A stretch of 64,000 nt of DNA. Origin: Acidimicrobiales bacterium. Its GTDB lineage: Bacteria; Actinomycetota; Acidimicrobiia; Acidimicrobiales; MedAcidi-G1. The notes beneath the pieces were generated by a model that was given only the letters and a program-made list of their open reading frames with translations, made no database searches and had not been told where the DNA came from. Shown piece after piece: positions 1 to 64,000 of the stretch. The stretch is from positions 1 to 64,000 of the forward strand of contig JASLKK010000007.1 of NCBI GenBank assembly GCA_030747595.1, given 5' to 3'. Positions within the stretch are counted from its first letter, which is position 1. Each line of letters begins with the position of its first letter. Made by a program: the position numbers and the translations under genes.

Positions 1-85
1 CCAGCTCCCTCCTGCGGTTGACAACCTAGGCGTCAAAGACCGGGTCTGCTCTAGTCAGTCTCGCTAAGCGCCCCCGTTGCATGCT

Positions 86-113
86 CTGAACTGGTTTGGC
101 CGAACCGGTTCAG
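86..113. repeat. inverted repeat, 11-bp arms
   Basis: The arms CTGAACTGGTT and AACCGGTTCAG flank a 6-base loop and pair over 11 positions with one G-U. No T-run follows on either strand, so an operator or RNA structure is as likely as a terminator. No adjacent gene start explains it. Confidence 0.35.
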
Positions 114-376
114 AGGCCACCCAGCCGCCGGAGTGATCTTCGAATAGGCCGTTCTGGTCTGGCTGCTGGTCGGCTAAACGCGCCGAGGGGTTGGTCACGG
201 CCCGTCGACTTCCTTGAAACAGAGGGCGTTTAGGGGTTTTTCAGGGGTCTGCAGCAGGGTGCAGTTTTGGGTACGGATTCAGCCCCAAAACGGGCCAAAT
301 CGGCCACTCGAGGGGTAGACGCAGCTCAAACGCTCCGAGGCACCTGGCCCCATACGACAACAGGCCTCACCGTTGA

Positions 377-403
377 GTATCCGGGACGGATGACCCCGGA
401 TAC
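377..403 (-). repeat. perfect 9-bp inverted repeat just 3' of tRNA-Ala
   Basis: GTATCCGGG and CCCGGATAC pair perfectly around a 9-base loop. The hairpin starts 19 bases beyond the 3' end of the tRNA in the tRNA's direction. It could be the terminator or a processing structure of the tRNA transcript, but it lacks a U-tract. Confidence 0.35.
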
Positions 404-421
404 CTCGACTCTTATCGGTCA

Positions 422-498
422 TGGTGGAGGTGATGAGAATCGAACTCACGACCTCTACGTTGCGAACGTAGCGCTCTAGCCAACTGAGCTACACCCCC
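422..498 (-). tRNA. tRNA-Ala (anticodon CGC)
   Basis: The minus strand folds as a complete cloverleaf. The acceptor stem GGGGGTG pairs with CACCTCC, including the G3-U70 wobble that identifies alanine tRNAs. The anticodon stem CTACG/CGTAG closes loop TTCGCAA, giving anticodon CGC, which reads GCG codons. The T-arm contains GTTCGATTC. Discriminator A and the CCA end are encoded. The length is 77 bases including CCA. Confidence 0.97.
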
Positions 499-523
499 GC
501 GACCGGGGGCGATGGTATCGGGA

Positions 524-1057
524 TCAGTTGGCCCGGCGGCTCAGCACGGCCTCGTCGCGCATGGCCGACGTGCCGGTCAGCCCACCCATGAGCGGGCCGT
601 CCATCCGGAAGGGGATGACCGTCTCGCGTCGCTCGGCTTCCAACTGGTGGCGTTGGGTGACCAGCATGGCGTAGCCGACGAGCAGCAGGTCGACGAGGAA
701 GTGGACCATCCAGACCGCTCCGCCTACGGCCACGCCACCCAGGAACGTAAAGACGGCGACACCTCCGAGGGTCAGGAGCAGGTCGCGGCGGCGGCGGCGG
801 GCCGAACCGACGTCATCGGGAACCGAGGTGGCGGCCGAACGGAATGCCCGCAGACGGCGCGACCTGACGCCGGACAGCGAGGCGCTTACCCTCGGCCGAC
901 CCGTTGATCGGGCGGCTGATCCGACAGTTACCCGGCTGGCTGATCGACCGACCGAGGCCACGGCCGCCAACGGGCGGGTCAGGACGTCACGATTGCGGAT
1001 GACGGGCGGCAACAGGACCGCAGCCCAGAGAACCCCGAGTCCCAGAAGGATCAGCAT
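524..1057 (-). CDS. GlpR/SepX-like membrane protein
   Basis: This 177-residue membrane protein begins with a transmembrane segment (residues 1-20) ending in the motif LWAAVLLPPVIRNRD. A basic cytoplasmic stretch follows (about 25-85), then one or two hydrophobic segments (about 90-135) and a basic tail. This layout matches actinobacterial SepX/GlpR, a membrane receptor that recruits the MoeA-like protein Glp during cell division and polar growth. A MoeA paralogue lies in the same gene run (2759-3967), as in the conserved actinobacterial locus. The ATG at 1057 was chosen over longer in-frame extensions because it starts directly at the membrane segment. The family call rests on topology, the N-terminal motif and synteny, so it is moderate. 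Confidence 0.55.
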   Translation of the reverse strand: MLILLGLGVLWAAVLLPPVIRNRDVLTRPLAAVASVGRSASRVTVGSAARSTGRPRVSASLSGVRSRRLRAFRSAATSVPDDVGSARRRRRDLLLTLGGVAVFTFLGGVAVGGAVWMVHFLVDLLLVGYAMLVTQRHQLEAERRETVIPFRMDGPLMGGLTGTSAMRDEAVLSRRAN

Positions 1058-1209
1058 TGACGATGCCTCATTTGGATCCACCCTTCGGTCCGCTCGTACC
1101 CCTGTGGATAACGAGGGAAGGTAGTAGGGCTTCCCTACTAAATGGTGGATGTCTACGCGCTCAGCGCGCGAATGTTCGCGCGCAGGGCGCGATAAAGCCC
1201 CCGGCGGAG

Positions 1210-1710
1210 TCACGCAGGGTGGTCGTCCCGTCGCCAGTCGCCAGAGCGGCCTCCCGATTTCTCGTGCAGGCCGAGCGACTCCACGCTCATCGAGCGGTCC
1301 ACGGCCTTGCACATGTCATAGATGGCCAGGGCAGCCACCGAACAGGCGGTCAACGCCTCCATCTCAACGCCGGTCCGGTCCACGGTCTCAGTCGTCGCTT
1401 CGACGTCCACCCAAGCATGCCCGACCACCAGGTCCACGACCACTGAACTCAACATCAACGGATGGCACAGTGGGATGAGTTCCGACGTTCGCTTGGCGGC
1501 CTGAATCCCGGCCACCCGGGCCACGGCGAGCACATCGCCCTTGGACACCCTGCCGAGCCTCAGGGCCTCGGCGGTCTCGGCCTGCATGGTGATCCTGGCC
1601 CGGGCCACAGCCCGTCGCCGGGTCGCGTCCTTGCCTCCCACGTCGACCATGCGGGCCCGACCCTCGTCGTCGAGGTGGGTGAAGCCGTCTGTCCCCGCTG
1701 GTTCAGGCAC
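1210..1710 (-). CDS. moaC: cyclic pyranopterin monophosphate synthase MoaC
   Basis: MoaC converts the MoaA product to cyclic pyranopterin monophosphate, the first stable intermediate of molybdenum cofactor synthesis, in the cytoplasm. The 166-residue protein has the family hallmarks THLDDEGRARMVDVG near the N-terminus, PLCHPL in the middle, and DMCKAVDR, which carries the conserved Asp and Lys, near the C-terminus. The GTG at 1710 lies four bases after the moaA stop, so the two are translated from one message. Length and motifs are normal for the family. Confidence 0.93.
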   Translation of the reverse strand: MPEPAGTDGFTHLDDEGRARMVDVGGKDATRRRAVARARITMQAETAEALRLGRVSKGDVLAVARVAGIQAAKRTSELIPLCHPLMLSSVVVDLVVGHAWVDVEATTETVDRTGVEMEALTACSVAALAIYDMCKAVDRSMSVESLGLHEKSGGRSGDWRRDDHPA

Positions 1711-1714
1711 CGGA

Positions 1715-2755
1715 TCAGCCGCCGATCTGGGACATGGAACGGGCCGGACGGATGAACTCCACCCGACCGATCCCGTGACCGGCCCACTTGGCGGCCACTG
1801 CACGCTCCAGCAGGGCACTGACCTCGTCGTCGGTGGCCTCCGACCGCAGCAGCGACCGGACGTCGAACTCGTTCACGGCGAACAGACAGTTGCGGAACTG
1901 ACCATCCGCGGTGAGGCGGATCCGGTCGCACGAATCGCAGAAGCTCCGGGTGACGCTGGCCACCACCCCGATCTCACCGCCACCGTCGAGGTAGCGGAAC
2001 CGGCTGGCTGGGGCCGAGGTCCGGTCGATGGGCTCCAGCGGAAACACCTCTCCCACCCGGGCCACGATCTCGTCGATGCCCACCACCGATTCGTGGGTCC
2101 AGGCCTCGTCAGCGTCCAACGGCATGAACTCGATGAACCGGACCATCACACCCCGGTCCCGACCGAAACGGGCAAAGTCAACCAGTTCGTCGTCGTTGAC
2201 GCCTCGCATAACCACCACGTTGACCTTCACCGGGTCCAGACCGGCGGCCAACGCCGCGTCGATTCCGTTCAGCACCCGACCAAGTTCGTCGCGCAGGGTC
2301 AACTCGGCGAACCGATCGGCCCGCAACGAGTCCAACGAGACGTTGATTCGCTTTAATCCTGCATCGGCCAGTCCGGACGCAGCCAGCTCCAGGGTGGAGC
2401 CGTTGGTAGTCAGGGCCAGGTCCGCCCCGAGGGCGGACAGCATCGCCACCAGACGGCGCAGGTCGGCCCGCACCGTCGGTTCTCCACCGGTGAGACGGAT
2501 GCTGTCGATCCCATGGCGTTCGACCAGCAGCCGGGCTACCCGCTCAATCTCCTCGAAGGTGAGTAGTTCAGCTCGGGGCAACCACTGGAGGCCTTCGGCG
2601 GGCATGCAGTAGCCACACCGGAAGTTGCACCGGTCGGTCACCGAGATGCGGAGGTCACGGTGCACCCGGCCGAAGCCGTCGATCAGGGGGAGGACCACTG
2701 GGCCAGCGTACGGCTCGCCGTCACCCACCGCGTCCGGCGGACACCGATTCGACAA
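1715..2755 (-). CDS. moaA: GTP 3',8-cyclase MoaA (radical SAM)
   Basis: MoaA catalyses the first step of molybdenum cofactor biosynthesis, cyclising GTP with two [4Fe-4S] clusters. The radical-SAM cluster ligands are Cys43, Cys47 and Cys50 (CNFRCGYC). The C-terminal cluster ligands are Cys273, Cys276 and Cys290. The protein ends in the required Gly-Gly. The start is uncertain: a TTG at 2755 directly follows the moeA stop (TAA) and an AAGGG, while a GTG at 2728 would also keep all domains. The gene sits between the MoeA paralogue and moaC in a tight leftward operon. Confidence 0.93.
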   Translation of the reverse strand: MSNRCPPDAVGDGEPYAGPVVLPLIDGFGRVHRDLRISVTDRCNFRCGYCMPAEGLQWLPRAELLTFEEIERVARLLVERHGIDSIRLTGGEPTVRADLRRLVAMLSALGADLALTTNGSTLELAASGLADAGLKRINVSLDSLRADRFAELTLRDELGRVLNGIDAALAAGLDPVKVNVVVMRGVNDDELVDFARFGRDRGVMVRFIEFMPLDADEAWTHESVVGIDEIVARVGEVFPLEPIDRTSAPASRFRYLDGGGEIGVVASVTRSFCDSCDRIRLTADGQFRNCLFAVNEFDVRSLLRSEATDDEVSALLERAVAAKWAGHGIGRVEFIRPARSMSQIGG

Positions 2756-2758
2756 CCC

Positions 2759-3967
2759 TTAACCCAGCAACAAGACGTCGACCTCGCCACCGTCGGGTAT
2801 CCCGTCACCGTCGGGCAACACGGCCAGGCCGTCTGCGGCCGCCATGGCCGTCAGTTGGTGGGAACCCTGGCCGCCCGCCGACCGGACCCGGAACCGACCG
2901 TCAACCACCTCGACGCCCACCCGGGCGAAGTGGACCTTGCCGTCGGCATGACGAGGCAAGCCCCCGACGACGTCCGCCCGAATGCAGGTCCGGTCGGTCC
3001 CTGTATGGCCGGACATGGCCCGCAGGGCCGGGCGGGCGAACAACTCGAAGGAAACCATCGACGACACCGGATTGCCGGGAAGCCCGAACACCGGCACGCC
3101 ACCGATCCGACCGAAGGCCAAGGGCTTGGCCGGCTTGATGGCCACCTGCATCCAACGCATGTCGCCAATCCGGTCCAGAACGACCTTGACGTAGTCGAAG
3201 TCGCCCATCGACACGCCGCCTGAGGTCAGCACGGCATCGCACCGGGAGGCCCCGTCGAGCAATGCCGCCTCGATGGCTCCCTCGTCATCGACCACCCGGC
3301 CCAGATCGACCGCATCGACGCCCAGTTCATCGAGCAGGCCAAGGAGAGACGGTCGATTTGCGTCCCGGATCTGGCCGGGAGCCAGCGCCCCGGGCCCGTC
3401 TCGCAACTCGTCCCCGGTGGACAGCACCCCAACCCGAAGTTGACGGTGAACGACCACCGAGAGGACACCGATGCTGGCCAGCACTCCGAGGTGCCCCGGG
3501 CTCAGGACCGCTCCGGCCTCAAACACCCGGTCGCCGGCCACCAAGTCCTCGCCGGCAGACCGTACGTGATTACCCACCGGCACCTCGATGGCCACCGAGA
3601 CGGTCGCCCCGTCCGCCCCCATCTCGGTGCGTTCGACCATCACCACGGCATCGGCGCCCGGCGGCATCGGCGCCCCGGTCATGATCCGCGCTGCGGTGCC
3701 CGATCCGACCTCAATGCCTGCGACCACCGGATCCACGCCCGCGGCCACCGTGCCCACCACTTCGAGGACCACCGGCGCCCCCACGGTGTCGGCCGCCCGC
3801 ACGGCAAAGCCGTCCATCGCCGTGTTGGCAAACGGGGGAACGCACTCGGGCGAGTCGACGGGCTCGGCGAGCACCAGGCCCCGAGCGTCGGACAACGCCA
3901 CCTCAACAGGGTCCGGCCTCTCGCAGCGACCAAGCACGTGTTCACGGGCCTCGGCTAGGGAGATCAT
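2759..3967 (-). CDS. moeA: MoeA / gephyrin-like protein (possible Glp)
   Basis: This 402-residue protein has the complete MoeA layout: domain I beginning ISLAEAREHVL, the conserved PPFANTAMDGFAVR segment, the MPTb-like core with VGVLSTGDEL and LTSGGVSMGDFDYVK, and the GLPGNPVSSMVSFELF motif. MoeA inserts molybdate into adenylylated molybdopterin. In corynebacteria a MoeA paralogue (Glp) instead binds FtsZ and the membrane receptor GlpR. Because a GlpR/SepX-like gene ends this run, either role is possible; the adjacent moaA and moaC keep the cofactor role plausible. The ATG at 3967 overlaps the plsY stop as ATGA, implying translational coupling. Confidence 0.88.
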   Translation of the reverse strand: MISLAEAREHVLGRCERPDPVEVALSDARGLVLAEPVDSPECVPPFANTAMDGFAVRAADTVGAPVVLEVVGTVAAGVDPVVAGIEVGSGTAARIMTGAPMPPGADAVVMVERTEMGADGATVSVAIEVPVGNHVRSAGEDLVAGDRVFEAGAVLSPGHLGVLASIGVLSVVVHRQLRVGVLSTGDELRDGPGALAPGQIRDANRPSLLGLLDELGVDAVDLGRVVDDEGAIEAALLDGASRCDAVLTSGGVSMGDFDYVKVVLDRIGDMRWMQVAIKPAKPLAFGRIGGVPVFGLPGNPVSSMVSFELFARPALRAMSGHTGTDRTCIRADVVGGLPRHADGKVHFARVGVEVVDGRFRVRSAGGQGSHQLTAMAAADGLAVLPDGDGIPDGGEVDVLLLG

Positions 3968-4560
3968 CGACCCCAACCCTGCTCCTCGCCTGACATGAGG
4001 CGACGGATGTTGGCCCGGTGTCGGACCAGCACTACCAGACAGATGCCGGTTGCCACCAGAAAGTCTGGCCAACCACGACTGGTCGCAGCGACGCCGACGG
4101 GTAAGGCGATGCAGATGGTGACCGAACCCAGCGATGACTTACCCGAGAATCGGGCCACCAGGGCGAACAGTGCCATGACCGCCAAGCCGACAACCGGGAA
4201 CAGCACGATGGCACCACCGCCACCGGTGGCCACGCCCTTCCCACCGCGGAATCTGCGGGTCACCGGGAGGACATGCCCAAGCGTGGCCGCCGCCCAGCAG
4301 GCCAAGCCGAGCGGTCGCCCGCCCAAGGCCAGGCCCAGTCCTGCGGCGATCGCACCCTTGCCGGTATCAGCCACGAACACGGCCACCCCTGCCCGCCGAC
4401 CGGCCGTGCGATAGACGTTGGTGGCACCGGGATTACCGGACCCCTCGGTCGTCGGATCCACGCCACGCCGACCGGCCACCAATTGGGCCGACGGCACCGT
4501 GCCAAGCAGGTACGCCACCACTACAAGGGCCCAGGCTCCGAGCCCGGCAGGAATGTCCAC
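3964..4560 (-). CDS. plsY: glycerol-3-phosphate acyltransferase PlsY
   Basis: PlsY transfers the acyl group from acyl-phosphate to glycerol 3-phosphate, making lysophosphatidate at the membrane. The protein has about five transmembrane segments and all three family signatures: GSGNPGATN at residues 40-48, HVLPVTRRFRGGKGVAT in the middle, and RHRANIRRLMSGEE at the end. A GTG at 4560 gives 198 residues, the usual length; a longer in-frame extension to 4641 lacks membrane character and was rejected. It is the first gene of the leftward run and shares an ATGA overlap with the MoeA paralogue. Confidence 0.93.
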   Translation of the reverse strand: MDIPAGLGAWALVVVAYLLGTVPSAQLVAGRRGVDPTTEGSGNPGATNVYRTAGRRAGVAVFVADTGKGAIAAGLGLALGGRPLGLACWAAATLGHVLPVTRRFRGGKGVATGGGGAIVLFPVVGLAVMALFALVARFSGKSSLGSVTICIALPVGVAATSRGWPDFLVATGICLVVLVRHRANIRRLMSGEEQGWGR

Positions 4561-4668
4561 CCCGCCAGTGTGCCCGACAGGCACGGGTAGGCTGCACCGT
4601 TCGCCCGTCGACCACCTGCCGACATCCCCTCCTACTGCCACGACCCGACGAGCCGAGGCCTCTCCGCC

Positions 4669-5091
4669 ATGCCGACCTACCAGTACCGCTGCCAGACCTG
4701 CGAGGGCGAGTTCGAACTACGCCAGTCGTTCACCGACGACGCTCTAACCACTTGCATCGACGTCGAGTGCCACGGTCCGGTCAACAAGGTGTTCAGCGGA
4801 GTGGGCATCTCATTCAAGGGCGACGGCTTCTACAAGAACGACCACGGGTCCTCGGCCGGCGGGCATTCTTCGGAGAAGGCCTTGTCGACCAGCAACTCGT
4901 CGGATTCCGCGTCGGAGGGTTCGGGGTCCTCGAACGGAACCTCCTCGGACGCCTCGTCGTCCGGTGGCGACTCGTCCGGAACGAAGGACACCTCCTCGGT
5001 CAGCTCGACCAGCGATGCCGCCTCGACTCCCTCAGCGAATAAGGCATCGTCGGGCAGTGCCTCAGGCAGCAAAACCCCCAGCGCTACCTGA
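4669..5091 (+). CDS. FmdB-type zinc ribbon protein with Ser-rich tail
   Basis: The N-terminal 45 residues match the FmdB putative regulatory zinc ribbon (MPTYQYRCQTCEGEFE). The putative metal ligands are Cys8, Cys11, Cys29 and Cys34; the second pair is spaced Cx4C rather than the more usual Cx2C. Residues from about 60 to 140 are almost entirely Ser, Thr, Gly, Ala and Asp and look disordered. FmdB genes normally neighbour a SAF-domain gene and the MoeA/SepX locus in actinobacteria; here a SAF remnant follows and plsY diverges upstream. The biochemical role of the family is not established. Confidence 0.8.
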   Translation: MPTYQYRCQTCEGEFELRQSFTDDALTTCIDVECHGPVNKVFSGVGISFKGDGFYKNDHGSSAGGHSSEKALSTSNSSDSASEGSGSSNGTSSDASSSGGDSSGTKDTSSVSSTSDAASTPSANKASSGSASGSKTPSAT

Positions 5092-5120
5092 CCAGGAACG
5101 CTCTCTGACGTACCTAGTCC

Positions 5121-5419
5121 CCCCGGGGGCCGTGTCCTACCCCACCGCTCGACTTCGGGCATGGCCCGCCCGCCACCGCATGGCCTGGTCTCCCTGTGGG
5201 CCGTCGACTCGACCCTGGTGGAGCATCAGGAGAATCGCCGGGTATGCCCACGGCACGACGAATGGTCGAGTCGGACCGGTGCTGGACCTCGACGAGCACA
5301 CCCTGATCGTTGTCGCACCCGCCGACCGGATGCCCTAGGTCGCCGGCGCCCTCAATCGGAGTGATCTGATACCAGCGTTGATGCCCGCGCTGGTCGCCGA
5401 ACCGTCGCCAGTCGACTAG
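5121..5419 (+). pseudogene. decayed SAF-domain protein, C-terminal remnant
   Basis: Between fmdB and uppP no intact gene exists, but two adjoining forward frames read like the end of a SAF (CpaB/RcpC-like) domain. One frame gives PLDFGHGPPAT followed by PGLPVGRRLD at about 5148-5205. After a shift of one base, the next gives GRVGPVLDLDEHTLIVV. That frame then meets a TAG at about 5336 and continues as VAGALNRSDL and PALMPALVAEPSPVD to a second stop at 5417-5419. At least one frameshift and one stop break the gene, and the N-terminal part is missing. SAF genes are the usual neighbours of fmdB in actinobacteria, which supports the reading. Confidence 0.45.
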
Positions 5420-6261
5420 CGGACGCCGGTAGCCAACAGGGCCAGGACCCCGAGGCCCACTACCACGCGATAGGCGGCGAACCCTCCGAGTCCGATCCGG
5501 GCCAGCAGGCGCAGTAGGCCATGGACGGCAAACCAGCCACTTACCGCGGCGGCCGCCATCCCAGCGAGAAACGGGGGCCACCAACCGGCGGGCACCGTCA
5601 CGTCAACGGCCGACAGCAGGCCCGCCCCGGCTATGACCGGCAGGCTCATCAGGAAGACCAGTCGGGCGGCCTCGGTGCGTTCCACCCGCAGCGACCGAGC
5701 AACGCTCAGGGTCACCCCCGAACGAGACACTCCAGGTTGGAAAGCTAAACCCTGAGCCACTCCCAGAACGATGGCGTTGCGGAAGGAGAGGTCAGCCATG
5801 CCCCGGCTCGTCGCCTCACCGGCGGTCGCCCCACGGCGGTCGGTGGCCCACAACACAAGTCCGAACACGATCAGGCAGGTGGCCACCAACCACATCCGGT
5901 CCCCGAGGTCGTCGATCATGAACGCCACCAGCACACCAAGGATCCCCGTGGGCACCGCAGTCACAGCCAGCAGGCAGGCCGTCCGGGCATCCCCGACGGG
6001 AACGGTGCCGACACCGGACCGAATCCAGGTCAGAGCGGCCCGCAGGTACCGGACCACGTCAGCCCGCAGGTAAAACACCGCTCCGGCAAGGGTGCCCACG
6101 TGGAGGGCAACCTCGAAGGCATCCTCCAAGCGACCATCGCCACCGAAGTCCTCCCAACCCAATAGCCATGGCACGAGTTCTAGGTGGCCGCTGGACGAGA
6201 CGGGCAGGAACTCGGTCAGGCCCTGCACCAGGCCCAACAGGATGGCGTGCAGGATCGGCAT
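5416..6261 (-). CDS. uppP: undecaprenyl-diphosphatase UppP (BacA)
   Basis: UppP dephosphorylates undecaprenyl diphosphate at the membrane, recycling the lipid carrier for peptidoglycan synthesis. The 281-residue polytopic protein has the two catalytic signatures: QGLTEFLPVSSSGHL at residues 13-27 and PGVSRSG at 176-182. The ATG at 6261 starts directly at the first membrane segment; the 28-residue upstream extension is not membrane-like. The gene is 17 bases downstream of the tldE stop and may be co-transcribed. Its stop overlaps the end of the SAF remnant on the other strand. Confidence 0.95.
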   Translation of the reverse strand: MPILHAILLGLVQGLTEFLPVSSSGHLELVPWLLGWEDFGGDGRLEDAFEVALHVGTLAGAVFYLRADVVRYLRAALTWIRSGVGTVPVGDARTACLLAVTAVPTGILGVLVAFMIDDLGDRMWLVATCLIVFGLVLWATDRRGATAGEATSRGMADLSFRNAIVLGVAQGLAFQPGVSRSGVTLSVARSLRVERTEAARLVFLMSLPVIAGAGLLSAVDVTVPAGWWPPFLAGMAAAAVSGWFAVHGLLRLLARIGLGGFAAYRVVVGLGVLALLATGVR

Positions 6262-6278
6262 GGTCTGCGGGCTGGGCC

Positions 6279-7640
6279 CTACACCCCCGAGACTGTCAGC
6301 TCGCCGAAAACCAGTGTGACTCCGGCCGCCCGCATGGGCAGCCACTGAACGTCGTCACCAATGGCCACCAGGTCGGTGAGCATCTTCTGGATGGTCGAGG
6401 CAATGGTGAACTCACGGATCGGTTCGGCCAGTTCGCCACCCCGGATCCGAAGGCCCTCGGCGCCCGTTGAGAAGTCGCCACTGACCGGGTTTACCCCTGA
6501 GTGCAGCCCGCTGACGCCCTGGACTAACACACCGTCATCGATCCCGGCCACCAACTCAGCCGGCGTTCGGTCCCCGCCCCGAATGGACACGGCCCGAACC
6601 CCGACGCCCGGCGTTGACGAGTAGCCCCGGACCGCCGAACCGGTGGACGTCGTACCAGCCCGACGGGCCGTCTCGCTGTTGTGCACGAATCGTTCGAGAC
6701 GACCACCGGAAACCAGCACGTTTCGGCGCGTAGCCAAGCCTTCTCCGTCGGTCGCCGTAGCTGAGGTGGCCGCCGGGTCCGTGGGATCGTCGACCAGGGT
6801 GAGCAGCGGCGAGGCCACCTCATCCCCTAGGCGGTCAGCAAACAGGGACCGTCCCTTCTGAACCGACTCGCCGTTGAGGGTGCCGGCCACGATCCCCAGA
6901 AACTGGGCGCTCACCCATGGGTCGAGTACCACGGCGATCCGCCCTGATGCAGGCTTGACGGACCCCAACATGCGGGTCGAACGTTCGGCGGCCTCGGCCG
7001 CTGCGGTAGCGACATCCAGGTCCCCCGGTTCACGTCCCAGCGAAAAGCCAAAGCCGGTCTGGGTCTCGCCATCTTGCTCGGCCAGCGCATAGGCCGAAAG
7101 GAAACAGCCGGTCTCCTGGCTGGTGGCCCGGATACCGGTCGTAGTGGCCACCGCACTGACCGACGCCGAGTCGCCGTACTCAGCCGACTCCACACCACTG
7201 ATGCGAGGGTCAGCGGACCGGGTGAGACGCTCCAACTCGAGGGCCATGGCCACCTTGGCCTCCGTCGGGTGGGCGACCAACGCCGGCCTGTACAGGTCGA
7301 GGTCGGCGACCGGGACACCATCAGGCTCGGCCACCGCACAGTGCTCGTCGGGGGTGGCGAACTCCACGTTGTCCCGGGCCTCGCCCAGCACCTCGATCAG
7401 GGCATCGGCATCCAACGTGCCCGCGTAGGCGAAGCCCTGACGTCCGTCGCGCACCACACGCACGCCGATGCCCCGGGACTCGGCCGAGGTAAGCGACTCG
7501 ATCTCCCCCTCGTAGGCCCGAACCTCCGTTTCACGTTCATGGACCACGACGGCCTCGATGGCCTCGCCAGGGGCAGCCATGGCTACCACCCGTTCGGCAA
7601 TGGCCAACAGACCCGCCTCGTCATCTCGTGTGCCCGTCAC
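6279..7640 (-). CDS. TldE/PmbA-family metallopeptidase subunit
   Basis: This 453-residue protein belongs to the TldD/PmbA family and corresponds to TldE (PmbA), the non-catalytic partner of the TldD protease. Typical segments are the N-terminal VRAYEGEIESLTSAESRGIGVRVVRDGRQGFAY and the C-terminal GLHSGVNPVSGDFSTGAEGLRIRGG. It lacks the HExxxH metal site found in the upstream TldD. The GTG at 7640 lies one base after the tldD stop and was preferred to upstream starts inside tldD. The pair degrades or matures small peptides in other bacteria; the substrate here is unknown. Confidence 0.9.
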   Translation of the reverse strand: MTGTRDDEAGLLAIAERVVAMAAPGEAIEAVVVHERETEVRAYEGEIESLTSAESRGIGVRVVRDGRQGFAYAGTLDADALIEVLGEARDNVEFATPDEHCAVAEPDGVPVADLDLYRPALVAHPTEAKVAMALELERLTRSADPRISGVESAEYGDSASVSAVATTTGIRATSQETGCFLSAYALAEQDGETQTGFGFSLGREPGDLDVATAAAEAAERSTRMLGSVKPASGRIAVVLDPWVSAQFLGIVAGTLNGESVQKGRSLFADRLGDEVASPLLTLVDDPTDPAATSATATDGEGLATRRNVLVSGGRLERFVHNSETARRAGTTSTGSAVRGYSSTPGVGVRAVSIRGGDRTPAELVAGIDDGVLVQGVSGLHSGVNPVSGDFSTGAEGLRIRGGELAEPIREFTIASTIQKMLTDLVAIGDDVQWLPMRAAGVTLVFGELTVSGV

Positions 7641-7641
7641 G

Positions 7642-9096
7642 TCAGGCCGCCGTTCCACCGACGGTGAGCCGAGAAACCCGCAGCGTCGGCGTGCCGTCAC
7701 CCACCGGGACACCCTGACCGTCCTTTCCGCACGTCCCCGGTGACCCCATGGCGAAGTCACCGGCAATGGCGTCGATGGCCAACAAGGCCTCCGGGCCGTT
7801 GCCGATCAGGTTTCCCTCGCGGATCGGAGCGGTGAGGCGACCATCCTCGATCAGGTAAGCCTCGGTCATACCGAACACGAAGTCCCCGGTGGCCGTGTTG
7901 ACCTGACCGCCGCCCAACTGGGCCACGTACACGCCATGGTCAGTTCCGGCCACGATCTGCTCGGGATCGTCGAGACCGCCCTCTAGATAGGTGTTGGTCA
8001 TCCGCACCATGGGCAGGTGCCGGTAGCTCTGGCGACGACCGTTGCCCGATCCCTCGCGCCCCTCTTTGCGGGCCCGGAGGCGGTCCCACATGTAGTCGGT
8101 CAGCACCCCGTCCTCGATCAGCACGTTGCGCTGCGCCGGGCGGCCCTCGTCGTCAACGGCAAAGCAGCCCCACTCTCCGGCCATCGTGCCGTCGTCAATC
8201 AGACTGACCGTCGGTGTGGCCACCATCTCGCCGCGTCGACCAGCGAAGACCGACGCCGACTTGGCCACCAGGTCGGCTTCCAAGCCGTGGCCGCATGCCT
8301 CATGGAAGAGCACCCCGCCGCCGCCCGGGCCGACCACAACTGGCATCTCGCCGCTGGGTGCCGGCACCGCCTCGAGCTTGGTGATCGCCCGGCCGGCGGC
8401 CCGACGAGCCAGATCATCGACGTCCACAGAATCGAAGAGTTCAAACCCCACGGTGTGGCCGACTGATTCACGGCCGGTCTGCAGGCCGGTGTCGCCTGAC
8501 GCCACGCACGAGACAGAAAAGAAGGTGCGGATCTGGCGATCACCGGTCAACAGCCCCTCACTGTTGGCCACCTGGATTCGCCGCTGTGAGTCCCCGTAGC
8601 GGGCCGAGACCTGACTTATGGCGCCATCGGCCGAACGGGCCGCAGCATCGGCCCGTTCCAGAAGCGCCACCTTGCGGGCCTTGGGTACATCGGCGGGCAG
8701 CATCCCGATCGCCGCCGAGGAGGGGCCCGAGGGGCCATCAAGGACCACCTCGCGCACACCACCGCCACCCGAACGGGCCGCTGCCGATGCTGCCTCCGCC
8801 GCGTTTCGCAGACCGACCGACGACAGGTCGGCCGTATGGGCAAACCCAGTGGTCTCCCCCACCACAACACGAATCCCCGCGCCACGATCCCGGCCACTGG
8901 ACAGTTCCTCAATCCGACCGTCGTCGAGCACCGCCGAGGTGGACCGCCGATCCTCCACGAACACCTCGGCAAACTCGCCACCTGTTGCCATGGCGACCGA
9001 GAGCGTGTCGGCCAGCAGACCCGAATCCAGAAGGCCCGTTTCCAATCTCCCGGTATCCGGTATGCCGGAAGAACCGTTGCCGTCAGCCATCATCAT
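7642..9096 (-). CDS. tldD: TldD-family metalloprotease
   Basis: TldD is the catalytic subunit of the TldD/TldE protease, which cleaves unfolded peptides and matures some ribosomally made peptides. The zinc site HEACGH is at residues 265-270, followed by the usual GLEADLVAKSASVF segment. A conserved GTCGKDGQGVPVG lies near the C-terminus. The length, 484 residues, is normal. The immediate downstream neighbour is its partner tldE. The first codons read MMMAD, so the start may lie three to six bases later. No small precursor-peptide gene is obvious nearby, so the substrate cannot be inferred from context. Confidence 0.93.
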   Translation of the reverse strand: MMMADGNGSSGIPDTGRLETGLLDSGLLADTLSVAMATGGEFAEVFVEDRRSTSAVLDDGRIEELSSGRDRGAGIRVVVGETTGFAHTADLSSVGLRNAAEAASAAARSGGGGVREVVLDGPSGPSSAAIGMLPADVPKARKVALLERADAAARSADGAISQVSARYGDSQRRIQVANSEGLLTGDRQIRTFFSVSCVASGDTGLQTGRESVGHTVGFELFDSVDVDDLARRAAGRAITKLEAVPAPSGEMPVVVGPGGGGVLFHEACGHGLEADLVAKSASVFAGRRGEMVATPTVSLIDDGTMAGEWGCFAVDDEGRPAQRNVLIEDGVLTDYMWDRLRARKEGREGSGNGRRQSYRHLPMVRMTNTYLEGGLDDPEQIVAGTDHGVYVAQLGGGQVNTATGDFVFGMTEAYLIEDGRLTAPIREGNLIGNGPEALLAIDAIAGDFAMGSPGTCGKDGQGVPVGDGTPTLRVSRLTVGGTAA

Positions 9097-9167
9097 GCTC
9101 CTGATCCTGTGCGCCCGGTCCGGGCCGGTGTCCCGGTCGGGCCCGGGCGGATGCGTAGGGTACCGCT

Positions 9168-9557
9168 GTGCCCCCGATGCCAGGGTTGCGCGGTCGCGCC
9201 TCCCACACCGTCACCGATGCCGACACGGCGATCGCCCTCCGCTCCGGCGAAGTGCCGGTCCTCGGCACCCCACGACTGGTGGCCCTAATGGAGGAAGCCT
9301 CGGTCGAGGCACTCGACGGCTCGCTGGCCGATGGCGAGACCAGCGTGGGTATGCGCATCCACGTCGACCACATGGCCCCCACCGCACCTGGCGTCGGCGT
9401 CACCGCCGAGGCGGTCCTCGAAGGCGTCGAAGGGCGCCGTCTTACCTTCGGGGCGACGGCCACGGTGGGCGACGCCGTGGTGGCCACAGCAAGCATCATC
9501 CGAGTGGTCGTCGAGACCCACCGGTTCCTCGACAGGGTCAACGGAGACCTCACCTGA
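9168..9557 (+). CDS. FlK-like hotdog thioesterase
   Basis: This 129-residue protein resembles the fluoroacetyl-CoA thioesterase (FlK) branch of the hotdog family. Thr34, Glu42 and His68 occur with exactly the spacing of the FlK catalytic Thr-Glu-His triad (8 and 26 residues). The segment GTPRLVALMEEASVEAL is characteristic. It probably hydrolyses a small acyl-CoA in the cytoplasm; the real substrate is not evident. A GTG at 9168 and an ATG at 9177 are both possible starts. It diverges from tldD and is followed within four bases by the PAP2-type gene, suggesting co-transcription. Confidence 0.75.
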   Translation: MPPMPGLRGRASHTVTDADTAIALRSGEVPVLGTPRLVALMEEASVEALDGSLADGETSVGMRIHVDHMAPTAPGVGVTAEAVLEGVEGRRLTFGATATVGDAVVATASIIRVVVETHRFLDRVNGDLT

Positions 9558-9560
9558 ACC

Positions 9561-10424
9561 GTGCAAATCGTTCCCGCGAGGGCCCAGCCCGCATCACAAC
9601 ATGACGAAACGGTGCCCGGCGCGGGTCTAGTTCGGTTTCCCCGGCGTGCAGCCGGGCCGGGCAGCGGACTCCACTGGTGGGTTGAGATCCTCCTCGTCTT
9701 CGGCTTCTACGCCGTCTACTCCACCATCCGGAACCTCTTCGGATCCGAGTCCGTGTCGGTGGCCGACGCGCTGGCCAATGCCGAACGGATTATCGACCTG
9801 GAACGATCGATCGGCCTCTACCGGGAACTGGAAATCCAACAGGCTTTCCTCGACCACCGGTGGTTCATCCAGTTCTGGAACCTCTTCTACGGGACGTTTC
9901 ACTTCGCGGTGACGGTGTTCGCTCTGGTCTGGGTGTACCGGCGCTTCCCGCACCTGTATGCGCGGCACCGCTCGACCTTCCTGTGTACGACAGGGCTGGC
10001 CCTGATCGGTTTTGCCCTATTTCCGCTCATGCCACCACGGCTGCTTTCAGACTGCGGGACGTTTGGGGCCTGTCTGGCCCACATGCATCCCTACGTCGAC
10101 ACGGTGACCGACGTCGGCGGGCTCTGGTCGTTCGACTCGGGGACAATGCAACGCGTTAGCAACCAGTACGCGGCGATGCCCAGCCTTCACTTCGCCTGGG
10201 CCACGTGGTGTGCGCTGGTCATCTGGCCAACGGTCCGGACACGCGCCGTCAGGGCGCTGGCCGTCGCCTACCCGGTGGCCACACTGTTCGCCGTGATCGT
10301 CACCGGCAACCACTTCTGGTTGGACGCCGCTGGAGGGCTGGTGGCCCTGGGTGCCGGCACGCTGCTGGCCGGCGTGCTGGTCCGGGCCTGGATCCGACTC
10401 CACCACCGGTTGCGCGCTAACTGA
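9561..10424 (+). CDS. PAP2-superfamily membrane phosphatase/phosphotransferase
   Basis: The 287-residue protein has about six transmembrane segments and the two PAP2 signatures found in the inositol-phosphotransferase/AUR1-like branch: YAAMPSLHFAWA near residue 207 and TGNHFWLDAAGG near 249. The catalytic His and Asp are retained. It may transfer or remove a head-group phosphate on a membrane lipid, with the active site facing outwards. The GTG at 9561 follows the thioesterase stop by three bases. dxs follows downstream, so a role in isoprenoid or lipid-carrier metabolism is conceivable but unproven. Confidence 0.72.
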   Translation: MQIVPARAQPASQHDETVPGAGLVRFPRRAAGPGSGLHWWVEILLVFGFYAVYSTIRNLFGSESVSVADALANAERIIDLERSIGLYRELEIQQAFLDHRWFIQFWNLFYGTFHFAVTVFALVWVYRRFPHLYARHRSTFLCTTGLALIGFALFPLMPPRLLSDCGTFGACLAHMHPYVDTVTDVGGLWSFDSGTMQRVSNQYAAMPSLHFAWATWCALVIWPTVRTRAVRALAVAYPVATLFAVIVTGNHFWLDAAGGLVALGAGTLLAGVLVRAWIRLHHRLRAN

Positions 10425-10473
10425 ACCGGCCCCGCTGAACCGGTTCGGCTGGGCCGCGATAGCGTTTTCCGTC

Positions 10474-12315
10474 GTGCGCCTCGATGCCCTTCGGTCCCCC
10501 GCCGACCTCCGCGACCTTGGCCCAGAGGAACTCGCCGCGCTGGCCACGGAATTGCGCCAACGCATCATCGACACCGTGGACCGCACCGGCGGCCACCTTG
10601 GTTCGAATCTGGGCGCGGTGGAGCTCACCTTGGCTCTCCACCGGGTTTTCGATAGTCCAAGGGACGCCATCCTCTTCGACACCGGCCACCAGACCTACGT
10701 CCACAAACTCCTGACCGGACGGGTCTCCGAGTTCGACGGACTACGCCAGGCCGGGCAGATGTCGGGCTATGCGTCCCGAGATGAATCGGCCCACGACTGG
10801 ATCGAGAACTCCCACGCGTCGACCGTGCTGTCATACGCCCACGGCCTGGCCACGGCACGGGCCACCAACAGCGACCGCCGACGGGTCGTGGCGGTGATCG
10901 GCGATGGTTCGATGACCGGCGGCATGGCCTTCGAGGGTCTCAACAATCTCGGCCACAGCGGCCTGCCAGTAACCGTGGTGCTCAACGACAACGGGCGGTC
11001 CTACGCCCCCACGGTCGGTCGCCTGTCGGAGAGCCTCATCCGAATCCGTTCCAACCCGACCTACATGCGCCGACAGCGCCACCTTGAGGACCTGGCCGAA
11101 CGCCTGCCGTGGGTGGGCGATCTAATCGAGCGGGGCATCAATGCCACCAAGGCCGCGCTGCGCGAGATGTTCGAGCCGACGGCGTTCTTCGAGGCGCTTG
11201 GCGTCCACTATCTGGGCCCGTTCGACGGCCACAACATCGCCGAGGTCGAAGACGCCCTGACCAACGCTGCCGAGTTCGACGGACCGGTCGTGGTCCACGT
11301 GCTGACCCAGAAGGGTCGAGGCCACGCCCCAGCCGAACAGGATCCGATCAAACACATGCACGACACGGGTGGCGTGAAGCCCGGCAGCTACACCGAAGCG
11401 TTTACCGAATCGCTCCTCAAGGCCGCCGAGTCCCACCCGGAGTTGGTCGCCATCACCGCGGCGATGCCTGATTCCACAGGCCTCCTTCCGTTCCGCGACC
11501 GTTTCCCCGACCGCTGTTTCGACGTGGGCATCGCAGAACAGCACGCGGTGACCGCGGCAGCCGGCATGGCCATGGGCGGCCTTCGCCCAGTGATCGCCCT
11601 GTACGCCACGTTCCTGAGCCGGGCCTTCGATCAGACCAACCTTGACGTCGGCCTCCACGGCCTCCCGGTCGTGTTCTGTCTGGACCGGGCGGGCATCACA
11701 GGCGACGACGGCCCCTCGCACCACGGGGTGCTGGACATGGTCTTGTTGTCCCGGGTGCCGGGGATGACGGTGCTGGCCCCGTCCTCCTATCAGGAGCTGC
11801 AGCAGATGTTCGAGGACACGATGGCCATCACCGACGGCCCGGTGGCCATCCGCTGGTCCAAGACGCCGGCCCCCCACGTAGGCTGGGACGAGGTGGGACG
11901 GGGTCTGGCCGCCCGCCAAGTTCGAGCCGGGGACGGTCAGGTGTGCCTGCTGGGTGCCGGGAAGATGCTGGCCGCCGCCCTGGCCGCGGCCGACGAACTG
12001 GCCACCGACGGCATCGACGCCACCGTGTGGGATCCGCGGTGCATCCGGCCACTCGACGACAAAATGCTGGACAACGCTGCCGAACACCGGCTCGTGGTCA
12101 CCATCGAGGACGGATTCCGTGAGGGCGGATTCGGCACCGGGGTGCTGGATGCCCTGGCGGCGCGGCCGCCACGGGCCGAAACGCCGATGCCGCGTGTCGC
12201 TGTACTAGGCGTACCGGTGGCCCACCACGCCCACGGTCCGGCCGACGCGCTGCTGGCGTCGTTTGGCCTCGACGGTCCCGGCGTAGCCGCTTCCGTCCGT
12301 TTCCGCCTCGGCTAA
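10474..12315 (+). CDS. dxs: 1-deoxy-D-xylulose-5-phosphate synthase
   Basis: Dxs condenses pyruvate with glyceraldehyde 3-phosphate, the first step of the methylerythritol phosphate isoprenoid pathway. The 613-residue protein shows the thiamine diphosphate motif GDGSMTGGMAFEGLNN starting near residue 143, the N-terminal GGHLGSNLGAVELT, and the pyrimidine-domain segment DVGIAEQHAVTAAAGMA with the catalytic Glu. The GTG at 10474 was chosen because it begins the conserved LDALRSPADLRDL start; longer frames run into the preceding gene. Its length is typical of the family. Confidence 0.96.
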   Translation: MRLDALRSPADLRDLGPEELAALATELRQRIIDTVDRTGGHLGSNLGAVELTLALHRVFDSPRDAILFDTGHQTYVHKLLTGRVSEFDGLRQAGQMSGYASRDESAHDWIENSHASTVLSYAHGLATARATNSDRRRVVAVIGDGSMTGGMAFEGLNNLGHSGLPVTVVLNDNGRSYAPTVGRLSESLIRIRSNPTYMRRQRHLEDLAERLPWVGDLIERGINATKAALREMFEPTAFFEALGVHYLGPFDGHNIAEVEDALTNAAEFDGPVVVHVLTQKGRGHAPAEQDPIKHMHDTGGVKPGSYTEAFTESLLKAAESHPELVAITAAMPDSTGLLPFRDRFPDRCFDVGIAEQHAVTAAAGMAMGGLRPVIALYATFLSRAFDQTNLDVGLHGLPVVFCLDRAGITGDDGPSHHGVLDMVLLSRVPGMTVLAPSSYQELQQMFEDTMAITDGPVAIRWSKTPAPHVGWDEVGRGLAARQVRAGDGQVCLLGAGKMLAAALAAADELATDGIDATVWDPRCIRPLDDKMLDNAAEHRLVVTIEDGFREGGFGTGVLDALAARPPRAETPMPRVAVLGVPVAHHAHGPADALLASFGLDGPGVAASVRFRLG

Positions 12316-12369
12316 GCCCAGCGGAACCTCTCAGGACCGGCCATTCCGACGCCGGTACGGAGCAGCGAT

Positions 12370-13029
12370 TCAGGAATAGAAGGGGTTGTCGCCCGCCGAG
12401 TGATCGGTGGCGTCCACCACATCGGTGATCTCCGGCACGGCCTCGACAATGGCCCGCTGGATCCCCTCGGTGAGGGTGGCCTGGCTCATCGAACAACCCT
12501 GGCAGCCGCCACCCATTGTCACGTACGCCGTATGGGTATCGACCCCGATGAGGGTCGCAAAACCACCATGGGAGGCCAGCATCGGATTAACCGTCTTCTC
12601 GAGGAGTTGCTCGATGCGCTCGGGCACCTCACCGGTCAACTCCAACTCACCCACGTCCCCCAACGGGTTGGGACGGTTGGGGTTACGGATCACCAGCCCG
12701 CCCTGCACCGGGTTACTGGGCAGGTCGAGGGTGGCGCCAGCCAACTTGGAGCGACTCTCATCACCCACCGCCATGTCGAGGGTCGCGCCGGTCTTTCCAT
12801 CAGCGTCTGCACTGACCGTCCAGCGGTGACAATCGTCGGGCAACTCGACGATTGGGACGAAGGCCAGGTCATAGACGTAGTCCACGCCTGACACGCCGGT
12901 CACGTCGATCAGGAGGGACAGCGTGGTGGGGTCTTCGCCGTCGTCCTGCGAGTCGCGGACCTCCAGCACCTTGTTCAGCGCACCGTCGCTGACCTCCATG
13001 ACCCGTTCCGTGGTGAGAATGTCGCCCAT
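12370..13029 (-). CDS. NfuA-like iron-sulfur cluster carrier
   Basis: The protein has an A-type-like N-terminal domain (about 1-110) and a C-terminal NifU/Nfu domain whose CQGC motif (Cys176 and Cys179) holds a transferable [4Fe-4S] cluster. It likely delivers clusters to apo-proteins in the cytoplasm. The ATG at 13029 begins MGDILTTERVMEVSDGAL; an upstream in-frame extension is rich in Pro and Gly and was rejected. The length of 219 is close to that of NfuA. It is convergent with dxs and divergent from the crotonase gene. Confidence 0.87.
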   Translation of the reverse strand: MGDILTTERVMEVSDGALNKVLEVRDSQDDGEDPTTLSLLIDVTGVSGVDYVYDLAFVPIVELPDDCHRWTVSADADGKTGATLDMAVGDESRSKLAGATLDLPSNPVQGGLVIRNPNRPNPLGDVGELELTGEVPERIEQLLEKTVNPMLASHGGFATLIGVDTHTAYVTMGGGCQGCSMSQATLTEGIQRAIVEAVPEITDVVDATDHSAGDNPFYS

Positions 13030-13121
13030 GGGGCAATGGTACCGGTGGCTTTTCTCTGGCGGGCCGTCATCTGGCTGGCCGGTTGGGACGACCATCAGCC
13101 TCCACCAGTAGGTTCGCCGCC

Positions 13122-13850
13122 ATGAGCGACGAGACGACCCCGACTCCAGTGACCATCCAGTACACGGACGGCCCGACCGACGCAGGCGTAGCGGTCATCA
13201 CCATGGACGACGGCAAGGCCAACGCACTGGGCCACGACCTTCTAGGCGCGCTTCTGGCTGCGCTGGACGAGGTGGATGCCTCCGGTGCCGACGCGGTGGT
13301 CATCGTCGGTCGACCTGGCCGGTTCTCGGCCGGCTTCGATCTATCGGTCATGAAGGCCGGTGGCAACGGACCTAAGGAGATGCTGGCCGCCGGCGTCGAT
13401 GTGTTCCTCCGGATCTACCAGTTCCCCCGACCGGTCGTCGTGGCCTGCACCGGACATGCCATCGCGGCGGGTGCCATCATCCTGATGTCGTCGGACCTCC
13501 GGGTCGGTACGGCCGGCGAGTTCAAGATCGGCATGCCCGAATTGACCATCGGTATGCCGCTCCCCTTCTTCGCCACCGAGTTGATGCGGGATCGCCTGTC
13601 CAAGCGCCATGTGGCAAGGGCGACTCTGGGTCAGATGTACGACCCCGAGACGGCAATCGACGCGGGCTACCTGGATGAGGTGGTCAATGCCGAGGATCTC
13701 CTCGACACTGCGGTGGCCCACGCCCGGGTCGCCGGCGGAGTCGGCCGCGGTGCGATGAAGCGCACCCGCATTACCACCCGCGGCGTGATTGCCGATGCTG
13801 TCCGCTCCGGGTTGGCCGAGGACCTGTCGCACTTCGTAGTCGAGGGCTGA
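13122..13850 (+). CDS. enoyl-CoA hydratase/isomerase (crotonase) family
   Basis: This 242-residue crotonase-fold protein has the two oxyanion-hole regions RFSAGFDLSVMKAG and ACTGHAIAAGAIILMSSDLRVG. One catalytic-position Glu is retained in KIGMPELTIGMPLP. The trimer/C-terminal region is short. It acts on an acyl-CoA, probably as a hydratase or isomerase; the sequence does not fix the substrate. The ATG at 13122 begins MSDETTPTPVTIQ and was preferred to an upstream start. It is followed 30 bases later by the ferrochelatase gene. Confidence 0.82.
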   Translation: MSDETTPTPVTIQYTDGPTDAGVAVITMDDGKANALGHDLLGALLAALDEVDASGADAVVIVGRPGRFSAGFDLSVMKAGGNGPKEMLAAGVDVFLRIYQFPRPVVVACTGHAIAAGAIILMSSDLRVGTAGEFKIGMPELTIGMPLPFFATELMRDRLSKRHVARATLGQMYDPETAIDAGYLDEVVNAEDLLDTAVAHARVAGGVGRGAMKRTRITTRGVIADAVRSGLAEDLSHFVVEG

Positions 13851-13880
13851 GGCCTCGAACCCGAACCCAGGGGTTACCCG

Positions 13881-14873
13881 ATGATCGACGATTCCGGAGA
13901 GTACGAAGCACTGCTGCTCGTGGCCTTCGGGGGACCGGAGTCGATCGACGACGTGGATCCATTCCTGGCCCGGGTCACGGCTGGACGACCCATTCCCCCG
14001 GAACGACTGGCCCAGGTTGCCGACCGCTACCGCTCCGTCGGTGGCCGTTCGCCGCTAAACGCAAGGTTGCGAACCCTGCAGGCGAGGGTGGCGGAGCGAC
14101 TGGTCGACCGTGGTGTCAACACGCCGGTCTTCTGGGGGAACCGCAACGCCGCTCCCCTGCTGGTCGACACCATCGCCGAGATGCGCGACGCCGGCGTGCG
14201 CCGGGCGGTGGCCTGGGTGGCGTCGCCCTACGCCTCCTACAGCACTTGCCGCCAGTACATCGAGAACATCGAGACGGCCCAGACCGCCGTGGGGGCCGAC
14301 GCCCCGGTTGTCGACCGTATTGGTAGCCACCACGATCACCCGGGTCTGATCGAACCGGCAGCGGATCGACTCGCCGAGGCGCTCGACCGACTGCCTGCCG
14401 ACCGTCGCGACCGGGCGCACCTCCTCTTTTCAGCCCACAGCATCCCGAGCACCATGGCCGCCAACTGCGACTACGTAGCCCAACTTCACGAGGTAGCCCG
14501 GCTGGTTGCCCAGCGGGTGGATCCAGCCGGTCGCTACAACCGCGAACTGGTTTGGCAGTCCCGAAGCGGTTCACCCCAGACCTCATGGCTGGAACCCGAC
14601 GTGGGCGACCGGATCGATGCTCTGGCAGTGGCCGGTGTGGATGCCGTGGTGGTCTCGCCCATCGGTTTCCCAGTAGAGAACTTCGAGATCGTCTGGGACC
14701 TCGACGTGGAGGCCGCCGCCCGAGCTGAACGGGCCGGCGTGGCCTTCCAGCGGGCCGGCGCGATTGATGACGACCCGCGCTTCATAGACATGGTCGTCGA
14801 CCTGTTTCTGGGACACGACCCGGCGTCGGTCCGGACCTGCCGAACCGACTGCTGTCTGCCGCCCCCTCACTGA
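13881..14873 (+). CDS. cpfC: coproporphyrin III ferrochelatase
   Basis: The enzyme inserts Fe2+ into coproporphyrin III in the actinobacterial haem pathway. The ferrochelatase signature LLFSAHSIPSTM contains the catalytic His, and the conserved Glu lies in FPVENFEIVWDLD. The length of 330 is normal. The C-terminus contains Cys320, Cys324 and Cys325, and Cys123 lies in YSTCRQY; related actinobacterial enzymes carry a [2Fe-2S] cluster on such residues, though the spacing differs here. No other haem genes are in the window. The coproporphyrin rather than protoporphyrin substrate is inferred from the actinobacterial origin. Confidence 0.92.
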   Translation: MIDDSGEYEALLLVAFGGPESIDDVDPFLARVTAGRPIPPERLAQVADRYRSVGGRSPLNARLRTLQARVAERLVDRGVNTPVFWGNRNAAPLLVDTIAEMRDAGVRRAVAWVASPYASYSTCRQYIENIETAQTAVGADAPVVDRIGSHHDHPGLIEPAADRLAEALDRLPADRRDRAHLLFSAHSIPSTMAANCDYVAQLHEVARLVAQRVDPAGRYNRELVWQSRSGSPQTSWLEPDVGDRIDALAVAGVDAVVVSPIGFPVENFEIVWDLDVEAAARAERAGVAFQRAGAIDDDPRFIDMVVDLFLGHDPASVRTCRTDCCLPPPH

Positions 14874-14937
14874 CCCTGCGCCGCTCCTCGACCGGAGACA
14901 TCCCCGAACAGCCCGCCCGGAACGGGTATTTTCAGAG

Positions 14938-15255
14938 GTGATGAACCACGCCCGCATCGCCACGGAAGCCCTCCGTTTTCGTCTGGGAACGTTCTCCGCC
15001 CGGGTCGATTCACCACCCGGCCTCAACGCCGACGAAGCCGGTGCTCTGCTCGTGGCCTGCGGTGACCCCGGGGTGGACCATGCCCTCCGGATGGTTGGTG
15101 AAACCTGGTGTCAGGCCGGCCTCACACCGGATCACATCGACCACCCGTGGACGGCCGGTGAAGCCGCCCGGCTCCGCTCGGTCGGCGGGTCTGCACTCTT
15201 GGATGCCCTCGACGAGCTTGTCACCGGCGTCACCCGCTGCCGCGTCCGCGGCTGA
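14938..15255 (+). CDS. hypothetical protein, 105 residues
   Basis: I do not recognise this protein. It is soluble, mildly acidic, and rich in Ala, Leu and Val in its second half, with no signal peptide or membrane segment. A GTG at 14938 and an ATG at 14941 are both possible starts. It lies between the ferrochelatase and topoisomerase genes with 64 and 134 bases of flanking non-coding sequence. Codon use resembles its neighbours, which supports its being real. Confidence 0.55.
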   Translation: MMNHARIATEALRFRLGTFSARVDSPPGLNADEAGALLVACGDPGVDHALRMVGETWCQAGLTPDHIDHPWTAGEAARLRSVGGSALLDALDELVTGVTRCRVRG

Positions 15256-15389
15256 ACTGACCTCAGCCTCCTTCTGCCGCGGCCCACCGGGCCCGCGCCT
15301 GTACGGTCGCCAGCGGGCCACCAATCGCTGTCACACCCCTACGACAGACTGCCCGTCGACCAAACAGACCAGGATCACCGACCGCACCC

Positions 15390-17807
15390 ATGGGCAAGCA
15401 GCAGAAGCTCATACCCGACGAGATGGACTACGCCCGCGAGATCGTCGATGTCTCCGTCGCGCAGGAGATGAAGGAGTCCTTCCTCGCCTACTCCTTGTCG
15501 GTTATCACGTCGCGGGCCATCCCCGACATTCGTGACGGGCTCAAGCCGGTGCAACGCCGAATCCTCTACTCCATGCTCCGCATGGGCATCCGGCCCGATA
15601 CCCCGCACCGCAAAAGTGCCCGGGTGGTCGGCGACACCATGGGTCGATACCACCCGCACGGCGACTCGGCGATCTACGACGCCCTGGTTCGCATGGGCCA
15701 GTCATTCTCCCGGGGCATGACTCTGATCGACCCCCAGGGCAACTTCGGTTCGCTGGACGACCCGCCGGCCGCACCCCGCTACACCGAGTGCCGGCTCAGC
15801 GAAGCCGCCATGGCCATGGTCCGCGAGCTCGATGAGGACACGGTGGGCTTCCGACCGACCTACGACGGCGAGTCCACCGAACCCACCCACCTCCCCGCGC
15901 TGCTCCCCAACCTGTTGTTGAACGGCACCACCGGGATCGCCGTGGGAATGGCCACCAACATGCCCACCCACAACCTGGCCGAGATCCATGCCGCGGTCAC
16001 TCTCGTCATGAAGCAGCGACGACCCAAGCCGACGGTCGACGAGTTGCTGGCCGTCCTCCCCGGTCCGGACTTCCCCAGTGGGGGCATCGTGGTCGACGAC
16101 GGCATCCGCGACGCCTACGCCTCCGGCCGGGGTTCGATCCGGATCCGCGCCCGGGCCCACGTCGAGGAAGCCGGGAAGGGCCGCCAGGCCATCGTGGTCA
16201 CCGAGTTGCCCTACTTGGTGGGCCCCGAGCGGGTAATCAGCAAGCTCAAGGAGTTAAACGAAGCCGGGAAGGTGGCGGGGATCGCCGATTTCAAGAACCT
16301 CTCGGACCGTCACACCGGGCTCCGACTCCAGGTCACGGTCAAGCCGGGGCACAACCCCCAAGCGGTGCTTGGCGAGCTGTACCGCCTGACTCCCATGGAA
16401 GAGTCCTTCGGCATCAACAACGTGGTGCTGGTCGATGGCGAACCCCGCACCGTCGGCCTGTACGACCTGTGCCGCCACTACATCGACCACCGGCTCGAGG
16501 TCGTCGTCCGCCGGACGGCCTACCGTCGGGATCGTGCCGAGGAGCGGCTTCACATCGTGGCCGGCCTGCTGGTGGCCCTCCAAGCCATCGACGAGGTGGT
16601 CACCATCATCCGTGGTTCGGAGGACACGGCGACAGCCCGCGACGCCCTCATGGAACGGTTCTCGCTCAGCCGCGTCCAGACCGACCACATCCTGGACATG
16701 CCGCTCAAACGGCTCACCGCCCTAGAGGTCCGTCGCCTGGAGGACGAACGGGCGGAGCTCGAGGCGGCCATTGCCGGGCACACCAAGCTCCTCGAGTCCG
16801 AAGCTCGCCAACGCACGCTGGTGCTTAACGAGTTGGGTGAGGCCGTCAAGCAGTTCGGTCGGGATCGCAGTACCGAGATCGTGAACCCTGATGACCTCCC
16901 GGTGTTCGATTCCATCGAGGTGGCCGATGATGTGGTCGACGAGCCCTGCGTGGTCACGCTCTCCACCTCCGGACAAATCGGGCGGCTGCCGGCGGAGGGG
17001 GCCAAGCGGGCCACGCCGGGCCGCCACGACGTGCTGGTCGCCCAGCTGCTGACCCGAACCACGTCCACGGTTACCGCGGTCACGTCCGAGGGTCGGGCCC
17101 TGCAGGTCCTGCCCGCCGAACTGGCCGACGGCGAGGGCCGGGCCCGGGGAGCCGGCGCCGCCCAAGCCTTCGGTACAAACCGAGGCGAGATCATCCACAC
17201 CGTGGTGGCCGACGGTGACGAACACCTCGTGGTGGTCTCCGCCCAAGGCGCAGCCAAGCGCCTCACCATGGCCGAGGTTCGTGAAACCCGAGGCGGGAAG
17301 ACGATCATGAAGCTCAAGGCCGGCGATCGAGTGGCCGCCGCGTTCACCGCTCCCGACGGTATCGACGTGGTCTTCGTGGCTTCCGACGGCCAGGTACTAC
17401 GAACCGCAGTCGACGGCATCAGCGTCCAGGGGCGGGGTGCGAGCGGCGTCGCCGGGATGAAACTCCGCGATGGGGCCACCGTGGTCGCCGCGGCCGCCGC
17501 CCTCGGTGACGACACTCTGGTGACCGTCACCGACGACTCCTCAGTGAAGGCCACGCCGCTGTCCGAACTAGAGGCCAAGGGTCGTGGCGGTATTGGTGTC
17601 CGGGTCTCACGCCTAGCCGACGGCGCCTCACTCAGCACGGCCCACGTGGGGCCCACCATCGGCCTGCTGGCCATCATGACCAGCGACGACGACGCGAAGA
17701 AGCCCGACCCCACACCGGTACCGCTCATGTTGGAGGCCACGAAGCGTGACCTGGTGAGCGCTGCGTCGGAACGACAGATCCTGGCCATCGGGCCGCCGAG
17801 GTGGTGA
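15390..17807 (+). CDS. parC: DNA topoisomerase IV subunit A (GyrA/ParC family)
   Basis: The 805-residue protein is a type IIA topoisomerase breakage-reunion subunit. The catalytic Tyr is in APRYTECRL, and the quinolone-contact region HPHGDSAIYDALVRM keeps the Ser and Asp that give drug sensitivity in other species. The C-terminal half has beta-pinwheel blades but no clear GyrA box, so topoisomerase IV is favoured over gyrase. It probably decatenates daughter chromosomes with the ParE encoded next to it. The gene order A-then-B is unusual. The ATG at 15390 gives the standard N-terminus. Confidence 0.88.
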   Translation: MGKQQKLIPDEMDYAREIVDVSVAQEMKESFLAYSLSVITSRAIPDIRDGLKPVQRRILYSMLRMGIRPDTPHRKSARVVGDTMGRYHPHGDSAIYDALVRMGQSFSRGMTLIDPQGNFGSLDDPPAAPRYTECRLSEAAMAMVRELDEDTVGFRPTYDGESTEPTHLPALLPNLLLNGTTGIAVGMATNMPTHNLAEIHAAVTLVMKQRRPKPTVDELLAVLPGPDFPSGGIVVDDGIRDAYASGRGSIRIRARAHVEEAGKGRQAIVVTELPYLVGPERVISKLKELNEAGKVAGIADFKNLSDRHTGLRLQVTVKPGHNPQAVLGELYRLTPMEESFGINNVVLVDGEPRTVGLYDLCRHYIDHRLEVVVRRTAYRRDRAEERLHIVAGLLVALQAIDEVVTIIRGSEDTATARDALMERFSLSRVQTDHILDMPLKRLTALEVRRLEDERAELEAAIAGHTKLLESEARQRTLVLNELGEAVKQFGRDRSTEIVNPDDLPVFDSIEVADDVVDEPCVVTLSTSGQIGRLPAEGAKRATPGRHDVLVAQLLTRTTSTVTAVTSEGRALQVLPAELADGEGRARGAGAAQAFGTNRGEIIHTVVADGDEHLVVVSAQGAAKRLTMAEVRETRGGKTIMKLKAGDRVAAAFTAPDGIDVVFVASDGQVLRTAVDGISVQGRGASGVAGMKLRDGATVVAAAAALGDDTLVTVTDDSSVKATPLSELEAKGRGGIGVRVSRLADGASLSTAHVGPTIGLLAIMTSDDDAKKPDPTPVPLMLEATKRDLVSAASERQILAIGPPRW

Positions 17808-17809
17808 CA

Positions 17810-19870
17810 GTGGCCGCCGCGCAATCCAAGAGCAGGTCAAAGGGATCGGGCTACGACGCCGATGCCATCCAGACCCTCGAGGGGTTGGATGCCGTGCGAA
17901 AACGGCCCGGCATGTACATCGGCGGCACCGGCGGACCGGGACTCATGCACCTGGTCTGGGAGCTGCTCGACAACGCGGTCGACGAAGCTGCCGCCGGATT
18001 CGCCCGCAAGATCGATATCACCCTGCACCGCGACCACTCCGTGGAGGTAGCCGACGACGGCCGGGGCATCCCAATTGACCGCCACGCCAAGCGGAAGATC
18101 TCGGCGCTGGAGGTCGTCCTGACCGAGCTGCACGCCGGAGGCAAGTTCGGTGGTGGCGCCTACGGCGCATCGGGTGGCCTCCACGGTGTAGGCGCCTCGG
18201 TGGTCAACGCCCTGTCCACCAAACTGGTGGCTCAGGTCGACCGTGACGGCCACACCCACGAACTCTCGTTCAAGGAACGAGTGGCCGGCCACTTCTCCGG
18301 CTCGGCCTTCAAGGCCAGCCACGATCTGGCCAAGGTCAAGCGCCTCTCCAAGAACAAGACGGGCACCCGCATACGCTTCTGGCCCGACCGGGAGATCTTT
18401 GACGAGGACGCCCACGTCGATGCCAAGGAAATCCGCGAACGGATCGTGCAGTCGTGCTTCCTCGTGCCGGGCGTGAAGGTCGTCCTAGTCGACAAACGAG
18501 CAGGCGGCGCCGAGCCGTTCGAGTTCGTGTCCCGAGGCGGCCTGGCAGACCTCGTTGACCACCTATCGGTCGGCGACAACGCCTGCGAGATCATCACCCT
18601 GTCGGGCATCTCGGAGTTCACCGAACGGGTTCCGGTCAACGGGAAGATGAGCGATGTCGACCGGGAATGCACCGTCGAGGTCGCCCTTCGGTGGGTCAAG
18701 GGCTACGACCCCCGGGTCGAGTCGTTCGTGAACACCATTCCAACCAGCCACGGTGGTACGCACTCGGCGGGCTTCGATCGGGCACTCACCCGGGCCGTCA
18801 ACGACGTTCTCCTCAAGGACACCCGAAAGCTGGCCAAGCTGGCCAAGGAGAACAAGCACCGGGCTACCAAGGATGACGTTCAGGAGGGTCTGGTTGCTGC
18901 GCTCAAGGTGGTGTTCCCCGAACCACAGTTCCGGGGCCAGACCAAGCAGGAGCTAGGAACCCCGGCCGTTGAGAAAATCGTCTACGAGGTGGTCAAGGGC
19001 GGCCTCACCGACTGGTTCAGCGGTGGCGGGCCCAAGACCCACATCAACGCGGTGCGCGACAAGTTGACCAACGCGGTGATCAACCGGGTGACGTCCAAGC
19101 AGATGCTGGAGACCCGCCGCAAGGCTGCCAGCATGGGTTCGACCGGGATGCCCGACAAGTTGGCCGACTGCCGGACTCACGGCCCGGACTCCGAACTCAT
19201 CATCGTGGAGGGCGACTCGGCCGCCGGACCAGCGAAGGCAGGTCGAAACTCGGCGAACACAGCCATTCTTCCCCTGCGAGGCAAGGTGGTGAACGCCGGG
19301 AAGGCCACCCTCAAGCAGGTCCTCGACAACGCTGAGGCCCAGGCCCTCTTCACAGCCATCGGGGCGGGATCGGGTAACGACTTTGATATTGACGCGGCGC
19401 GCTACGGACGCATCGTCATCCTCTGCGACGCCGACGTGGACGGCAGCCACATCCGATGCCTGCTCCTCACCCTCATCCACAAGTACATGTGTCCTCTCCT
19501 CACCGAAGGTCGGGTCTTTGCCGCCCAGCCACCGCTGTACTCACTCCGGGTCGGCGACACCGTCCACCGGGCGTTCACCGATGAGGAGCGCGACGAGATC
19601 ACGGCATCGCTGGCAAAGGGTGGACGCAACGTCGAGAACCTCCGGTGGAACCGCTTCAAAGGTCTGGGTGAGATGAACGTCGAGGAGCTTGCCGAGTGTG
19701 CGCTCGATCCGGAAACCCGGGTCCTCAAGCGGCTCACCATGGAGGACGGCAAGGCGGCGGCCGACGCGGCAAACCTTTTCGAGATTCTCATGGGTGCCGA
19801 TGTCACTCAGCGCCGTGACTACCTCATTGCCAACAGCACCCTGCTGGACCCCGCCGCACTCGACGTCTAG
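17810..19870 (+). CDS. parE: DNA topoisomerase IV subunit B (GyrB/ParE family)
   Basis: This is the ATPase subunit partnering the preceding gene. It has the GHKL ATP-binding segments VRKRPGMYIGGT and DDGRGIPID, and the TOPRIM segments VEGDSAAG and CDADVDGSHI. It ends with the family tail QRRDYLIANS. Possible GTG starts are at 17801, 17804 and 17810. I chose 17810 because a GAGG lies eight bases before it; the 17804 start would give a GTGA overlap with the parC stop. The length of about 687 is normal for ParE. Confidence 0.9.
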   Translation: MAAAQSKSRSKGSGYDADAIQTLEGLDAVRKRPGMYIGGTGGPGLMHLVWELLDNAVDEAAAGFARKIDITLHRDHSVEVADDGRGIPIDRHAKRKISALEVVLTELHAGGKFGGGAYGASGGLHGVGASVVNALSTKLVAQVDRDGHTHELSFKERVAGHFSGSAFKASHDLAKVKRLSKNKTGTRIRFWPDREIFDEDAHVDAKEIRERIVQSCFLVPGVKVVLVDKRAGGAEPFEFVSRGGLADLVDHLSVGDNACEIITLSGISEFTERVPVNGKMSDVDRECTVEVALRWVKGYDPRVESFVNTIPTSHGGTHSAGFDRALTRAVNDVLLKDTRKLAKLAKENKHRATKDDVQEGLVAALKVVFPEPQFRGQTKQELGTPAVEKIVYEVVKGGLTDWFSGGGPKTHINAVRDKLTNAVINRVTSKQMLETRRKAASMGSTGMPDKLADCRTHGPDSELIIVEGDSAAGPAKAGRNSANTAILPLRGKVVNAGKATLKQVLDNAEAQALFTAIGAGSGNDFDIDAARYGRIVILCDADVDGSHIRCLLLTLIHKYMCPLLTEGRVFAAQPPLYSLRVGDTVHRAFTDEERDEITASLAKGGRNVENLRWNRFKGLGEMNVEELAECALDPETRVLKRLTMEDGKAAADAANLFEILMGADVTQRRDYLIANSTLLDPAALDV

Positions 19871-19883
19871 GAACCCTCAACCC

Positions 19884-20711
19884 ATGCCCTCCCCTCCCCG
19901 CTCCTTTTCGGTCTCGTCAGCCGGCCTCTTCAACCAGTGCCAGCGACGATGGCGGTTCCGCTACGTCGAGAAGCGGTCCGACCCGCCGGGAGAGGCCGCC
20001 CTGCTGGGGACCTTCGTCCACCGGGTGCTAGAGCTCCTCTGCGCCGAACCAGCCGGAGGTCGGACCACCGATCGTGCGCGAGAGTTGGCTGCCACGGCCT
20101 GGCCCGAAACTCGGGACGACGGCAACTTCATCGCTCTGGCCCTGGATGATGACGCGCAACGGCAGTTCCGGTGGAGGGGTTGGACGGCCATCGAAAATCT
20201 CTGGGAGTTCGAAGACCCGGCCCAAGTCGAAGTGGAGGCCACCGAGGCCAAGGTGTCGGCCACCGTCGGCGGCGTGCCCTTCTTCGGGATCATCGACCGC
20301 CTCGACAACACGGCCGACGGACTAGTGGTCACCGACTACAAGACAGGCAAGGCCCCCCGCCCGGGAGACGTCCCCGAGAAGCTCGACCAGGTCCTGCTCT
20401 ACGCCGCCGCCGTGGAGGACCACCGGGGCGAACGTCCCAGCCGCGGACGCCTCTACTTCCTCGGCAACAGCGTCGTGGAGACTCCGGTGACCGAGGACGG
20501 CCTCGAGGCAGCGGTTGGTCGCTTCGTCGAGACGTGGGACGGCGTCGGGAAGGCCTGCTCATCCGATCAGTTCGAAGCGCGGGTCGGACCTCTCTGCGGC
20601 TGGTGCGCCCACGTGGCCGACTGCGAAGAAGGCACCACCGAGGTCCAGGTCCGGGTCGCTCGGGGCCGTATGCGCGCCGACGCCCCGGCCCGCACATTGC
20701 TGGGTCTCTAA
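19884..20711 (+). CDS. RecB-family PD-(D/E)XK nuclease with Fe-S cysteines
   Basis: The 275-residue protein belongs to the PD-(D/E)XK (AddB/RecB C-terminal-like) family. The nuclease core is FGIIDRLDNTADGLVVTDYKTGK, quoted in two parts here as FGIIDRLD and VVTDYKTGK. An N-terminal Cys (FNQCQRRWRFRY) and a C-terminal CGWCAHVADC provide four cysteines in the arrangement that binds a [4Fe-4S] cluster in these nucleases. It is a stand-alone nuclease domain with no helicase attached, likely acting in DNA repair. The ATG at 19884 follows parE by 13 bases. Confidence 0.85.
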   Translation: MPSPPRSFSVSSAGLFNQCQRRWRFRYVEKRSDPPGEAALLGTFVHRVLELLCAEPAGGRTTDRARELAATAWPETRDDGNFIALALDDDAQRQFRWRGWTAIENLWEFEDPAQVEVEATEAKVSATVGGVPFFGIIDRLDNTADGLVVTDYKTGKAPRPGDVPEKLDQVLLYAAAVEDHRGERPSRGRLYFLGNSVVETPVTEDGLEAAVGRFVETWDGVGKACSSDQFEARVGPLCGWCAHVADCEEGTTEVQVRVARGRMRADAPARTLLGL

Positions 20712-20759
20712 ATGGCGGGGCCCTGAGAAACCGTTACCTAAAAGTAGGCCTCTAGGCGG

Positions 20760-21119
20760 TCAGCCGTTCCGCCGACGGCGGCGTACCGCCACCAGCACCA
20801 GAACCAGAGCGGCCACAGCGGCCAGTACCCAGATCCGGTTTAACAGGTCGGTCCGCTCGTCGGTCATCTCAACCGGAGGAGTCTCGAACGGCAGCAGTCC
20901 CTCCTCGGTACCTTGATCGATCGTCTCCCCGGCCATCCAGTCCTCGACCGCACCGGAGTTCGACTCCACGAGGAGATCCACGACAGGAGCCTCGTCTGTT
21001 CCGTCGCCCAATGCCTCCGGCTCGGCTCCGCCCGGCAGCATGTCCAACAGGCCGTCCACCGGGCTGTCGACCGGCGGCGTCGGACGCGACCGTCGGGCCT
21101 GCGGGTCGTAGCCCGCCAT
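20760..21119 (-). CDS. tail-anchored acidic membrane protein, partner of ParA-like gene
   Basis: I do not recognise this 119-residue protein. Residues 1-90 are hydrophilic and acidic with many Pro. One transmembrane segment (about 95-112, VLAAVAALVLVLVAV) is followed by RRRRRNG, which places the tail inside and suggests C-terminal anchoring. Its ATG overlaps the stop of the upstream ParA-like gene (TGATG), so the two are translationally coupled. A membrane anchor or cargo for the ATPase is the natural guess, but this is inference only. Confidence 0.65.
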   Translation of the reverse strand: MAGYDPQARRSRPTPPVDSPVDGLLDMLPGGAEPEALGDGTDEAPVVDLLVESNSGAVEDWMAGETIDQGTEEGLLPFETPPVEMTDERTDLLNRIWVLAAVAALVLVLVAVRRRRRNG

Positions 21120-22009
21120 CAGGCGGAACGCTCCATAAACGGGGGCGCCTCCGAGGCGTCAACCGCTCCGGGGTCGTCCGCCCCCATTTCCGCTAGGTCG
21201 GACAGCGGTGCCACTCGAGCCAGCAGTTCGTCGAACTCGGCGGCCGCCTCGGTGGCGCCAGGGCGACGCAATGCATGGATGGGCATCGACTGTGCAGCGG
21301 CTTCGGACACCGCGGCACGCAGGTGCACCGGCGGCAGACACCTTTCCGGGTAGGCCTCCTGAAGCTGTTCGTTCCAGTAACGCCCGTCACGGGTCCGTCC
21401 CAACCGGTTCACGGCGATACCGGCGATCGCGGGTCGTCCATCAGATCGACGCATCCGGACGCGATCAATGGTCTGGAGCATGCGCCCCACGCCGTCGACG
21501 GCCCACGCTCCGGGCTCGGTCACCACCAGCACCGCGTCGGCGGCGAACAGAGCATTGACTGTCAACAGGCCCAGGGAAGGCGGGCAGTCGATCAACACCA
21601 GTCGATCGTCGGACACCGCCGTCGAACCTGCGTCGGGGGCGGCCCGCAGAGCCGGTCGAAGGGCCATGGCCAGCCGGTCCTGGGCACCCAGCGGGTCCGT
21701 GGCCAACAGGGGCTCACGAATCGAGAGCTCGGGCGAGGATGCGGCGAGGCTAGGAACCGGCCCCACCTCGGCAGGCCAGCCTCCTGGCTCGATCACGCCA
21801 GCGAGGCCGCCAGGGCGCTCGTCGGCCAACACCGCGTCGACCCCCGGACCGGGCTCAAAGACGCCCAGACCGGTGGTGGCGTTGCCCTGCGGGTCGAGAT
21901 CGACGACCAACGTGTCGATCCCCCGAGCCGAGGCTGCCGATGCCAGCCCGAGGACGACCGTGGTCTTGCCCACGCCACCCTTCTGGTTCACCACGGCCAC
22001 TGTGAACAT
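21119..22009 (-). CDS. orphan ParA-family ATPase
   Basis: The 296-residue protein begins with the deviant Walker A motif NQKGGVGKTT (residues 8-17), followed by VVDLDPQGNATTGLG and the Walker B region LVLIDCPPSLGLLTVNAL. These are hallmarks of ParA ATPases that position DNA or protein cargo. No ParB-like gene or parS-like repeats are nearby, so this is not the main chromosome segregation locus. Instead it is coupled to a small tail-anchored protein. It is divergent from mutM. Confidence 0.85.
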   Translation of the reverse strand: MFTVAVVNQKGGVGKTTVVLGLASAASARGIDTLVVDLDPQGNATTGLGVFEPGPGVDAVLADERPGGLAGVIEPGGWPAEVGPVPSLAASSPELSIREPLLATDPLGAQDRLAMALRPALRAAPDAGSTAVSDDRLVLIDCPPSLGLLTVNALFAADAVLVVTEPGAWAVDGVGRMLQTIDRVRMRRSDGRPAIAGIAVNRLGRTRDGRYWNEQLQEAYPERCLPPVHLRAAVSEAAAQSMPIHALRRPGATEAAAEFDELLARVAPLSDLAEMGADDPGAVDASEAPPFMERSA

Positions 22010-22114
22010 GCACGCAACCTAATCCACCCAACCGTCTGGACCGGGGTGTCTCAAGTTTCACCGGGCTGCCCGCTGCCCTCCCACCACTTCGGCGGTCGGC
22101 GATACCTTCGGGTC

Positions 22115-22960
22115 ATGCCCGAACTCCCAGAGGTCGAGACGGTTCGAGCCCAACTCGAACCGTTGGTCCGTGGCGCCGTGGTGACCGATGCCCGGGCCCA
22201 CCGCTCCCCCAAGTTCGCCTCAGCCCCCGAGGCCATCGGCTCGACCATCACCGGGATCGACCGTCGCGGCAAGTACCTCCTGTTCGGGCTAGCCGACGCC
22301 GCAGCCGAACAATCCGACCCGGGCCTGAGACAGGTTCACGCCGACCGCGAGCTCATCGTGCATCTGGGCATGACCGGCGCACTCCACATCGACGACGCCC
22401 CGCCCCATGACCCCTACGAACGCGCCTCTTGGCACCTAGCCGACGGCCGGACCCTGTGGTTCCGAGACATCCGACGCTTCGGTCGCATCGCCGTCGTCCG
22501 AGCCGGCGACCACCAGTCGTTGCCCACCTTGCACCACCTCGGACCAGAGCCGTTCGACCCGTTGCTGGACGGCATCCGCTTCCACCGGTCGTTGTCCGCC
22601 AGCCGCCAACGGATCAAGACCCAACTGTTGTCTCAACGCCCTATCGCCGGTGTGGGCAACATCTACGCTGACGAGGCCCTGTGGCGGGCCGCGATCCACC
22701 CCGCGGTCCGCCGGGTAGGCCCCGGCCGGGCCGACCTCCTCCTGGGCCATATCCGTGACGTGCTGGCCGAAGCCCTGGACCATGGCGGCACCACCTTGCG
22801 CGACTACCGCACCCCCGACCGTTCCACGGGCCGCAACCAGTTCCGCCTCGACTGCTACGGGCGCTCGGGCCAACCCTGTCGGCGCTGCGCCACACCGTTG
22901 ACCTCGCGGGAGCTGGACCAACGCACCGCCACGTGGTGCCCCACCTGCCAAGCCCACTGA
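22115..22960 (+). CDS. mutM: formamidopyrimidine-DNA glycosylase
   Basis: MutM removes oxidised purines such as 8-oxoguanine and nicks the abasic site. The mature N-terminus PELPEVETVR contains the catalytic Pro2 and Glu3. The helix-two-turn-helix region GVGNIYADEALW is intact. The zinc finger has Cys255, Cys258, Cys275 and Cys278. The length of 281 is normal. The ATG at 22115 is fixed by the catalytic proline; a longer open frame upstream runs antisense through the ParA gene and was rejected. Confidence 0.97.
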   Translation: MPELPEVETVRAQLEPLVRGAVVTDARAHRSPKFASAPEAIGSTITGIDRRGKYLLFGLADAAAEQSDPGLRQVHADRELIVHLGMTGALHIDDAPPHDPYERASWHLADGRTLWFRDIRRFGRIAVVRAGDHQSLPTLHHLGPEPFDPLLDGIRFHRSLSASRQRIKTQLLSQRPIAGVGNIYADEALWRAAIHPAVRRVGPGRADLLLGHIRDVLAEALDHGGTTLRDYRTPDRSTGRNQFRLDCYGRSGQPCRRCATPLTSRELDQRTATWCPTCQAH

Positions 22961-22961
22961 A

Positions 22962-24638
22962 ATGAGGGTCCCTCAAGGACAGACCGACTCTCCGGGGGTG
23001 GGTGCCCCGACCCAAACGACAACGAGCCCTACGATCAGCGCCGTGCCCCGCATTCGTCGTCGCCGGTCCACCCTCGCGACGATCCTGTTCGGCGCCATCG
23101 TGGTGATCGAGGCTGCGGGCACTCTGGTCGCTGTGGCCGGCCCCTACGACTCCGAGATCGCCGCGCTCCGCGACGGCATCGATGATCAGGAATCCACCAT
23201 TGCCGGTCGTCAAAGCCACATCGCCGAGCTGGAAAGCCGCCTGTCCACCCTCGACGAAGAAGTCGCCGATACCGACGGACTCATCGGCGACGACGATCGA
23301 GAGCTCCGCCTCCTCTCCATTCGCATCGAGCTGACCGCCGATCGGTTCGTCCAGGTCCTGGCCTCCCGAGAGGCTCCGTCCTCGCTGCACCGAACCATGG
23401 CCGTGGACGCCTACGTCATTAACGACGAGCGCCTGAATGACGTCCTCACTCAGTCGGCCCAGCTCACGTCCACCGCGCTAGAGGGTGTCCGCCACCGGAT
23501 GCTCTACGACTCGGTGATCCGTGAGGCACAGCGACGCATTGACCTCGTCGATGCCGCTATGCGGTTGACGGCCAGGGAGGTAGCCACGCTCCGTTCCCTG
23601 GTCGCCGAGGCCGAAGACCGCCAGGACGGTGCCCGGGAGGCCCGGGACCAGCTAATTGGCTCGCAGCCGGCCATCCACGCCGAGATCGCGGTGACCCGCA
23701 CAGTCATCGCCGAGGCAGAAGCCACCATCACGGAACTGGAGGCCGAGATACTGGCCTTCGAGCGCATGGCCGTGACCCGTCGATGGACCGGTACCCAGGG
23801 GACCGACGTTGGCCGTCCGGCGCTGGCCGTCAAAATCGACAACGTCACCCGGGCCCATCCTCAGGCCGGCCTCAACCAGGCCGACGTGGTCTATGAGGAG
23901 ATCGTGGAGGGCGGCGTCACCCGACTGGTGGCCGTGTTCCAGTCCACCTCGGCGAACGTCGTCGGTCCGGTTCGTTCGGCACGGACATCGGACCCGCCGC
24001 TGCTGGAAGGCTTCGACCGGCCGCTGTTCGCCTACTCGGGCGCCAACCGCGGCACTCGCGACCAGTTGCGGGCCTCGACGCTGGTTGACGCCGGCTACGA
24101 CGCCCACGACCAGGACTACTGGCGTGACCGGAAGCGTCGGGCGCCCCACAACCTGTACACCGATACCGACCGTCTGTGGGTCCACCACACCGACCGGACC
24201 GATGTCCCACCGGCGCCCTTCGTGTACCGCTATCCCGGCCAGGAGCTCCACCGATCGGCCGAGAAGGCCACCGGCGTGTCGGTCGACTTCGGCCTCACCG
24301 AGGTCGACTACGCATGGAACGGATCCGGCTGGGCGCGTACCCACGGTGACCGGGCCCACAACGACGCAGACGGTGTCCGGGTGGCGCCGGCCAACGTGGT
24401 TGTCCAGTTCATCCGCTACGGACGGTCCCTGGCCGACCTCCGGTCACCGGAAGCCATCTCCATCGGTACCGGCGATGCCTGGGTCTTCACCGACGGACAC
24501 GTGATTAGAGGTCAGTGGCACCGGCCCGATGCGTCGATGCCGGCCACCTTCACCGCCGACGGCGAGGTGATCCGCCTCACGCCCGGCAAGACCTGGGTGG
24601 CATTAGCCAAGAAGGACACTGCAAACTGGCGGGACTGA
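22962..24638 (+). CDS. membrane-anchored coiled-coil DUF3048 protein (YerB-like)
   Basis: The 558-residue protein has a basic N-terminus, one transmembrane segment (about 38-58), a long charged coiled coil (about 63-260), and a C-terminal DUF3048 domain (about 275-555). The domain has the typical PALAVKIDN, QAGLNQADVVYEEIVEGGVTR and VGPVRSARTSD segments. DUF3048 proteins such as Bacillus YerB are extracytoplasmic and of unclear function. The coiled coil resembles those that reach across the cell wall in peptidoglycan-hydrolase regulators. The start at 22962 lies next to the mutM stop; a GTG at 23043 is an alternative. Confidence 0.8.
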   Translation: MRVPQGQTDSPGVGAPTQTTTSPTISAVPRIRRRRSTLATILFGAIVVIEAAGTLVAVAGPYDSEIAALRDGIDDQESTIAGRQSHIAELESRLSTLDEEVADTDGLIGDDDRELRLLSIRIELTADRFVQVLASREAPSSLHRTMAVDAYVINDERLNDVLTQSAQLTSTALEGVRHRMLYDSVIREAQRRIDLVDAAMRLTAREVATLRSLVAEAEDRQDGAREARDQLIGSQPAIHAEIAVTRTVIAEAEATITELEAEILAFERMAVTRRWTGTQGTDVGRPALAVKIDNVTRAHPQAGLNQADVVYEEIVEGGVTRLVAVFQSTSANVVGPVRSARTSDPPLLEGFDRPLFAYSGANRGTRDQLRASTLVDAGYDAHDQDYWRDRKRRAPHNLYTDTDRLWVHHTDRTDVPPAPFVYRYPGQELHRSAEKATGVSVDFGLTEVDYAWNGSGWARTHGDRAHNDADGVRVAPANVVVQFIRYGRSLADLRSPEAISIGTGDAWVFTDGHVIRGQWHRPDASMPATFTADGEVIRLTPGKTWVALAKKDTANWRD

Positions 24639-24656
24639 GCCCTCGCCCGCCCTAGT

Positions 24657-25607
24657 TCAGGCGGACGCGATCGATGACTCGACGGCGAAAACATCAGCGG
24701 GGACCGTGCCCTCGGCGGTCACCGTCAACAACTCGATCCCATCGTCGGTAACCAGCAACGTGTGCTCGAACTGCGCGGTGCGTCGTCCGTCGAGGGTCAC
24801 GGCCGTCCAGTCGTCATCCCACATACCGCATGCCGGATCACCCAAGGTGAGCATCGGCTCGATGGTGAAGGTCATGCCTGGCACGAGGACCGTCGTGGCC
24901 CGACCGTCGTGATAGTGCGGAATCTGCAGTCCACTGTGGAACTCGGTCCCGATTCCGTGTCCGATGAACTCACGGACCACTCCAAGGCCGTGGCGACGGG
25001 CATGGCGTTCGATAGCCCGGCCAATGGCGTGCACCGGCTGGCCAGGTCCCGCTGCGGCAATCCCCTCATCCATGGCCACCCGGGTCTCAGCGATCAAGCG
25101 ACGGTCAGCATCTGACACCTCGCCCACGGCGAACGTGATGGAGGTGTCGCCGTGCACCCCGTCCAAGAAGATCGTGACGTCCACGTTGACGATGTCGCCA
25201 TCGGCCAGAGGTCGGCTGTCGGGGATGCCATGGCAGATCACCTCGTTGACCGAAGTGCACACCGACTTGGGGTAGCCCCGGTAGTTCAGCGGACTGGGAT
25301 AGCCGCCGCGGTCGATGGTGGCCTGATGGACGACCTCGTCAATCCGGTCGGTGGTGATCCCCGGAACCACATGGGGGCCGACCTCTAAGAGAATCTCGGC
25401 CGCCGCACTGCCGGCCCGCCGCATGCGTTCGACCTCGTCAGGGGTCCGAACGTTGGACGATGACGACGGTCCCGGATCTCCGGTCTCGGCGTACGGCGGA
25501 CAACCGATGGCAGCCGGGACGGACCGCCGGGGGCTCAACAGGCCGGGACGGACGGGCGGCTCGGACCGCGGCGCGAGGGGTGCCTGACGGCGCTTGCGTT
25601 TAACCAC
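24657..25607 (-). CDS. map: methionine aminopeptidase, type I, MapB-like
   Basis: The enzyme removes the initiator methionine from nascent proteins using two metal ions. The metal ligands are in NVDVTIFLDGVHGDTS (two Asp), FIGHGIGTEF (His), FTIEPML (Glu) and QFEHTLLVT (Glu). The first 50 residues are a proline-rich extension with LLSPRRSVPAAI, similar to the ribosome-associating extension of mycobacterial MapB (type 1c). The GTG at 25607 is needed to include this extension. The length of 316 is consistent with the MapB group. Confidence 0.94.
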   Translation of the reverse strand: MVKRKRRQAPLAPRSEPPVRPGLLSPRRSVPAAIGCPPYAETGDPGPSSSSNVRTPDEVERMRRAGSAAAEILLEVGPHVVPGITTDRIDEVVHQATIDRGGYPSPLNYRGYPKSVCTSVNEVICHGIPDSRPLADGDIVNVDVTIFLDGVHGDTSITFAVGEVSDADRRLIAETRVAMDEGIAAAGPGQPVHAIGRAIERHARRHGLGVVREFIGHGIGTEFHSGLQIPHYHDGRATTVLVPGMTFTIEPMLTLGDPACGMWDDDWTAVTLDGRRTAQFEHTLLVTDDGIELLTVTAEGTVPADVFAVESSIASA

Positions 25608-25662
25608 GGACCGAATGCTATCGGTGGCGCTTCCAGCGGTTGCCGTGCCCGTTTCGGAACGG

Positions 25663-26118
25663 TCAGCGAAGGAAGCGGCTCACGCTGTCGACCACGCAGG
25701 CCGGACGGTCCGACCCCTCGATCTCGACGGTGATCCGGATAACGGCCTGTGCCCCACCAGACACCTCGTCGACCTGTACCAGCTCGGCTCCTCCTCGAAC
25801 CCATGAGCCGACCAGCACCGGCGCCGGGAAGCGCACCCGATCGACGCCGTAGTTGATCCCCATGGAGATCCCCTCGACCCGCACGATCTCGGGCAGGAAC
25901 TGATTGGTCATGGCCAGCGTTAGATACCCGTGGGCAATGGTGGCCCCGAACGGCCCGGCGGCCGCCCGTTCGGGGTCGACGTGGATCCACTGGTTGTCGC
26001 CCGTCGACTCGGCAAACTGGTCGATGCGAGACTGGTCGATCTCCACCCAGTCGCTGTGACCCAGATGGGTTCCCACGGCCGGAGCAAGGTCATCGGGGCT
26101 GGCGAAGACAGTGGTCAT
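25663..26118 (-). CDS. MaoC-like (R)-specific enoyl-CoA hydratase
   Basis: The 151-residue hotdog-fold protein has the hydratase-2 motif with catalytic Asp and His in GDNQWIHVDPERA, followed by GPFGATIAHGYLTLAM. It probably hydrates short-chain enoyl-CoAs in fatty acid metabolism. The ATG at 26118 begins MTTVFASPDD; longer upstream extensions overlap the divergent transporter promoter region. The 55 bases to map suggest these two genes may share a transcript. Confidence 0.88.
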   Translation of the reverse strand: MTTVFASPDDLAPAVGTHLGHSDWVEIDQSRIDQFAESTGDNQWIHVDPERAAAGPFGATIAHGYLTLAMTNQFLPEIVRVEGISMGINYGVDRVRFPAPVLVGSWVRGGAELVQVDEVSGGAQAVIRITVEIEGSDRPACVVDSVSRFLR

Positions 26119-26207
26119 GGGGGTCGACACTACGCTCGGCCTCTTCGGTAGGCCGATTCGGGCCCGCCGACGGCATGGCGCTGAGAGGACGAAGAACAGG
26201 AGGTCCG

Positions 26208-27143
26208 ATGTCGGCATCTGGAGGGACCCGTGCAGTGCTCGCCGCCTTGGTGGCCAACGCCGGGATCGCGGTGGCCAAGTTCGTTGGCTTCGCCCTGACC
26301 CGGTCATCGGCCATGTTGGCCGAGGCCATCCATTCGGTGGCCGACATGTCCAACCAGGCCCTGTTGCTGCTCGGCGGTCGCCGGTCGCGTCGGGCCCCCA
26401 CCGAGACCCATCAGTTCGGCCACGGCCGCGAGCGCTACTTCTGGTCCTTCGTGGTCGCCCTGGTCCTGTTCACCGTCGGTGCGGCCTTCGCCATCCACGA
26501 AGGGATCGACAAGGTCCGTCACCCCCACGAAATGAGCGCCCCCGCATTGGCAGTGGCCATCCTGATGGCCGGCATCGTGCTTGAGACCTGGTCGCTGCGA
26601 ACCGCGGTGGTCGAAGCTTCCCCGCTGAAGGGTGGCAGAACCTGGTGGACCTTCGTGGTCCGGTCTCGGAACCCCGAGCTGCCCGTCGTGCTCCTCGAAG
26701 ACGTCGGCGCCCTCCTCGGACTGGTCATCGCCCTGGCGGCCGTCGGCCTCTCGAGCATCACCGGTGAACCCCGCTGGGACGGGGTGGGCACCATCGCCAT
26801 CGGCCTGCTGCTGGGCGTCATCGCTGTGGTGCTGGCCCGCGAGATGCAGAGCCTGCTCATCGGCGAATCGGCCGACGATGACGACCGGTCCGCCATCACG
26901 GCCGCTATCGGGGCCGCGCCAGGTGTGGTGAGCCTGATCCACCTCCGCACCCAACATCTGGGGCCCGACGAGATCCTGGTCGGTGCCCAAGTGAGCTTCG
27001 ATCCGACGTTGGACAGCGCCGGCGTGGCGGCGGCCGTCGACGCTGTGGAACGGCTGGTGCGCGACGCCGTCCCGACCGCCCATCCCATCTACGTGGAGGC
27101 TGCGCTCCCTGACCAGCCCACCGGACCCGGGAACCCATCGTGA
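26208..27143 (+). CDS. cation diffusion facilitator transporter
   Basis: The 311-residue protein has the six-segment CDF fold and the metal-site helices with HSVADMSNQALLLLG and HQFGHGRERYFWSF. A cytoplasmic domain of about 90 residues ends the protein. It exports divalent metals such as Zn2+, Fe2+ or Mn2+ by proton antiport; the metal cannot be told from sequence. The ATG at 26208 has a good AGGAGG-like site six bases upstream. It starts a rightward operon with overlapping downstream crotonase and SGNH genes. Confidence 0.9.
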   Translation: MSASGGTRAVLAALVANAGIAVAKFVGFALTRSSAMLAEAIHSVADMSNQALLLLGGRRSRRAPTETHQFGHGRERYFWSFVVALVLFTVGAAFAIHEGIDKVRHPHEMSAPALAVAILMAGIVLETWSLRTAVVEASPLKGGRTWWTFVVRSRNPELPVVLLEDVGALLGLVIALAAVGLSSITGEPRWDGVGTIAIGLLLGVIAVVLAREMQSLLIGESADDDDRSAITAAIGAAPGVVSLIHLRTQHLGPDEILVGAQVSFDPTLDSAGVAAAVDAVERLVRDAVPTAHPIYVEAALPDQPTGPGNPS

Positions 27144-27913
27144 CCTCGACAGGAACGGTCCGCCTCGAGGTCAACCAGGACTCCGGCGGGAAGGTGGCCT
27201 CGCTGGTGCTGGACAACCCGACCAGACGCAACGCCATGGGTCGGGCCATGTACGCCACCATCCCCGACCTGGTAGCCGAGGTGGATCAAAGCCCGGACAT
27301 CCGGGTACTGCTCCTACGCGGCGAGGGCCGCGAGGCATTCTGCGCCGGCTCGAACATCGCCGAATTTCGGGATCACCGGCTGGGTGACGCCCACCTCGAG
27401 TACGACGAGTTGGAACACCAGGCCATCGACGCGCTTGCGGCCTGTCGGGTCCCCGTCGTGGCATGCATTCGGGGGGCGTGCATGGGTGGCGGCGTCGGTC
27501 TGGCCCTGGCGGCCGACCTGCGTTACGCAGCCGACGACGCCCTGTTCTCCGTGCCACCCGGCTTCCTAGGCATCGGATACTCGCTGGACTCAGTCGAACG
27601 CCTCCTGGCGACGGTGGGCCGATCTTCAGCGACCGAGCTCCTGCTTACTGCCCGCCGCCTAGATGCCGACGAGGCCCGACGCATCGGCCTGATCCACGAG
27701 GTGGTTACCGTCGACCGGCTCGACGAGGTCGTAGCCGAACGCTGTGCCACCATTGCCGCACTCGCCCCGATGACCCTCCGGGCCGCCCGGGCCGCGTTGG
27801 CCGGTCGACCCGATGCCGTCGCCCTGACTGACGCCTGCTTCCACAGCGCCGATCTCGTCGAGGGGATCAGCGCGTTCGAACAGTCCCGCCGACCTCAGTT
27901 TGGGAACCGATGA
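27140..27913 (+). CDS. enoyl-CoA hydratase/isomerase (crotonase) family
   Basis: The 257-residue protein has both crotonase oxyanion-hole regions: AFCAGSNIAEF and ACIRGACMGGGVGLALAADL. The segment that normally carries the first catalytic Glu reads PPGFLGIGYSLDSVERLL and lacks it, so isomerase, lyase or hydrolase activity is possible. The GTG at 27140 overlaps the transporter stop (GTGA). The 3' end overlaps the next gene (ATGA), so all three are translated as a coupled unit. Confidence 0.83.
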   Translation: MTSTGTVRLEVNQDSGGKVASLVLDNPTRRNAMGRAMYATIPDLVAEVDQSPDIRVLLLRGEGREAFCAGSNIAEFRDHRLGDAHLEYDELEHQAIDALAACRVPVVACIRGACMGGGVGLALAADLRYAADDALFSVPPGFLGIGYSLDSVERLLATVGRSSATELLLTARRLDADEARRIGLIHEVVTVDRLDEVVAERCATIAALAPMTLRAARAALAGRPDAVALTDACFHSADLVEGISAFEQSRRPQFGNR

Positions 27914-28608
27914 GGGAACAACCGGCGTCACCATCTCACGACGGTCGACTGGCCCGTCGGATCCTGACCATCGGCGCCGTCGTCGCGGCGTGGCTGGCTT
28001 TTGACGCCCACCTCGGCTCGCGCCGGGTCAGCCGGGCTCGAGCCGCCAACCTCCGCGGTCGAGTCCGATCGGTCCATCGTGCCAACCCGATCCGGGCCGG
28101 CGAGACGGTGTTTCTCGGTGACAGCATCACCTTCGATGGGAACTGGGAGGTCGCCTTCTCCGACCTCGGAGCCCGCAACCGAGGCATCGGATGGGACACC
28201 ACTGACGACCTGCTGGAACGACTTGACGAGTCCCTCGACGGCCCACCAGCCACCGTGGTTTTCATGATCGGAACCAACGACCTGAACATCGGTGTACCCC
28301 ACGCCCAGACGGTCCGAAACGTGACCCACGTATTGGACCGGACGGCCACCGCGGCTCCCAACGCCCGGATAATCGTCCAGTCGGTGCTCCCCCGGACCGA
28401 CCGCTACCAACCGCTGGTCGCCCCGCTGAACGCCGCACTTTCCCGGGTAGCCGTCGAACGCGACGTCGAGTTCGTCGACCACACGGAACGGTTCGCCGGG
28501 CCGGACGGCCGACTGGACCCCGCGCTACACGACGACGGCATCCATCCAAACGGAAACGGGCACCTCCTCCTCGTCGAGGCCCTTCGCGCCCTGCTGGACC
28601 CTCCCTGA
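27910..28608 (+). CDS. SGNH/GDSL-family hydrolase, membrane-anchored
   Basis: The 232-residue protein has an N-terminal hydrophobic segment (about 18-35), a signal anchor or signal peptide. The SGNH blocks are GDSI with the nucleophile Ser72, the oxyanion Gly in RGIGWD, GTND at 121-124, and DDGIHPNGNGH with Asp209 and His212. It is probably an extracytoplasmic esterase or lipase; the substrate is unknown. The start overlaps the preceding crotonase stop as ATGA. Confidence 0.85.
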   Translation: MREQPASPSHDGRLARRILTIGAVVAAWLAFDAHLGSRRVSRARAANLRGRVRSVHRANPIRAGETVFLGDSITFDGNWEVAFSDLGARNRGIGWDTTDDLLERLDESLDGPPATVVFMIGTNDLNIGVPHAQTVRNVTHVLDRTATAAPNARIIVQSVLPRTDRYQPLVAPLNAALSRVAVERDVEFVDHTERFAGPDGRLDPALHDDGIHPNGNGHLLLVEALRALLDPP

Positions 28609-28672
28609 CGCAGGGACCCCTCCCTTCCTGCCCGACAATGGGACGATCGGACTGGGGGGAGACGGACGAAGC

Positions 28673-29401
28673 TCAGGCCACCGACGCTCCGAGCAAACCA
28701 CCAATGAGGTAGGTGGCCAGGCAGGCCCCGGAGGCCACCACCAGTTGGCGAACCACCGTTCGCACGACAGACCGCTCAGTCAGCCGGGCCAACAGCCCGC
28801 CCACCGCCGCGGAGGCACTCACACCCAGACCGGCCGACGCCCAGACCGCCCCGGTGCCAGATCCGACGAGCCACGGCACCAATGGGACGAACGCTCCGAT
28901 GGAGAACGCCCAGAAACTGGCCGCAGCGGCCGTCAGAGGATTTCCCAACTGGTTCGGATCCACGCCCAGTTCCTCGCGAGCGTGGACGTCGAGGGCTACC
29001 TCCGGATCGGACATGAGTTCAGTGGCCACCAGCCGGGCCTGCTCGGGATTCAGCCCCCTTTCGATGTAGATGGCGGCCAGCTCGGCCGTCTCGGCCTCCG
29101 GATTCTCGGCAATGGAGATCCGTTCGATCTCCAACTCACGTTCCACCAACTCGGCCTGTGCCCTAAGCGATACGTACTCGCCAGCTGCCATCGAGACTGC
29201 TCCGGCCAACAGGCCCGACACGCCGGCCACCCGCACGAACGCCGCATCGGTGCTGGCCCCGGCGATGCCCAGGATCAGGGCCACATTGGACACCAGGCCA
29301 TCGCTCACGCCGAACACCGCTGCCCTCGCCGCCCCGCCCTGTACATCACGATGCCGGTGGACTCGGCCACGCGACGTCAGGAATCCATGTTCTCCGCTCA
29401 C
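28673..29401 (-). CDS. VIT/CCC1-family iron/manganese transporter
   Basis: The 242-residue membrane protein matches the VIT1/CCC1 family: FGVSDGLVSNVALILGIAGAS in the first helix (quoted as FGVSDGLVSN), the helix-2 motif GAVSMAAGEYVSLRAQ, and a Glu-rich cytoplasmic helical hairpin (about 85-150) that binds metal. Bacterial members export or sequester Fe2+ or Mn2+. The GTG at 29401 was used. It is divergent from the epimerase gene with about 50 bases between them. Confidence 0.9.
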   Translation of the reverse strand: MSGEHGFLTSRGRVHRHRDVQGGAARAAVFGVSDGLVSNVALILGIAGASTDAAFVRVAGVSGLLAGAVSMAAGEYVSLRAQAELVERELEIERISIAENPEAETAELAAIYIERGLNPEQARLVATELMSDPEVALDVHAREELGVDPNQLGNPLTAAAASFWAFSIGAFVPLVPWLVGSGTGAVWASAGLGVSASAAVGGLLARLTERSVVRTVVRQLVVASGACLATYLIGGLLGASVA

Positions 29402-29451
29402 CAGACCGACCGTAGTTCCCGCCGACGGAACGTCTCGTAGTATCCGGGGCC

Positions 29452-30564
29452 ATGCCCCCGTCGACCGATCGATCCACCGCGCTCGTCATCGGTGGTACCG
29501 GACCGACGGGGCCGGCCATCGTGCAGGGCCTCGAGGCCCGTGACCACCGCGTGACCATCTTCCATACCGGACACCACGAACTCGACTTGGTGTCCCACGT
29601 CGAACACATCCACGGCGACCCGTTCTCCGCCGACGGCGTGGTGGCCGCCTTGGGCGACCGGACATTCGACGTGGTGGTGGCCTGCTACGGACGCCTCCGG
29701 GTCATCGCCGAGGTCCTGGCCGGTCGATGCGGCCGGTTCGTCTCGGTGGGAGGCACCCCGGCCTACCGGGGCTACTTCGACCCCACCCGTTTTGATCCGA
29801 TTGGCCTGCCCGTACCGACCGGCGAGGACGCACCACGCTCCGGCGAGGACGACGACGGCAAGAGTTACCGGGTGGCACGTACCGAAGACCGACTGTTCGA
29901 GCACCAGCCGGACGCCATCCACCTCCGCTACCCGTTCGTGTACGGCCCACGCCAGATCGCTCCGCTGGACTGGTGCATCGTGCGACGGGTCTTGGACGGA
30001 CGGTCAGCCATCATCGTCCCGGACGCCGGACTGATGGCCGAGACCCGCGCCTACAGCGAGAACGCCGCACACGTGGTGCTGTGCGCGGTGGATACGCCAG
30101 CGGCCGGCGGACGGTGCTTCAACGTGGGTGACGAGGAGTCACTCACCACCGCCCAACGAATCGCCCTCATCTCTGCCGAACTGGGTCATGACATGGAGGT
30201 CGTCGGGATGCCCACCCACCTCGCCCTGCCTGCCCGACCGCTGATGATGCAGGTCGAGCCAGGACACCGGATCCTGGATCTCTCGGCCACCCGAGATGTG
30301 TTGGGCTACCGGGACCTCGTTTCGGCCCGTGAAGCCGTCGGGATCTCCGCTCGTTGGCTGGCCGACAATCCGTTGGAGTCCGGCGGCACCCAGGAGGCCG
30401 TCCTGGAGGATCCGTTCGACTACGCCCGCGAGGACCGGCTTCTGGACTGGTGGCGCTCGGTAACCGCCGATCCACCCGACCTGGACTATCCCAACGAGCC
30501 GGGCTATGGCCTCTACTACAGCGGCCCCGGCACCAGTCGCCGTCGAGCCGACACCCGTATCTGA
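29452..30564 (+). CDS. NAD-dependent epimerase/dehydratase-like protein
   Basis: The 370-residue protein is an extended short-chain dehydrogenase. It has a Rossmann motif GGTGPTGPAIVQGL near residue 14. The usual YxxxK catalytic motif is not obvious; the region reads SYRVARTEDRLF, so an atypical or NmrA-like role is possible. The C-terminal third (about 300-370) is specific and ends in an acidic/tyrosine-rich stretch. The ATG at 29452 gives a standard N-terminus. The substrate is unknown. Confidence 0.75.
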   Translation: MPPSTDRSTALVIGGTGPTGPAIVQGLEARDHRVTIFHTGHHELDLVSHVEHIHGDPFSADGVVAALGDRTFDVVVACYGRLRVIAEVLAGRCGRFVSVGGTPAYRGYFDPTRFDPIGLPVPTGEDAPRSGEDDDGKSYRVARTEDRLFEHQPDAIHLRYPFVYGPRQIAPLDWCIVRRVLDGRSAIIVPDAGLMAETRAYSENAAHVVLCAVDTPAAGGRCFNVGDEESLTTAQRIALISAELGHDMEVVGMPTHLALPARPLMMQVEPGHRILDLSATRDVLGYRDLVSAREAVGISARWLADNPLESGGTQEAVLEDPFDYAREDRLLDWWRSVTADPPDLDYPNEPGYGLYYSGPGTSRRRADTRI

Positions 30565-30579
30565 TCAGCCTGCGGGCGG

Positions 30580-31512
30580 TCAGTCCATGGCAGCGGGTGT
30601 GACGGCGCGCGTCGTCATCCACGCCCCAACCATGAGGGTGGCCAGCCCGGCTACCTCCCAGATGCCCAGGATCTCATCGAGCACCACGACCCCGAGGACG
30701 GCGGCCACTATGGGCACTAGGTAGGTCACCGATGCCATGCGGACGGGCCCCACCCGGCCAATCAGCGTCGCCGCGGCGACATAGGCCACCCCGGTCCCGC
30801 CGATCCCGACGGCCAGGTTCGATCCGGCGGCCGACCAGGCGAAATCTGAGTCGGCAAGCCCGACGATGCCCCACGGCAGGGTGGCCGCGGTGGCGACCAT
30901 CAACACCCTGACCAGCACGGCCGGCGATCCGTATCGGCGCTGCAGGGGCCCGGCGATGTTGGCGGCGATTCCGTAACAGGAGATGGCCACCACCACGAGG
31001 AGCACGCCCAGTACTCCGGTGCCGGAACCACCACTCCCGTCCCCGATCGCCGTGGGGAGTCCGACCATGAGGATGCCCACCATGCCGGCCATCACCCCGG
31101 CCACCTGGAGTCGGTGGGTTCGGACCCCGAAGAACGCCGCCCCGGCCAACAACGTCATGATCGGCATGCCGCTGTTCATCATCCCTGCGATCGAGGAGTC
31201 GATCCATGTCTGAGCCAGCGGAAACATCGTGAGCGGGATGGCCATCCACAGGAACCCCAGAAGGCCGATCGTCGGGAGGTCGCTCCGATCCACCGGGCGC
31301 CACGCGCCGGGGACAACCGCCAGAAAGCAAAGACCCAGCGCAGGCCGCAACCAGGCCACCAGGCCGGGATGCTCGACACGCAGGGCTACATCCATGAAGA
31401 GGAACGACGAACCCCAGATTCCGGCCGCTGTCAAAAGGAGGAGCCAGTCAATGGCCCCCAGTTGGGCGCCCTCAGCCGCCGCCTCTCCGTCGGTCTGTTC
31501 CCGCCTGATCAT
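30580..31512 (-). CDS. EamA-family (DMT) transporter
   Basis: The 310-residue protein has ten predicted transmembrane segments arranged as two EamA repeats, typified by AAGIWGSSFLFMDVAL at the start and YLVPIVAAVLGVVVLDE in the second repeat. Members export amino acids or other metabolites. It is convergent with the epimerase gene. The substrate cannot be deduced. Confidence 0.88.
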   Translation of the reverse strand: MIRREQTDGEAAAEGAQLGAIDWLLLLTAAGIWGSSFLFMDVALRVEHPGLVAWLRPALGLCFLAVVPGAWRPVDRSDLPTIGLLGFLWMAIPLTMFPLAQTWIDSSIAGMMNSGMPIMTLLAGAAFFGVRTHRLQVAGVMAGMVGILMVGLPTAIGDGSGGSGTGVLGVLLVVVAISCYGIAANIAGPLQRRYGSPAVLVRVLMVATAATLPWGIVGLADSDFAWSAAGSNLAVGIGGTGVAYVAAATLIGRVGPVRMASVTYLVPIVAAVLGVVVLDEILGIWEVAGLATLMVGAWMTTRAVTPAAMD

Positions 31513-31590
31513 CGCCGCACGCTACCGGCGGCCCGCATTGTGGACGGTTCCGATTCCGCTTCCGGCCCAGACGGTTCCTAGGATCCCGCG

Positions 31591-32766
31591 ATGCCTGCCA
31601 TGCCCGCCGCCGAGATCGAGATCCGCTCCCGCATCGACCAGTTACTAGAGATCGATCCCTGCGACCGCCTGGGGTTCCTGGGTGCCCAGTACGACCTAGG
31701 CCTGGCCTGGGTTCACTTCCCGGAGGGCAGTGGTGGCCTCGATGCCGATCGGAATCTGCAGGGACTCGTCCATGATTCCGTGGTGGCCGCTGCTGGACCG
31801 CAACCCCGGTACGACATCGGTTACGGCATGGCCGCGCCGACCATCGTGACCTGTGGAACTCCCGAGCAGCACCGGCGCTGGCTGCGACCGTTGTTCACCG
31901 GTGAGGAGATCTGGTGCCAGTTGTTCTCTGAGCCGGGCGCCGGATCCGACGTGGCCGGCCTGTCGACCCGAGCGGTGGCCGACGGCGACGAATGGGTGGT
32001 CAACGGTCAGAAGGTGTGGACCAGCAACGCCCATCTGGCTCGGTGGGGCCTTCTGGTTACTCGCACCGATCCCGACGCGCCCAAACATCGGGGACTCACC
32101 TACTTCGCCATCGACCTGAACCAGTCCGGTGTGGAGATCCGACCGCTCCGCCAGTTAACGGGGCAGGCCGAGTTCAACGAGATCTACCTGACCGACGCCC
32201 GGGTTGCTGAGGCCGACCGGTTGGGTGACGTGGGCGACGGGTGGCGGGTCACCCTGACCACGCTCATGAACGAGCGGGTGGCCATCGGCGGCGAGACCCG
32301 TTCGTCGGACAAGGGCACCATCGACTGGGTATTCGAGGCCTGGCGGGACTATGGGCACGACGATCCCGCACGCCGGGACGACCTGATGCGCCTCTGGGTG
32401 CGAAGCGAAACGCTGCGCCTCAACAACATGCGGGCCGAACAGTCCCGGGAAACCGGTACGCCGGGCCCCGAGGGATCGATCGGCAAGGTCTTGTCCGCCG
32501 AACTCAATAAGGACGCCTTCGCCTTCGCCCTGGGCCTCTCAGGAATGGCCGGCACCCTGTTTGATGCGGGCTACGAGCAGGACCAGACCCGCCCGGCGCT
32601 GGACTACGACTCGCTGGGCGAGTACTTCCTCCGGGTGCGAGCCAACTCCATCGAGGGTGGCACCACCGAGGTCATGAGAAACATCCTAGGGGAGCGGGTC
32701 CTCGGACTCCCCGGTGACGTCCGCGTCGACAAGGACGTTCCGTGGATCGAGGTGCCCCGTAGCTGA
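31591..32766 (+). CDS. acyl-CoA dehydrogenase
   Basis: The 391-residue flavoenzyme has the signatures WCQLFSEPGAGSDVAGL, NGQKVWTSNAH and the C-terminal IEGGTTEVMRNILGERVLGLP. It oxidises an acyl-CoA to the enoyl-CoA, passing electrons to an ETF such as the one at 55292. The ATG at 31591 begins MPAMPAAEIEIRSRI. The N-terminal helical domain is shorter than in canonical enzymes, which is common in actinobacterial paralogues. Confidence 0.9.
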   Translation: MPAMPAAEIEIRSRIDQLLEIDPCDRLGFLGAQYDLGLAWVHFPEGSGGLDADRNLQGLVHDSVVAAAGPQPRYDIGYGMAAPTIVTCGTPEQHRRWLRPLFTGEEIWCQLFSEPGAGSDVAGLSTRAVADGDEWVVNGQKVWTSNAHLARWGLLVTRTDPDAPKHRGLTYFAIDLNQSGVEIRPLRQLTGQAEFNEIYLTDARVAEADRLGDVGDGWRVTLTTLMNERVAIGGETRSSDKGTIDWVFEAWRDYGHDDPARRDDLMRLWVRSETLRLNNMRAEQSRETGTPGPEGSIGKVLSAELNKDAFAFALGLSGMAGTLFDAGYEQDQTRPALDYDSLGEYFLRVRANSIEGGTTEVMRNILGERVLGLPGDVRVDKDVPWIEVPRS

Positions 32767-32786
32767 GAAGAGCGGGCACCTGACGC

Positions 32787-33449
32787 TCAGTCGACCGGGA
32801 AGAGCGCCCGTAAGAGAACGACGGCTACGCCCACACCGACCAGTTGCATCAGCACAAACATCGGCGCGCACGAAGGGTCGATCCCGGTGAACGTATCGCT
32901 CAGGGTGCGTCCCACAGTGACCGCCGGGTTTGCGAAACTGGTCGACGAGGTGAAGTAGTAGGCCCCGCCGATGTAGGCACCTACCACGTATGGCAGGTGA
33001 GCGGTCCGGCCCGCGCGGACGAGAGCGAACACCGCCAGTAGCAGGCCCACAGTGGCTACCACCTCGGACAGCCATAGGTGGCCACCCGAACGTGACGTGG
33101 TCGACCACGTGGCAGCTTCAAGGTCGAACATGAGGTTGGCCAGCACCGTGCCGGCCACCGCACCGATGACCTGCACCACGATCAGCGGGGCGACGTCCCG
33201 CCCCGCCCGGTGGCCCAGCAGCCAGGCGCCGATGGTTACCGCAGGATTGAAGTCCGCCGAGATCGTGCCGAAGGTGGCGATGATGGCCACCAGCACTGCT
33301 GCTGTGGCGACTGCGTTCTGGAACAACTGGAGGCCCACGTCGTCCGGGCTGAGGCGGGCGGCCATGATCCCCGAGCCGACCACCCCGATGAGCAGCAACG
33401 TGGTTCCCAGGCATTCGGCCAGCAGGACCCTCGAACGCGATGTCACCAC
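32787..33449 (-). CDS. aquaporin/MIP family channel
   Basis: The 220-residue protein has six membrane segments and the two half-helix signatures DFNPAVTIG and FANPAVTVGRTL. The first NPA lacks the preceding His of most aquaporins. The sequence GSGIMAARLS and the ending DTFTGIDPSCAPMFV resemble the bacterial MIP group linked to arsenite or small neutral solutes. No arsenic gene is nearby, so the substrate stays open. It is convergent with the acyl-CoA dehydrogenase gene and 18 bases from cimA. Confidence 0.87.
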   Translation of the reverse strand: MVTSRSRVLLAECLGTTLLLIGVVGSGIMAARLSPDDVGLQLFQNAVATAAVLVAIIATFGTISADFNPAVTIGAWLLGHRAGRDVAPLIVVQVIGAVAGTVLANLMFDLEAATWSTTSRSGGHLWLSEVVATVGLLLAVFALVRAGRTAHLPYVVGAYIGGAYYFTSSTSFANPAVTVGRTLSDTFTGIDPSCAPMFVLMQLVGVGVAVVLLRALFPVD

Positions 33450-33467
33450 GTCAGCCTCAGCCCGGTC

Positions 33468-35070
33468 TCAGGCTGACGTGTGAAACAGGCCGTAGACCAA
33501 CGAGTCGACGAGGGCCTGCCAGGACGCCTCGATGATGTTCTCCGACACCCCGATGGTCGTCCAGGTGCGTTCACCGTTGGTGGTGTCGATGAGCACCCGG
33601 GTGACTGCAGCGGTGCCCTCACGGGTCTCCAGTACCCGGACCTTGAAATCGGTCAGGTGCAGGCGGTCCAACTGCGGATGGCGATCGGCTAGCGCTGATC
33701 GGAGTGCGGCATCTAGGGCGTTGACCGGACCGTTGCCCTCTCCGGTGGCCACCATGCGTTCGCCTTCGACATGGACCTTGACGGTGGCCTCGGTCTCGAC
33801 CTCGACAGCCACCTCGTTCCATGCCCGGCTTCCACTCCCCGACCGATGTCCGACGTCGACCGAGAACGACTCCAACTCGAAGAAGCCGTGGGACCAACCG
33901 GCTGCAGCCCGCATGAGCAATTCGAGGGAGGCGTCGGCGGCCTCAAAGTGGTAGCCGGCGTACTCCAACTCCTTGAGGGTCTCGACGATCTCGCCCAGCG
34001 TGTCACCGTCGAGCTCGATGCCCAGCTGGGTCGCCTTCAGTTCAATGGTGGACCTCCCAGACATCTCCGAGACGAGAAACCGGGTGCCGTTGCCGACCAG
34101 TTCGGGATCCACATGCTCGTAGGCGTCGCGGCGCCGGGCAATGGCGCTGGTGTGGAGTCCCGCCTTGTGGGCGAACGCGGTGGCACCCACGTAGGGCTGC
34201 TGGGGGTCGGCGGCGAAGTTCACCAGTTCAGCCACGTGGTGGGCCACCGGGGTGAGTTCGGCGAGCCGGTCGGCGCTGACGGTCTCGACGCCCATCTTGA
34301 GTGTCAGGTTGGCAATGATCGGAACCAGGTCGCAGTTGCCGACCCGTTCGCCATAGCCGTTGATGGTGCCCTGGACGTGGGTGGCACCGCCCGCCACACC
34401 AGCCAGGGCGTTGGCCACGCCACACCCGGTGTCGTTGTGGAGGTGCACGCCAACCGCGCAGTCAACGGCGGCCACCACGTCGCGAACCATGGACTCGATC
34501 CGTCCGGGTAACGAACCGCCGTTGGTGTCACACAGCACGAGGCAGTCGGCACCGGCCTCAGCGGCCCCAAGCAGGACCCGCATCGAGAACTCCGGGTCGT
34601 CGGCGTAGCCGTCGAAGAAGTGCTCGGCATCGAAAAACACCGTCCGCCCGTGGGACTTCAGGTGGCGGACCGAGTCAGCGACCATGGCCACGCCCTCGTC
34701 CAGATCGGTTCGCAGGGCCTCAGTCACGTGGTACGCCGATGCCTTGCCGACAATGCACACGACCTCAGTGCCGGCTTCGAGCAGGTTGATCAACGTGGCG
34801 TCACCGTCGGTCTTACCCCCGACCCGACGCGTGGAACCGAAGGCCACCAGCGTCGAGCGCTGGAGGTCCAGTTCGGTGCGGGCGCGCTCGAAGAACTCGA
34901 CGTCCGTGGGGTTCGCCCGGCCAGCCGCCCTCGATGTAGTGCACGCCGAGCCGGTCCAACTGCTCGGCGATGCGAAGCTTGTCGTCGACGGTCAGCGATA
35001 TGCCCTCGAGTTGAGCGCCGTCTCGCAGCGTGGTGTCATATATCTCGACTGCTTTGGGCAGCGTGGGCAT
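33468..35070 (-). pseudogene. cimA: citramalate synthase CimA, interrupted by a frameshift
   Basis: The two halves together give a complete CimA (2-isopropylmalate synthase-like). CimA condenses pyruvate and acetyl-CoA to citramalate for isoleucine. The 5' part (from ATG 35070, one base after the ilvE stop) holds DTTLRDGAQ and reads to IEGGWPG. The 3' part, in another frame, runs from about 34915 to 33468 and holds the metal motif GVHLHNDTGCG, the catalytic core and the C-terminal regulatory domain. At about 34912-34918 two bases seem missing: relatives read [18 protein letters not shown], which the sequence recovers if a GC is restored. No other stop interrupts either half. It is either a true recent mutation or a sequence error. 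Confidence 0.85.
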
Positions 35071-35071
35071 G

Positions 35072-35992
35072 TCAGGCGCCGACATGCTCGTTCCATTCCG
35101 AGTATTCGGGACGCTCCCCGCGGACTGCCTGGAAGAAGACTTCCTGAATGCGGCTGGTCATCGGACCCGGCGCTCCGATGACCCGATCGTCGACCGAACG
35201 GATAGGCACAACCTCGGCAGCCGTGCCCGACAGGAACGCCTCATCCGCGGTGTAGAGGTCGCTGCGCAGAATGTTCCCCGTGGTGTACGGGATCCCCAGA
35301 TCCTCGGCAATACGACGCACCGCGCTCTGGGTGATGCCCTCGAGTGCCCCGGCACTTGACGGGGGCGTCACGATTCCCCCGTCGCGAACAACGAACAGGT
35401 TCTCACCGGTGCATTCGGACACGTATCCCTGCGGGGATAACAGGATGGCCTCGTCGTAGCCGGCCTTGACCGCCTGAATCTTGGCCATCTGGGAGTTGAT
35501 GTAGTGGCCGACGCCCTTGGCTGCCGGCGGCATTGCGTTCGGGTCGTGGCGCTGCCACGACGAGATCATCATGTCTACGCCGTTGGCCAGGCCGTCGTCG
35601 CCCAGGTAGGTGCCCCACGGCCAGGTGGCGATCGAGACGTCGACCGTGCATGGCAGCGGGTTGAGGCCCATCTCGCCATAGCCGAGGTACACGAGCGGCC
35701 GGATGTAGCACGACTGATGGCCATTGACCCGGACAGTCTCCAGCGTTGCCTCGACCAGTTCGTCGACGGTGTACGGGATCTCCAGGAAGAGGATCTTGGC
35801 GGACCGGAAAAGTCGCTCGATGTGCTCGCGGAGGCGGAACACCGCTGGACCCCTGTCGGTCTCATACGCCCGGATGCCCTCGAACACACCGTTGCCGTAG
35901 TGCAGGGTGTGGGTGAGTACGTGGACCGTGGCATCGTCCCAGTCGACGAGCTCACCGTTCATCCAGATCTTGGACGACTTCTCGATCGGCAT
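35072..35992 (-). CDS. ilvE: branched-chain amino acid aminotransferase
   Basis: IlvE is the PLP-dependent last step of leucine, isoleucine and valine synthesis. The 306-residue protein has [16 protein letters not shown] near the N-terminus, the PLP-lysine region [17 protein letters not shown], and the class-IV signature [10 protein letters not shown]. The ATG at 35992 begins [13 protein letters not shown]. It lies 47 bases after leuB and one base before the cimA start, so leuB-ilvE-cimA forms one operon behind the attenuator at 37075-37163. Confidence 0.96.
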
Positions 35993-36039
35993 GTCGGTTC
36001 CTCTTCTCGGTTCGGTAAGTGGCGGTCAGGCCAGCTAAT

Positions 36040-37020
36040 TCAAGCCAGCAGTCCGGCGATGGCGTCACCGATGGCCACGGTGCCCTCGACGTCGGTGGAC
36101 GGATCGGCACACGCCGCCTCGACACGGGCCGCCGCGTCGGACTCGCCAAGAAAGTCCAGCATCATGGCCCCCGACAGGATGGCCGCCTTCGGGTTGGCGA
36201 TGCCCTTTCCGGCAATGTCAGGGGCCGAACCGTGGACCGGTTCAAACATTGACGGGGATGTGCGATCGGGATTCAGATTGGCCGACGAAGCCAGCCCGAT
36301 GCCGCCCGAGACGGCACCGCCAAGGTCCGTGAGAATGTCGCCGAACAGGTTGTCAGTGACGATCACGTCGTACTGCTGGGGCGACTGCACGAAGTAGATG
36401 CAGGCCGCGTCGACGTGGTTGTAGGCCGTCTCGACGTCGGGGTATTCCTCGGCCACCTCGTTGAAGGTTCGCTCCCACAGGTCGCCGGAGAACGTGAGGA
36501 CGTTGGTCTTGTGGACCAGCGTGAGGTGTCGGCGCCGGGTCATGGCCAGGTCGAACGCGAAGCGGACCGCCCGCTCGACGCCGTGTCGGGTGTTGACCGA
36601 GCCCTGGGTGGCGATCTCGTATGGTGTGCCCTGACGAAGGAAGCCCCCCTCACCGGCGTAGGTCCCTTCGGTGTTCTCACGCACCACGCGGAAGTCGATC
36701 CCCTTGGCTGAGAGCACGAACGGACGGAGGTTGACGTACAGGTCGAGGGAGAACCGCATCTTGAGCAGAAGGCCCCGCTCGATGAGGCCCGGCGGCACCT
36801 CGGGAGTACCCACCGCTCCGAGGTACAGGGCGTCGAGCTGACGCCACTCGTCGAGGATCTCGTCAGGAAGCACGGTGCCGTCACGGCCGTAGCGGGCACC
36901 ACCGAGGTCGTAGTCAACGGTGTCGAGGGCCACGCCGGCGGCCTCGATCACCTTCAGGCCCTCGGCGATGACCTCGGGGCCGATGCCGTCGCCACCGATG
37001 ATGCCGATGCGGTGCGCCAT
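36040..37020 (-). CDS. leuB: 3-isopropylmalate dehydrogenase
   Basis: LeuB oxidatively decarboxylates 3-isopropylmalate for leucine and can also act on methylmalate in the citramalate route to isoleucine. The 326-residue protein has GDGIGPEV near residue 9, [14 protein letters not shown], and the dehydrogenase signature [13 protein letters not shown]. An ATG at 37020 preceded by GGAG/AGGAG was chosen over a TTG at 37029, which would overlap the ribosome site. The operon partner genes and the isoleucine-rich leader point to control by isoleucine or valine supply. Confidence 0.95.
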
Positions 37021-37074
37021 GGTCTCCAACTCCTACGGAATTCTTGGGATGTATCGGGAAGCGGGCAGGGAACT

Positions 37075-37100
37075 AAAAAACCGCCCACCAAGGTGGACGG
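37075..37100 (-). terminator. attenuator terminator upstream of leuB
   Basis: On the minus strand CCGTCCAC and GTGGGCGG pair around a CTTG tetraloop (37081-37100) with one G-U, and six T residues follow directly (37075-37080). This is a textbook intrinsic terminator. It lies 55 bases before the leuB start, inside the leader, so it can act only as a conditional stop. Confidence 0.85.
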
Positions 37101-37105
37101 TCAGG

Positions 37106-37128
37106 GCGCACACCAGAGCGGTGTGCGC
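37106..37128 (-). promoter_or_regulatory. leader hairpin preceding the attenuator
   Basis: GCGCACACC and GGTGTGCGC are perfect 9-bp arms around a 5-base loop. The 5' arm begins at the last base of the leader-peptide stop codon, so a terminating ribosome would cover it. Seven of eight bases of this arm (CGCACACC) can also pair with the 3' arm of the terminator (GGTGGGCG), a possible antiterminator. How the forms are switched is not certain. Confidence 0.7.
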
Positions 37129-37163
37129 TAACGAATGATGATTACCCGGGGTCGATCGTTCAC
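37128..37163 (-). CDS. Ile/Val-rich leader peptide of the leuB operon
   Basis: A GTG at 37163 opens an 11-codon frame ending in TAG: M-N-D-R-P-R-V-I-I-I-R. It holds one Val and three consecutive Ile codons directly before the hairpin and terminator, the classic arrangement of a ribosome-mediated attenuator. An in-frame GTG at 37169 would add two residues. No ribosome-binding site precedes it, but a -10-like box ends about eight bases upstream, so the transcript may be leaderless. Confidence 0.75.
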   Translation of the reverse strand: MNDRPRVIIIR

Positions 37164-37170
37164 GGCCACA

Positions 37171-37201
37171 AGTGTACCGCTCCGGTGTCGCAGCAGGTCA
37201 A
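37171..37201 (-). promoter_or_regulatory. promoter of the leuB leader
   Basis: On the minus strand TTGACC (37196-37201) and TACACT (37171-37176) resemble -35 and -10 boxes with a 19-base spacer, slightly long. The predicted start point falls at or next to the GTG of the leader peptide. The divergent greA gene starts 73 bases away on the other strand. Confidence 0.55.
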
Positions 37202-37273
37202 ACGGGTATCGCCGGAGAAAGCCGTCCTAGAGATCGCCACTAGTGTTCGCGTCCCCGTGGCTACCCTCGTGGG

Positions 37274-37747
37274 ATGGCCGATGCGCACCAGCTTTCCCAG
37301 GAGACCTACGACCGGCTCGCCGCCGAGTTCGAGGACCTCACCACACGCGGGCGGATTGACATCGCCCGCAAGATCGAAACGGCCCGCGAGCTCGGCGACC
37401 TCTCTGAGAACGGCGACTACCACGCCGCCAAGGAGGAGCAGGGAAAGATGGAGGGCCGGATTCTCCATCTCGAGAGCATCCTCGAGAAGGCCGAGATCGT
37501 CGAACTTTCGACTGGCAGCGTCGACGTGGTGGCCCCGGGCACCATCGTGGCCGTCGTCTACGAGGGTGACGACGAGCCCGAGCGAATGCTCGTCGGATCG
37601 ATCGAGGAGCAGCGCGACGACGTGCTCGTTGTCTCACCGGGGTCTCCGCTGGGTGCTGCCCTGCTGGGCTCAGCGGTGGGCGACACCGTCTCGTTCGAGG
37701 CACCGGGCGGCATGTTGGCCGTCAAGGTCGTCGCCATCGAGCGATGA
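37274..37747 (+). CDS. greA: transcription elongation factor GreA
   Basis: GreA reactivates backtracked RNA polymerase by stimulating transcript cleavage. The 157-residue protein has the N-terminal coiled coil with the acidic tip GDLSENGDYHAAKEEQ and a C-terminal FKBP-like domain containing DTVSFEAPGG. The ATG at 37274 gives the standard N-terminus. Its stop overlaps the start of the hydrolase gene (ATGA). Confidence 0.96.
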   Translation: MADAHQLSQETYDRLAAEFEDLTTRGRIDIARKIETARELGDLSENGDYHAAKEEQGKMEGRILHLESILEKAEIVELSTGSVDVVAPGTIVAVVYEGDDEPERMLVGSIEEQRDDVLVVSPGSPLGAALLGSAVGDTVSFEAPGGMLAVKVVAIER

Positions 37748-38667
37748 CCAGCGTATTCGCTGGTGATCCGACGGTCGCCGCACCACCGTGGCGGCGTATC
37801 GAACTTCCCGAACTCGGCCCCATCGAGGTACGCGACTCGGGACCCCTCCGCGGCTCCGGCAATGGTTCTGCCGACGGGCCGACCATCCTGTTGCTCCACG
37901 GCTGGACGGCCAGCACCGACCTCAACTGGTGTCGCACCTACGAGCCTCTTGTCCGATGGCGGAACGGGCAGATCCGGATCGTCACGTGGGACCACCGGGC
38001 CCACGGAGCCCGGGGACTTCGCACCGGCACCACTACACGGATCGATGACATGGCTGACGACACGGCCGCCATCGCTGGTGCGTTGGGGATCGAGCGAGCG
38101 ATAGTCGTCGGCTACTCGATGGGCGGAGCCGTTGCCCAGGCCACCTGGCGACGCCACCCCGACCTGGTGGCTGGTCTCGTCCTGGGCGCCACCGCGGCGA
38201 GATTCGGCGTCGGCGACCGACAGCGACAGGACTTCGCCCTGATGGACCGGGGCATCGGTCCGGCGCGACTGTTGGAGTCCGTGGGCTGTGGTGCTCTGGC
38301 GTGGCGGGTCGCCCGCTGGTTCAGCGAACGTCATGTCGGTCGCACTGCGACCGAAGACGCCTCATTTGATGACTGGGCATGGAGAGAGACCCGGGCCGGC
38401 GTGTTGTCCCGGGTGCTGACCGCCGGAAACGACCTCGGCGGGTTCGACGCCACCGAGTGGCTCTGCAAGGTTGACGTGCCCCACGCCGTTCTGGTCTGCA
38501 ACGACGATGACATCGTGCCGACGGTTCGCCAGCGTGAGTTGGTCGACGCTCTCCCGGCACCCTTCGTCCACGAGATGGCCACCGGTCACACGGCCTGCGT
38601 GTTGCGACCCGACCTATTCGTCCCTGCTCTGACCGCCGCCCTCGACGAGGTCACGGCAGTCCGCTAA
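37744..38667 (+). CDS. alpha/beta-fold hydrolase
   Basis: The 307-residue protein has the oxyanion motif LLLHGWTAS at about 49-57, the nucleophile elbow VVGYSMGGAV with Ser125, and a C-terminal His in MATGHTACVL. A cap region lies between about 155 and 230. The substrate is unknown. It is translationally coupled to greA by an ATGA overlap and ends one base short of the convergent gene's stop. Confidence 0.87.
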   Translation: MTSVFAGDPTVAAPPWRRIELPELGPIEVRDSGPLRGSGNGSADGPTILLLHGWTASTDLNWCRTYEPLVRWRNGQIRIVTWDHRAHGARGLRTGTTTRIDDMADDTAAIAGALGIERAIVVGYSMGGAVAQATWRRHPDLVAGLVLGATAARFGVGDRQRQDFALMDRGIGPARLLESVGCGALAWRVARWFSERHVGRTATEDASFDDWAWRETRAGVLSRVLTAGNDLGGFDATEWLCKVDVPHAVLVCNDDDIVPTVRQRELVDALPAPFVHEMATGHTACVLRPDLFVPALTAALDEVTAVR

Positions 38668-38668
38668 G

Positions 38669-40147
38669 TCAGGAGAACCGGCGTTGGCAGCCGTCTCCCG
38701 CCCACATCAGCAGCACCCGTCCCGAGTCGGTGGTGTTGCCCACCGCACCGAGAACTCCGTCGCCCAGGTTGGGTTCGGTGTTGAACCAGCCAGCCGGATC
38801 ACGCTCAGATGGTTGTTCGAGGGACATGCCGGCTCCGTGGGCGGCCCGCAGATCCGCCACCGTGGAGCCGATGCCGATGCGCTCCAGGGTCCACCACGAC
38901 GTCTGGGTGGAGTCGGGACCGTTGAGGTACCACTGGACCAACCTTCCCGGGTCGTCGACCGAGCCGCGGGCCAGGACAATCTCAAGGCCGCCCCAACCCA
39001 GTCGACGGACTTCGGCCGCGGCGCAAGTTTCGTCGGCACCCCAGCCACTGTCCCCGATCGCTTCACCCAGTGCGCCCGACACCAGGGTGAGCGCCGTCCC
39101 GGCGTCGTCTCCAAAGCCGACCAGCACTTCGTAATCGGTCGTGGCGTCCACTGTCAGTCCGACGCCGGACAACGTCACCGTGCCAAGACGGGGGGCCTCG
39201 GTCGTCGTCGGCGATTCGGAACTGCCGGTCTCGTCGTCAGCTTCGATTCCGGCTCCCTGATCGGCTTCTGGGCGACCGTCAGAGTCGGGGTCCGCGTCCG
39301 TCTCAGCCGGCAAGGTCGTCGCCGAGGCGGATGTGTCTCCATCGGAGGCATCCCCGAGGGTGGTCGGGGGAACCGTCGCCAACGGTTCGACGGTGGACGC
39401 AACGGTCGGAGGAACCGTTTCCGACGGCACGGTTGTGGGTGCGACAGTCGACTGTGGAGTAGCCGAAGCAGGGACCGTGGTGGTCGCCGTCGCGAGCGGC
39501 GGGGCAATGGGCTGCTCGTCTGGCTGCAGCACGAGAATCACTCCGAGCACCACAAGAGCCACCACAACGACAGCCGAGACCAGCGGGAGCGAGACCCCAC
39601 GACGACGCCCGGCCGGTCCACCGTCTTCCTCAAAAACGGTGCGCGGGCCGACGGCCACCACCGACGGCGCCGAGGGGGGCCGGTCCGGCCTGGAATCGCC
39701 CCCAAGGTCAGCGCGGGTCACGATCGGCTTGGGCCCGGTCGGAGCATCACCGCTCCGCTTCCAAAAAACTCCACCAAGCACCGGTGCCAGGTCACTACTC
39801 ACACCCCGTGGCCCATGGGCGGCCAACGCCGCTACGGCTCGCATCTCGTCGAGCACGGTCGGCTCGGGAACCCGGGCCCGTCGAGCCGCCTCGGTCAGGA
39901 CCGGATCAATGGCACCGGCGCTGTCTGCCCGCACCAGCACCAGTTCGTCGGGCACGGCATCGACAATGCGAACGCACCGGGCGTGGGCATCGACCAACAG
40001 CGCTACTAGGCCCCGCCCGTCAGTGGGGTCGGGAGCCTGGACCGATGCCCGATCGTCTGCGAGAGCCAGTACGTCGATCCGGCCGTCGACAGAGACCGCG
40101 GCGTGCACTGCCGTGGCACCGAGGTGAAGTGAGAGGACGGTCGGCAT
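38669..40147 (-). CDS. Hsp70-like N-terminal fragment fused to membrane-anchored extracellular domain
   Basis: I do not recognise the whole 492-residue protein. Residues 1-130 recall an Hsp70-type ATPase lobe: SLHLGATAVHAAV resembles the phosphate-binding start, and EMRAVAALAAHGP resembles the EPxAAALAYG helix, but the lobe is truncated. One transmembrane segment (about 190-208) follows a basic stretch. A Pro/Thr/Ser-rich linker (about 213-315) leads to an extracellular domain of about 175 residues ending GDGCQRRFS. The product spans the membrane once, with the C-terminus outside. The linker is low complexity, a likely surface or wall spacer. Confidence 0.7.
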   Translation of the reverse strand: MPTVLSLHLGATAVHAAVSVDGRIDVLALADDRASVQAPDPTDGRGLVALLVDAHARCVRIVDAVPDELVLVRADSAGAIDPVLTEAARRARVPEPTVLDEMRAVAALAAHGPRGVSSDLAPVLGGVFWKRSGDAPTGPKPIVTRADLGGDSRPDRPPSAPSVVAVGPRTVFEEDGGPAGRRRGVSLPLVSAVVVVALVVLGVILVLQPDEQPIAPPLATATTTVPASATPQSTVAPTTVPSETVPPTVASTVEPLATVPPTTLGDASDGDTSASATTLPAETDADPDSDGRPEADQGAGIEADDETGSSESPTTTEAPRLGTVTLSGVGLTVDATTDYEVLVGFGDDAGTALTLVSGALGEAIGDSGWGADETCAAAEVRRLGWGGLEIVLARGSVDDPGRLVQWYLNGPDSTQTSWWTLERIGIGSTVADLRAAHGAGMSLEQPSERDPAGWFNTEPNLGDGVLGAVGNTTDSGRVLLMWAGDGCQRRFS

Positions 40148-40260
40148 CAGTGGAAACGAGTCGGGGAACCGGTCGACGACGAAGGGCTAGGGATCCGGTC
40201 CGACCCTACGACGCCCGACACGGCCACCGGGGCCACCGGGGCTGATCGGACCCGTTCCCC

Positions 40261-40286
40261 ATCTGCTCATTCCTCATGAATCAGAT
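40261..40286. promoter_or_regulatory. nested inverted repeat, possible LysR operator
   Basis: The sequence has outer arms ATCTG and CAGAT with inner arms ATTC and GAAT around CTCAT, and contains a TTC-N5-GAA core that fits the T-N11-A LysR box. It lies about 50 bases upstream of the LysR start and in the divergent region, where LysR proteins usually bind their own promoter. Confidence 0.4.
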
Positions 40287-40335
40287 CACTCATCGATGGC
40301 GCGGATGCATCTCGACCGTGGCATCCTCATTAGTG

Positions 40336-41253
40336 ATGGACCTTCGCCAACTCGGCCACCTGCTGGCCGTCGTCGAGCACCGCAGCTTCTCGGCGGCCGC
40401 CCGCGCCCTCCACACCGTCCAGTCCAACGTCTCGACCCACGTGGCCAAACTCGAGAAGGAACTGGGCACCGTCCTCATCGACCGGCACTCCATGCAACCC
40501 ACCGCCGAAGGCCTGGCAGTCGTCGAACGAGCCCGACGGATACGGACTGAACTACAGGCCATTCAGGACGACATCATTTCGATGCGCCACGAGGTTGCAG
40601 GCGAGGTTCGCATCGGTTGCATCGGCACCACCGGCCGCTGGATGGCCACTCCCCTGCTAGGCGAACTCTCCGACCGCCACCCGGCGTTGCGACCGGTACT
40701 GGTCGACGCCACGACCACCTCCCTTGCCCCTCGTGTACTCAATGGCGATCTGGACATGGCCGTGGTCAACACACCGGTCGTGGAGGCCGGTCTGGAGACC
40801 GAGCCGTTGTTCGACGAGGAACGAATCGTTGTGGCCCCCGGCGATCACCCCTTGGCCGGAGCGGGCACCATCGACGTGGCCACGCTGGCCGAGCACCGGG
40901 TCATGCTCACCCCACAGGGCACCACCTTCCGTGATGCCATCGACCGGGAACTCGAAGCCGTGGGCCTACGTCTCCAGGCGGCTGCCGAGGTCGACGGGCT
41001 CCGACTGCTGGCCTCGCTGGCCTACCAGGGCTATGCCCCAGCCCTCCTCCCGGCTAGCGCCGTGTCGGGCTACCCGGAGGGCGGCTGGTCGCTGGTACAC
41101 GTCGAGGGACTGGCCCGTCGGTCCGTGGGGCTGGTCCGCAACCGACGCACCACGCCGTCCATGCCGGTGCTAGCTACCCGGGATGTCCTGCGTGACGTGA
41201 TCCGCGAGATCGCCCCCCACCAGCCCGGAATCCATGTCACGCTGGAGCCATGA
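40336..41253 (+). CDS. LysR-family transcriptional regulator
   Basis: The 305-residue protein has an N-terminal winged helix-turn-helix (residues 1-60: RQLGHLLAVVEHRSFSAAARALHTVQSNVSTHVAKLE, seen as SFSAAARALHTVQSNVS) and a substrate-binding domain from about 90 to 290. The effector is unknown. The ATG at 40336 starts MDLRQLGHLL; a 20-residue upstream extension was rejected. The stop overlaps the start of the carboxyltransferase gene (ATGA), so the regulator is co-translated with its likely target. Confidence 0.92.
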   Translation: MDLRQLGHLLAVVEHRSFSAAARALHTVQSNVSTHVAKLEKELGTVLIDRHSMQPTAEGLAVVERARRIRTELQAIQDDIISMRHEVAGEVRIGCIGTTGRWMATPLLGELSDRHPALRPVLVDATTTSLAPRVLNGDLDMAVVNTPVVEAGLETEPLFDEERIVVAPGDHPLAGAGTIDVATLAEHRVMLTPQGTTFRDAIDRELEAVGLRLQAAAEVDGLRLLASLAYQGYAPALLPASAVSGYPEGGWSLVHVEGLARRSVGLVRNRRTTPSMPVLATRDVLRDVIREIAPHQPGIHVTLEP

Positions 41254-42653
41254 GCAACACCGCTGCGACGTCGACCGACGGCGGACCCTCAGAGTCATCG
41301 CATCCCGCGGGGCCCGGTGGCCTGGCGCTACGGAGTCGCACCGGCGGTTCGGTGGCGTTCGGGGTCCGGGATCTGGGCGGGCGTCGGGTGCTGGCCGTGG
41401 AGATCGCCGGCGAGAACCGGGGCGCCCTACGACCGGCTGACGGCGAGAACCTGGCCATCGCGGCTCGAACGGCACGCGAAAAGCGGATACCGCTGGTCTG
41501 CTTCGTGGCCTCCAGCGGCGCGGCCATCGGGGAAGGCGTTGGGGCGGTCCACGGTTGGGGTACCGCGGCCCGAGAGTTCGTGGCCAACTCCGGAATCGTG
41601 CCCACTATCTTCTGCGTGACCGGACCGACGGTGTCCGGTCCGGCCCTCCTGCTGGGCCTGGCCGACCTTGTAGTCATGGTCGACGACTCCTACGCGTTCG
41701 TCAGTGGCCCGTCCATGGTCCGACAATTCACCGGCGAGGACCTCTCCAACGAGGGCCTCGGCGGTTCCTCCATGCACGCCGGCACCTCGGGCGTAGCCCA
41801 TTTCACGGTGACCGACCGAGCCGAGGCCGACGACCTGATCGCCGAGTTGCTGGGCTACCTGCCCGACCACGCCGACGTCACCCCCACTGGCTGGCCCTGT
41901 TCCGACCCGACCGATCGATCCACGCCGGAGGCCGGTGAACTCATCCCGGACACGCCCACCGGCAGCTACGACGTCCGCGACGTCCTGGCTGCCGTGGTCG
42001 ACGACGGCCACATTCTCGAACCGCGGTCCGGTTGGGCCACCAATCTGGTAACGGCGTTCGCCACTATTGGCGGTCGTCCCATTGGGCTGGTGGCCAACCA
42101 ACCCCAGTCGATGGCCGGCACCCTGGATATTCCGGCGTCCCAGAAAGGCGGCCGGTTCGTGGCCTTCTGCGACGCGTTCAACCTGCCGTTGGTGACCTTC
42201 GTCGACACATCGGGCTTCTACCCCGGCAAGGACCTGGAGTGGCGGGGCATGATCCGCTACGGCGCCCAAATGGCGTTCGCCTACGCCCGGGCCACCGTGC
42301 CCAGGGTGTGCGTGACGCTCCGCAAGTCCTACGGCGGCGCCTACATCGTCATGGACTCCCGTTACATGGGCAACGACCTGATGCTGGCCTGGCCATCGGC
42401 CGAGATCGCCGTCATGGGTGCCAAGGGCGCCGTGGAGATCCTCCACCGCAAGGCCACCGAGGACGAGCGGTCCGACCTTGTAGCGGCCTACGAGGACCGA
42501 CTTCTCAACCCGTACATCGCTGCCGAACGAGGCTCAGTGGACCGCGTCATCGAACCAGCGGACACCCGTGCCGAACTGGCTGCCGCCCTCGAGGTCCTCT
42601 CGGGCAAGCGGGAGCGGCTTCCCCGACGCCGCCACGACAACACGCCCCTCTGA
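41250..42653 (+). CDS. acyl-CoA carboxylase carboxyltransferase subunit
   Basis: The 467-residue protein has the two-lobed carboxyltransferase fold. N-lobe GPTVSGPALLLGLADLVVMV and C-lobe FVDTSGFYPGKDLEWRGMIRYGAQMAFAY, seen as FVDTSGFYPG, plus LRKSYGGAYIVMDSRYMG, are typical of the propionyl/acetyl-CoA carboxylase beta family. It is about 50 residues shorter than standard PccB. It transfers carboxyl groups from biotin to an acyl-CoA. No biotin-carboxylase subunit is in the window, so a distant alpha subunit must supply it. It is coupled to the LysR gene. Confidence 0.87.
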   Translation: MSNTAATSTDGGPSESSHPAGPGGLALRSRTGGSVAFGVRDLGGRRVLAVEIAGENRGALRPADGENLAIAARTAREKRIPLVCFVASSGAAIGEGVGAVHGWGTAAREFVANSGIVPTIFCVTGPTVSGPALLLGLADLVVMVDDSYAFVSGPSMVRQFTGEDLSNEGLGGSSMHAGTSGVAHFTVTDRAEADDLIAELLGYLPDHADVTPTGWPCSDPTDRSTPEAGELIPDTPTGSYDVRDVLAAVVDDGHILEPRSGWATNLVTAFATIGGRPIGLVANQPQSMAGTLDIPASQKGGRFVAFCDAFNLPLVTFVDTSGFYPGKDLEWRGMIRYGAQMAFAYARATVPRVCVTLRKSYGGAYIVMDSRYMGNDLMLAWPSAEIAVMGAKGAVEILHRKATEDERSDLVAAYEDRLLNPYIAAERGSVDRVIEPADTRAELAAALEVLSGKRERLPRRRHDNTPL

Positions 42654-42826
42654 CCCGAGATGTGGTGCTGAGGCCTCCTGAAACAGTGACAGGTACGCGT
42701 ATTAGAGAGAACTTCTTGGCTTCTTCGGGCTGATCGCCCACGACCAGACCCCTCCCCTCCCGGTACCTTAGAAACAGTACGAGGATTCGGGCGGATAATT
42801 CAGAAGCGCCCAGAAAGGACCGGACC

Positions 42827-44095
42827 GTGGCTGAGACCATCACCATCACTGACAACCGCACCGGCGAATCGATTGAGGTCCCCCTCGTCGACGGCACCGT
42901 GGACGCCAAGGCCTGGAGAGGCCTGCTTCCGGGCATCTGGTTCGATGATCCTTCATTCAGCGCCACCTCGGGGGCGGACAGCGCCATCACCTTCCTGGAT
43001 GGCGATGCGGGCCTCCTGCGCTACCGCGGTTACCCCATCGAGCAGCTGGCCGGGTCCACCTCATTCCTAGAGGTCGCCCACCTGCTGGTACGCGGCGAGC
43101 TCCCCAACGGTCCGCAGCTCAAGGCCTGGAAATCGGAGATCTCCGAAGCGGCACCGATCCACGAGAACTTCCACAAGCGAATCCTTGAAGGCTTCCGCGA
43201 CGACGCCCACGCCATGGGCGTTCTGGTGTCGAGCATTGCCGCGATGTCGACCTTTTGGCCGGACTCGAAGAACATCGAAGATCCCGACCAGCGTCGTTAC
43301 GAGATCGTCCGGCTGATTGCCAAGATGCCTACCGTGGCGGCCAGCGCCTACCGCCGCAGCGAGGGCCTGCCCTACGTCCTCCCCGATCCGGACCTTGACT
43401 ACACGTCGAACTTCCTGGCCATGATGTTCAAAACCGGCGATGCGCCCTACGTGGTGGATCCGATCCTGCGTGATGCCATGGACATGTTGTTCGTGCTGCA
43501 CGCCGACCACGAGCAAAACTGCTCGACCACGACAGCCCGGGTAGTGGGCAGCGCCCACGCCGACCCCTACGTGACGGTGTCCGCCGCCGCCTCAGCGCTC
43601 TACGGCCCCCGTCACGGTGGCGCCAACGAAGCCGTACTTCGCATGCTGACCCAGATCGGCAAGTACGAGAACGTGGATGCCTTCATGGACGGCGTCAAGG
43701 CCGGCGATCAAAAGCTCATGGGCTTCGGCCACCGGGTCTACAAGAACTACGACCCCAGGGCCAGGATCGTGAAGGACACCGCCCACCGGGTGTTCGACGT
43801 GACGGGCACCAACCCGCTCCTAGACATCGCCCTGAAACTCGAGGAGGTCGCCCTCGCTGATCCCTACTTCATCGATCGCAAGCTGTACCCGAACGTCGAC
43901 TTCTACTCGGGGTTGATCTACCAGTCGATGGGCTTCCCGGTGGAGATGTTCACCGTGCTGTTCACCATCGGACGAACCCCGGGCTGGCTGGCCCACTGGG
44001 ACGAGATGCTCACGCAGAACTCCCGGATCGCCCGACCCCGGCAGCGCTATACCGGTCCGGCCGACCGCGACGTCCCGACCATCGACGAGCGCTGA
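42827..44095 (+). CDS. gltA: citrate synthase
   Basis: Citrate synthase condenses oxaloacetate with acetyl-CoA to enter the TCA cycle. The 422-residue protein has the catalytic regions LHADHEQNCSTTTARVVGSA (seen as LHADHEQNCSTTT), YGPRHGGANEAV, and GFGHRVYKNYDPRA. The GTG at 42827 follows an AAAGGA sequence by eight bases. The 173-base upstream region holds a weak GATAAT at about 42800. The enzyme belongs to the larger hexameric type II group by length. Confidence 0.96.
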   Translation: MAETITITDNRTGESIEVPLVDGTVDAKAWRGLLPGIWFDDPSFSATSGADSAITFLDGDAGLLRYRGYPIEQLAGSTSFLEVAHLLVRGELPNGPQLKAWKSEISEAAPIHENFHKRILEGFRDDAHAMGVLVSSIAAMSTFWPDSKNIEDPDQRRYEIVRLIAKMPTVAASAYRRSEGLPYVLPDPDLDYTSNFLAMMFKTGDAPYVVDPILRDAMDMLFVLHADHEQNCSTTTARVVGSAHADPYVTVSAAASALYGPRHGGANEAVLRMLTQIGKYENVDAFMDGVKAGDQKLMGFGHRVYKNYDPRARIVKDTAHRVFDVTGTNPLLDIALKLEEVALADPYFIDRKLYPNVDFYSGLIYQSMGFPVEMFTVLFTIGRTPGWLAHWDEMLTQNSRIARPRQRYTGPADRDVPTIDER

Positions 44096-44126
44096 AGCCA
44101 GCTCCCCCGGCGATGGTTCCCCTCGT

Positions 44127-45110
44127 TCAGGCAGGACGTACTCCGAGCAAGATCTTTCCCACGCTGGCGTTGGTCTCCATATAGGCGTGCGCCGTGGCGA
44201 TCTCGTCCAGGGCGAACCGTCGATCCACCACCACAGCCAGGCGACCGTCCTCGAAACCCGGAACGACCTGTTCCTCGAAAGCCCGGCTGACGGCCACCTT
44301 CTCGGCCAACGATCGGGCACGCAACGTGGTGCCGACCACCGTGGCCCGCTTCACCAGGAGCTTGGCTAGACCAAAGGTGGCCGATCCGCCGCCCATCACC
44401 CCCACCTGGACAATGGTGCCGGCGGTAGCCAAACAGTTCACGTTGCGATCCAGGTAATCGCCGCCCACCACGTCGAGCACCACGTCCACGCCGCGGCCAC
44501 CGGTATACCCCGACACCGCGGCGACCCAGTCCTCGGACCGGTAGTCCACGGCAAGGCTGGCCCCGAGGTCCATACACCGATCGAGCTTTCCGGCCGACGC
44601 GGTGACAATCACTTCGGCACCCACCATCCGGCACAGCTGGATAGCCGCGGTACCGACCCCGGACGCCCCGGCGTGCACCAGTGCGGTTCCTCCCGCTGCG
44701 AGCTCTCCCCGGAGTACGAGCGCGTCCCATGCCGTGATGAAAACCTCGGCCAGTCCGCCGGCCACGTCGAGTGCCATCCCGGCGGGCACTCGAACCGCCT
44801 GGTCCTCGTGCACCACGGCCCGCTCCGCATACCCCCCACCACCAGTGATGGCCATGACGGCGTCACCCACCAACCAACGCGAGACGCCGTCGCCGAGAGC
44901 GGCAACACGGCCGGCGAACTCCAAGCCGGGGATCTCAGGGTCCATGGGCGGCCCCGGGTACAGGCCCATGCGCTGGAGGAGGTCGGCCCGGTTGCAGGCC
45001 GTGCCGACCACATCGACCAGCACCTCGCCCGGCGCGGGTTCCGGATCTGGCACGTCATGGACGGTCAGGACCTCCGGGCCACCGTGGCCGTCCAATACGA
45101 CAGCTCGCAT
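44127..45110 (-). CDS. zinc-independent quinone oxidoreductase (MDR family)
   Basis: The 327-residue protein is a medium-chain dehydrogenase of the quinone reductase (PIG3-like) group. It has ACNRADLLQRMGLYPGPP and the Rossmann motif HAGASGVGTAAIQL, and no structural zinc cysteines. It likely reduces quinones or enones with NADPH. The start overlaps the stop of the upstream acyl-CoA dehydrogenase (TGATG), suggesting a two-gene operon. Confidence 0.88.
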   Translation of the reverse strand: MRAVVLDGHGGPEVLTVHDVPDPEPAPGEVLVDVVGTACNRADLLQRMGLYPGPPMDPEIPGLEFAGRVAALGDGVSRWLVGDAVMAITGGGGYAERAVVHEDQAVRVPAGMALDVAGGLAEVFITAWDALVLRGELAAGGTALVHAGASGVGTAAIQLCRMVGAEVIVTASAGKLDRCMDLGASLAVDYRSEDWVAAVSGYTGGRGVDVVLDVVGGDYLDRNVNCLATAGTIVQVGVMGGGSATFGLAKLLVKRATVVGTTLRARSLAEKVAVSRAFEEQVVPGFEDGRLAVVVDRRFALDEIATAHAYMETNASVGKILLGVRPA

Positions 45111-46324
45111 CAGCGACTCTTCTTCAGGTCGGCGTAGGCCGCATCCTTGTCGACCCGAGGCTCACCGGGCAGGCCGAGGATCCGTTCGCCCACAATGTTG
45201 CGTTGCACCTCATCGGTACCGCCGCGGATCGACATCGACGGTGCGGTCAGGAACTCGAGGTGGCCGTCGGCGTCCGACAGCATTCCGGCGGGCCCGCTCA
45301 GGTCCTTGCCCAGATAGGCCCGGGACTTGAATGCCGCCACGCTCCGTAACTTGGCCCCCGAGCCCGACGGCCCCGGCGCCTCGCCCTCAACCAGTGCGGC
45401 TGCCGCCCGAGCCACCGTGAGCTGGTTTACCCGATGAAGGATGAACGCCCGCATGGCACGCTGTCGGGCCACCGGGTCGGCCAGATGGCCAGCGGCCCGC
45501 CAGTCCTCCATCCAGGACGGCAGGCCGTGTTCCTCGTCGTCACCGCCGCCGAAGGCCCGGCCTCCGATGGTGGCCCGCTCGTGGGCCAGCGTCTCGACGG
45601 TCAGGCCCCAGCCGGCACCCAGGTCACCAATCCGGTCGGCGTCGGCCACCCGGACGTCGGACACGAACACCTCGGTGAAGTGCCGATCGCCGTTGATCTG
45701 TTCGAGCGGTCGGATTTCCACGCCGGGCGCCGTCATGTCAACAGCGAACATGGTGAGTCCACGATGCTTGGCCAGCGAGACGTCGGTGCGCGCCAGGCAC
45801 ATCCCCCACCTGGCATAGGTCCCCCGCGACGTCCAGACTTTGGAGCCGTTCAAGATCCACTCGTCGCCGTCGCGCTCAGCGCGCATGCCGGCATTTGCCA
45901 GGTCCGACCCGGCATCGGGTTCGGAAAACATCTGACACCAGATCTCCGACCCGTCAGCGATCGGTCGTAACCACCGCTCCTGTTGGTCAGACGAGCCTCG
46001 CTCCAACAGCACCGGCCCGACCAGGTTCAGGCCCACCCCGTAGGGGTAGAGGTCGGCTACGTCGTAGGCCCCCATGGCAGCGCCGATACGGGCTGCCTCG
46101 GTGGCATCAGCACCCCGGCCCCCGTGACGAATCGGCCAGGACGGAACCATCCAACCACCGTCGACTAACACATCAAGGAACCGTCGCCCGCCCTCGAGGT
46201 CGTCGCTGCCAGCACCCAGCACCGTGCCCGACACGTCGGGATCCCGGCGGTCCAAGAGTGCGTCGAGCGCGGCGTGGATGGCCTCAGAGGTCAGTGCTCC
46301 GGAGATCTCGGTCGATTCACTCAT
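45110..46324 (-). CDS. acyl-CoA dehydrogenase
   Basis: The 404-residue flavoenzyme has the signatures IWCQMFSEPDAGSDLANAG, LNGSKVWTSRGTYARWGMCL (quoted to 20), and MSIRGGTDEVQRNIVGERILGLP. It oxidises an acyl-CoA and donates electrons to ETF. The ATG at 46324 begins MSESTEISG, and a 35-residue upstream extension was rejected. It is closely similar in layout to the paralogue at 31591. Confidence 0.9.
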   Translation of the reverse strand: MSESTEISGALTSEAIHAALDALLDRRDPDVSGTVLGAGSDDLEGGRRFLDVLVDGGWMVPSWPIRHGGRGADATEAARIGAAMGAYDVADLYPYGVGLNLVGPVLLERGSSDQQERWLRPIADGSEIWCQMFSEPDAGSDLANAGMRAERDGDEWILNGSKVWTSRGTYARWGMCLARTDVSLAKHRGLTMFAVDMTAPGVEIRPLEQINGDRHFTEVFVSDVRVADADRIGDLGAGWGLTVETLAHERATIGGRAFGGGDDEEHGLPSWMEDWRAAGHLADPVARQRAMRAFILHRVNQLTVARAAAALVEGEAPGPSGSGAKLRSVAAFKSRAYLGKDLSGPAGMLSDADGHLEFLTAPSMSIRGGTDEVQRNIVGERILGLPGEPRVDKDAAYADLKKSR

Positions 46325-46382
46325 CGACGTATTCTGCCCGTCCGGCCCCATGGCGTGCAGCCCGGACGGCCATGATGGGTCC

Positions 46383-47579
46383 ATGCACCAACTCCTCGAT
46401 GCGGCTTCAGCCGTCACCAACGACGTCATCGCCCTGCGACGCGACCTTCACCGTCACCCCGAACTGGGGTTAGACAACCCGTCCACCCAAGTCCGGATCC
46501 TGACCGCGCTGGGTGGACTCGGTCTCAATGTCCAGACCGGAACCGACTGCACCTCGGTGGTGGCCGACCTGATCGGCAAACATGACGGTCCAACGGTCCT
46601 GCTGCGAGCCGATACCGATGCGCTCCCCATGACCGAGGACTCCGGCCTGGACTTCCAATCGGCGGTCGAGGGTCGGGCCCATGCCTGTGGCCATGATGCA
46701 CACACGGCGATGCTGGTTGGCGCCGCCCGGGTCCTGTCGACCCGGCGGGACGAGATCCAGGGGCGGGTTCGCTTCATGTTCCAGCCCGGCGAGGAGGGCT
46801 TCGCTGGCGCCCGGATCATGATCGACGAGGGCGTGCTGGACGGCGTAGACCGGGCATTTGCCCTCCATGTCAGCCCCAATCAGCGGATCGGTATCGCCAG
46901 CAGCAAGGCCGGAGCAGCGCTGGCTGGCGACACCTCGATCACCGTCACCATCACCGGCCGAGGCGGCCATGCATCGGCTCCCCATCACGCCACCGACCCC
47001 ATCCCGGCCACTGCTGCGATCATTACCGCTCTGCAGACCGCTGTGACCCGCGAGATCGACGTGTTCGATCCGGCAGTGCTGACCATTGCGCATCTGGTGG
47101 CCGGGACCACGACCAACGTGATTCCTGAGACCGCGTTCTTCGAAGGAACCATCCGATGCGTATCGGAACATACCCGCTCGCGCATCCGCGAAGCGGTGGC
47201 CCGGACTGTGCACGGGGTAGCCGAGGCCCACGGCTGTACGGCGTCCCTCGAGATGGTCGACGGCTACCCGGTCACCATGAACGACCCCTCCGAAGCCGCC
47301 CGGTTTGCTGAGGTCTGCACGACGACCCTCGGCAACGAGAGCCATCGGGTCATGCCGGCACCGTTCATGGGCGGCGAGGACTTCTCCTACGTGCTCCAGA
47401 AGGTTCCCGGTGTGATGGCATTCCTCGGCGTCTGCCCGGACGACGAACCCGACCCCCGCAAGGCTCCGCCGCTGCACTCCAACCGCATGCGCCTCAACGA
47501 GGACGGGCTGGTTCACGGCATTGCCCTCCACGTCGGCATGGCTCTCCACGGTGGCTCCGCTCTCGACAAGAACGCCTAA
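46383..47579 (+). CDS. M20-family amidohydrolase/peptidase
   Basis: The 398-residue protein belongs to the M20D amidohydrolase group. Metal-site segments are AHACGHDAHTAMLVGAA and FQPGEEGFAGARIM, with a dimerisation insert from about 185 to 300 and the C-terminal GGEDFSYVLQ. It probably removes N-acyl groups from amino acids. The ATG at 46383 begins MHQLLDAAS; an upstream extension overlaps the divergent gene. TesB follows one base later. Confidence 0.9.
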   Translation: MHQLLDAASAVTNDVIALRRDLHRHPELGLDNPSTQVRILTALGGLGLNVQTGTDCTSVVADLIGKHDGPTVLLRADTDALPMTEDSGLDFQSAVEGRAHACGHDAHTAMLVGAARVLSTRRDEIQGRVRFMFQPGEEGFAGARIMIDEGVLDGVDRAFALHVSPNQRIGIASSKAGAALAGDTSITVTITGRGGHASAPHHATDPIPATAAIITALQTAVTREIDVFDPAVLTIAHLVAGTTTNVIPETAFFEGTIRCVSEHTRSRIREAVARTVHGVAEAHGCTASLEMVDGYPVTMNDPSEAARFAEVCTTTLGNESHRVMPAPFMGGEDFSYVLQKVPGVMAFLGVCPDDEPDPRKAPPLHSNRMRLNEDGLVHGIALHVGMALHGGSALDKNA

Positions 47580-47580
47580 C

Positions 47581-48393
47581 ATGGCTTGGGACATCACCGA
47601 CTTCGCCACCCTGCTGGCGCTGGAATCCCACGGTCCCGATGTGTTCGTCGGGATCAGCCCCGAATACCCATGGGGCCGCGTCTACGGCGGTCAGGTGGTG
47701 GCTCAGGGACTGCGGGCCGCCCAGGCCACGGTCGACTCCGACCATCACGTGCACTCGCTGCACGCCTACTTCATTAGGGGCGGCACGAGCGACGAGCCGA
47801 TTCGTTACGAGGTGGACCGGATCCGCAACGGCCGATCGTTCGTGACCCGACGGGTGGTGGCCCGCCAGTCCGACGGAGCGATCCTGAACCTGGCGTGTTC
47901 ATTCCAGGTCCACGAGGAGCAGGCCGACATTCAGGAGTCGAAACTTCCCGACGACGTCGGCGAACCCGGTTCGGGCACCGTAGAGGACTGGGAGCTCCTC
48001 GGTCGCCGTGTGGCCCACCAGTCCGTCGGCCGATCCGCCATCTGGCTAAAAGTGTTCGGCGACTTGGGCGACGACCCCCGGCTTCAGGCGTGTGCGTTGG
48101 CGTACACGTCCGACGACATCCCCACCAATGCGGTGGGGAGCACCCACCCCCGAATCGACCAGGTCCGTGACGACTCGGTGACCACCTACGGCGAAATCTT
48201 CATCGGGGCAAGCCTCGACCACTCCATCTGGTTTCACCGGCCACCGCCGCCCGACCAGTGGCTCCTCCACGACCTACGGTCCCATGGCCTGGCCAGCGCC
48301 CGGGGGTTGGCCGTGGGTGAGGTGTTCGCCCCGTCAGGTGTGCACGTGGCCACCGTGGCCCAGGAGGTCCTGATCCGCGAGCGAACCCGCTGA
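47581..48393 (+). CDS. tesB: acyl-CoA thioesterase II (TesB)
   Basis: The 270-residue protein is a double-hotdog thioesterase: the first hotdog has YGGQVVAQGLRAAQATV, the second has SLDHSIWFHRPPPPDQWLL (20 or fewer shown) and a catalytic Asp/Thr/Gln environment. It hydrolyses medium- and long-chain acyl-CoAs. The ATG at 47581 follows the M20 gene stop by one base, so they share a message. A bPH-like protein follows 14 bases later. Confidence 0.94.
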   Translation: MAWDITDFATLLALESHGPDVFVGISPEYPWGRVYGGQVVAQGLRAAQATVDSDHHVHSLHAYFIRGGTSDEPIRYEVDRIRNGRSFVTRRVVARQSDGAILNLACSFQVHEEQADIQESKLPDDVGEPGSGTVEDWELLGRRVAHQSVGRSAIWLKVFGDLGDDPRLQACALAYTSDDIPTNAVGSTHPRIDQVRDDSVTTYGEIFIGASLDHSIWFHRPPPPDQWLLHDLRSHGLASARGLAVGEVFAPSGVHVATVAQEVLIRERTR

Positions 48394-48407
48394 GCTGGAT
48401 CTGCGCT

Positions 48408-48917
48408 ATGAGTTACCGGTACGTCAACCGAGTGCCCCGGCCGTGGGCCTTGCTCTACCCGGCAGTGCTGCTGCCTTGGCTAATTTCCCTGGTGGTGGTC
48501 GGTGTGACTGCAGAGGTGCTCCTCTGGAGCGTCCCTTCGCTGCTCGTTCTACACGTGGCGATCCGGGCCTTCATGACGCTCACCATTTGCGTCGCCGACG
48601 GCGAGGTCGTGGCGGTATTCCACTGGGGCTGGCCCCGCAGACGAATCGCGCTCGCTGACGTCACCTCCCAGCGGGTCACCACTCACGGCGCCCGCTACGG
48701 CTGGGGCATCCGCCTCGTCCCCGGCGGCACGCTGTGGCGGGTCTGGGGCCGGGACTCCGTCGAACTCACCCTGGCCGACAAGCGGCGCACGTTCTCGATC
48801 GGCACGGCCGACCCCGAGGGGCTCCTGGCTGCCATCGCCACCGCCCCCCGGTCGAGCTCATCGACGAACAGGTCGACGAGATCGCGGATTGGAAGGAAGG
48901 GCAGGGTAGTTCTGTAG
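48408..48917 (+). CDS. membrane protein with PH-like/DUF3093-type domain
   Basis: The 169-residue protein has two transmembrane segments (about 14-36 and 38-57) and a beta-rich region from about 62 to 143 like bacterial PH/DUF3093 proteins (RIALADVTSQRV, ELTLADKRRTFSIGTADPEGLLAAI). Its function is unknown. Residues from about 147 (RSSSSTNRSTRSR) look like an unnatural C-terminal extension that runs into the antisense TetR-like remnant, suggesting its original stop has been lost. Confidence 0.65.
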   Translation: MSYRYVNRVPRPWALLYPAVLLPWLISLVVVGVTAEVLLWSVPSLLVLHVAIRAFMTLTICVADGEVVAVFHWGWPRRRIALADVTSQRVTTHGARYGWGIRLVPGGTLWRVWGRDSVELTLADKRRTFSIGTADPEGLLAAIATAPRSSSSTNRSTRSRIGRKGRVVL

Positions 48918-49064
48918 CAGTTCGACAGTGAAGGCGTCGTAGCACAGCGTCCCTCGAGATGGTCGACCGTCCTTCACGGCGAGGATTAGGAGGTTCTTGC
49001 CGGTGAACTAGTTGTAGAGCGGGGCCAACGCCACCTCTGCCTCTTCGGCCAGGCGGGTCGCCAT
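48850..49064 (-). pseudogene. TetR-like regulator remnant
   Basis: On the minus strand from ATG 49064 the frame reads MATRLAEEAEVALAPLYN, then a TAG, then FTGKNLLILAVKDG. This is the TetR helix-turn-helix signature with a stop where LYNYF would continue. After about 40 more codons the frame becomes non-TetR-like, but another frame gives RDLVDLFVDELDRG, as in TetR ligand domains. There is no intact reading frame. It is probably a dead regulator gene that lost its N-terminal helix and most of its C-terminal domain. Confidence 0.42.
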
Positions 49065-49167
49065 CTCCAGTACCTACTGGCGTCGCCTTTCCTACGCTGG
49101 CCCTGCAGCCATGGCGAGAGTCTGGCCGGTCGGAAGGCGCTCGCGACACCGTGCCAGACTCCCGGCC

Positions 49168-50130
49168 ATGGACTCCCCTGGCCGGACCCCGGTCCTCGTC
49201 CACCTGTGGGGCGAGCACTTTCCCTCCGACGCGATCCGGGCGCGGTTCCCAACCGTGGACTTCATCCCGATCCCCACCGACGGTGCGGTGCCCGACGGGG
49301 TGTCGGGCGGGGCCTGCATCACCCAGGCGGCCCGCACCGGCAACCTTAAAGAGGTACTGGAACGAGGAGTCACCTGGGTCCATGCGCTTGGCCAGGGTGT
49401 CGACCACTTCCCCTTCGACCAGTTGGGCGATCGCACGCTGACCTGTGCCCGAGGGGTCAACGCCGTCCCCATCGCCGAATGGGTGGTGGCCATGCTGTTG
49501 ACGGCGGTCAAGCAGCTCCCCGACCGATGGGTCTCCGAGCCGCCCCGCCACTGGGTGCTGGCCGACCTAGGCACACTGGACGGCGCAACGGTGGCCTTCA
49601 TCGGCTTTGGATCCATAAACCGGGCCGTCGCCCGGCGACTCACTCCCTTCGGATGCCAGATGATGGCCGTGACCCGATCCGGTGACCCCGGCCCCGTGCC
49701 AGGCGTGCCTGACGGAATGGTGTTCTCGACCGACGTGCGGGCCGCGGTGGCCGACGCCGACCACGTGGTGGTGGGCGCTCCGCTCACGCCGGCCACCGAG
49801 GGAATGGTCGATGCCGACCTGCTGGCCGCCATGAAACCGGGGGCTCACCTGGTCAACATCGCCCGGGGCCGCATCGTCGACCAGGATGCGCTTAGACGGT
49901 CGCTGGACGCCGGCCACCTCGGGCTGGCCTCGCTCGACGTCTGTGACCCCGAGCCACTACCCGCGGGCCACTGGCTCTACGACCACCCTCAGGTGCGGCT
50001 CAGCCCTCACGTGTCGTGGGCGGACCCTGGAGCCATTGAGCGGCTCCACGCCGCCTTCGCCGACAATCTCGAACGCTGGTTGGCCGGACAACCTCTCGTC
50101 GACGTGGTCGACGTCGAAGCCGGCTACTGA
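49168..50130 (+). CDS. D-isomer-specific 2-hydroxyacid dehydrogenase
   Basis: The 320-residue protein has a Rossmann motif FIGFGSINRAVARRL and the catalytic Arg, Glu and His in NIARGRIVDQDAL, DVCDPEPLP and LSPHVSW. It interconverts a 2-keto and a D-2-hydroxy acid with NAD(P). The ATG at 49168 begins MDSPGRTPVLV; a 19-residue upstream extension was rejected. The substrate is unknown. A cyclase gene follows 34 bases downstream. Confidence 0.9.
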   Translation: MDSPGRTPVLVHLWGEHFPSDAIRARFPTVDFIPIPTDGAVPDGVSGGACITQAARTGNLKEVLERGVTWVHALGQGVDHFPFDQLGDRTLTCARGVNAVPIAEWVVAMLLTAVKQLPDRWVSEPPRHWVLADLGTLDGATVAFIGFGSINRAVARRLTPFGCQMMAVTRSGDPGPVPGVPDGMVFSTDVRAAVADADHVVVGAPLTPATEGMVDADLLAAMKPGAHLVNIARGRIVDQDALRRSLDAGHLGLASLDVCDPEPLPAGHWLYDHPQVRLSPHVSWADPGAIERLHAAFADNLERWLAGQPLVDVVDVEAGY

Positions 50131-50164
50131 AAACACCAGATACTGAGGAAAGCAGGAGCCCCAT

Positions 50165-51109
50165 ATGCCAATGTCCGACGAGTTTCAGGCGCTATCCACC
50201 CGTGTCCGCAATTGGGGGCGCTGGGGTGACGACGACCAGATCGGCACCCTGAACCTGATAACAGCCGAGGTGGTGGCTGCGGCGGCGGACGGTGTCCGAC
50301 ACGGACGCACCATTCCCTTGGCTGTCCCCCTCGAACACGAGGGCATTCAGGCCGGGTTCGTCCCGGGTCGCGACAACCCAACCCGCACCATGCATGCCGT
50401 GAACGAGGCCCTGGATCCAGAGGCCGGCCCCGACGCGTTCCACACCAGCGACGACCACGTCACGATGGGCCTGCAGGCCGGAACCCACTGGGACGGTCTC
50501 GGCCACGTGTCCTACTCGGGCCTGATGTACAACGGCTTTGATGCGGCAACCATCACCGGGACTGGAGCCTCGCGTTGCGGGATCCACCACCTCCGGAGTG
50601 TCGTCTCCCGTGGCGTGTTGCTGGACGTGGCCCGGTCCAAGGGCGTCGACGTCCTGGATTGTCCGTACGCCATTACCGCCGACGACCTGGACGAAGCGGC
50701 AGCGCTAGGTGGCGTGGAGGTGCGGTCGGGCGACATCGTCCTAGTCCGGACAGGAAGGATGGCCATCTACCACGAGTCCGGTGGGATGGCCTACTGCCTC
50801 GGCCCCAGCCAGGACGGCTCCAATGCGGGGATGGGGCTGTCCAGCGTGGCGTGGATGCATGATCACGACGTCGCTGCGGTTGCCAATGACACCCTGGCCT
50901 TCGAGGTGTACCCGTCAGAGGCCGACTCGTTGGCCGTGCACCTGCTTCAACTGGTCGATATGGGGTTGACCCAGGGTCAGAACTGGGACCTTGAGACCCT
51001 CTCGGCCGATTGTGCCGCCGACGGTGTGTACGAGTTCCTCCTCAGCGCCACTCCGGAGCCCTTCGTGGACGCCGTGGGGAGCCCAGTCGCACCGGTCGCC
51101 GTCAAGTAG
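50165..51109 (+). CDS. cyclase-family (kynurenine formamidase-like) hydrolase
   Basis: The 314-residue protein has the cyclase-family metal motif in QAGTHWDGLGHV and the partner segments SRGVLLDVARSKG and VRSGDIVLVRTGR. The family includes kynurenine formamidases and polyketide cyclases. The ATG at 50165 follows an AGGAG by eight bases. It likely shares a message with the 2-hydroxyacid dehydrogenase upstream, so both may serve one catabolic route, which I cannot name. Confidence 0.88.
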   Translation: MPMSDEFQALSTRVRNWGRWGDDDQIGTLNLITAEVVAAAADGVRHGRTIPLAVPLEHEGIQAGFVPGRDNPTRTMHAVNEALDPEAGPDAFHTSDDHVTMGLQAGTHWDGLGHVSYSGLMYNGFDAATITGTGASRCGIHHLRSVVSRGVLLDVARSKGVDVLDCPYAITADDLDEAAALGGVEVRSGDIVLVRTGRMAIYHESGGMAYCLGPSQDGSNAGMGLSSVAWMHDHDVAAVANDTLAFEVYPSEADSLAVHLLQLVDMGLTQGQNWDLETLSADCAADGVYEFLLSATPEPFVDAVGSPVAPVAVK

Positions 51110-51150
51110 GTCTCACCTGGAATCGCTGTTCGACGAGTCCGACGACAAAG

Positions 51151-51297
51151 GTGATCGCCGAGACCGACATGGTCGTTGAGATCCTGAACCGCCGCGAGTT
51201 CTCCAGCCTGCCTGACCAGAGCCCAACCGTGGCCCACAAGGTCTTGGCCGGCGCGTTCAAGCGCCTCCATGAAGTGGCCAACGGACCCGTCTCCTAG
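51151..51297 (+). pseudogene. C-terminal remnant of a cyclic-nucleotide-binding protein
   Basis: A 48-codon forward frame beginning at GTG 51151 reads VIAETDMVVEILNRREF, then SPTVAHKVLAGAFKRLHEV, before a stop at 51297. This matches the end of Crp/cNMP-binding domains, with the ReF of the last strand and the helix (PxVAxKVLxxxxxRL). No upstream part of such a domain exists in the 40 bases before it, and the preceding gene is a cyclase. It is a 3' gene fragment. Confidence 0.45.
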
Positions 51298-51305
51298 GCC
51301 GGTCT

Positions 51306-52079
51306 CTACATCCCGGTGAAGTCCGGCGGCCGCTTTTCGGCAAACGCCCGGAGCGCCTCGGCATTGGCCGGGCCACCCATCAGTTCAGCAAACTGCTGGT
51401 CCTCGCGTATGCGGGCTTCGGCAATGGCCTCGGCCAGCGGTGCGGTCAATAGTTGCTTGGACGCGACCAGTGACGCCACCGGCTTGGCCGCCAGACGCCG
51501 GGCGTAGCTCATCGCCTCGTCCATGAGAGCCTCGGGGGCACACAGCCGCCACGCCAGCCCCATCCGTAGGCATTCCTGCGCGTCGATCCACTCCGAGCTC
51601 ATGAGCACCCACGTGGCGTCCTGACGATTCAGGAGCCGGGGAAACAGGTAGCTGGACGCGGCTTCGGGCACCACCCCCAGAGCGGTGAACGGACACTGCA
51701 ATCGGGCCTCGCTGGACATGAAGACGAGGTCGGCGTGGCCGATCACTGTGGCACCGATCCCGATGCCCAACCCGTTGACGGCCACCACGACTGGCTTAGG
51801 GAAGGTGGACAGTCGATCCATGAATCCGGCGAAGCCATGTCGACCCGGCACGAATCCCGAGTCCGGGTCCTTGCGGCGCTCCATATCACCGAGGTCGGTC
51901 CCGGCGCAAAAGGCTCGGCCGGTGCCGGTGAGGACCACCACCGCCACCTCGGCCGACGTCCGGGCATCATCGAGGGCGTCGGCCAGTGCGTCGTAGTGGA
52001 CCTCGTCGAGAGCGTTGAGGGCTTCGGGTCGGTCAATCCGGAGGAGACGGACTCGGTCGGCATCGTCGATATGGAGCAT
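51306..52079 (-). CDS. enoyl-CoA hydratase/isomerase (crotonase) family
   Basis: The 257-residue protein has oxyanion-hole regions AFCAGTDLGDMERR and AVNGLGIGIGATVIGHADLV and a catalytic-position Glu in LGVVPEAASSYLFPRLL. The C-terminal segment resembles 2-enoyl-CoA hydratases. The ATG at 52079 begins MLHIDDADRVRLLRID. It is divergent from the EthD-like gene with 45 bases between them. The substrate is unknown. Confidence 0.86.
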   Translation of the reverse strand: MLHIDDADRVRLLRIDRPEALNALDEVHYDALADALDDARTSAEVAVVVLTGTGRAFCAGTDLGDMERRKDPDSGFVPGRHGFAGFMDRLSTFPKPVVVAVNGLGIGIGATVIGHADLVFMSSEARLQCPFTALGVVPEAASSYLFPRLLNRQDATWVLMSSEWIDAQECLRMGLAWRLCAPEALMDEAMSYARRLAAKPVASLVASKQLLTAPLAEAIAEARIREDQQFAELMGGPANAEALRAFAEKRPPDFTGM

Positions 52080-52124
52080 GACCTGAGTGTGGCAGCCGTT
52101 GACCCACAAGGGGATGCTGGGCCG

Positions 52125-52742
52125 ATGGACAATGTGCGTTGCCTGATGACGGATGATCCGGCGCCCGATGCTGAGGCGCTGGCGTCCCGACCCGGCGTCC
52201 TCGCGGTGGACCTGGTTGATCAGGGTCGGCTCCACCTACTGGGAGCTCGGTCCATGCCGGTGACCGAGCCGATCTGGACGGCGCTGATCTGGATCACCGG
52301 CGAGGCTCACTTCCTGGCCCCCGAGCATCTCCTGGGCGTGCTCGAGGTGGATCGCCATCACGTGTGGGGTGCCAGTCTCGGAGAGCGCGGCGACGCCGCG
52401 CTCTCGCCGGACGCCCTTCTGATGGTGTCCCTGGTGGCCCGACGGAGCGACCTGAGCGCTGACTCGTTCGTAGAGCATTACCGCTCCCATGCCGAGGTGG
52501 CCCGCACCCACCATGGGTTTGGCGCCTATCGCCAGAACGTGGTTCGCAAGCACGTCGCTCTTCAGGACGCAGCCGGCTGCGACGCGATCTCGGAGATCTC
52601 GGTGGCCACCGAGGAGGACTGGCGGAACAACTTCTACACCACGCCCTCGTCGGCTGAGATCGTGGGACGTGACGTGGCCCAGTTCCTCGACCGGGCGGGC
52701 ACCTCGTCGACACTGGTTCGCCGCTTCCCCGGCACGGCCTGA
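52125..52742 (+). CDS. EthD-domain-like protein
   Basis: The 205-residue protein has a C-terminal EthD/dimeric alpha-beta barrel-like region: LVARRSDLSADSFVEHYRSHAEVARTH (core FVEHYRSHAEVA), YRQNVV and ISEISVATEEDW. EthD proteins accompany oxidative degradation systems but have no settled function. A GTG at 52089 could extend the N-terminus by 12 residues. The N-terminal half is less clear, possibly a second, diverged barrel. Confidence 0.68.
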   Translation: MDNVRCLMTDDPAPDAEALASRPGVLAVDLVDQGRLHLLGARSMPVTEPIWTALIWITGEAHFLAPEHLLGVLEVDRHHVWGASLGERGDAALSPDALLMVSLVARRSDLSADSFVEHYRSHAEVARTHHGFGAYRQNVVRKHVALQDAAGCDAISEISVATEEDWRNNFYTTPSSAEIVGRDVAQFLDRAGTSSTLVRRFPGTA

Positions 52743-52784
52743 CCCAGCGTTCCGTCAGGCAGGGTTCGACCCGGTGGGGATGCC

Positions 52785-53714
52785 ATGCTCTCAGACATGT
52801 CTTCCCCCCGTGTCGTCGTGGTCGGTTCAGTCAACCTCGACATCGTCGTACCGGTCCCCCACCACCCGATGACCGGCGAGACGGTGATGGGCGGCGACCA
52901 CGCCCTCGTTCCGGGAGGCAAGGGAGCCAATCAGGCGGTGGCCGCCTCACGACAGGGAGCGGCGGTGACCTTTTTGGGTCGCGTGGGATCCGATGACACC
53001 GGCGCCACTCTGAAGGCATCGCTCGAGGCGTCAGGCGTGGACACCAGCCATCTGACGGTCGATGCCGGAGCCCCCAGCGGGATCGCCCTGATCGGGGTGG
53101 ACGCCGACGGGGACAACGCCATCGTGGTGAGCCCGGGCGCTAATGCCCACGTGAGCTCATCGGACCTCGACGGTGCGTCGGCCGTGCTGGCCGACGCTGA
53201 GGTGGTTCTGCTCCAGCTGGAGATTCCGGCGGAAACCGTGACCGATGCTGCATTAGCCGCTGGCGGGACCGTGGTGCTGAACCCGGCGCCGGCCCCGTCG
53301 ACCCCCGGGGCGCTCCCCGTCGCACTCGTGGATCGGGTGAACGTGCTGGTCCCCAACTTCATCGAGCTGGCCCAGCTGACGGGATCCGAACCGTCCGATG
53401 ACGTCGACGACCTCACGGTGGCGGCCCGTGGCCTGGGCATCGAAACCGTTGTGGTAACCCGCGGGGCTGACGGCGCCCTGATCGTCACCATCGACGAGGC
53501 GATAGAAGTGCCCGCTCCAACCATCACCCCGGTGGACACCACCGGGGCCGGTGACTCGTTCTGCGGAACGCTCGCCGCGGCGCTGGCCCGCGGAGTGACC
53601 GTCGTCGAGGCCGTCCACGAAGCGGTTCATGCCGGATCCATCGCGGCGACGCGCCCGGGCGCCCAGCCGTCGATGCCCACGGCCGCCGAGGTGGCCCGCT
53701 CGATGGGCGCCTAA
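52785..53714 (+). CDS. rbsK: ribokinase
   Basis: The 309-residue PfkB-family sugar kinase has VVVGSVNLDIVVPVP, GGKGANQAVAASR and the anion-hole motif DTTGAGDSFCGTLA with the catalytic Asp. It phosphorylates ribose to ribose 5-phosphate. The ATG at 52785 follows a GGTGGGG; an ATG at 52797 would also work. A nucleoside hydrolase lies 38 bases downstream, so the pair can salvage ribose from nucleosides. Confidence 0.92.
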   Translation: MLSDMSSPRVVVVGSVNLDIVVPVPHHPMTGETVMGGDHALVPGGKGANQAVAASRQGAAVTFLGRVGSDDTGATLKASLEASGVDTSHLTVDAGAPSGIALIGVDADGDNAIVVSPGANAHVSSSDLDGASAVLADAEVVLLQLEIPAETVTDAALAAGGTVVLNPAPAPSTPGALPVALVDRVNVLVPNFIELAQLTGSEPSDDVDDLTVAARGLGIETVVVTRGADGALIVTIDEAIEVPAPTITPVDTTGAGDSFCGTLAAALARGVTVVEAVHEAVHAGSIAATRPGAQPSMPTAAEVARSMGA

Positions 53715-53752
53715 TCCAACAAACCCACCTCCTGACGGGGCACACTCCGGCC

Positions 53753-54742
53753 ATGCCGAAACAGTTCCCAGACAACGCAACCTCGACGAATCCGGCTTCT
53801 GAGGCGTTCTCACCGGGTAAACGGCCTCGCATCATCTTGGACTGTGACCCCGGAGTGGACGACGCCATGGCCATCATCGCCGCGGCCCGCTGGGCCGACC
53901 TGGTGGGCATCACCACGGTGGCCGGCAACGTCGAGTTGGAATACACCACAGCTAACGCCTGTCGGATGCGTGAACTGCTGGGCCTCGACGTTGAAGTCCA
54001 TACAGGCGCTGGAGGACCGCTGGTCGGTGCCCAGGAGTTCGCCCACGAGGTCCACGGGGCGACGGGCCTCGGGAGCCTCGTGCTCCCCGAGCCGACCAGG
54101 GGTGCCGACTCCGATGACGCTGTCGGTTGGCTGGTCGAGACGACCCGTGCCGAAGAAGGTCTACATCTGGTGCCCATCGGCCCTCTGACCAACGTGGCTC
54201 TGGCCCTCCGGGCCGATCCAGGCATGGTTGAGCGGGTGGCTTCCATCACCTTGATGGGAGGGGCCGCCCTAAGCGTCGGCAATGTGACGGCGGCCGCCGA
54301 GTTCAACGTATACGCCGACCCTGAGGCGGCCGATGAAGTCTTCCGGTCCGGTGCTCCGCTGACCATGGTGGGCCTCAACCTCACCCATCAGGTCCGTATG
54401 GGCAGTGCCCACGGTCGGATGTGCGCGACCTTCGGAACACCGGTAGGTGACGCCATGGCCGAACTACTCGAGTTCTACACGACGTTCCACGTGGCCGAGG
54501 AGGAAACCGAGGATGGGCCGGTCCACGACCCGTGCGCCATCCTGGCCGTCACCCACCCCCACCTGTTCGAGATGGCATCCCGCCCGGTGAGCGTGGAAGT
54601 CAACGGCACCCACACCCGGGGCATGACTGTGGTCGACGAGCGCGGTCCCCGCGCCGAGATGCCGTTCAACTGCGATGTGGCCTACGACGCCGATACCGAG
54701 GCACTCATCGGCCTGATGATGCAGGCGGTTCGGGACGCCTGA
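53753..54742 (+). CDS. inosine-uridine-preferring nucleoside hydrolase
   Basis: The 329-residue protein has the calcium-binding motif DCDPGVDDA at residues 30-38, the family segments LVPIGPLTNVALALR and LMGGAALSVGNVTAAAEFN, and a C-terminal Asp-containing VHDPCAILAV. It cleaves ribonucleosides to free base and ribose, which the neighbouring ribokinase can phosphorylate. The ATG at 53753 begins with a 20-residue unstructured tail. Substrate preference (pyrimidine or purine) is not determined. Confidence 0.92.
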   Translation: MPKQFPDNATSTNPASEAFSPGKRPRIILDCDPGVDDAMAIIAAARWADLVGITTVAGNVELEYTTANACRMRELLGLDVEVHTGAGGPLVGAQEFAHEVHGATGLGSLVLPEPTRGADSDDAVGWLVETTRAEEGLHLVPIGPLTNVALALRADPGMVERVASITLMGGAALSVGNVTAAAEFNVYADPEAADEVFRSGAPLTMVGLNLTHQVRMGSAHGRMCATFGTPVGDAMAELLEFYTTFHVAEEETEDGPVHDPCAILAVTHPHLFEMASRPVSVEVNGTHTRGMTVVDERGPRAEMPFNCDVAYDADTEALIGLMMQAVRDA

Positions 54743-54777
54743 TCCGGGCGGTTTTTTCGGGCCTCAGTTCTTGGGCT

Positions 54778-55254
54778 TCAGTTCAGTGGCGTGTGCACCA
54801 GAACCCGGAATCGGCCCTCGGTGGGTAACGGGCAGAAGAGCGCCGTGGCCTCCATCAGGAACACGGCCAACGACGGGCCTGTGGGCGCGTCTGATGAACC
54901 GGACTCCCAGATGAGGCCCCGCTTGGGGTTGTCCTGGCGGAGCAACCAGCCTTCAGGAGCGATAACGCCGGCGTCTCGTAGACGGTCACCGGCGCCCCGA
55001 CCGGTGCTGTGGTCGAGCCCGACGGACGGAACGTTCCGACCGGAACCGGCTACGAACGTCGCCACCGGAACCTGAGAGCCTCGGGCCGAGAACCATGCGA
55101 AGAGGCCCGGCACGTCGGCTCGGAGCGAGTCGTCCACGTCAGGTTCCACGTTGATCCACGAACCGGGCGAGCCAGCCACCTCATCTAGCACGTCGACCAG
55201 ATCGGTCGGGTCGGTGGAATCGACAAGGAACGTTTCGGTGTCGAAGCTGGCCAC
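54778..55254 (-). CDS. hypothetical protein, 158 residues
   Basis: I do not recognise this protein. It is soluble and acidic, with a GTG start at 55254, no signal peptide, and a conserved-looking core PGLFAWFSARGS and LRQDNPKRGLIWESG. It sits between the nucleoside hydrolase (convergent) and the ETF gene (divergent). Codon use matches neighbours. No function is suggested by context. Confidence 0.6.
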   Translation of the reverse strand: MASFDTETFLVDSTDPTDLVDVLDEVAGSPGSWINVEPDVDDSLRADVPGLFAWFSARGSQVPVATFVAGSGRNVPSVGLDHSTGRGAGDRLRDAGVIAPEGWLLRQDNPKRGLIWESGSSDAPTGPSLAVFLMEATALFCPLPTEGRFRVLVHTPLN

Positions 55255-55291
55255 GTCCCGACGCTAGTGGTGTCACCGGTACGGTGGCGCG

Positions 55292-57130
55292 GTGACCGAC
55301 CGGCCGCCTCGTCCGTTGCGGATAGCCGCCCTAGTCAAACAGATTCCGAAATTCCAGGAGATGCGCCTGGGCGACGACGGCCGTCTGGTGCGCGACGGTC
55401 TCGAACTCCACATGAACGACTACTGCCGACGTGGGGTTCGGGCGGGTTGTGATCTGGCCGAGGCCACCGGCGGCACGTGCACGGCGATCACTCTCGGTCC
55501 CGACGCCGCCGAGACCGTGCTACGGGAAGCCATCCTGTGTGGCTGCATCGAGGGGATCCACGTGACCGGCTCGGCGTTCGCCGGGAGCGACACCCTGGCC
55601 ACCTCCAGAGCCGTGGTCGCCGCCCTGGAGGCCACCGGACCGTGGGACCTCGTCCTGTGCGGTCGTAACTCGGTCGACGCCGACACCGGCCAGGTGCCCG
55701 CCCAGGTGGCGGAACTTCTGGGTTTTCCCCTGTTGGTGGGTGCCCGGGAACTGGACTTGACATCCGGCCCGGGGAAGTCCGTCCGGGGGCTGGCAGCCTT
55801 ACTGGAACACGATGACGAGTGGCTACGTGCCGAGGTCGACCTGCCGGCCGTGGTCTCGTGCGCCGAGCGTTTGTGCGACCCGTGCAAGGTGAAGGAGCCT
55901 GAGGCGTGGGCCACCGTGGACGGTGCTCTCATCCGCCGCCTCGGACCCGCCGATCTGGGCCCCGGACCTTGGGGTGCGGCAGCCAGTCCGACGGTGGTCG
56001 GTGAGGTGCGGTTACTCGACGTTGAACGGGCTGGTGAGACGCTCATTGGCGCCGACAAGACCCATCTGGACCGGGTGCTCGAAGTGGTCCGGTCCGGTGG
56101 CGCCATCTGGGGGTCTAAAGACGCTGGCGGAGAGGTGGCACGACCGTCTGGTCCAGGCGACGGTGGCGAGATCGTGGTGGTCGGCGAACCCGGACGAGAG
56201 CGTTCGACCTCCGAACTTCTGGGAGCGGCCGCCAGCCTGGCCGACACCATCGGCGGCAGGACGGTGCTGACCATCGACGTGGTCCACGACTGGGAGGCCC
56301 TCAGCGGCCAGGGCGCAGATCGGGTGCTTCGCCATGCTGGGGTGACCGGCGCCGACGAGGTGGCCCGGATGCTGACCAGATCACTGGTGGAGGACCCGCC
56401 GTGGGCCGTACTGGCACCGTCGACGGCCTGGGGTCGCGAGGTGGCGGCGCGTCTGGCCATCTGCCTGAATGCCGGCCTAACCGGCGATGCCGTGGGGCTC
56501 GAGGTACGTGACAGACGTCTGATCGCGCTGAAGCCCGCCTTCGGTGGCCGTCTGGTAGCCGAGATCACCTGCACCTCGACCGTCCAGATGGCGACCGTCC
56601 GCTCCGGCATCTTGCCCACGCTGCGGCCTCGGCCCGGGGCCCCATTCGCCGCGGACCATCTCGGGTCACCGGCACGGGAGCCGGCACGAAAGTCAGGGCA
56701 CGGAGGGCCAGCCGATCGACTGGTACGGATCTTGGAGCGTCGCCGCGACGATGACAGCGGCCTGTTGGCCAACGCCGACGTGGTGATCAGTGTGGGACAG
56801 GGCGTCGAGCCCTCGGAGTTGTCCCACGTGGAGAGACTGGCAGGGCGGCTGGGTGCCGAACTGTGCGCCACACGAAAGGTCACCGATGCCGGATGGATGC
56901 CTCGGGCCCGTCAGGTGGGCATCACCGGGCATGCCATTGCCCCCCGACTGTGTATCGCCATCGGGACATCCGGGAAGTTCAATCACACGGTCGGGCTCCG
57001 GGGGGCCACCACGGTGGTGGGCATTAACCCTGACCCGGAATGCGAGCTATGGAACTGGTGCGACGTGGGCCTGATCGCCGATTGGCGTGACGCCCTCGAA
57101 CCACTAATCGACCGACTGGTCGCCGACTAG
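55292..57130 (+). CDS. fused electron transfer flavoprotein, beta-alpha
   Basis: The 612-residue protein joins an ETF beta-like domain (about 1-265: IAALVKQIPKFQ, CGRNSVDADTGQVPAQVAELLG shown as CGRNSVDADTGQ, and DLPAVVSCAERLCDP) to an ETF alpha-like domain (about 290-612: VLAPSTAWGREVAARLA, FGGRLVAEI, and the FAD site RKVTDAGW and IGTSGKFNHTVG). The GTG at 55292 begins the protein. ETF carries electrons from acyl-CoA dehydrogenases to the respiratory chain. A single-chain fusion is unusual; residue QVGITGHAIAP fits the FAD loop. It is the only ETF in the window. Confidence 0.85.
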   Translation: MTDRPPRPLRIAALVKQIPKFQEMRLGDDGRLVRDGLELHMNDYCRRGVRAGCDLAEATGGTCTAITLGPDAAETVLREAILCGCIEGIHVTGSAFAGSDTLATSRAVVAALEATGPWDLVLCGRNSVDADTGQVPAQVAELLGFPLLVGARELDLTSGPGKSVRGLAALLEHDDEWLRAEVDLPAVVSCAERLCDPCKVKEPEAWATVDGALIRRLGPADLGPGPWGAAASPTVVGEVRLLDVERAGETLIGADKTHLDRVLEVVRSGGAIWGSKDAGGEVARPSGPGDGGEIVVVGEPGRERSTSELLGAAASLADTIGGRTVLTIDVVHDWEALSGQGADRVLRHAGVTGADEVARMLTRSLVEDPPWAVLAPSTAWGREVAARLAICLNAGLTGDAVGLEVRDRRLIALKPAFGGRLVAEITCTSTVQMATVRSGILPTLRPRPGAPFAADHLGSPAREPARKSGHGGPADRLVRILERRRDDDSGLLANADVVISVGQGVEPSELSHVERLAGRLGAELCATRKVTDAGWMPRARQVGITGHAIAPRLCIAIGTSGKFNHTVGLRGATTVVGINPDPECELWNWCDVGLIADWRDALEPLIDRLVAD

Positions 57131-57174
57131 ACGGTCAGCTCCTCGGCGTGAACCAGTGAGGCCGGGCACACCAA

Positions 57175-57537
57175 TCAATCAGGTCGATCGACTCCGGCGG
57201 CTCGCAGGGCCTCGGCATCGACCCACTCCAGACTGAGGATGTGGGTGGCGGCCAACAGGACCTGGGGCGCCGCTCCGGCCTCGTGAGCCTCCTGCCAGCG
57301 TGGGGCGCATAGACACCATCGGTCACCGGGATGCAACCCCGGGAAGCCGGGCCGCGGTGTCGATAGGTCATTGCCAGCTTCCTTGGAGAAGGCCAGAAAC
57401 TCCTCGGTCATCAGAGCGCACACGGTGTGCACGCCGAGGTCGTCAGCTCCGGTGTTGCAGCAACCATCCCGGTAGAAACCGGTCAGGGGGTCAACACCGC
57501 ATTCCTGGAGCGGCGTTCCCAGCACGTTGACGGCCAT
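57175..57537 (-). CDS. DUF2237-family protein
   Basis: The 120-residue protein matches the DUF2237 family along its length: NVLGTPLQECGVDPLTGFYRDGCCNTG (seen as NVLGTPLQECGVDPLTGFYR), VCALMTEEFLAFSKEAGNDLSTP and HPGDRWCLCAPRWQEA. Six cysteines are present. The function is not known. It lies convergent with the ETF gene and 22 bases after typA, so it may be in the same transcript as typA. Confidence 0.9.
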   Translation of the reverse strand: MAVNVLGTPLQECGVDPLTGFYRDGCCNTGADDLGVHTVCALMTEEFLAFSKEAGNDLSTPRPGFPGLHPGDRWCLCAPRWQEAHEAGAAPQVLLAATHILSLEWVDAEALRAAGVDRPD

Positions 57538-57559
57538 CGGTCGAAGCCCCAGAGGACCG

Positions 57560-59425
57560 TCAGGCTCGAGCGTTCTTGAGGCGCTTGACGGTCCGGGCGC
57601 GAGCGGTGGCGTCGAGTTCGACCTTGCGGAGACGCACCACGCCCGGCATCACCTCGACGCACTCGTCGTCAGCGATGTACTCCAACGCCTGCTCGAGGGA
57701 GAGTCGCCGCGGCGGTGTTAGGCGGATCGTGTCGTCAGATGCCGAGGCCCGCACGTTGGTGAGCTTCTTTTCTCTGCAGATGTTGACGTCCATGTCCTCG
57801 GCCCGGGGGTTCTCGCCGACGATCATCCCGGCGTACACCTCCTCGGTGGGGCCGATGAACATCGAAGCCCGTTCCTGGATGCCGGTGATGGCGTACGCCG
57901 TGGCACTACCGATGCGGTCGGCCACCACGCTGCCTGTCTGGCGGATTCGCAGGTCACCCATCCACGGCTCCCAACCTTCGAACACGTGGTGCAGAAGGCC
58001 GGTACCCCGGGTTTCGGTCATGAATTCGGTCCGGAAACCGATCAGTGCACGGGCAGCCACCACGTAGTCGAGACGGACCCAACCGGTGCCGTGGTTGGTC
58101 ATGTCCCCCATGCGGGCCCGGCGCTCGCCGAGTAGTTGGGTGACGGCACCCACGTACTCCTCGGGGACGTCCACTGAGAGGCGCTCGGTGGGCTCGTGCA
58201 AGGTGTCGTCGATCTCACGCAACAGCACAGCTGGCTTACCCACGGTGAGTTCAAAGCCTTCGCGGCGCATTGTCTCGACCAAGATGGCCAACTGGAGTTC
58301 GCCACGACCCTGGACCTCCCAGGTGTCAGGACGCTCGGTGGGCATCACCCGTAGCGACACGTTGCCGACCAGTTCAGCGTCGAGACGGTCCTTGACCTGG
58401 CGGGCGGTGAGTTTGGTGCCGTCCGATCCGGCCACCGGTGAGGTGTTCACTCCAATGGCCATCGACAGCGTGGGCTCATCGACGGTGATACCGGGAAGAG
58501 GACGGGGATCATCCAGGTCAGCCAGGGTCTCACCGATGGTGACATCGACGATGCCCGACACATAGACAATCTCACCCGGTCCGGCCTCCTCCACGTCGAC
58601 CTGTCCGAGGGCGTCGGTGACGGTGACGGTGCCGATCTTGGCCGGCTGGATGGTGCCGTCGGTGCGGCACCATGCCACCGGGGCACCTCGCTTGAGGGTG
58701 CCGCTGTCGATTCGACAGATGGCGATGCGACCTAGATACGGCGAGGCGTCGAGGTTGGTGACGTGGACCCGTAGCGGGGCTGTCTCGTCGAACGAAGGCG
58801 GCGGCACGTGCTCGAGCACCACGTCGAAGAACGGGCTGAGATCTGCACCGGGGACAGACGGATCCAGGGTTGCGGTACCGGCCCGGGCATCGGTGTAGAC
58901 AATCGGGAACTCGATCTGGTCTTCGGTGGCGTCGAGGTCCAGGAACAACTCGTAGGTCTCATCGACCACCTCGTCAAGGCGGGCGTCGGGCCGGTCGACC
59001 TTGTTGATGACGAGCACGATGGCCAGACCGGCTTCGAGTGCCTTACGAAGCACGAACCGGGTCTGGGGGCGTGGGCCCTCTGCGGAGTCGACGAGCAGGA
59101 TCACGCCATCGACCATGTTCAGTGCCCGCTCGACCTCGCCGCCGAAGTCCGCGTGACCGGGAGTGTCGACGATGTTGATCTTTACGCCGTCACGGACAAC
59201 GGCCGTGTTCTTGGCCAGGATCGTGATGCCCTTCTCACGCTCGAGATCCATGGAGTCCATGACACGCTCGGCGATCTCCTCGTTGTCCCGGAAGGCACCG
59301 GACTGGCGCAACAAGGCATCAACGAGGGTTGTTTTGCCGTGGTCGACGTGCGCGATGACGGCGACGTTGCGTAGGTCGGGACGGCTTCCCGTGCGCGCCG
59401 GGTCGGAGGTCTGAGATTTAGCCAC
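57560..59425 (-). CDS. typA: GTP-binding protein TypA/BipA
   Basis: TypA/BipA is a ribosome-associated GTPase of the translational factor family, involved in stress adaptation and assembly. The G motifs are AHVDHGKTT (G1), DTPGHADF (G3) and NKVD (G4). The C-terminal EF-G-like domains and the BipA-specific tail ([12 protein letters not shown]) are present. The GTG at 59425 begins MAKSQTSDP; longer open frames run into non-coding sequence. The length of 621 is normal. Confidence 0.95.
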
Positions 59426-59511
59426 GACGAAAAGGTTACGGCCCGGCGAGCCTCCGTAGACGGAGGTGTGACCGATGGGCGCAACCAGCAGAATCCGCTG
59501 ATCTGTGCCGG

Positions 59512-60198
59512 TCAGCGGTGGCGGCCGGTCTCCAGGCGCCGACGGGGCGCCTCGCTTCCCCGGCGAGCAATGGCCTTCCCGAGATCTTCTACTGCGTCGT
59601 CCAAATCGGGCCACGTCCCAAAGGCCGGCCCGGTAGTACCCAGCATGGCGAGGCGCTCAGCGGCATCGGCGACCAGCAGCGGGTGGGGAGGGCGTCCGTC
59701 CACCTCGTCCACCGCCGCCCGGGTGGTGGCCGCCCACAGCACGAGGTCGGACGCCACAGGTATCTGGACGGCGTGCAGCGGGGTGCTTCCCCGGACACGG
59801 CGCCCGGTGAAGGTCACCACCATCCGGGGGCGTGTCCGGCGCCACGAATCGAGACGGGTGGCCAAGGTCTTGTGGGGCACGCCGAGCCGTTCGGCCAGCT
59901 CTCGGATGCCGCCGACTCCGAGGAGGACAAACCCAACATGTTCGGGCCGTGCCGTGGCCTCATCAACGAGTCGAGCCCAGAGTGATCGCTGCTGGTGACT
60001 CTTGAGGGGATCGGTCCGTCGGATGCCGGGCGCCCGTGAGAGGCCGGCGGCGATTCCCCGCATGATCGACCGCGGCACCAGCGAGTCGGGTGACCGATCG
60101 GCAGCTTCACGGATTACCTCGAACCGGGAAGCCAGGGCGCCGTATTCGAGTGGTTCCTGCCCGGGACCCCGGGGATCGTCGTCAACAGGCGCGGGCAC
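59512..60198 (-). CDS. hypothetical protein with possible HTH
   Basis: I do not recognise this 228-residue protein. The stretch ELAERLGVPHKTLATRLDSW (about 98-117) resembles a helix-turn-helix recognition region, and the rest is basic. There is no membrane segment or signal peptide. A GTG at 60198 starts the frame. It is 86 bases upstream of typA on the same strand and could be its co-regulated neighbour. It borders the first repeat of the cassette-like array at 60309. Confidence 0.55.
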   Translation of the reverse strand: MPAPVDDDPRGPGQEPLEYGALASRFEVIREAADRSPDSLVPRSIMRGIAAGLSRAPGIRRTDPLKSHQQRSLWARLVDEATARPEHVGFVLLGVGGIRELAERLGVPHKTLATRLDSWRRTRPRMVVTFTGRRVRGSTPLHAVQIPVASDLVLWAATTRAAVDEVDGRPPHPLLVADAAERLAMLGTTGPAFGTWPDLDDAVEDLGKAIARRGSEAPRRRLETGRHR

Positions 60199-60308
60199 GT
60201 CGTAAACGGTAGTCCCAACAAGGTCGAAAGACGGAACGCGACGAGGGTCGGGCTGGAGACTGTGGTGTTAACTCGGTGCTGCTGTCCGAGGGCGTCTCTG
60301 ACACCCTC

Positions 60309-60327
60309 GGTGTAGGTACGCGCAGTC
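60309..60327 (+). repeat. array repeat, copy 1 (GTAGGTACGCGCAG core)
   Basis: GGTGTAGGTACGCGCAGTC is one of five copies of a 19-base element (consensus GGTGTAGATAYGCGCAGRC), each in a separate intergenic gap from 60.3 to 63.3 kb. An inverted repeat (CCGAGGG ... CCCTCGG, 60286-60310) directly precedes it. Confidence 0.6.
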
Positions 60328-60355
60328 CGGGGCATTGTCGAAATATGGTTTCGTC

Positions 60356-60709
60356 ATGAACGACAAACATGGGGCGACCGAATTCGGTCTGGTCAGTGAG
60401 GTTCCGTATTACGCCACAATCTTCACTACTCGTATGACAAGCAATCTTGACGGATATGAAGAGACGGCTGACCGCATGGCCGAACTAGTCAACGCCCGTG
60501 AGGGCTTTTTAGGCATGCAATCGGCTCGGGGAGACGACGGCCTCGGAATCACCGTGTGCTACTGGCGTACCGAAGAGGACATCGCCGCCTGGCGAAACGA
60601 CCTGGAACATGAGATTGCCCAGGACGAAGGCCGTAATCGCTGGTACGCCCAGTACACGGTCGAGGTGGCGCGGGTAGATCGGACTATTGGATTCAAGCGC
60701 CCTAGCTAG
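60356..60709 (+). CDS. ABM-domain (antibiotic biosynthesis monooxygenase-like) protein
   Basis: The 117-residue protein has the family pattern YYATIFTTRM, DGYEETADRMAELVNAREGFLG, and GITVCYWRTEEDIAAWRND followed by YTVEVARVDR. ABM proteins form small alpha-beta barrels and include quinone-forming monooxygenases and haem-degrading enzymes; the real activity cannot be told. The ATG at 60356 begins MNDKHGATEF. The gene uses codons richer in A/T than the upstream typA, and lies between repeat copies 1 and 2. Confidence 0.85.
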   Translation: MNDKHGATEFGLVSEVPYYATIFTTRMTSNLDGYEETADRMAELVNAREGFLGMQSARGDDGLGITVCYWRTEEDIAAWRNDLEHEIAQDEGRNRWYAQYTVEVARVDRTIGFKRPS

Positions 60710-60761
60710 AGCTTGTCGAACCCTCCGCTACAGCGGGCGGGAGGCGGCATCGAAGCCCGCA

Positions 60762-60780
60762 GGTGCGGATATGCGCAGAC
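60762..60780 (+). repeat. array repeat, copy 2
   Basis: GGTGCGGATATGCGCAGAC lies in the 123-base gap between the ABM gene and the convergent hypothetical gene. Imperfect arms (CCCTCC ... GGGAGG and CGGGC ... GCCCG) precede it. Its orientation matches the other four copies. Confidence 0.55.
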
Positions 60781-60832
60781 AGTCTGAGTGCTCGGACCCC
60801 GCCCCAAGGGACGGGCTCCGAGCGACAGGGTT

Positions 60833-61147
60833 CTAGTTGTCGTTGATTGCGGCTGACGCAATCGGCCACCACTCATCAAGGGCTACGAACGGCCCAGCGG
60901 AAACGAACTCCAGCAAGCCTTTCGCTGAGATCTCGATCTGGGTCTTCACCGCTGCAGCCGAATCCTCATATTTTGTAACCGATACGTTGACGCCGCGAGC
61001 TAGGTCCTGACCAGATAGGACCATTTCACCGCCATTGGCAGCAAGAACCCCAAAGAGTTCAGCCAACAAGGCGTCACCTTCCTCGGTGGTCTCTGCCGCC
61101 TGCATCCGTGGCCCGGGCCTCGTAGTGGTAATGCTCGTATAGGACAT
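60833..61147 (-). CDS. hypothetical protein, 104 residues
   Basis: I do not recognise this protein. It starts at ATG 61147 with a strong AAGGGG upstream and ends FVALDEWWPIASAAIND. It has no signal peptide or membrane segment and is Ala/Glu-rich with a conserved-looking ALLAELFGVLAANGGE. Codon use is less GC-rich than the core genes. It lies between repeat copies 2 and 3, pointing opposite to its neighbours. Confidence 0.6.
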   Translation of the reverse strand: MSYTSITTTRPGPRMQAAETTEEGDALLAELFGVLAANGGEMVLSGQDLARGVNVSVTKYEDSAAAVKTQIEISAKGLLEFVSAGPFVALDEWWPIASAAINDN

Positions 61148-61249
61148 GGTTCCCCTTTTCGTATGTGAGCGGATAAGGGTCCCACAGATCAAATGCTGAC
61201 GCTGGTGAACCCCATCCTTAGGGGGGTGGCCCTAGGTACGAATCCCCTA

Positions 61250-61268
61250 GGAGTAGATATGCACGACC
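61250..61268 (+). repeat. array repeat, copy 3
   Basis: GGAGTAGATATGCACGACC sits in the 161-base divergent gap between the hypothetical gene and the small lipoprotein. The preceding CCTAGGTACGAA and CCCCTAGG form an inverted repeat nearly identical to that before copy 5. Confidence 0.55.
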
Positions 61269-61308
61269 GTCACGTTCACCTAGATCGCCGCCAGTACATA
61301 CTGGCCTG

Positions 61309-61575
61309 GTGCGAATTCTTGGATTAGTCCTGCTTCTGGCGACATCATCGATTAGCTGCAGCGTTGACGGCAGCGACTACGACGAAGAAATTCGCAACAA
61401 CTTCCTAGTCAGTTGCCAAAGCGAGGCTGATGCGTCTTCTTGCGAGAAGATGCTCAACTGCATCGAAGGAAAGTTGTCTCAGGACGAGTTTCTTTACGAG
61501 GAGAGGCGCTCGTTTCTCACGGGCGAGTTCTCGGATCGGCTCGCAGAGGTAATAGCCCGGTGCACTTCTGATTGA
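61309..61575 (+). CDS. small secreted lipoprotein
   Basis: The 88-residue protein has an N-terminal hydrophobic signal and a lipobox ending SSISC at Cys17, so it is probably acylated and anchored outside the membrane. Four further cysteines lie in the mature part. No family is recognised. The GTG at 61309 starts it. It is one of the small accessory genes between repeat copies 3 and 4, and is followed immediately by a 14-bp perfect hairpin. Confidence 0.65.
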   Translation: MRILGLVLLLATSSISCSVDGSDYDEEIRNNFLVSCQSEADASSCEKMLNCIEGKLSQDEFLYEERRSFLTGEFSDRLAEVIARCTSD

Positions 61576-61606
61576 GTATCCCACCCCTCCCTGAGGGGTG
61601 GGATAC
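61576..61606. terminator. strong hairpin after the lipoprotein gene
   Basis: A perfect 14-bp inverted repeat with a 3-base loop (arms GTATCCCACCCCTC and GAGGGGTGGGATAC) starts one base after the lipoprotein stop. No T-run follows, so it may work as a factor-dependent or bidirectional terminator, or be part of array repeat copy 4, which begins 16 bases later. Confidence 0.5.
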
Positions 61607-61622
61607 GACATCAGACCTCCCA

Positions 61623-61641
61623 GGCGTAGACACGCGCAGGC
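61623..61641 (+). repeat. array repeat, copy 4
   Basis: GGCGTAGACACGCGCAGGC lies in the 101-base convergent gap between the lipoprotein and the beta-lactamase-family gene. The arm CCTCCCAGG preceding it pairs imperfectly with CCTGAGGGG upstream. Confidence 0.55.
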
Positions 61642-61676
61642 GTTATGCCACAGTGGATACCAGCCTGCGGCCCGAC

Positions 61677-63215
61677 CTAATCGGCGTAGGACTTGAAAAG
61701 TTCCCAAGCGATGCAATCCACTGCGCCGTACTCGCTGCAGCCTCCTTCGCGTCTGGCGTATCGGACGGTTGAATTCGCCAGGATTGAGATCGACATATCG
61801 AAGCGGGACGAGTAGTAGACCCGCGAGGTGTAGCCCGCTCCTCCTCCGGGATGCCCAAGAACCGATAACAATGTTCCGTCTTCGAGTGGGAAGGTTCGTC
61901 TCCCCACGTAGTAGCCGTACTGCTGCGGTTGCCCAGCAAGCGAGATGGTTTCTTCGTTGATCGAGTTGAGGAGAACCGACCGGCTCTGGTCCGCGAGTGC
62001 GGAACCGTTGCCGCTATAAAGCTCGTAGCCCCAGCGAGCAATGTTGGCCGGGGTCGACACGATTCCCGCTGTAGCCCAAGCCAGCCGTGCATCTTGTTCG
62101 TACCAGTCGTCAGCCGTGTTCCCGTACCGGGTCCTGTCCAACTCGATCATGTCGCCGAACCCACTTCCCCCCCAGTAATCAAGGTCCGTGTATGGGCGTG
62201 CCGTGCCTTCGGGAACTGGTTCATCGGGGAGCAGTACGGCAGCAATGTCGAGCGGATCGAGGAATCGTTCTCGGTAGAGGACAGAGAGATCCTTTCCGGT
62301 GTGTAGCTCAGCGACCATTCCAAGGAGAAAGTTGTTCGAATCGGAGTACTCGTACTCCCCGGGTTCAACCCATGGGTCCTTTATTAGACCAACTGTGTCC
62401 ACTGGCTTCCACGACGGTTTCTTGACGACCCAGAGCAAATCCAGGTTGTTCTCTTCGCCTGCTCCCGCTGCGAAGGGACGAATACCTGAACGCATGCTCA
62501 AGAGTTCGTGGACAGTTACGGCGCCGTTGATCGTCGTTGGGTCGAGCAACGAATAGTCAGGATCGGCTGACAGGACCGATTCGAGAGAGTCAGTGAGTTG
62601 GAAGTGGCCGTCCTCGACTAGATCAAGGATCAGCGCAGCCAGAAATGTCTTAGAGGTGCTACGGATAAGTGTCGGCGTACTAGTCGTCATCGGCGTCGTT
62701 GCCGAAGCGTCTCCGACCGCGTATGTCCACAGGAATCCATCGGTGAAGACGGCGACTGCCATACCAGACTTGTAGGTGCCCATGGCCGTGAACTCGCTGT
62801 CCACGACTGCCTTGAATCCATCTTGGGTCTGGTTGTTAAACGCGCCGAAGTTTGTTGGTGCTTCAAAGTCAGGTGCAGGCAGTACGACCTTTGGTGCCGC
62901 TGTCGTGGTTGGTGCCGCTGTCGTCGCAGGAGCCGCTGTAGTCGTAGGTGCCACCGTTGTGGTTGGTGCCGCTGTAGTGGTTGGAGCCGCTGTAGTGGTT
63001 GGTGCCGCTGTCGTCGCAGGAGCCGCTGTAGTGGTTGGTGCCGCTGTCGTCGCAGGAGCCGCTGTAGTGGTTGGTGCCGCTGTAGTGGTTGGTGCCGCTG
63101 TCGTCGTAATGGATGGTTCTTTAGTTGTCGTCGTGCCTGGTGCTGCTGTGTCTGAACTTCCACCACAGGCCGATGCAACCAGAACAAGCGTCATGACCAC
63201 TGCAAGTGTCCTCAT
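61677..63215 (-). CDS. secreted beta-lactamase/DD-peptidase-family serine hydrolase with Thr/Pro/Ala repeat linker
   Basis: The 512-residue protein has a signal sequence and a lipoprotein-type Cys17 (VASAC). A long (about 30-108) Thr/Ala/Pro linker built of six-residue repeats follows, then a class-C-type serine hydrolase domain. The active-site residues are Ser186 and Lys189 (STSK), the YSDSN region (290-294) and HPGGGAGY near the C-terminus. It likely acts outside the membrane as a peptidase, esterase or penicillin-binding-type enzyme. ATG 63215 was chosen over 63236 since it starts the signal. Base composition is less GC-rich than the core, and the gene lies between repeat copies 4 and 5. 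Confidence 0.88.
   Translation of the reverse strand: MRTLAVVMTLVLVASACGGSSDTAAPGTTTTKEPSITTTAAPTTTAAPTTTAAPATTAAPTTTAAPATTAAPTTTAAPTTTAAPTTTVAPTTTAAPATTAAPTTTAAPKVVLPAPDFEAPTNFGAFNNQTQDGFKAVVDSEFTAMGTYKSGMAVAVFTDGFLWTYAVGDASATTPMTTSTPTLIRSTSKTFLAALILDLVEDGHFQLTDSLESVLSADPDYSLLDPTTINGAVTVHELLSMRSGIRPFAAGAGEENNLDLLWVVKKPSWKPVDTVGLIKDPWVEPGEYEYSDSNNFLLGMVAELHTGKDLSVLYRERFLDPLDIAAVLLPDEPVPEGTARPYTDLDYWGGSGFGDMIELDRTRYGNTADDWYEQDARLAWATAGIVSTPANIARWGYELYSGNGSALADQSRSVLLNSINEETISLAGQPQQYGYYVGRRTFPLEDGTLLSVLGHPGGGAGYTSRVYYSSRFDMSISILANSTVRYARREGGCSEYGAVDCIAWELFKSYAD
62893..63108. repeat. 18-bp tandem repeat (12 units) encoding the TTTAAP linker
   Basis: Twelve consecutive 18-bp units, mostly GGTGCCGCTGTAGTGGTT with variants ending TCGTCGCA, run without interruption. 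They code for the Thr/Ala/Pro spacer of the surrounding gene in the minus direction. The pattern is multiple of three, so copy-number change would only alter spacer length. Confidence 0.9.
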
Positions 63216-63272
63216 CTCGTAAGTCTGCCACCCCATCTCGGAGGTGGAGGTGGTCCTAGGTACGAACCCCTA

Positions 63273-63291
63273 GGTGTAGATACGTGCAGGC
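63273..63291 (+). repeat. array repeat, copy 5
   Basis: GGTGTAGATACGTGCAGGC lies in the 112-base divergent gap between the serine hydrolase and the last gene. CCTAGGTACGAA and CCCCTAGG precede it as at copy 3. Confidence 0.6.
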
Positions 63292-63327
63292 GGGTCAGCG
63301 CCTAGCGGTTAGGCCTACCATCAGCGC

Positions 63328-64000
63328 ATGGTCTCCGAGGGAACACTGAGCGGGCGCATGGCCCGCACCACCATCGCTGAGGGGTTTCACATCCTTCCTG
63401 GCATGGGCAACTGTCTGGCTGCGGAGACCGACGCCGGGATGGTCATCGTCGACGGCGGGCCGGTCGCGGTGGCGCCCCAGATGATTGATCACCTACGTGG
63501 AATCACCGACGCCCCTGTTCACGCGATCTGCTACAGCCATGGCCACAACTCGTACAACGCGGGGCTTGGAGCCTGGCTAGAGCACGCCGCAGACCGGGGG
63601 GACCCGCCACCTCGTCTGGTGGCTCACGTCAATATTTTGGACCGCTACTCCCGCTACCGAGAGACCCACCATCTCCAAGCCCGAATGGCCGCCGTGCAAT
63701 TCCCGGGGCGCAACGGGGTTCCCCTAGCCGCTCTTGATGACGTATTTGTCCACGTCGATCCCACCGAGACCTTCGAAGACCACCTGGTGCTCGTAGAGGG
63801 CTCCCGACCTGTGGAGGCCTACTGGGCTCCCTCGGAGACCGACGACGCTCTGGCCCTGTGGTTTCCTGCGGATGGTCTTCTCTACGGTGGCCCAGCCACC
63901 CCAGCCGACTCCATCCCCAACGTGGGTACTCCTCTACGTACCCAGAGGTTCACCGTCCGGTGGGCCGACACCCTGGACCGTCTGGCCGCCCTAGGCGCCC
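63328..64000 (+). CDS. MBL-fold (alkylsulfatase-like) hydrolase, partial at window end
   Basis: The frame is open from ATG 63328 to the window edge (224 codons seen). It resembles metallo-beta-lactamase-fold enzymes of the alkylsulfatase branch: IVDGGPVAVAPQMIDHLR, ICYSHGHNSYNAGLGAWL and the later PSETDDALALWFP and PNVGTPLRTQRFTVRW. The usual HxHxDH metal motif reads HGHNSYN here, so the Asp and third His are missing, which questions a standard dinuclear metal site. It follows repeat copy 5. Confidence 0.8.
   Translation, partial: MVSEGTLSGRMARTTIAEGFHILPGMGNCLAAETDAGMVIVDGGPVAVAPQMIDHLRGITDAPVHAICYSHGHNSYNAGLGAWLEHAADRGDPPPRLVAHVNILDRYSRYRETHHLQARMAAVQFPGRNGVPLAALDDVFVHVDPTETFEDHLVLVEGSRPVEAYWAPSETDDALALWFPADGLLYGGPATPADSIPNVGTPLRTQRFTVRWADTLDRLAALGA

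Follow-up and report, generated by a model that had tools for sequence, protein, structure and literature searches.

The leuB-ilvE-cimA operon of the Acidimicrobiales bacterium analysed here is, as we hold with high confidence, preceded by an amino-acid-sensing attenuator, in which a short leader peptide with isoleucine codons near its end is followed by two adjoining hairpins, the second being an intrinsic terminator. Read as a whole, the element may represent a leaderless, ribosome-mediated isoleucine (and valine) attenuator that acts by the proximity of its hairpins and belongs to a family serving the routes to branched-chain amino acids (BCAA), an interpretation which we put forward tentatively, judging it slightly less probable than its contrary. 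From the sequence comparisons it is rated as a new form of ribosome-mediated attenuation, since the leader peptide, the terminator and the same-pathway operon are present without a competing antiterminator helix. Each amino acid is apparently sensed by matched codons without the usual RNA switch.

The predicted attenuator upstream of leuB-ilvE-cimA

The window, that is the whole stretch of 64,000 nucleotides that was analysed, comprises positions 1-64,000 of contig JASLKK010000007.1 (assembly GCA_030747595.1). The attenuator site is located on its minus strand at 37201-37075, and the following features were assigned:

37196-37201, minus strand: -35-like hexamer TTGACC, read from the sequence, 19 nt 5' of the -10-like hexamer
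37171-37176, minus strand: -10-like hexamer TACACT, its end 7 nt 5' of the leader GTG
37128-37163, minus strand: leader open reading frame of 11 codons, GTG at 37163 to TAG at 37130-37128, encoding MNDRPRVIIIR and predicted to be leaderless
37134-37145, minus strand: regulatory codons GTA ATC ATC ATT (V-I-I-I), positions -5 to -2 before the stop
37106-37128, minus strand: hairpin H1, perfect 9-bp stem with arms 37128-37120 and 37114-37106
37103-37105, minus strand: linker of 3 nt between H1 and terminator
37075-37102, minus strand: intrinsic terminator, 10-bp stem with tetraloop (37102-37079) and T6 tract (37080-37075)
36040-37020, minus strand: leuB, first structural gene, with an AGGAG Shine-Dalgarno sequence at 37034-37030
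35072-35992, minus strand: ilvE (branched-chain aminotransferase), named as in the sequence-only reading
33468-35070, minus strand: cimA (citramalate synthase), named as in the sequence-only reading

An earlier reading of this DNA, made from the sequence only, had described an 11-codon leader with GTG start and V-I-I-I near its end (37163 to 37128) as well as a perfect 9-bp hairpin followed by a tetraloop terminator with a T6 tract (37128-37106 and 37102-37075), all of which are present. The name leuB also stems from this reading and is presumably correct, being consistent with known features of the protein. The arms of H1 (GCGCACACC/GGTGTGCGC) form nine perfect pairs, and the first G of H1 is at the same time the third base of the TAG stop codon of the leader. 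Between the T tract and the leuB ATG (37020) lie 54 nt. The cimA frame is broken near 34.9 kb in the GCA_030747595.1 assembly.

The next gene 5' of the attenuator (37274-37747) is encoded on the opposite strand, hence the terminator closes no upstream unit. A scan of 36900-37400 for terminator-like sequences returned two overlapping matches, both of them this same hairpin, compared to a mean of 0.2 in shuffled sequences. Between stop codon and T tract, H1 and the terminator together make up the fold of minimum energy (-34.1 kcal/mol). Since, however, 5 of 200 shuffles of a 134-nt stretch and 37 of 200 shuffles of a 210-nt stretch fold equally well, the folding energy alone is weak evidence.

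A comparable pair of -35-like and -10-like hexamers was recognised by eye in many close relatives, and transcription is predicted to start at or beside the leader GTG. A sigma-70 consensus scan limited to spacers of 16-18 detected no promoter at the leuB site.

Conservation and distribution of the element

A search for LeuB gave a match in all 61 genomes (the own genome and 60 relatives), but in five of them (G003, G019, G022, G030 and G034) the match is only a distant relative, apart from a 36-residue piece in G030. In 47 of 56 upstream regions an element was found at most 330 nt from the leuB start. The covariance model R1 was built from an alignment (A1) of 44 of these 47 elements including the window site, the atypical elements L048, L054 and L055 being left out. 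R1 scores the window site with 91.5 bits, and its one further match in the own genome, with an E value of 1.62, is again this terminator, read on the opposite strand.

Of 395 Acidimicrobiia genomes 230 gave R1 matches, as did 37 of 396 genomes of a phylum-wide draw; 24 of these 37 belong to the same class and 13 lie elsewhere. BCAA-rich leaders were recognised in 10 of these 13 out-of-class genomes (elements L136 to L145 and L153): L137 and L139 to L142 lie upstream of ilvB at a distance of some 350-535 nt, and L144 and L153 immediately upstream of it; L143 precedes leuA and L145 leuB, and for L136 and L138 none of the genes leuA, ilvB, cimA and leuB was found downstream within the stretch read. 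The out-of-class matches L151, L152 and L154 look like chance matches. One out-of-class genome carries an LLL-T leader directly followed by its stop before a leuA-like gene.

Among 80 named records with LeuB, the closest of which is an Acidimicrobiales MAG (98% identity), R1 matches were detected in 50, 34 of them directly before leuB and 16 before cimA, the latter at distances of 51-98 nt from the start of the cimA coding sequence. As 13 of these 50 elements were already in the set, 37 further elements were gained. The distribution of 34 at leuB and 16 at cimA suggests that a leuB without an element often has one at cimA. Similar cases occur among the nine of 56 leuB loci without an element within 330 nt: G040 has an element before cimA (L044), G042 a leader ending in F-I-I-I-P and a stop 46 nt before cimA (L147), and G026 an element about 1 kb before cimA. 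In G052, G053, G054, G057 and G060 the R1 match is found near ilvB only and is very weak in G057, and G017 gave no R1 match at all.

The element belongs to a large family that shows the same anatomy before leuA, ilvB, cimA and leuB-ilvE-cimA and whose class, Acidimicrobiia, was deduced from named relatives. In the own genome three matched leaders were identified, ending in LLLL-T before leuA, VVVL-P before ilvB and VIII-R before leuB, each followed by the stop codon. Conservation of the leader frame in relatives, proposed in the sequence-only reading as a check, was examined and the frame is conserved. Its central suggestion, an isoleucine-coded leader with an intrinsic terminator before an operon of the isoleucine route, is likewise borne out by the conservation, by the elements directly before cimA (16 loci) and by leader codons that follow the target gene.

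Leader codons follow the downstream gene

The codon table comprises 178 leaders, namely 70 distinct ones of the leuB form, 25 directly before cimA, 53 before ilvB and 30 before leuA, including two ilvB members and one leuA member from outside the class. Five near-identical elements had been removed (153 to 148), and L220 (leuA, at a contig end), L183 (ilvB, no leader found) as well as L146 and L148 (copies of L169 and L158) were dropped; L136 to L142, L145, L147, L150 to L152 and L154 stand outside the table. The upstream regions read were 42 for ilvB (57 genomes with ilvB) and 30 plus that of the own genome for leuA (45 genomes with leuA). With the genes located by protein homology alone, a leader was found in 41 of 42 regions for ilvB, L159 being recognised by eye and L183 being the exception, and in 29 of 30 for leuA, where L220 is cut by the contig end. 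The ilvB leaders were chosen as stops with at least three BCAA codons in the preceding six and the leuA leaders by their Leu content.

Counted over positions -7 to -1, Ile, Val or Leu is encoded in 35, 36, 151, 154, 161, 167 and 18 of the 178 leaders, an enrichment that is partly built in because the ilvB and leuA leaders were picked partly by their codons and R1 itself contains codon columns. Neither the avoidance at -1 nor the return to background at -6 was a criterion of selection, except that the window -5 to -2 was fixed in the final leuA table, which had not been the case in an earlier leuA pass. In the leuB and ilvB genes the background of Ile, Val and Leu is 0.23, and position -1 (18/178) lies below it. 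The sensing codons of the family occupy positions -5 to -2 before the stop, with -1 being avoided.

The encoded amino acid varies with the gene. In the leuA leaders Leu is found at -5 to -2 in 20, 28, 30 and 30 of 30, followed by Thr (22) or Met (8) at -1, and in the cimA leaders Ile at -4 to -2 in 25, 23 and 25 of 25. The leuB-ilvE-cimA leaders have Val at -5 in 57 of 70 and Ile at -4 to -2 in 49, 34 and 67 of 70. Val or Leu occupies -5 to -2 of the ilvB leaders in 41, 42, 50 and 35 of 53, and Ile these same positions in 4, 0, 1 and 10. The further elements from named records show a related picture: all 15 cimA-adjacent ones have Ile at all four positions, and the 22 leuB leaders all have Ile at -2, although only 11 of them encode Ile, Val or Leu at -3; among all 37, position -1 holds Ile, Val or Leu in three and the stop is TAG throughout.

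Furthermore, UAG terminates 164 of the 178 leaders compared to 23 of 116 leuB and ilvB genes, and of the 197 Val codons that the leaders have at -5 to -2 (148 elements, leuA left out) 122 are the otherwise rare GTA, versus 4.7% in genes. Pro or Thr is found at -1 in 24 of 70 leaders of the leuB form and in 31 of 53 ilvB leaders. Translation of the leader, with four sensing codons at the fixed positions -5 to -2, is strongly indicated by these patterns. The isoleucine attenuation suggested in the sequence-only reading is supported in so far as isoleucine is encoded; it needs correction in that -5 of the leuB form is usually Val (57/70), so that the form in the window may sense isoleucine plus valine instead of isoleucine alone. 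A pattern of four His codons before TAG gave two matches in 41 genomes and none in the own genome, compared to 11 in a backward control. Amino-acid control in a mostly uncultured bacterial class would become readable from the sequence, the leader codons reporting which amino acid each operon answers to.

Predicted leaderless start

A single possible start codon 9-19 codons upstream was present in 110 of the 148 elements (leuA left out). In 95 of these 110 the leader start is preceded, at a distance of 5-9 nt, by the end of a NANNNT hexamer, compared to 14, 12 and 5 in three windows further upstream, and the stricter TANNNT at the same spacing occurs in 34 versus 3, 2 and 0 in the control windows. 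A Shine-Dalgarno-like tetramer precedes the start in only eight of the 110 leaders, compared to 47 of 56 leuB genes. Taking the -10-like site just before the start together with the missing Shine-Dalgarno sequence, the leaders of the family are probably leaderless, with a start site that is predicted from sequence.

Hairpin structure and tests for alternative pairing

In alignment A2 (59 distinct sequences of the class, fitted to the model) 98.8% of the pair cells are standard pairs. Compensatory changes in relatives, which the sequence-only reading had named as a further check, amount to 117 cells in A2 compared to 32.9 in shuffles and at most 11 with slid partners. An unfitted alignment of the leuB form contains 19 compensatory cells versus 5.7 in shuffles, and most of its lower H1 and terminator pairs barely vary. 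Between the stop codon and the U tract two outer stem-loop domains were found in all of the 177 elements used for the geometry (L159 was not scorable), some H1s being branched inside. Of these 177 elements, 167 have the 5' base of H1 within the stop codon, and H1 and the terminator are 0-4 nt apart in 174 and 0-2 nt apart in 112. As the elements were chosen by the structure model or by their leader codons, these counts describe the family and are not an unbiased test. Formation of both H1 and the terminator is strongly indicated by the sequence comparisons.

These results also bear on the possibility that an ordinary terminator merely lies beside a random short reading frame. The folding energy of the longer stretches, being only modestly unusual, would allow for it; it is refuted by conservation, covariation and the matching of codons to genes, as well as by a terminator that ends no upstream unit, and we regard its probability as practically negligible.

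In a classical trp-type attenuator, H1 (arms 1:2) would be the protector, and a ribosome stalled at the Ile codons would mask arm 1, so that an antiterminator 2:3 replaces the terminator 3:4. The leader, two hairpins and U tract correspond to this overall anatomy, and arms 2 and 3 of the window site can, by eye, form seven of eight pairs, one of them G-U. Such pairings were assessed by permutation of the stems (92 elements) and by swapping of partners between elements of the leuB, cimA and ilvB classes, where the p-values are too small because the sequences are related and not independent. The positive controls 1:2 and 3:4 pass the partner swapping (p<1e-4). The 2:3 antiterminator was rejected as a conserved switch, the duplexes being no better than swapped ones in the leuB, cimA and ilvB classes (p 1, 0.63 and 0.66; mean permutation rank 0.69). 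The 1:4 pairing was likewise rejected (mean permutation rank 0.51 in the 92 elements); its rank p of 0.002 in the leuB class was not counted, since the mean duplex energy is weaker than that of swapped partners (-8.13 versus -8.15). The duplexes 1:3 and 2:4 are no better than permuted ones either (mean ranks 0.75 and 0.54).

Geometry and energy argue in the same direction against a trp-type switch. A linker of 0-2 nt (112/177) is too short to serve as the loop of a complete 2:3 hairpin, and in L097, L104, L111 and L119 the 2:3 duplex amounts to about 0 kcal/mol. The best fold of the H1 loop with arm 3 is far weaker, with class medians of -2.7 to -4.0 kcal/mol, than the terminator with -16.4 to -17.3 kcal/mol. 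Moreover, at the first stall, with the ribosome at -5, arm 1 would still be beyond its reach. A trp-type switch thus seems quite improbable.

The predicted pairing of the terminator has a median of 0.98, regardless of whether all bases are free, the stop codon plus 6 nt is masked or arm 1 is masked, and exceeds 0.8 in 177, 170 and 175 of the 177 elements, respectively; the exceptions are L127 and L098 with arm 1 masked and seven elements with the stop codon plus 6 nt masked. An earlier run with a cruder U-tract rule gave similar medians, with minima of 0.016 (leuB) and 0.23 (cimA) when arm 1 was masked; three elements had been shortened by the first U-tract rule. Base-pair exchange thus does not explain the family as a whole. 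In the sequence-only reading the 5' arm of H1 was proposed to pair with the 3' arm of the terminator in seven of eight bases; this pairing exists, and yet it does not exceed chance, 37% of the permuted controls being equal or better. The base-pair switch suggested there, whose exact scheme that reading itself marked as uncertain, is not upheld, and the switching calls for another explanation: neither 1:4 nor the classical 2:3 pairing rises above permuted or swapped controls, and the terminator pairing stays at about 0.98 regardless of arm 1.

Proposed mechanism

The codons make it almost certain that the ribosome position is read, and as the formation of H1 depends on the ribosome, H1 should act on the terminator in some other way, and since a base-pair switch is unsupported, we infer an effect of the proximity of H1. 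The first ribosome presumably enters at the RNA's 5' end. Under a shortage of Ile-tRNA it would come to a halt while one of the codons -5 to -2 occupies the A site; at least about 5 nt would then remain free ahead of H1, and H1 could fold. Located 0-4 nt from the base of the terminator, the folded H1 would not be accommodated in the RNA exit channel, leading to incomplete closure of the terminator and to readthrough. When isoleucine is plentiful, the ribosome would proceed to UAG and its downstream footprint would extend over roughly the entire 5' arm of H1; once H1 is opened, the 5' flank of the terminator would be single-stranded, the terminator could close and transcription would stop. Antitermination would accordingly be brought about by hairpin proximity and not by base-pair exchange.

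At termination the lowest pairs of an intrinsic terminator sit in the RNA exit channel, hence its 5' flank has to run back out, for which 0-4 nt would be too short with H1 folded. With codon -2 in the A site, 5 nt (codon -1 and two stop bases) separate the ribosome from H1, and about 5 nt is the shortest spacer for an intact helix before a ribosome, as known from frameshifting signals. This spacing at -2 and the footprint at the stop would explain why -5 to -2 are filled and -1 is avoided. A slow stop would be helpful, UAG being strongly preferred and Pro and Thr being common at -1; Pro or Thr at this position together with UAG would slow release. Models of attenuators describe a drop in sensitivity with fewer regulatory codons in the control region (PMC1183508), which fits the compact run of four codons.

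Hindrance of terminator closure by H1, which rests on the geometry and the modelled exclusion of pairing, is a tentative proposal that we consider nearly as probable as not. The wider scheme is marginally more doubtful still: a BCAA regulon (leuA, ilvB, cimA or leuB-ilvE-cimA) on leaderless attenuators without antiterminator helix, with a steric block by H1 at the exit channel, removal of H1 by the terminating ribosome and a register set by the spacing of ribosome and hairpin.

The codon nearest to H1, -2, is at the same time the best conserved sensing codon of the leuB form (67/70), and a ribosome stalled there may touch the base of H1, an observation that speaks against hairpin proximity.

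Alternatively, H1 may strengthen termination as part of a tandem terminator or as a pause hairpin, and a ribosome stalled at -2 would disturb its base and lower termination. The conservation of -2 would be in line with such a role. Tandem hairpins can raise termination (PMC8355165), those after M. smegmatis gyrA reportedly terminating better than single ones (cited in PMC8355165), which points against the proximity step, and in the trp and his attenuators ribosome and polymerase are kept in step by a pause site (PMC1183508). However, a first stall at -5 would spare H1 and give termination under severe starvation, and position -1, from which a ribosome would disturb H1 most, is avoided (18/178; background 0.23). 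We consider a strengthening role of H1 rather unlikely.

Even less likely, and in our view very improbable, is a sensing leader with a different mode of action, for instance through a short RNA or peptide in trans or through the coupling of transcription and translation, in which case the terminator would be mostly constitutive. An action in trans has been reported for the trp leader peptide and RNA of S. meliloti (PMC7298713), but the tight fusion of stop codon, H1 and terminator throughout the family suggests that the element acts locally, in cis.

If the proximity model were true, attenuation would be possible without base-pair exchange, and searches that demand an antiterminator would miss such attenuators. 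The register of -5 to -2, the UAG stop and the fused hairpins represent a compact and testable ruler for ribosome position and terminator closure.

Relation to known attenuators

The leuB attenuator very likely works in the same spirit as the classical enterobacterial trp and his attenuators, with which it has in common end-product codons in a leader reading frame, an intrinsic terminator between leader and first gene and a same-pathway operon. Unlike these, it shows no competing antiterminator above controls, its H1 is located at the stop codon and fused to the terminator, and it is probably leaderless. As no antiterminator helix competing with the terminator was detected by permutation, swapping or masking, it was not filed as a classical member.

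At the gathering threshold, a scan with 4227 Rfam families returned only a tRNA in the window and no match over 12 ilvB and leuA loci, and in a permissive scan of eight loci the matches over the elements were well below gathering. A literature search, in which subscription journals were thinly covered, yielded no report of this family. To our knowledge no Acidimicrobiia were among the genomes surveyed by Seliverstov et al. The available text of this survey describes ilvB leaders, the LEU element of leuA and others in about 20 actinobacterial genomes (PMC1262725). The LEU element of Actinobacteria has, like the leuA form here, a leader peptide with a Leu run before leuA; as described in that text it forms a pseudoknot whose base stem lies at the leuA Shine-Dalgarno sequence, and it has no terminator (PMC1262725), whereas the leuA elements here have H1 and a terminator-like hairpin in 30 of 30 and are set apart by this terminator.

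The ilvB1 attenuator of M. tuberculosis follows a common logic, with BCAA codons in an upstream open reading frame (uORF) at whose stop a ribosome is proposed to prevent, and on which a stalled ribosome is proposed to allow, the anti-terminator; in the text available, however, it is described with mutually exclusive folds in a 166-nt leader (PMC13236596), whereas here the two hairpins do not overlap. BCAA-rich uORFs before ilvB are likewise found in the Corynebacterium ilvB-II, ilvB-OMG and Leptospira ilvB motifs, the first and last of which are uORF-based attenuators from other hosts (PMC10272879). Like the family described here, ilvB-II has two stem-loops with the second being the terminator; according to the accessible description its uORF spans most of P1, the loop of which can pair with the terminator shoulder (PMC10272879). 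By comparison with that description, the uORF here ends at the base of H1 (167/177), and loop pairing was assessed only within the fold of H1 loop and arm 3. The motif ilvB-OMG has 41 members from various phyla (PMC10272879) and could overlap with ilvB members found here.

The trpL leader of S. meliloti, which similarly starts at the 5' end of the RNA, differs from the elements here by its mutually exclusive structures, as far as the available text describes it (PMC7298713). Leaderless uORFs are also known from the mycobacterial polycysteine sORFs, which serve cysteine genes (as cited in PMC13236596).

Sister attenuators and distribution of the leuB element

The genome containing the window (G000) harbours two sister attenuators in addition to the one preceding leuB, located at ilvB and leuA. 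They are listed here together with the tRNA gene that was the sole match in an Rfam scan of the window (an asterisk denotes the leader stop codon).

G000:C1, about 135.1 kb: ilvB sister attenuator (L186/L244), upstream of ilvB, leader ending in VVVL-P*
G000:C1, about 186.6 kb: leuA sister attenuator (L243), upstream of leuA, leader ending in LLLL-T*
Window 425-498, minus strand: tRNA gene, Rfam match

In the AT-rich genus g3 of the same family the leuB element is missing from two genomes (L031, L032), which still keep the ilvB and leuA leaders; one of the two carries a match to the covariance model of the element (R1) about 1 kb upstream of cimA. Outside the class, a locus from another class of the phylum (L145) was found to possess a V-V-I-I-R* leader at leuB, and the same strand bears a cimA-like gene further downstream. 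The leader-leuB-cimA arrangement may therefore be older than the class.

The leuB genes in five records titled Bifidobacterium breve (L257, L271, L278, L314, L321) share 73-78% identity with the Acidimicrobiales-like leuB of the window, and the species labels of these MAGs are thus probably wrong.

The predicted cimA frame of the window (33468-35070, minus strand) is broken near 34.9 kb, giving 74 codons from DTTLRDG to the stop, and is unbroken in four congeners (523 codons). The break may represent an assembly error or a real lesion.

Sequence details of the leader, terminator and H1 hairpin

The leader stop codon TAG is replaced by TAA or TGA in 14 of the 178 elements, including L162, and nature may thereby have provided test cases for what the stop codon contributes.

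Across the 42 distinct leuB-form sequences, column 58 of their alignment (A1), which lies in arm 3 of the terminator, is U and never C, its partner being G (36) or A (6). The same pair is C-G in 19 of the 59 rows of the wider set of class sequences. A C-G pair at this position would be stronger than the U-based pairs present in the leuB form.

Among the leuA elements (L198-L227), inspection by eye also showed many with an H1 loop that reads CACATA or something similar, adjoining CGCG; these loops resemble each other more than would be expected for a free loop.
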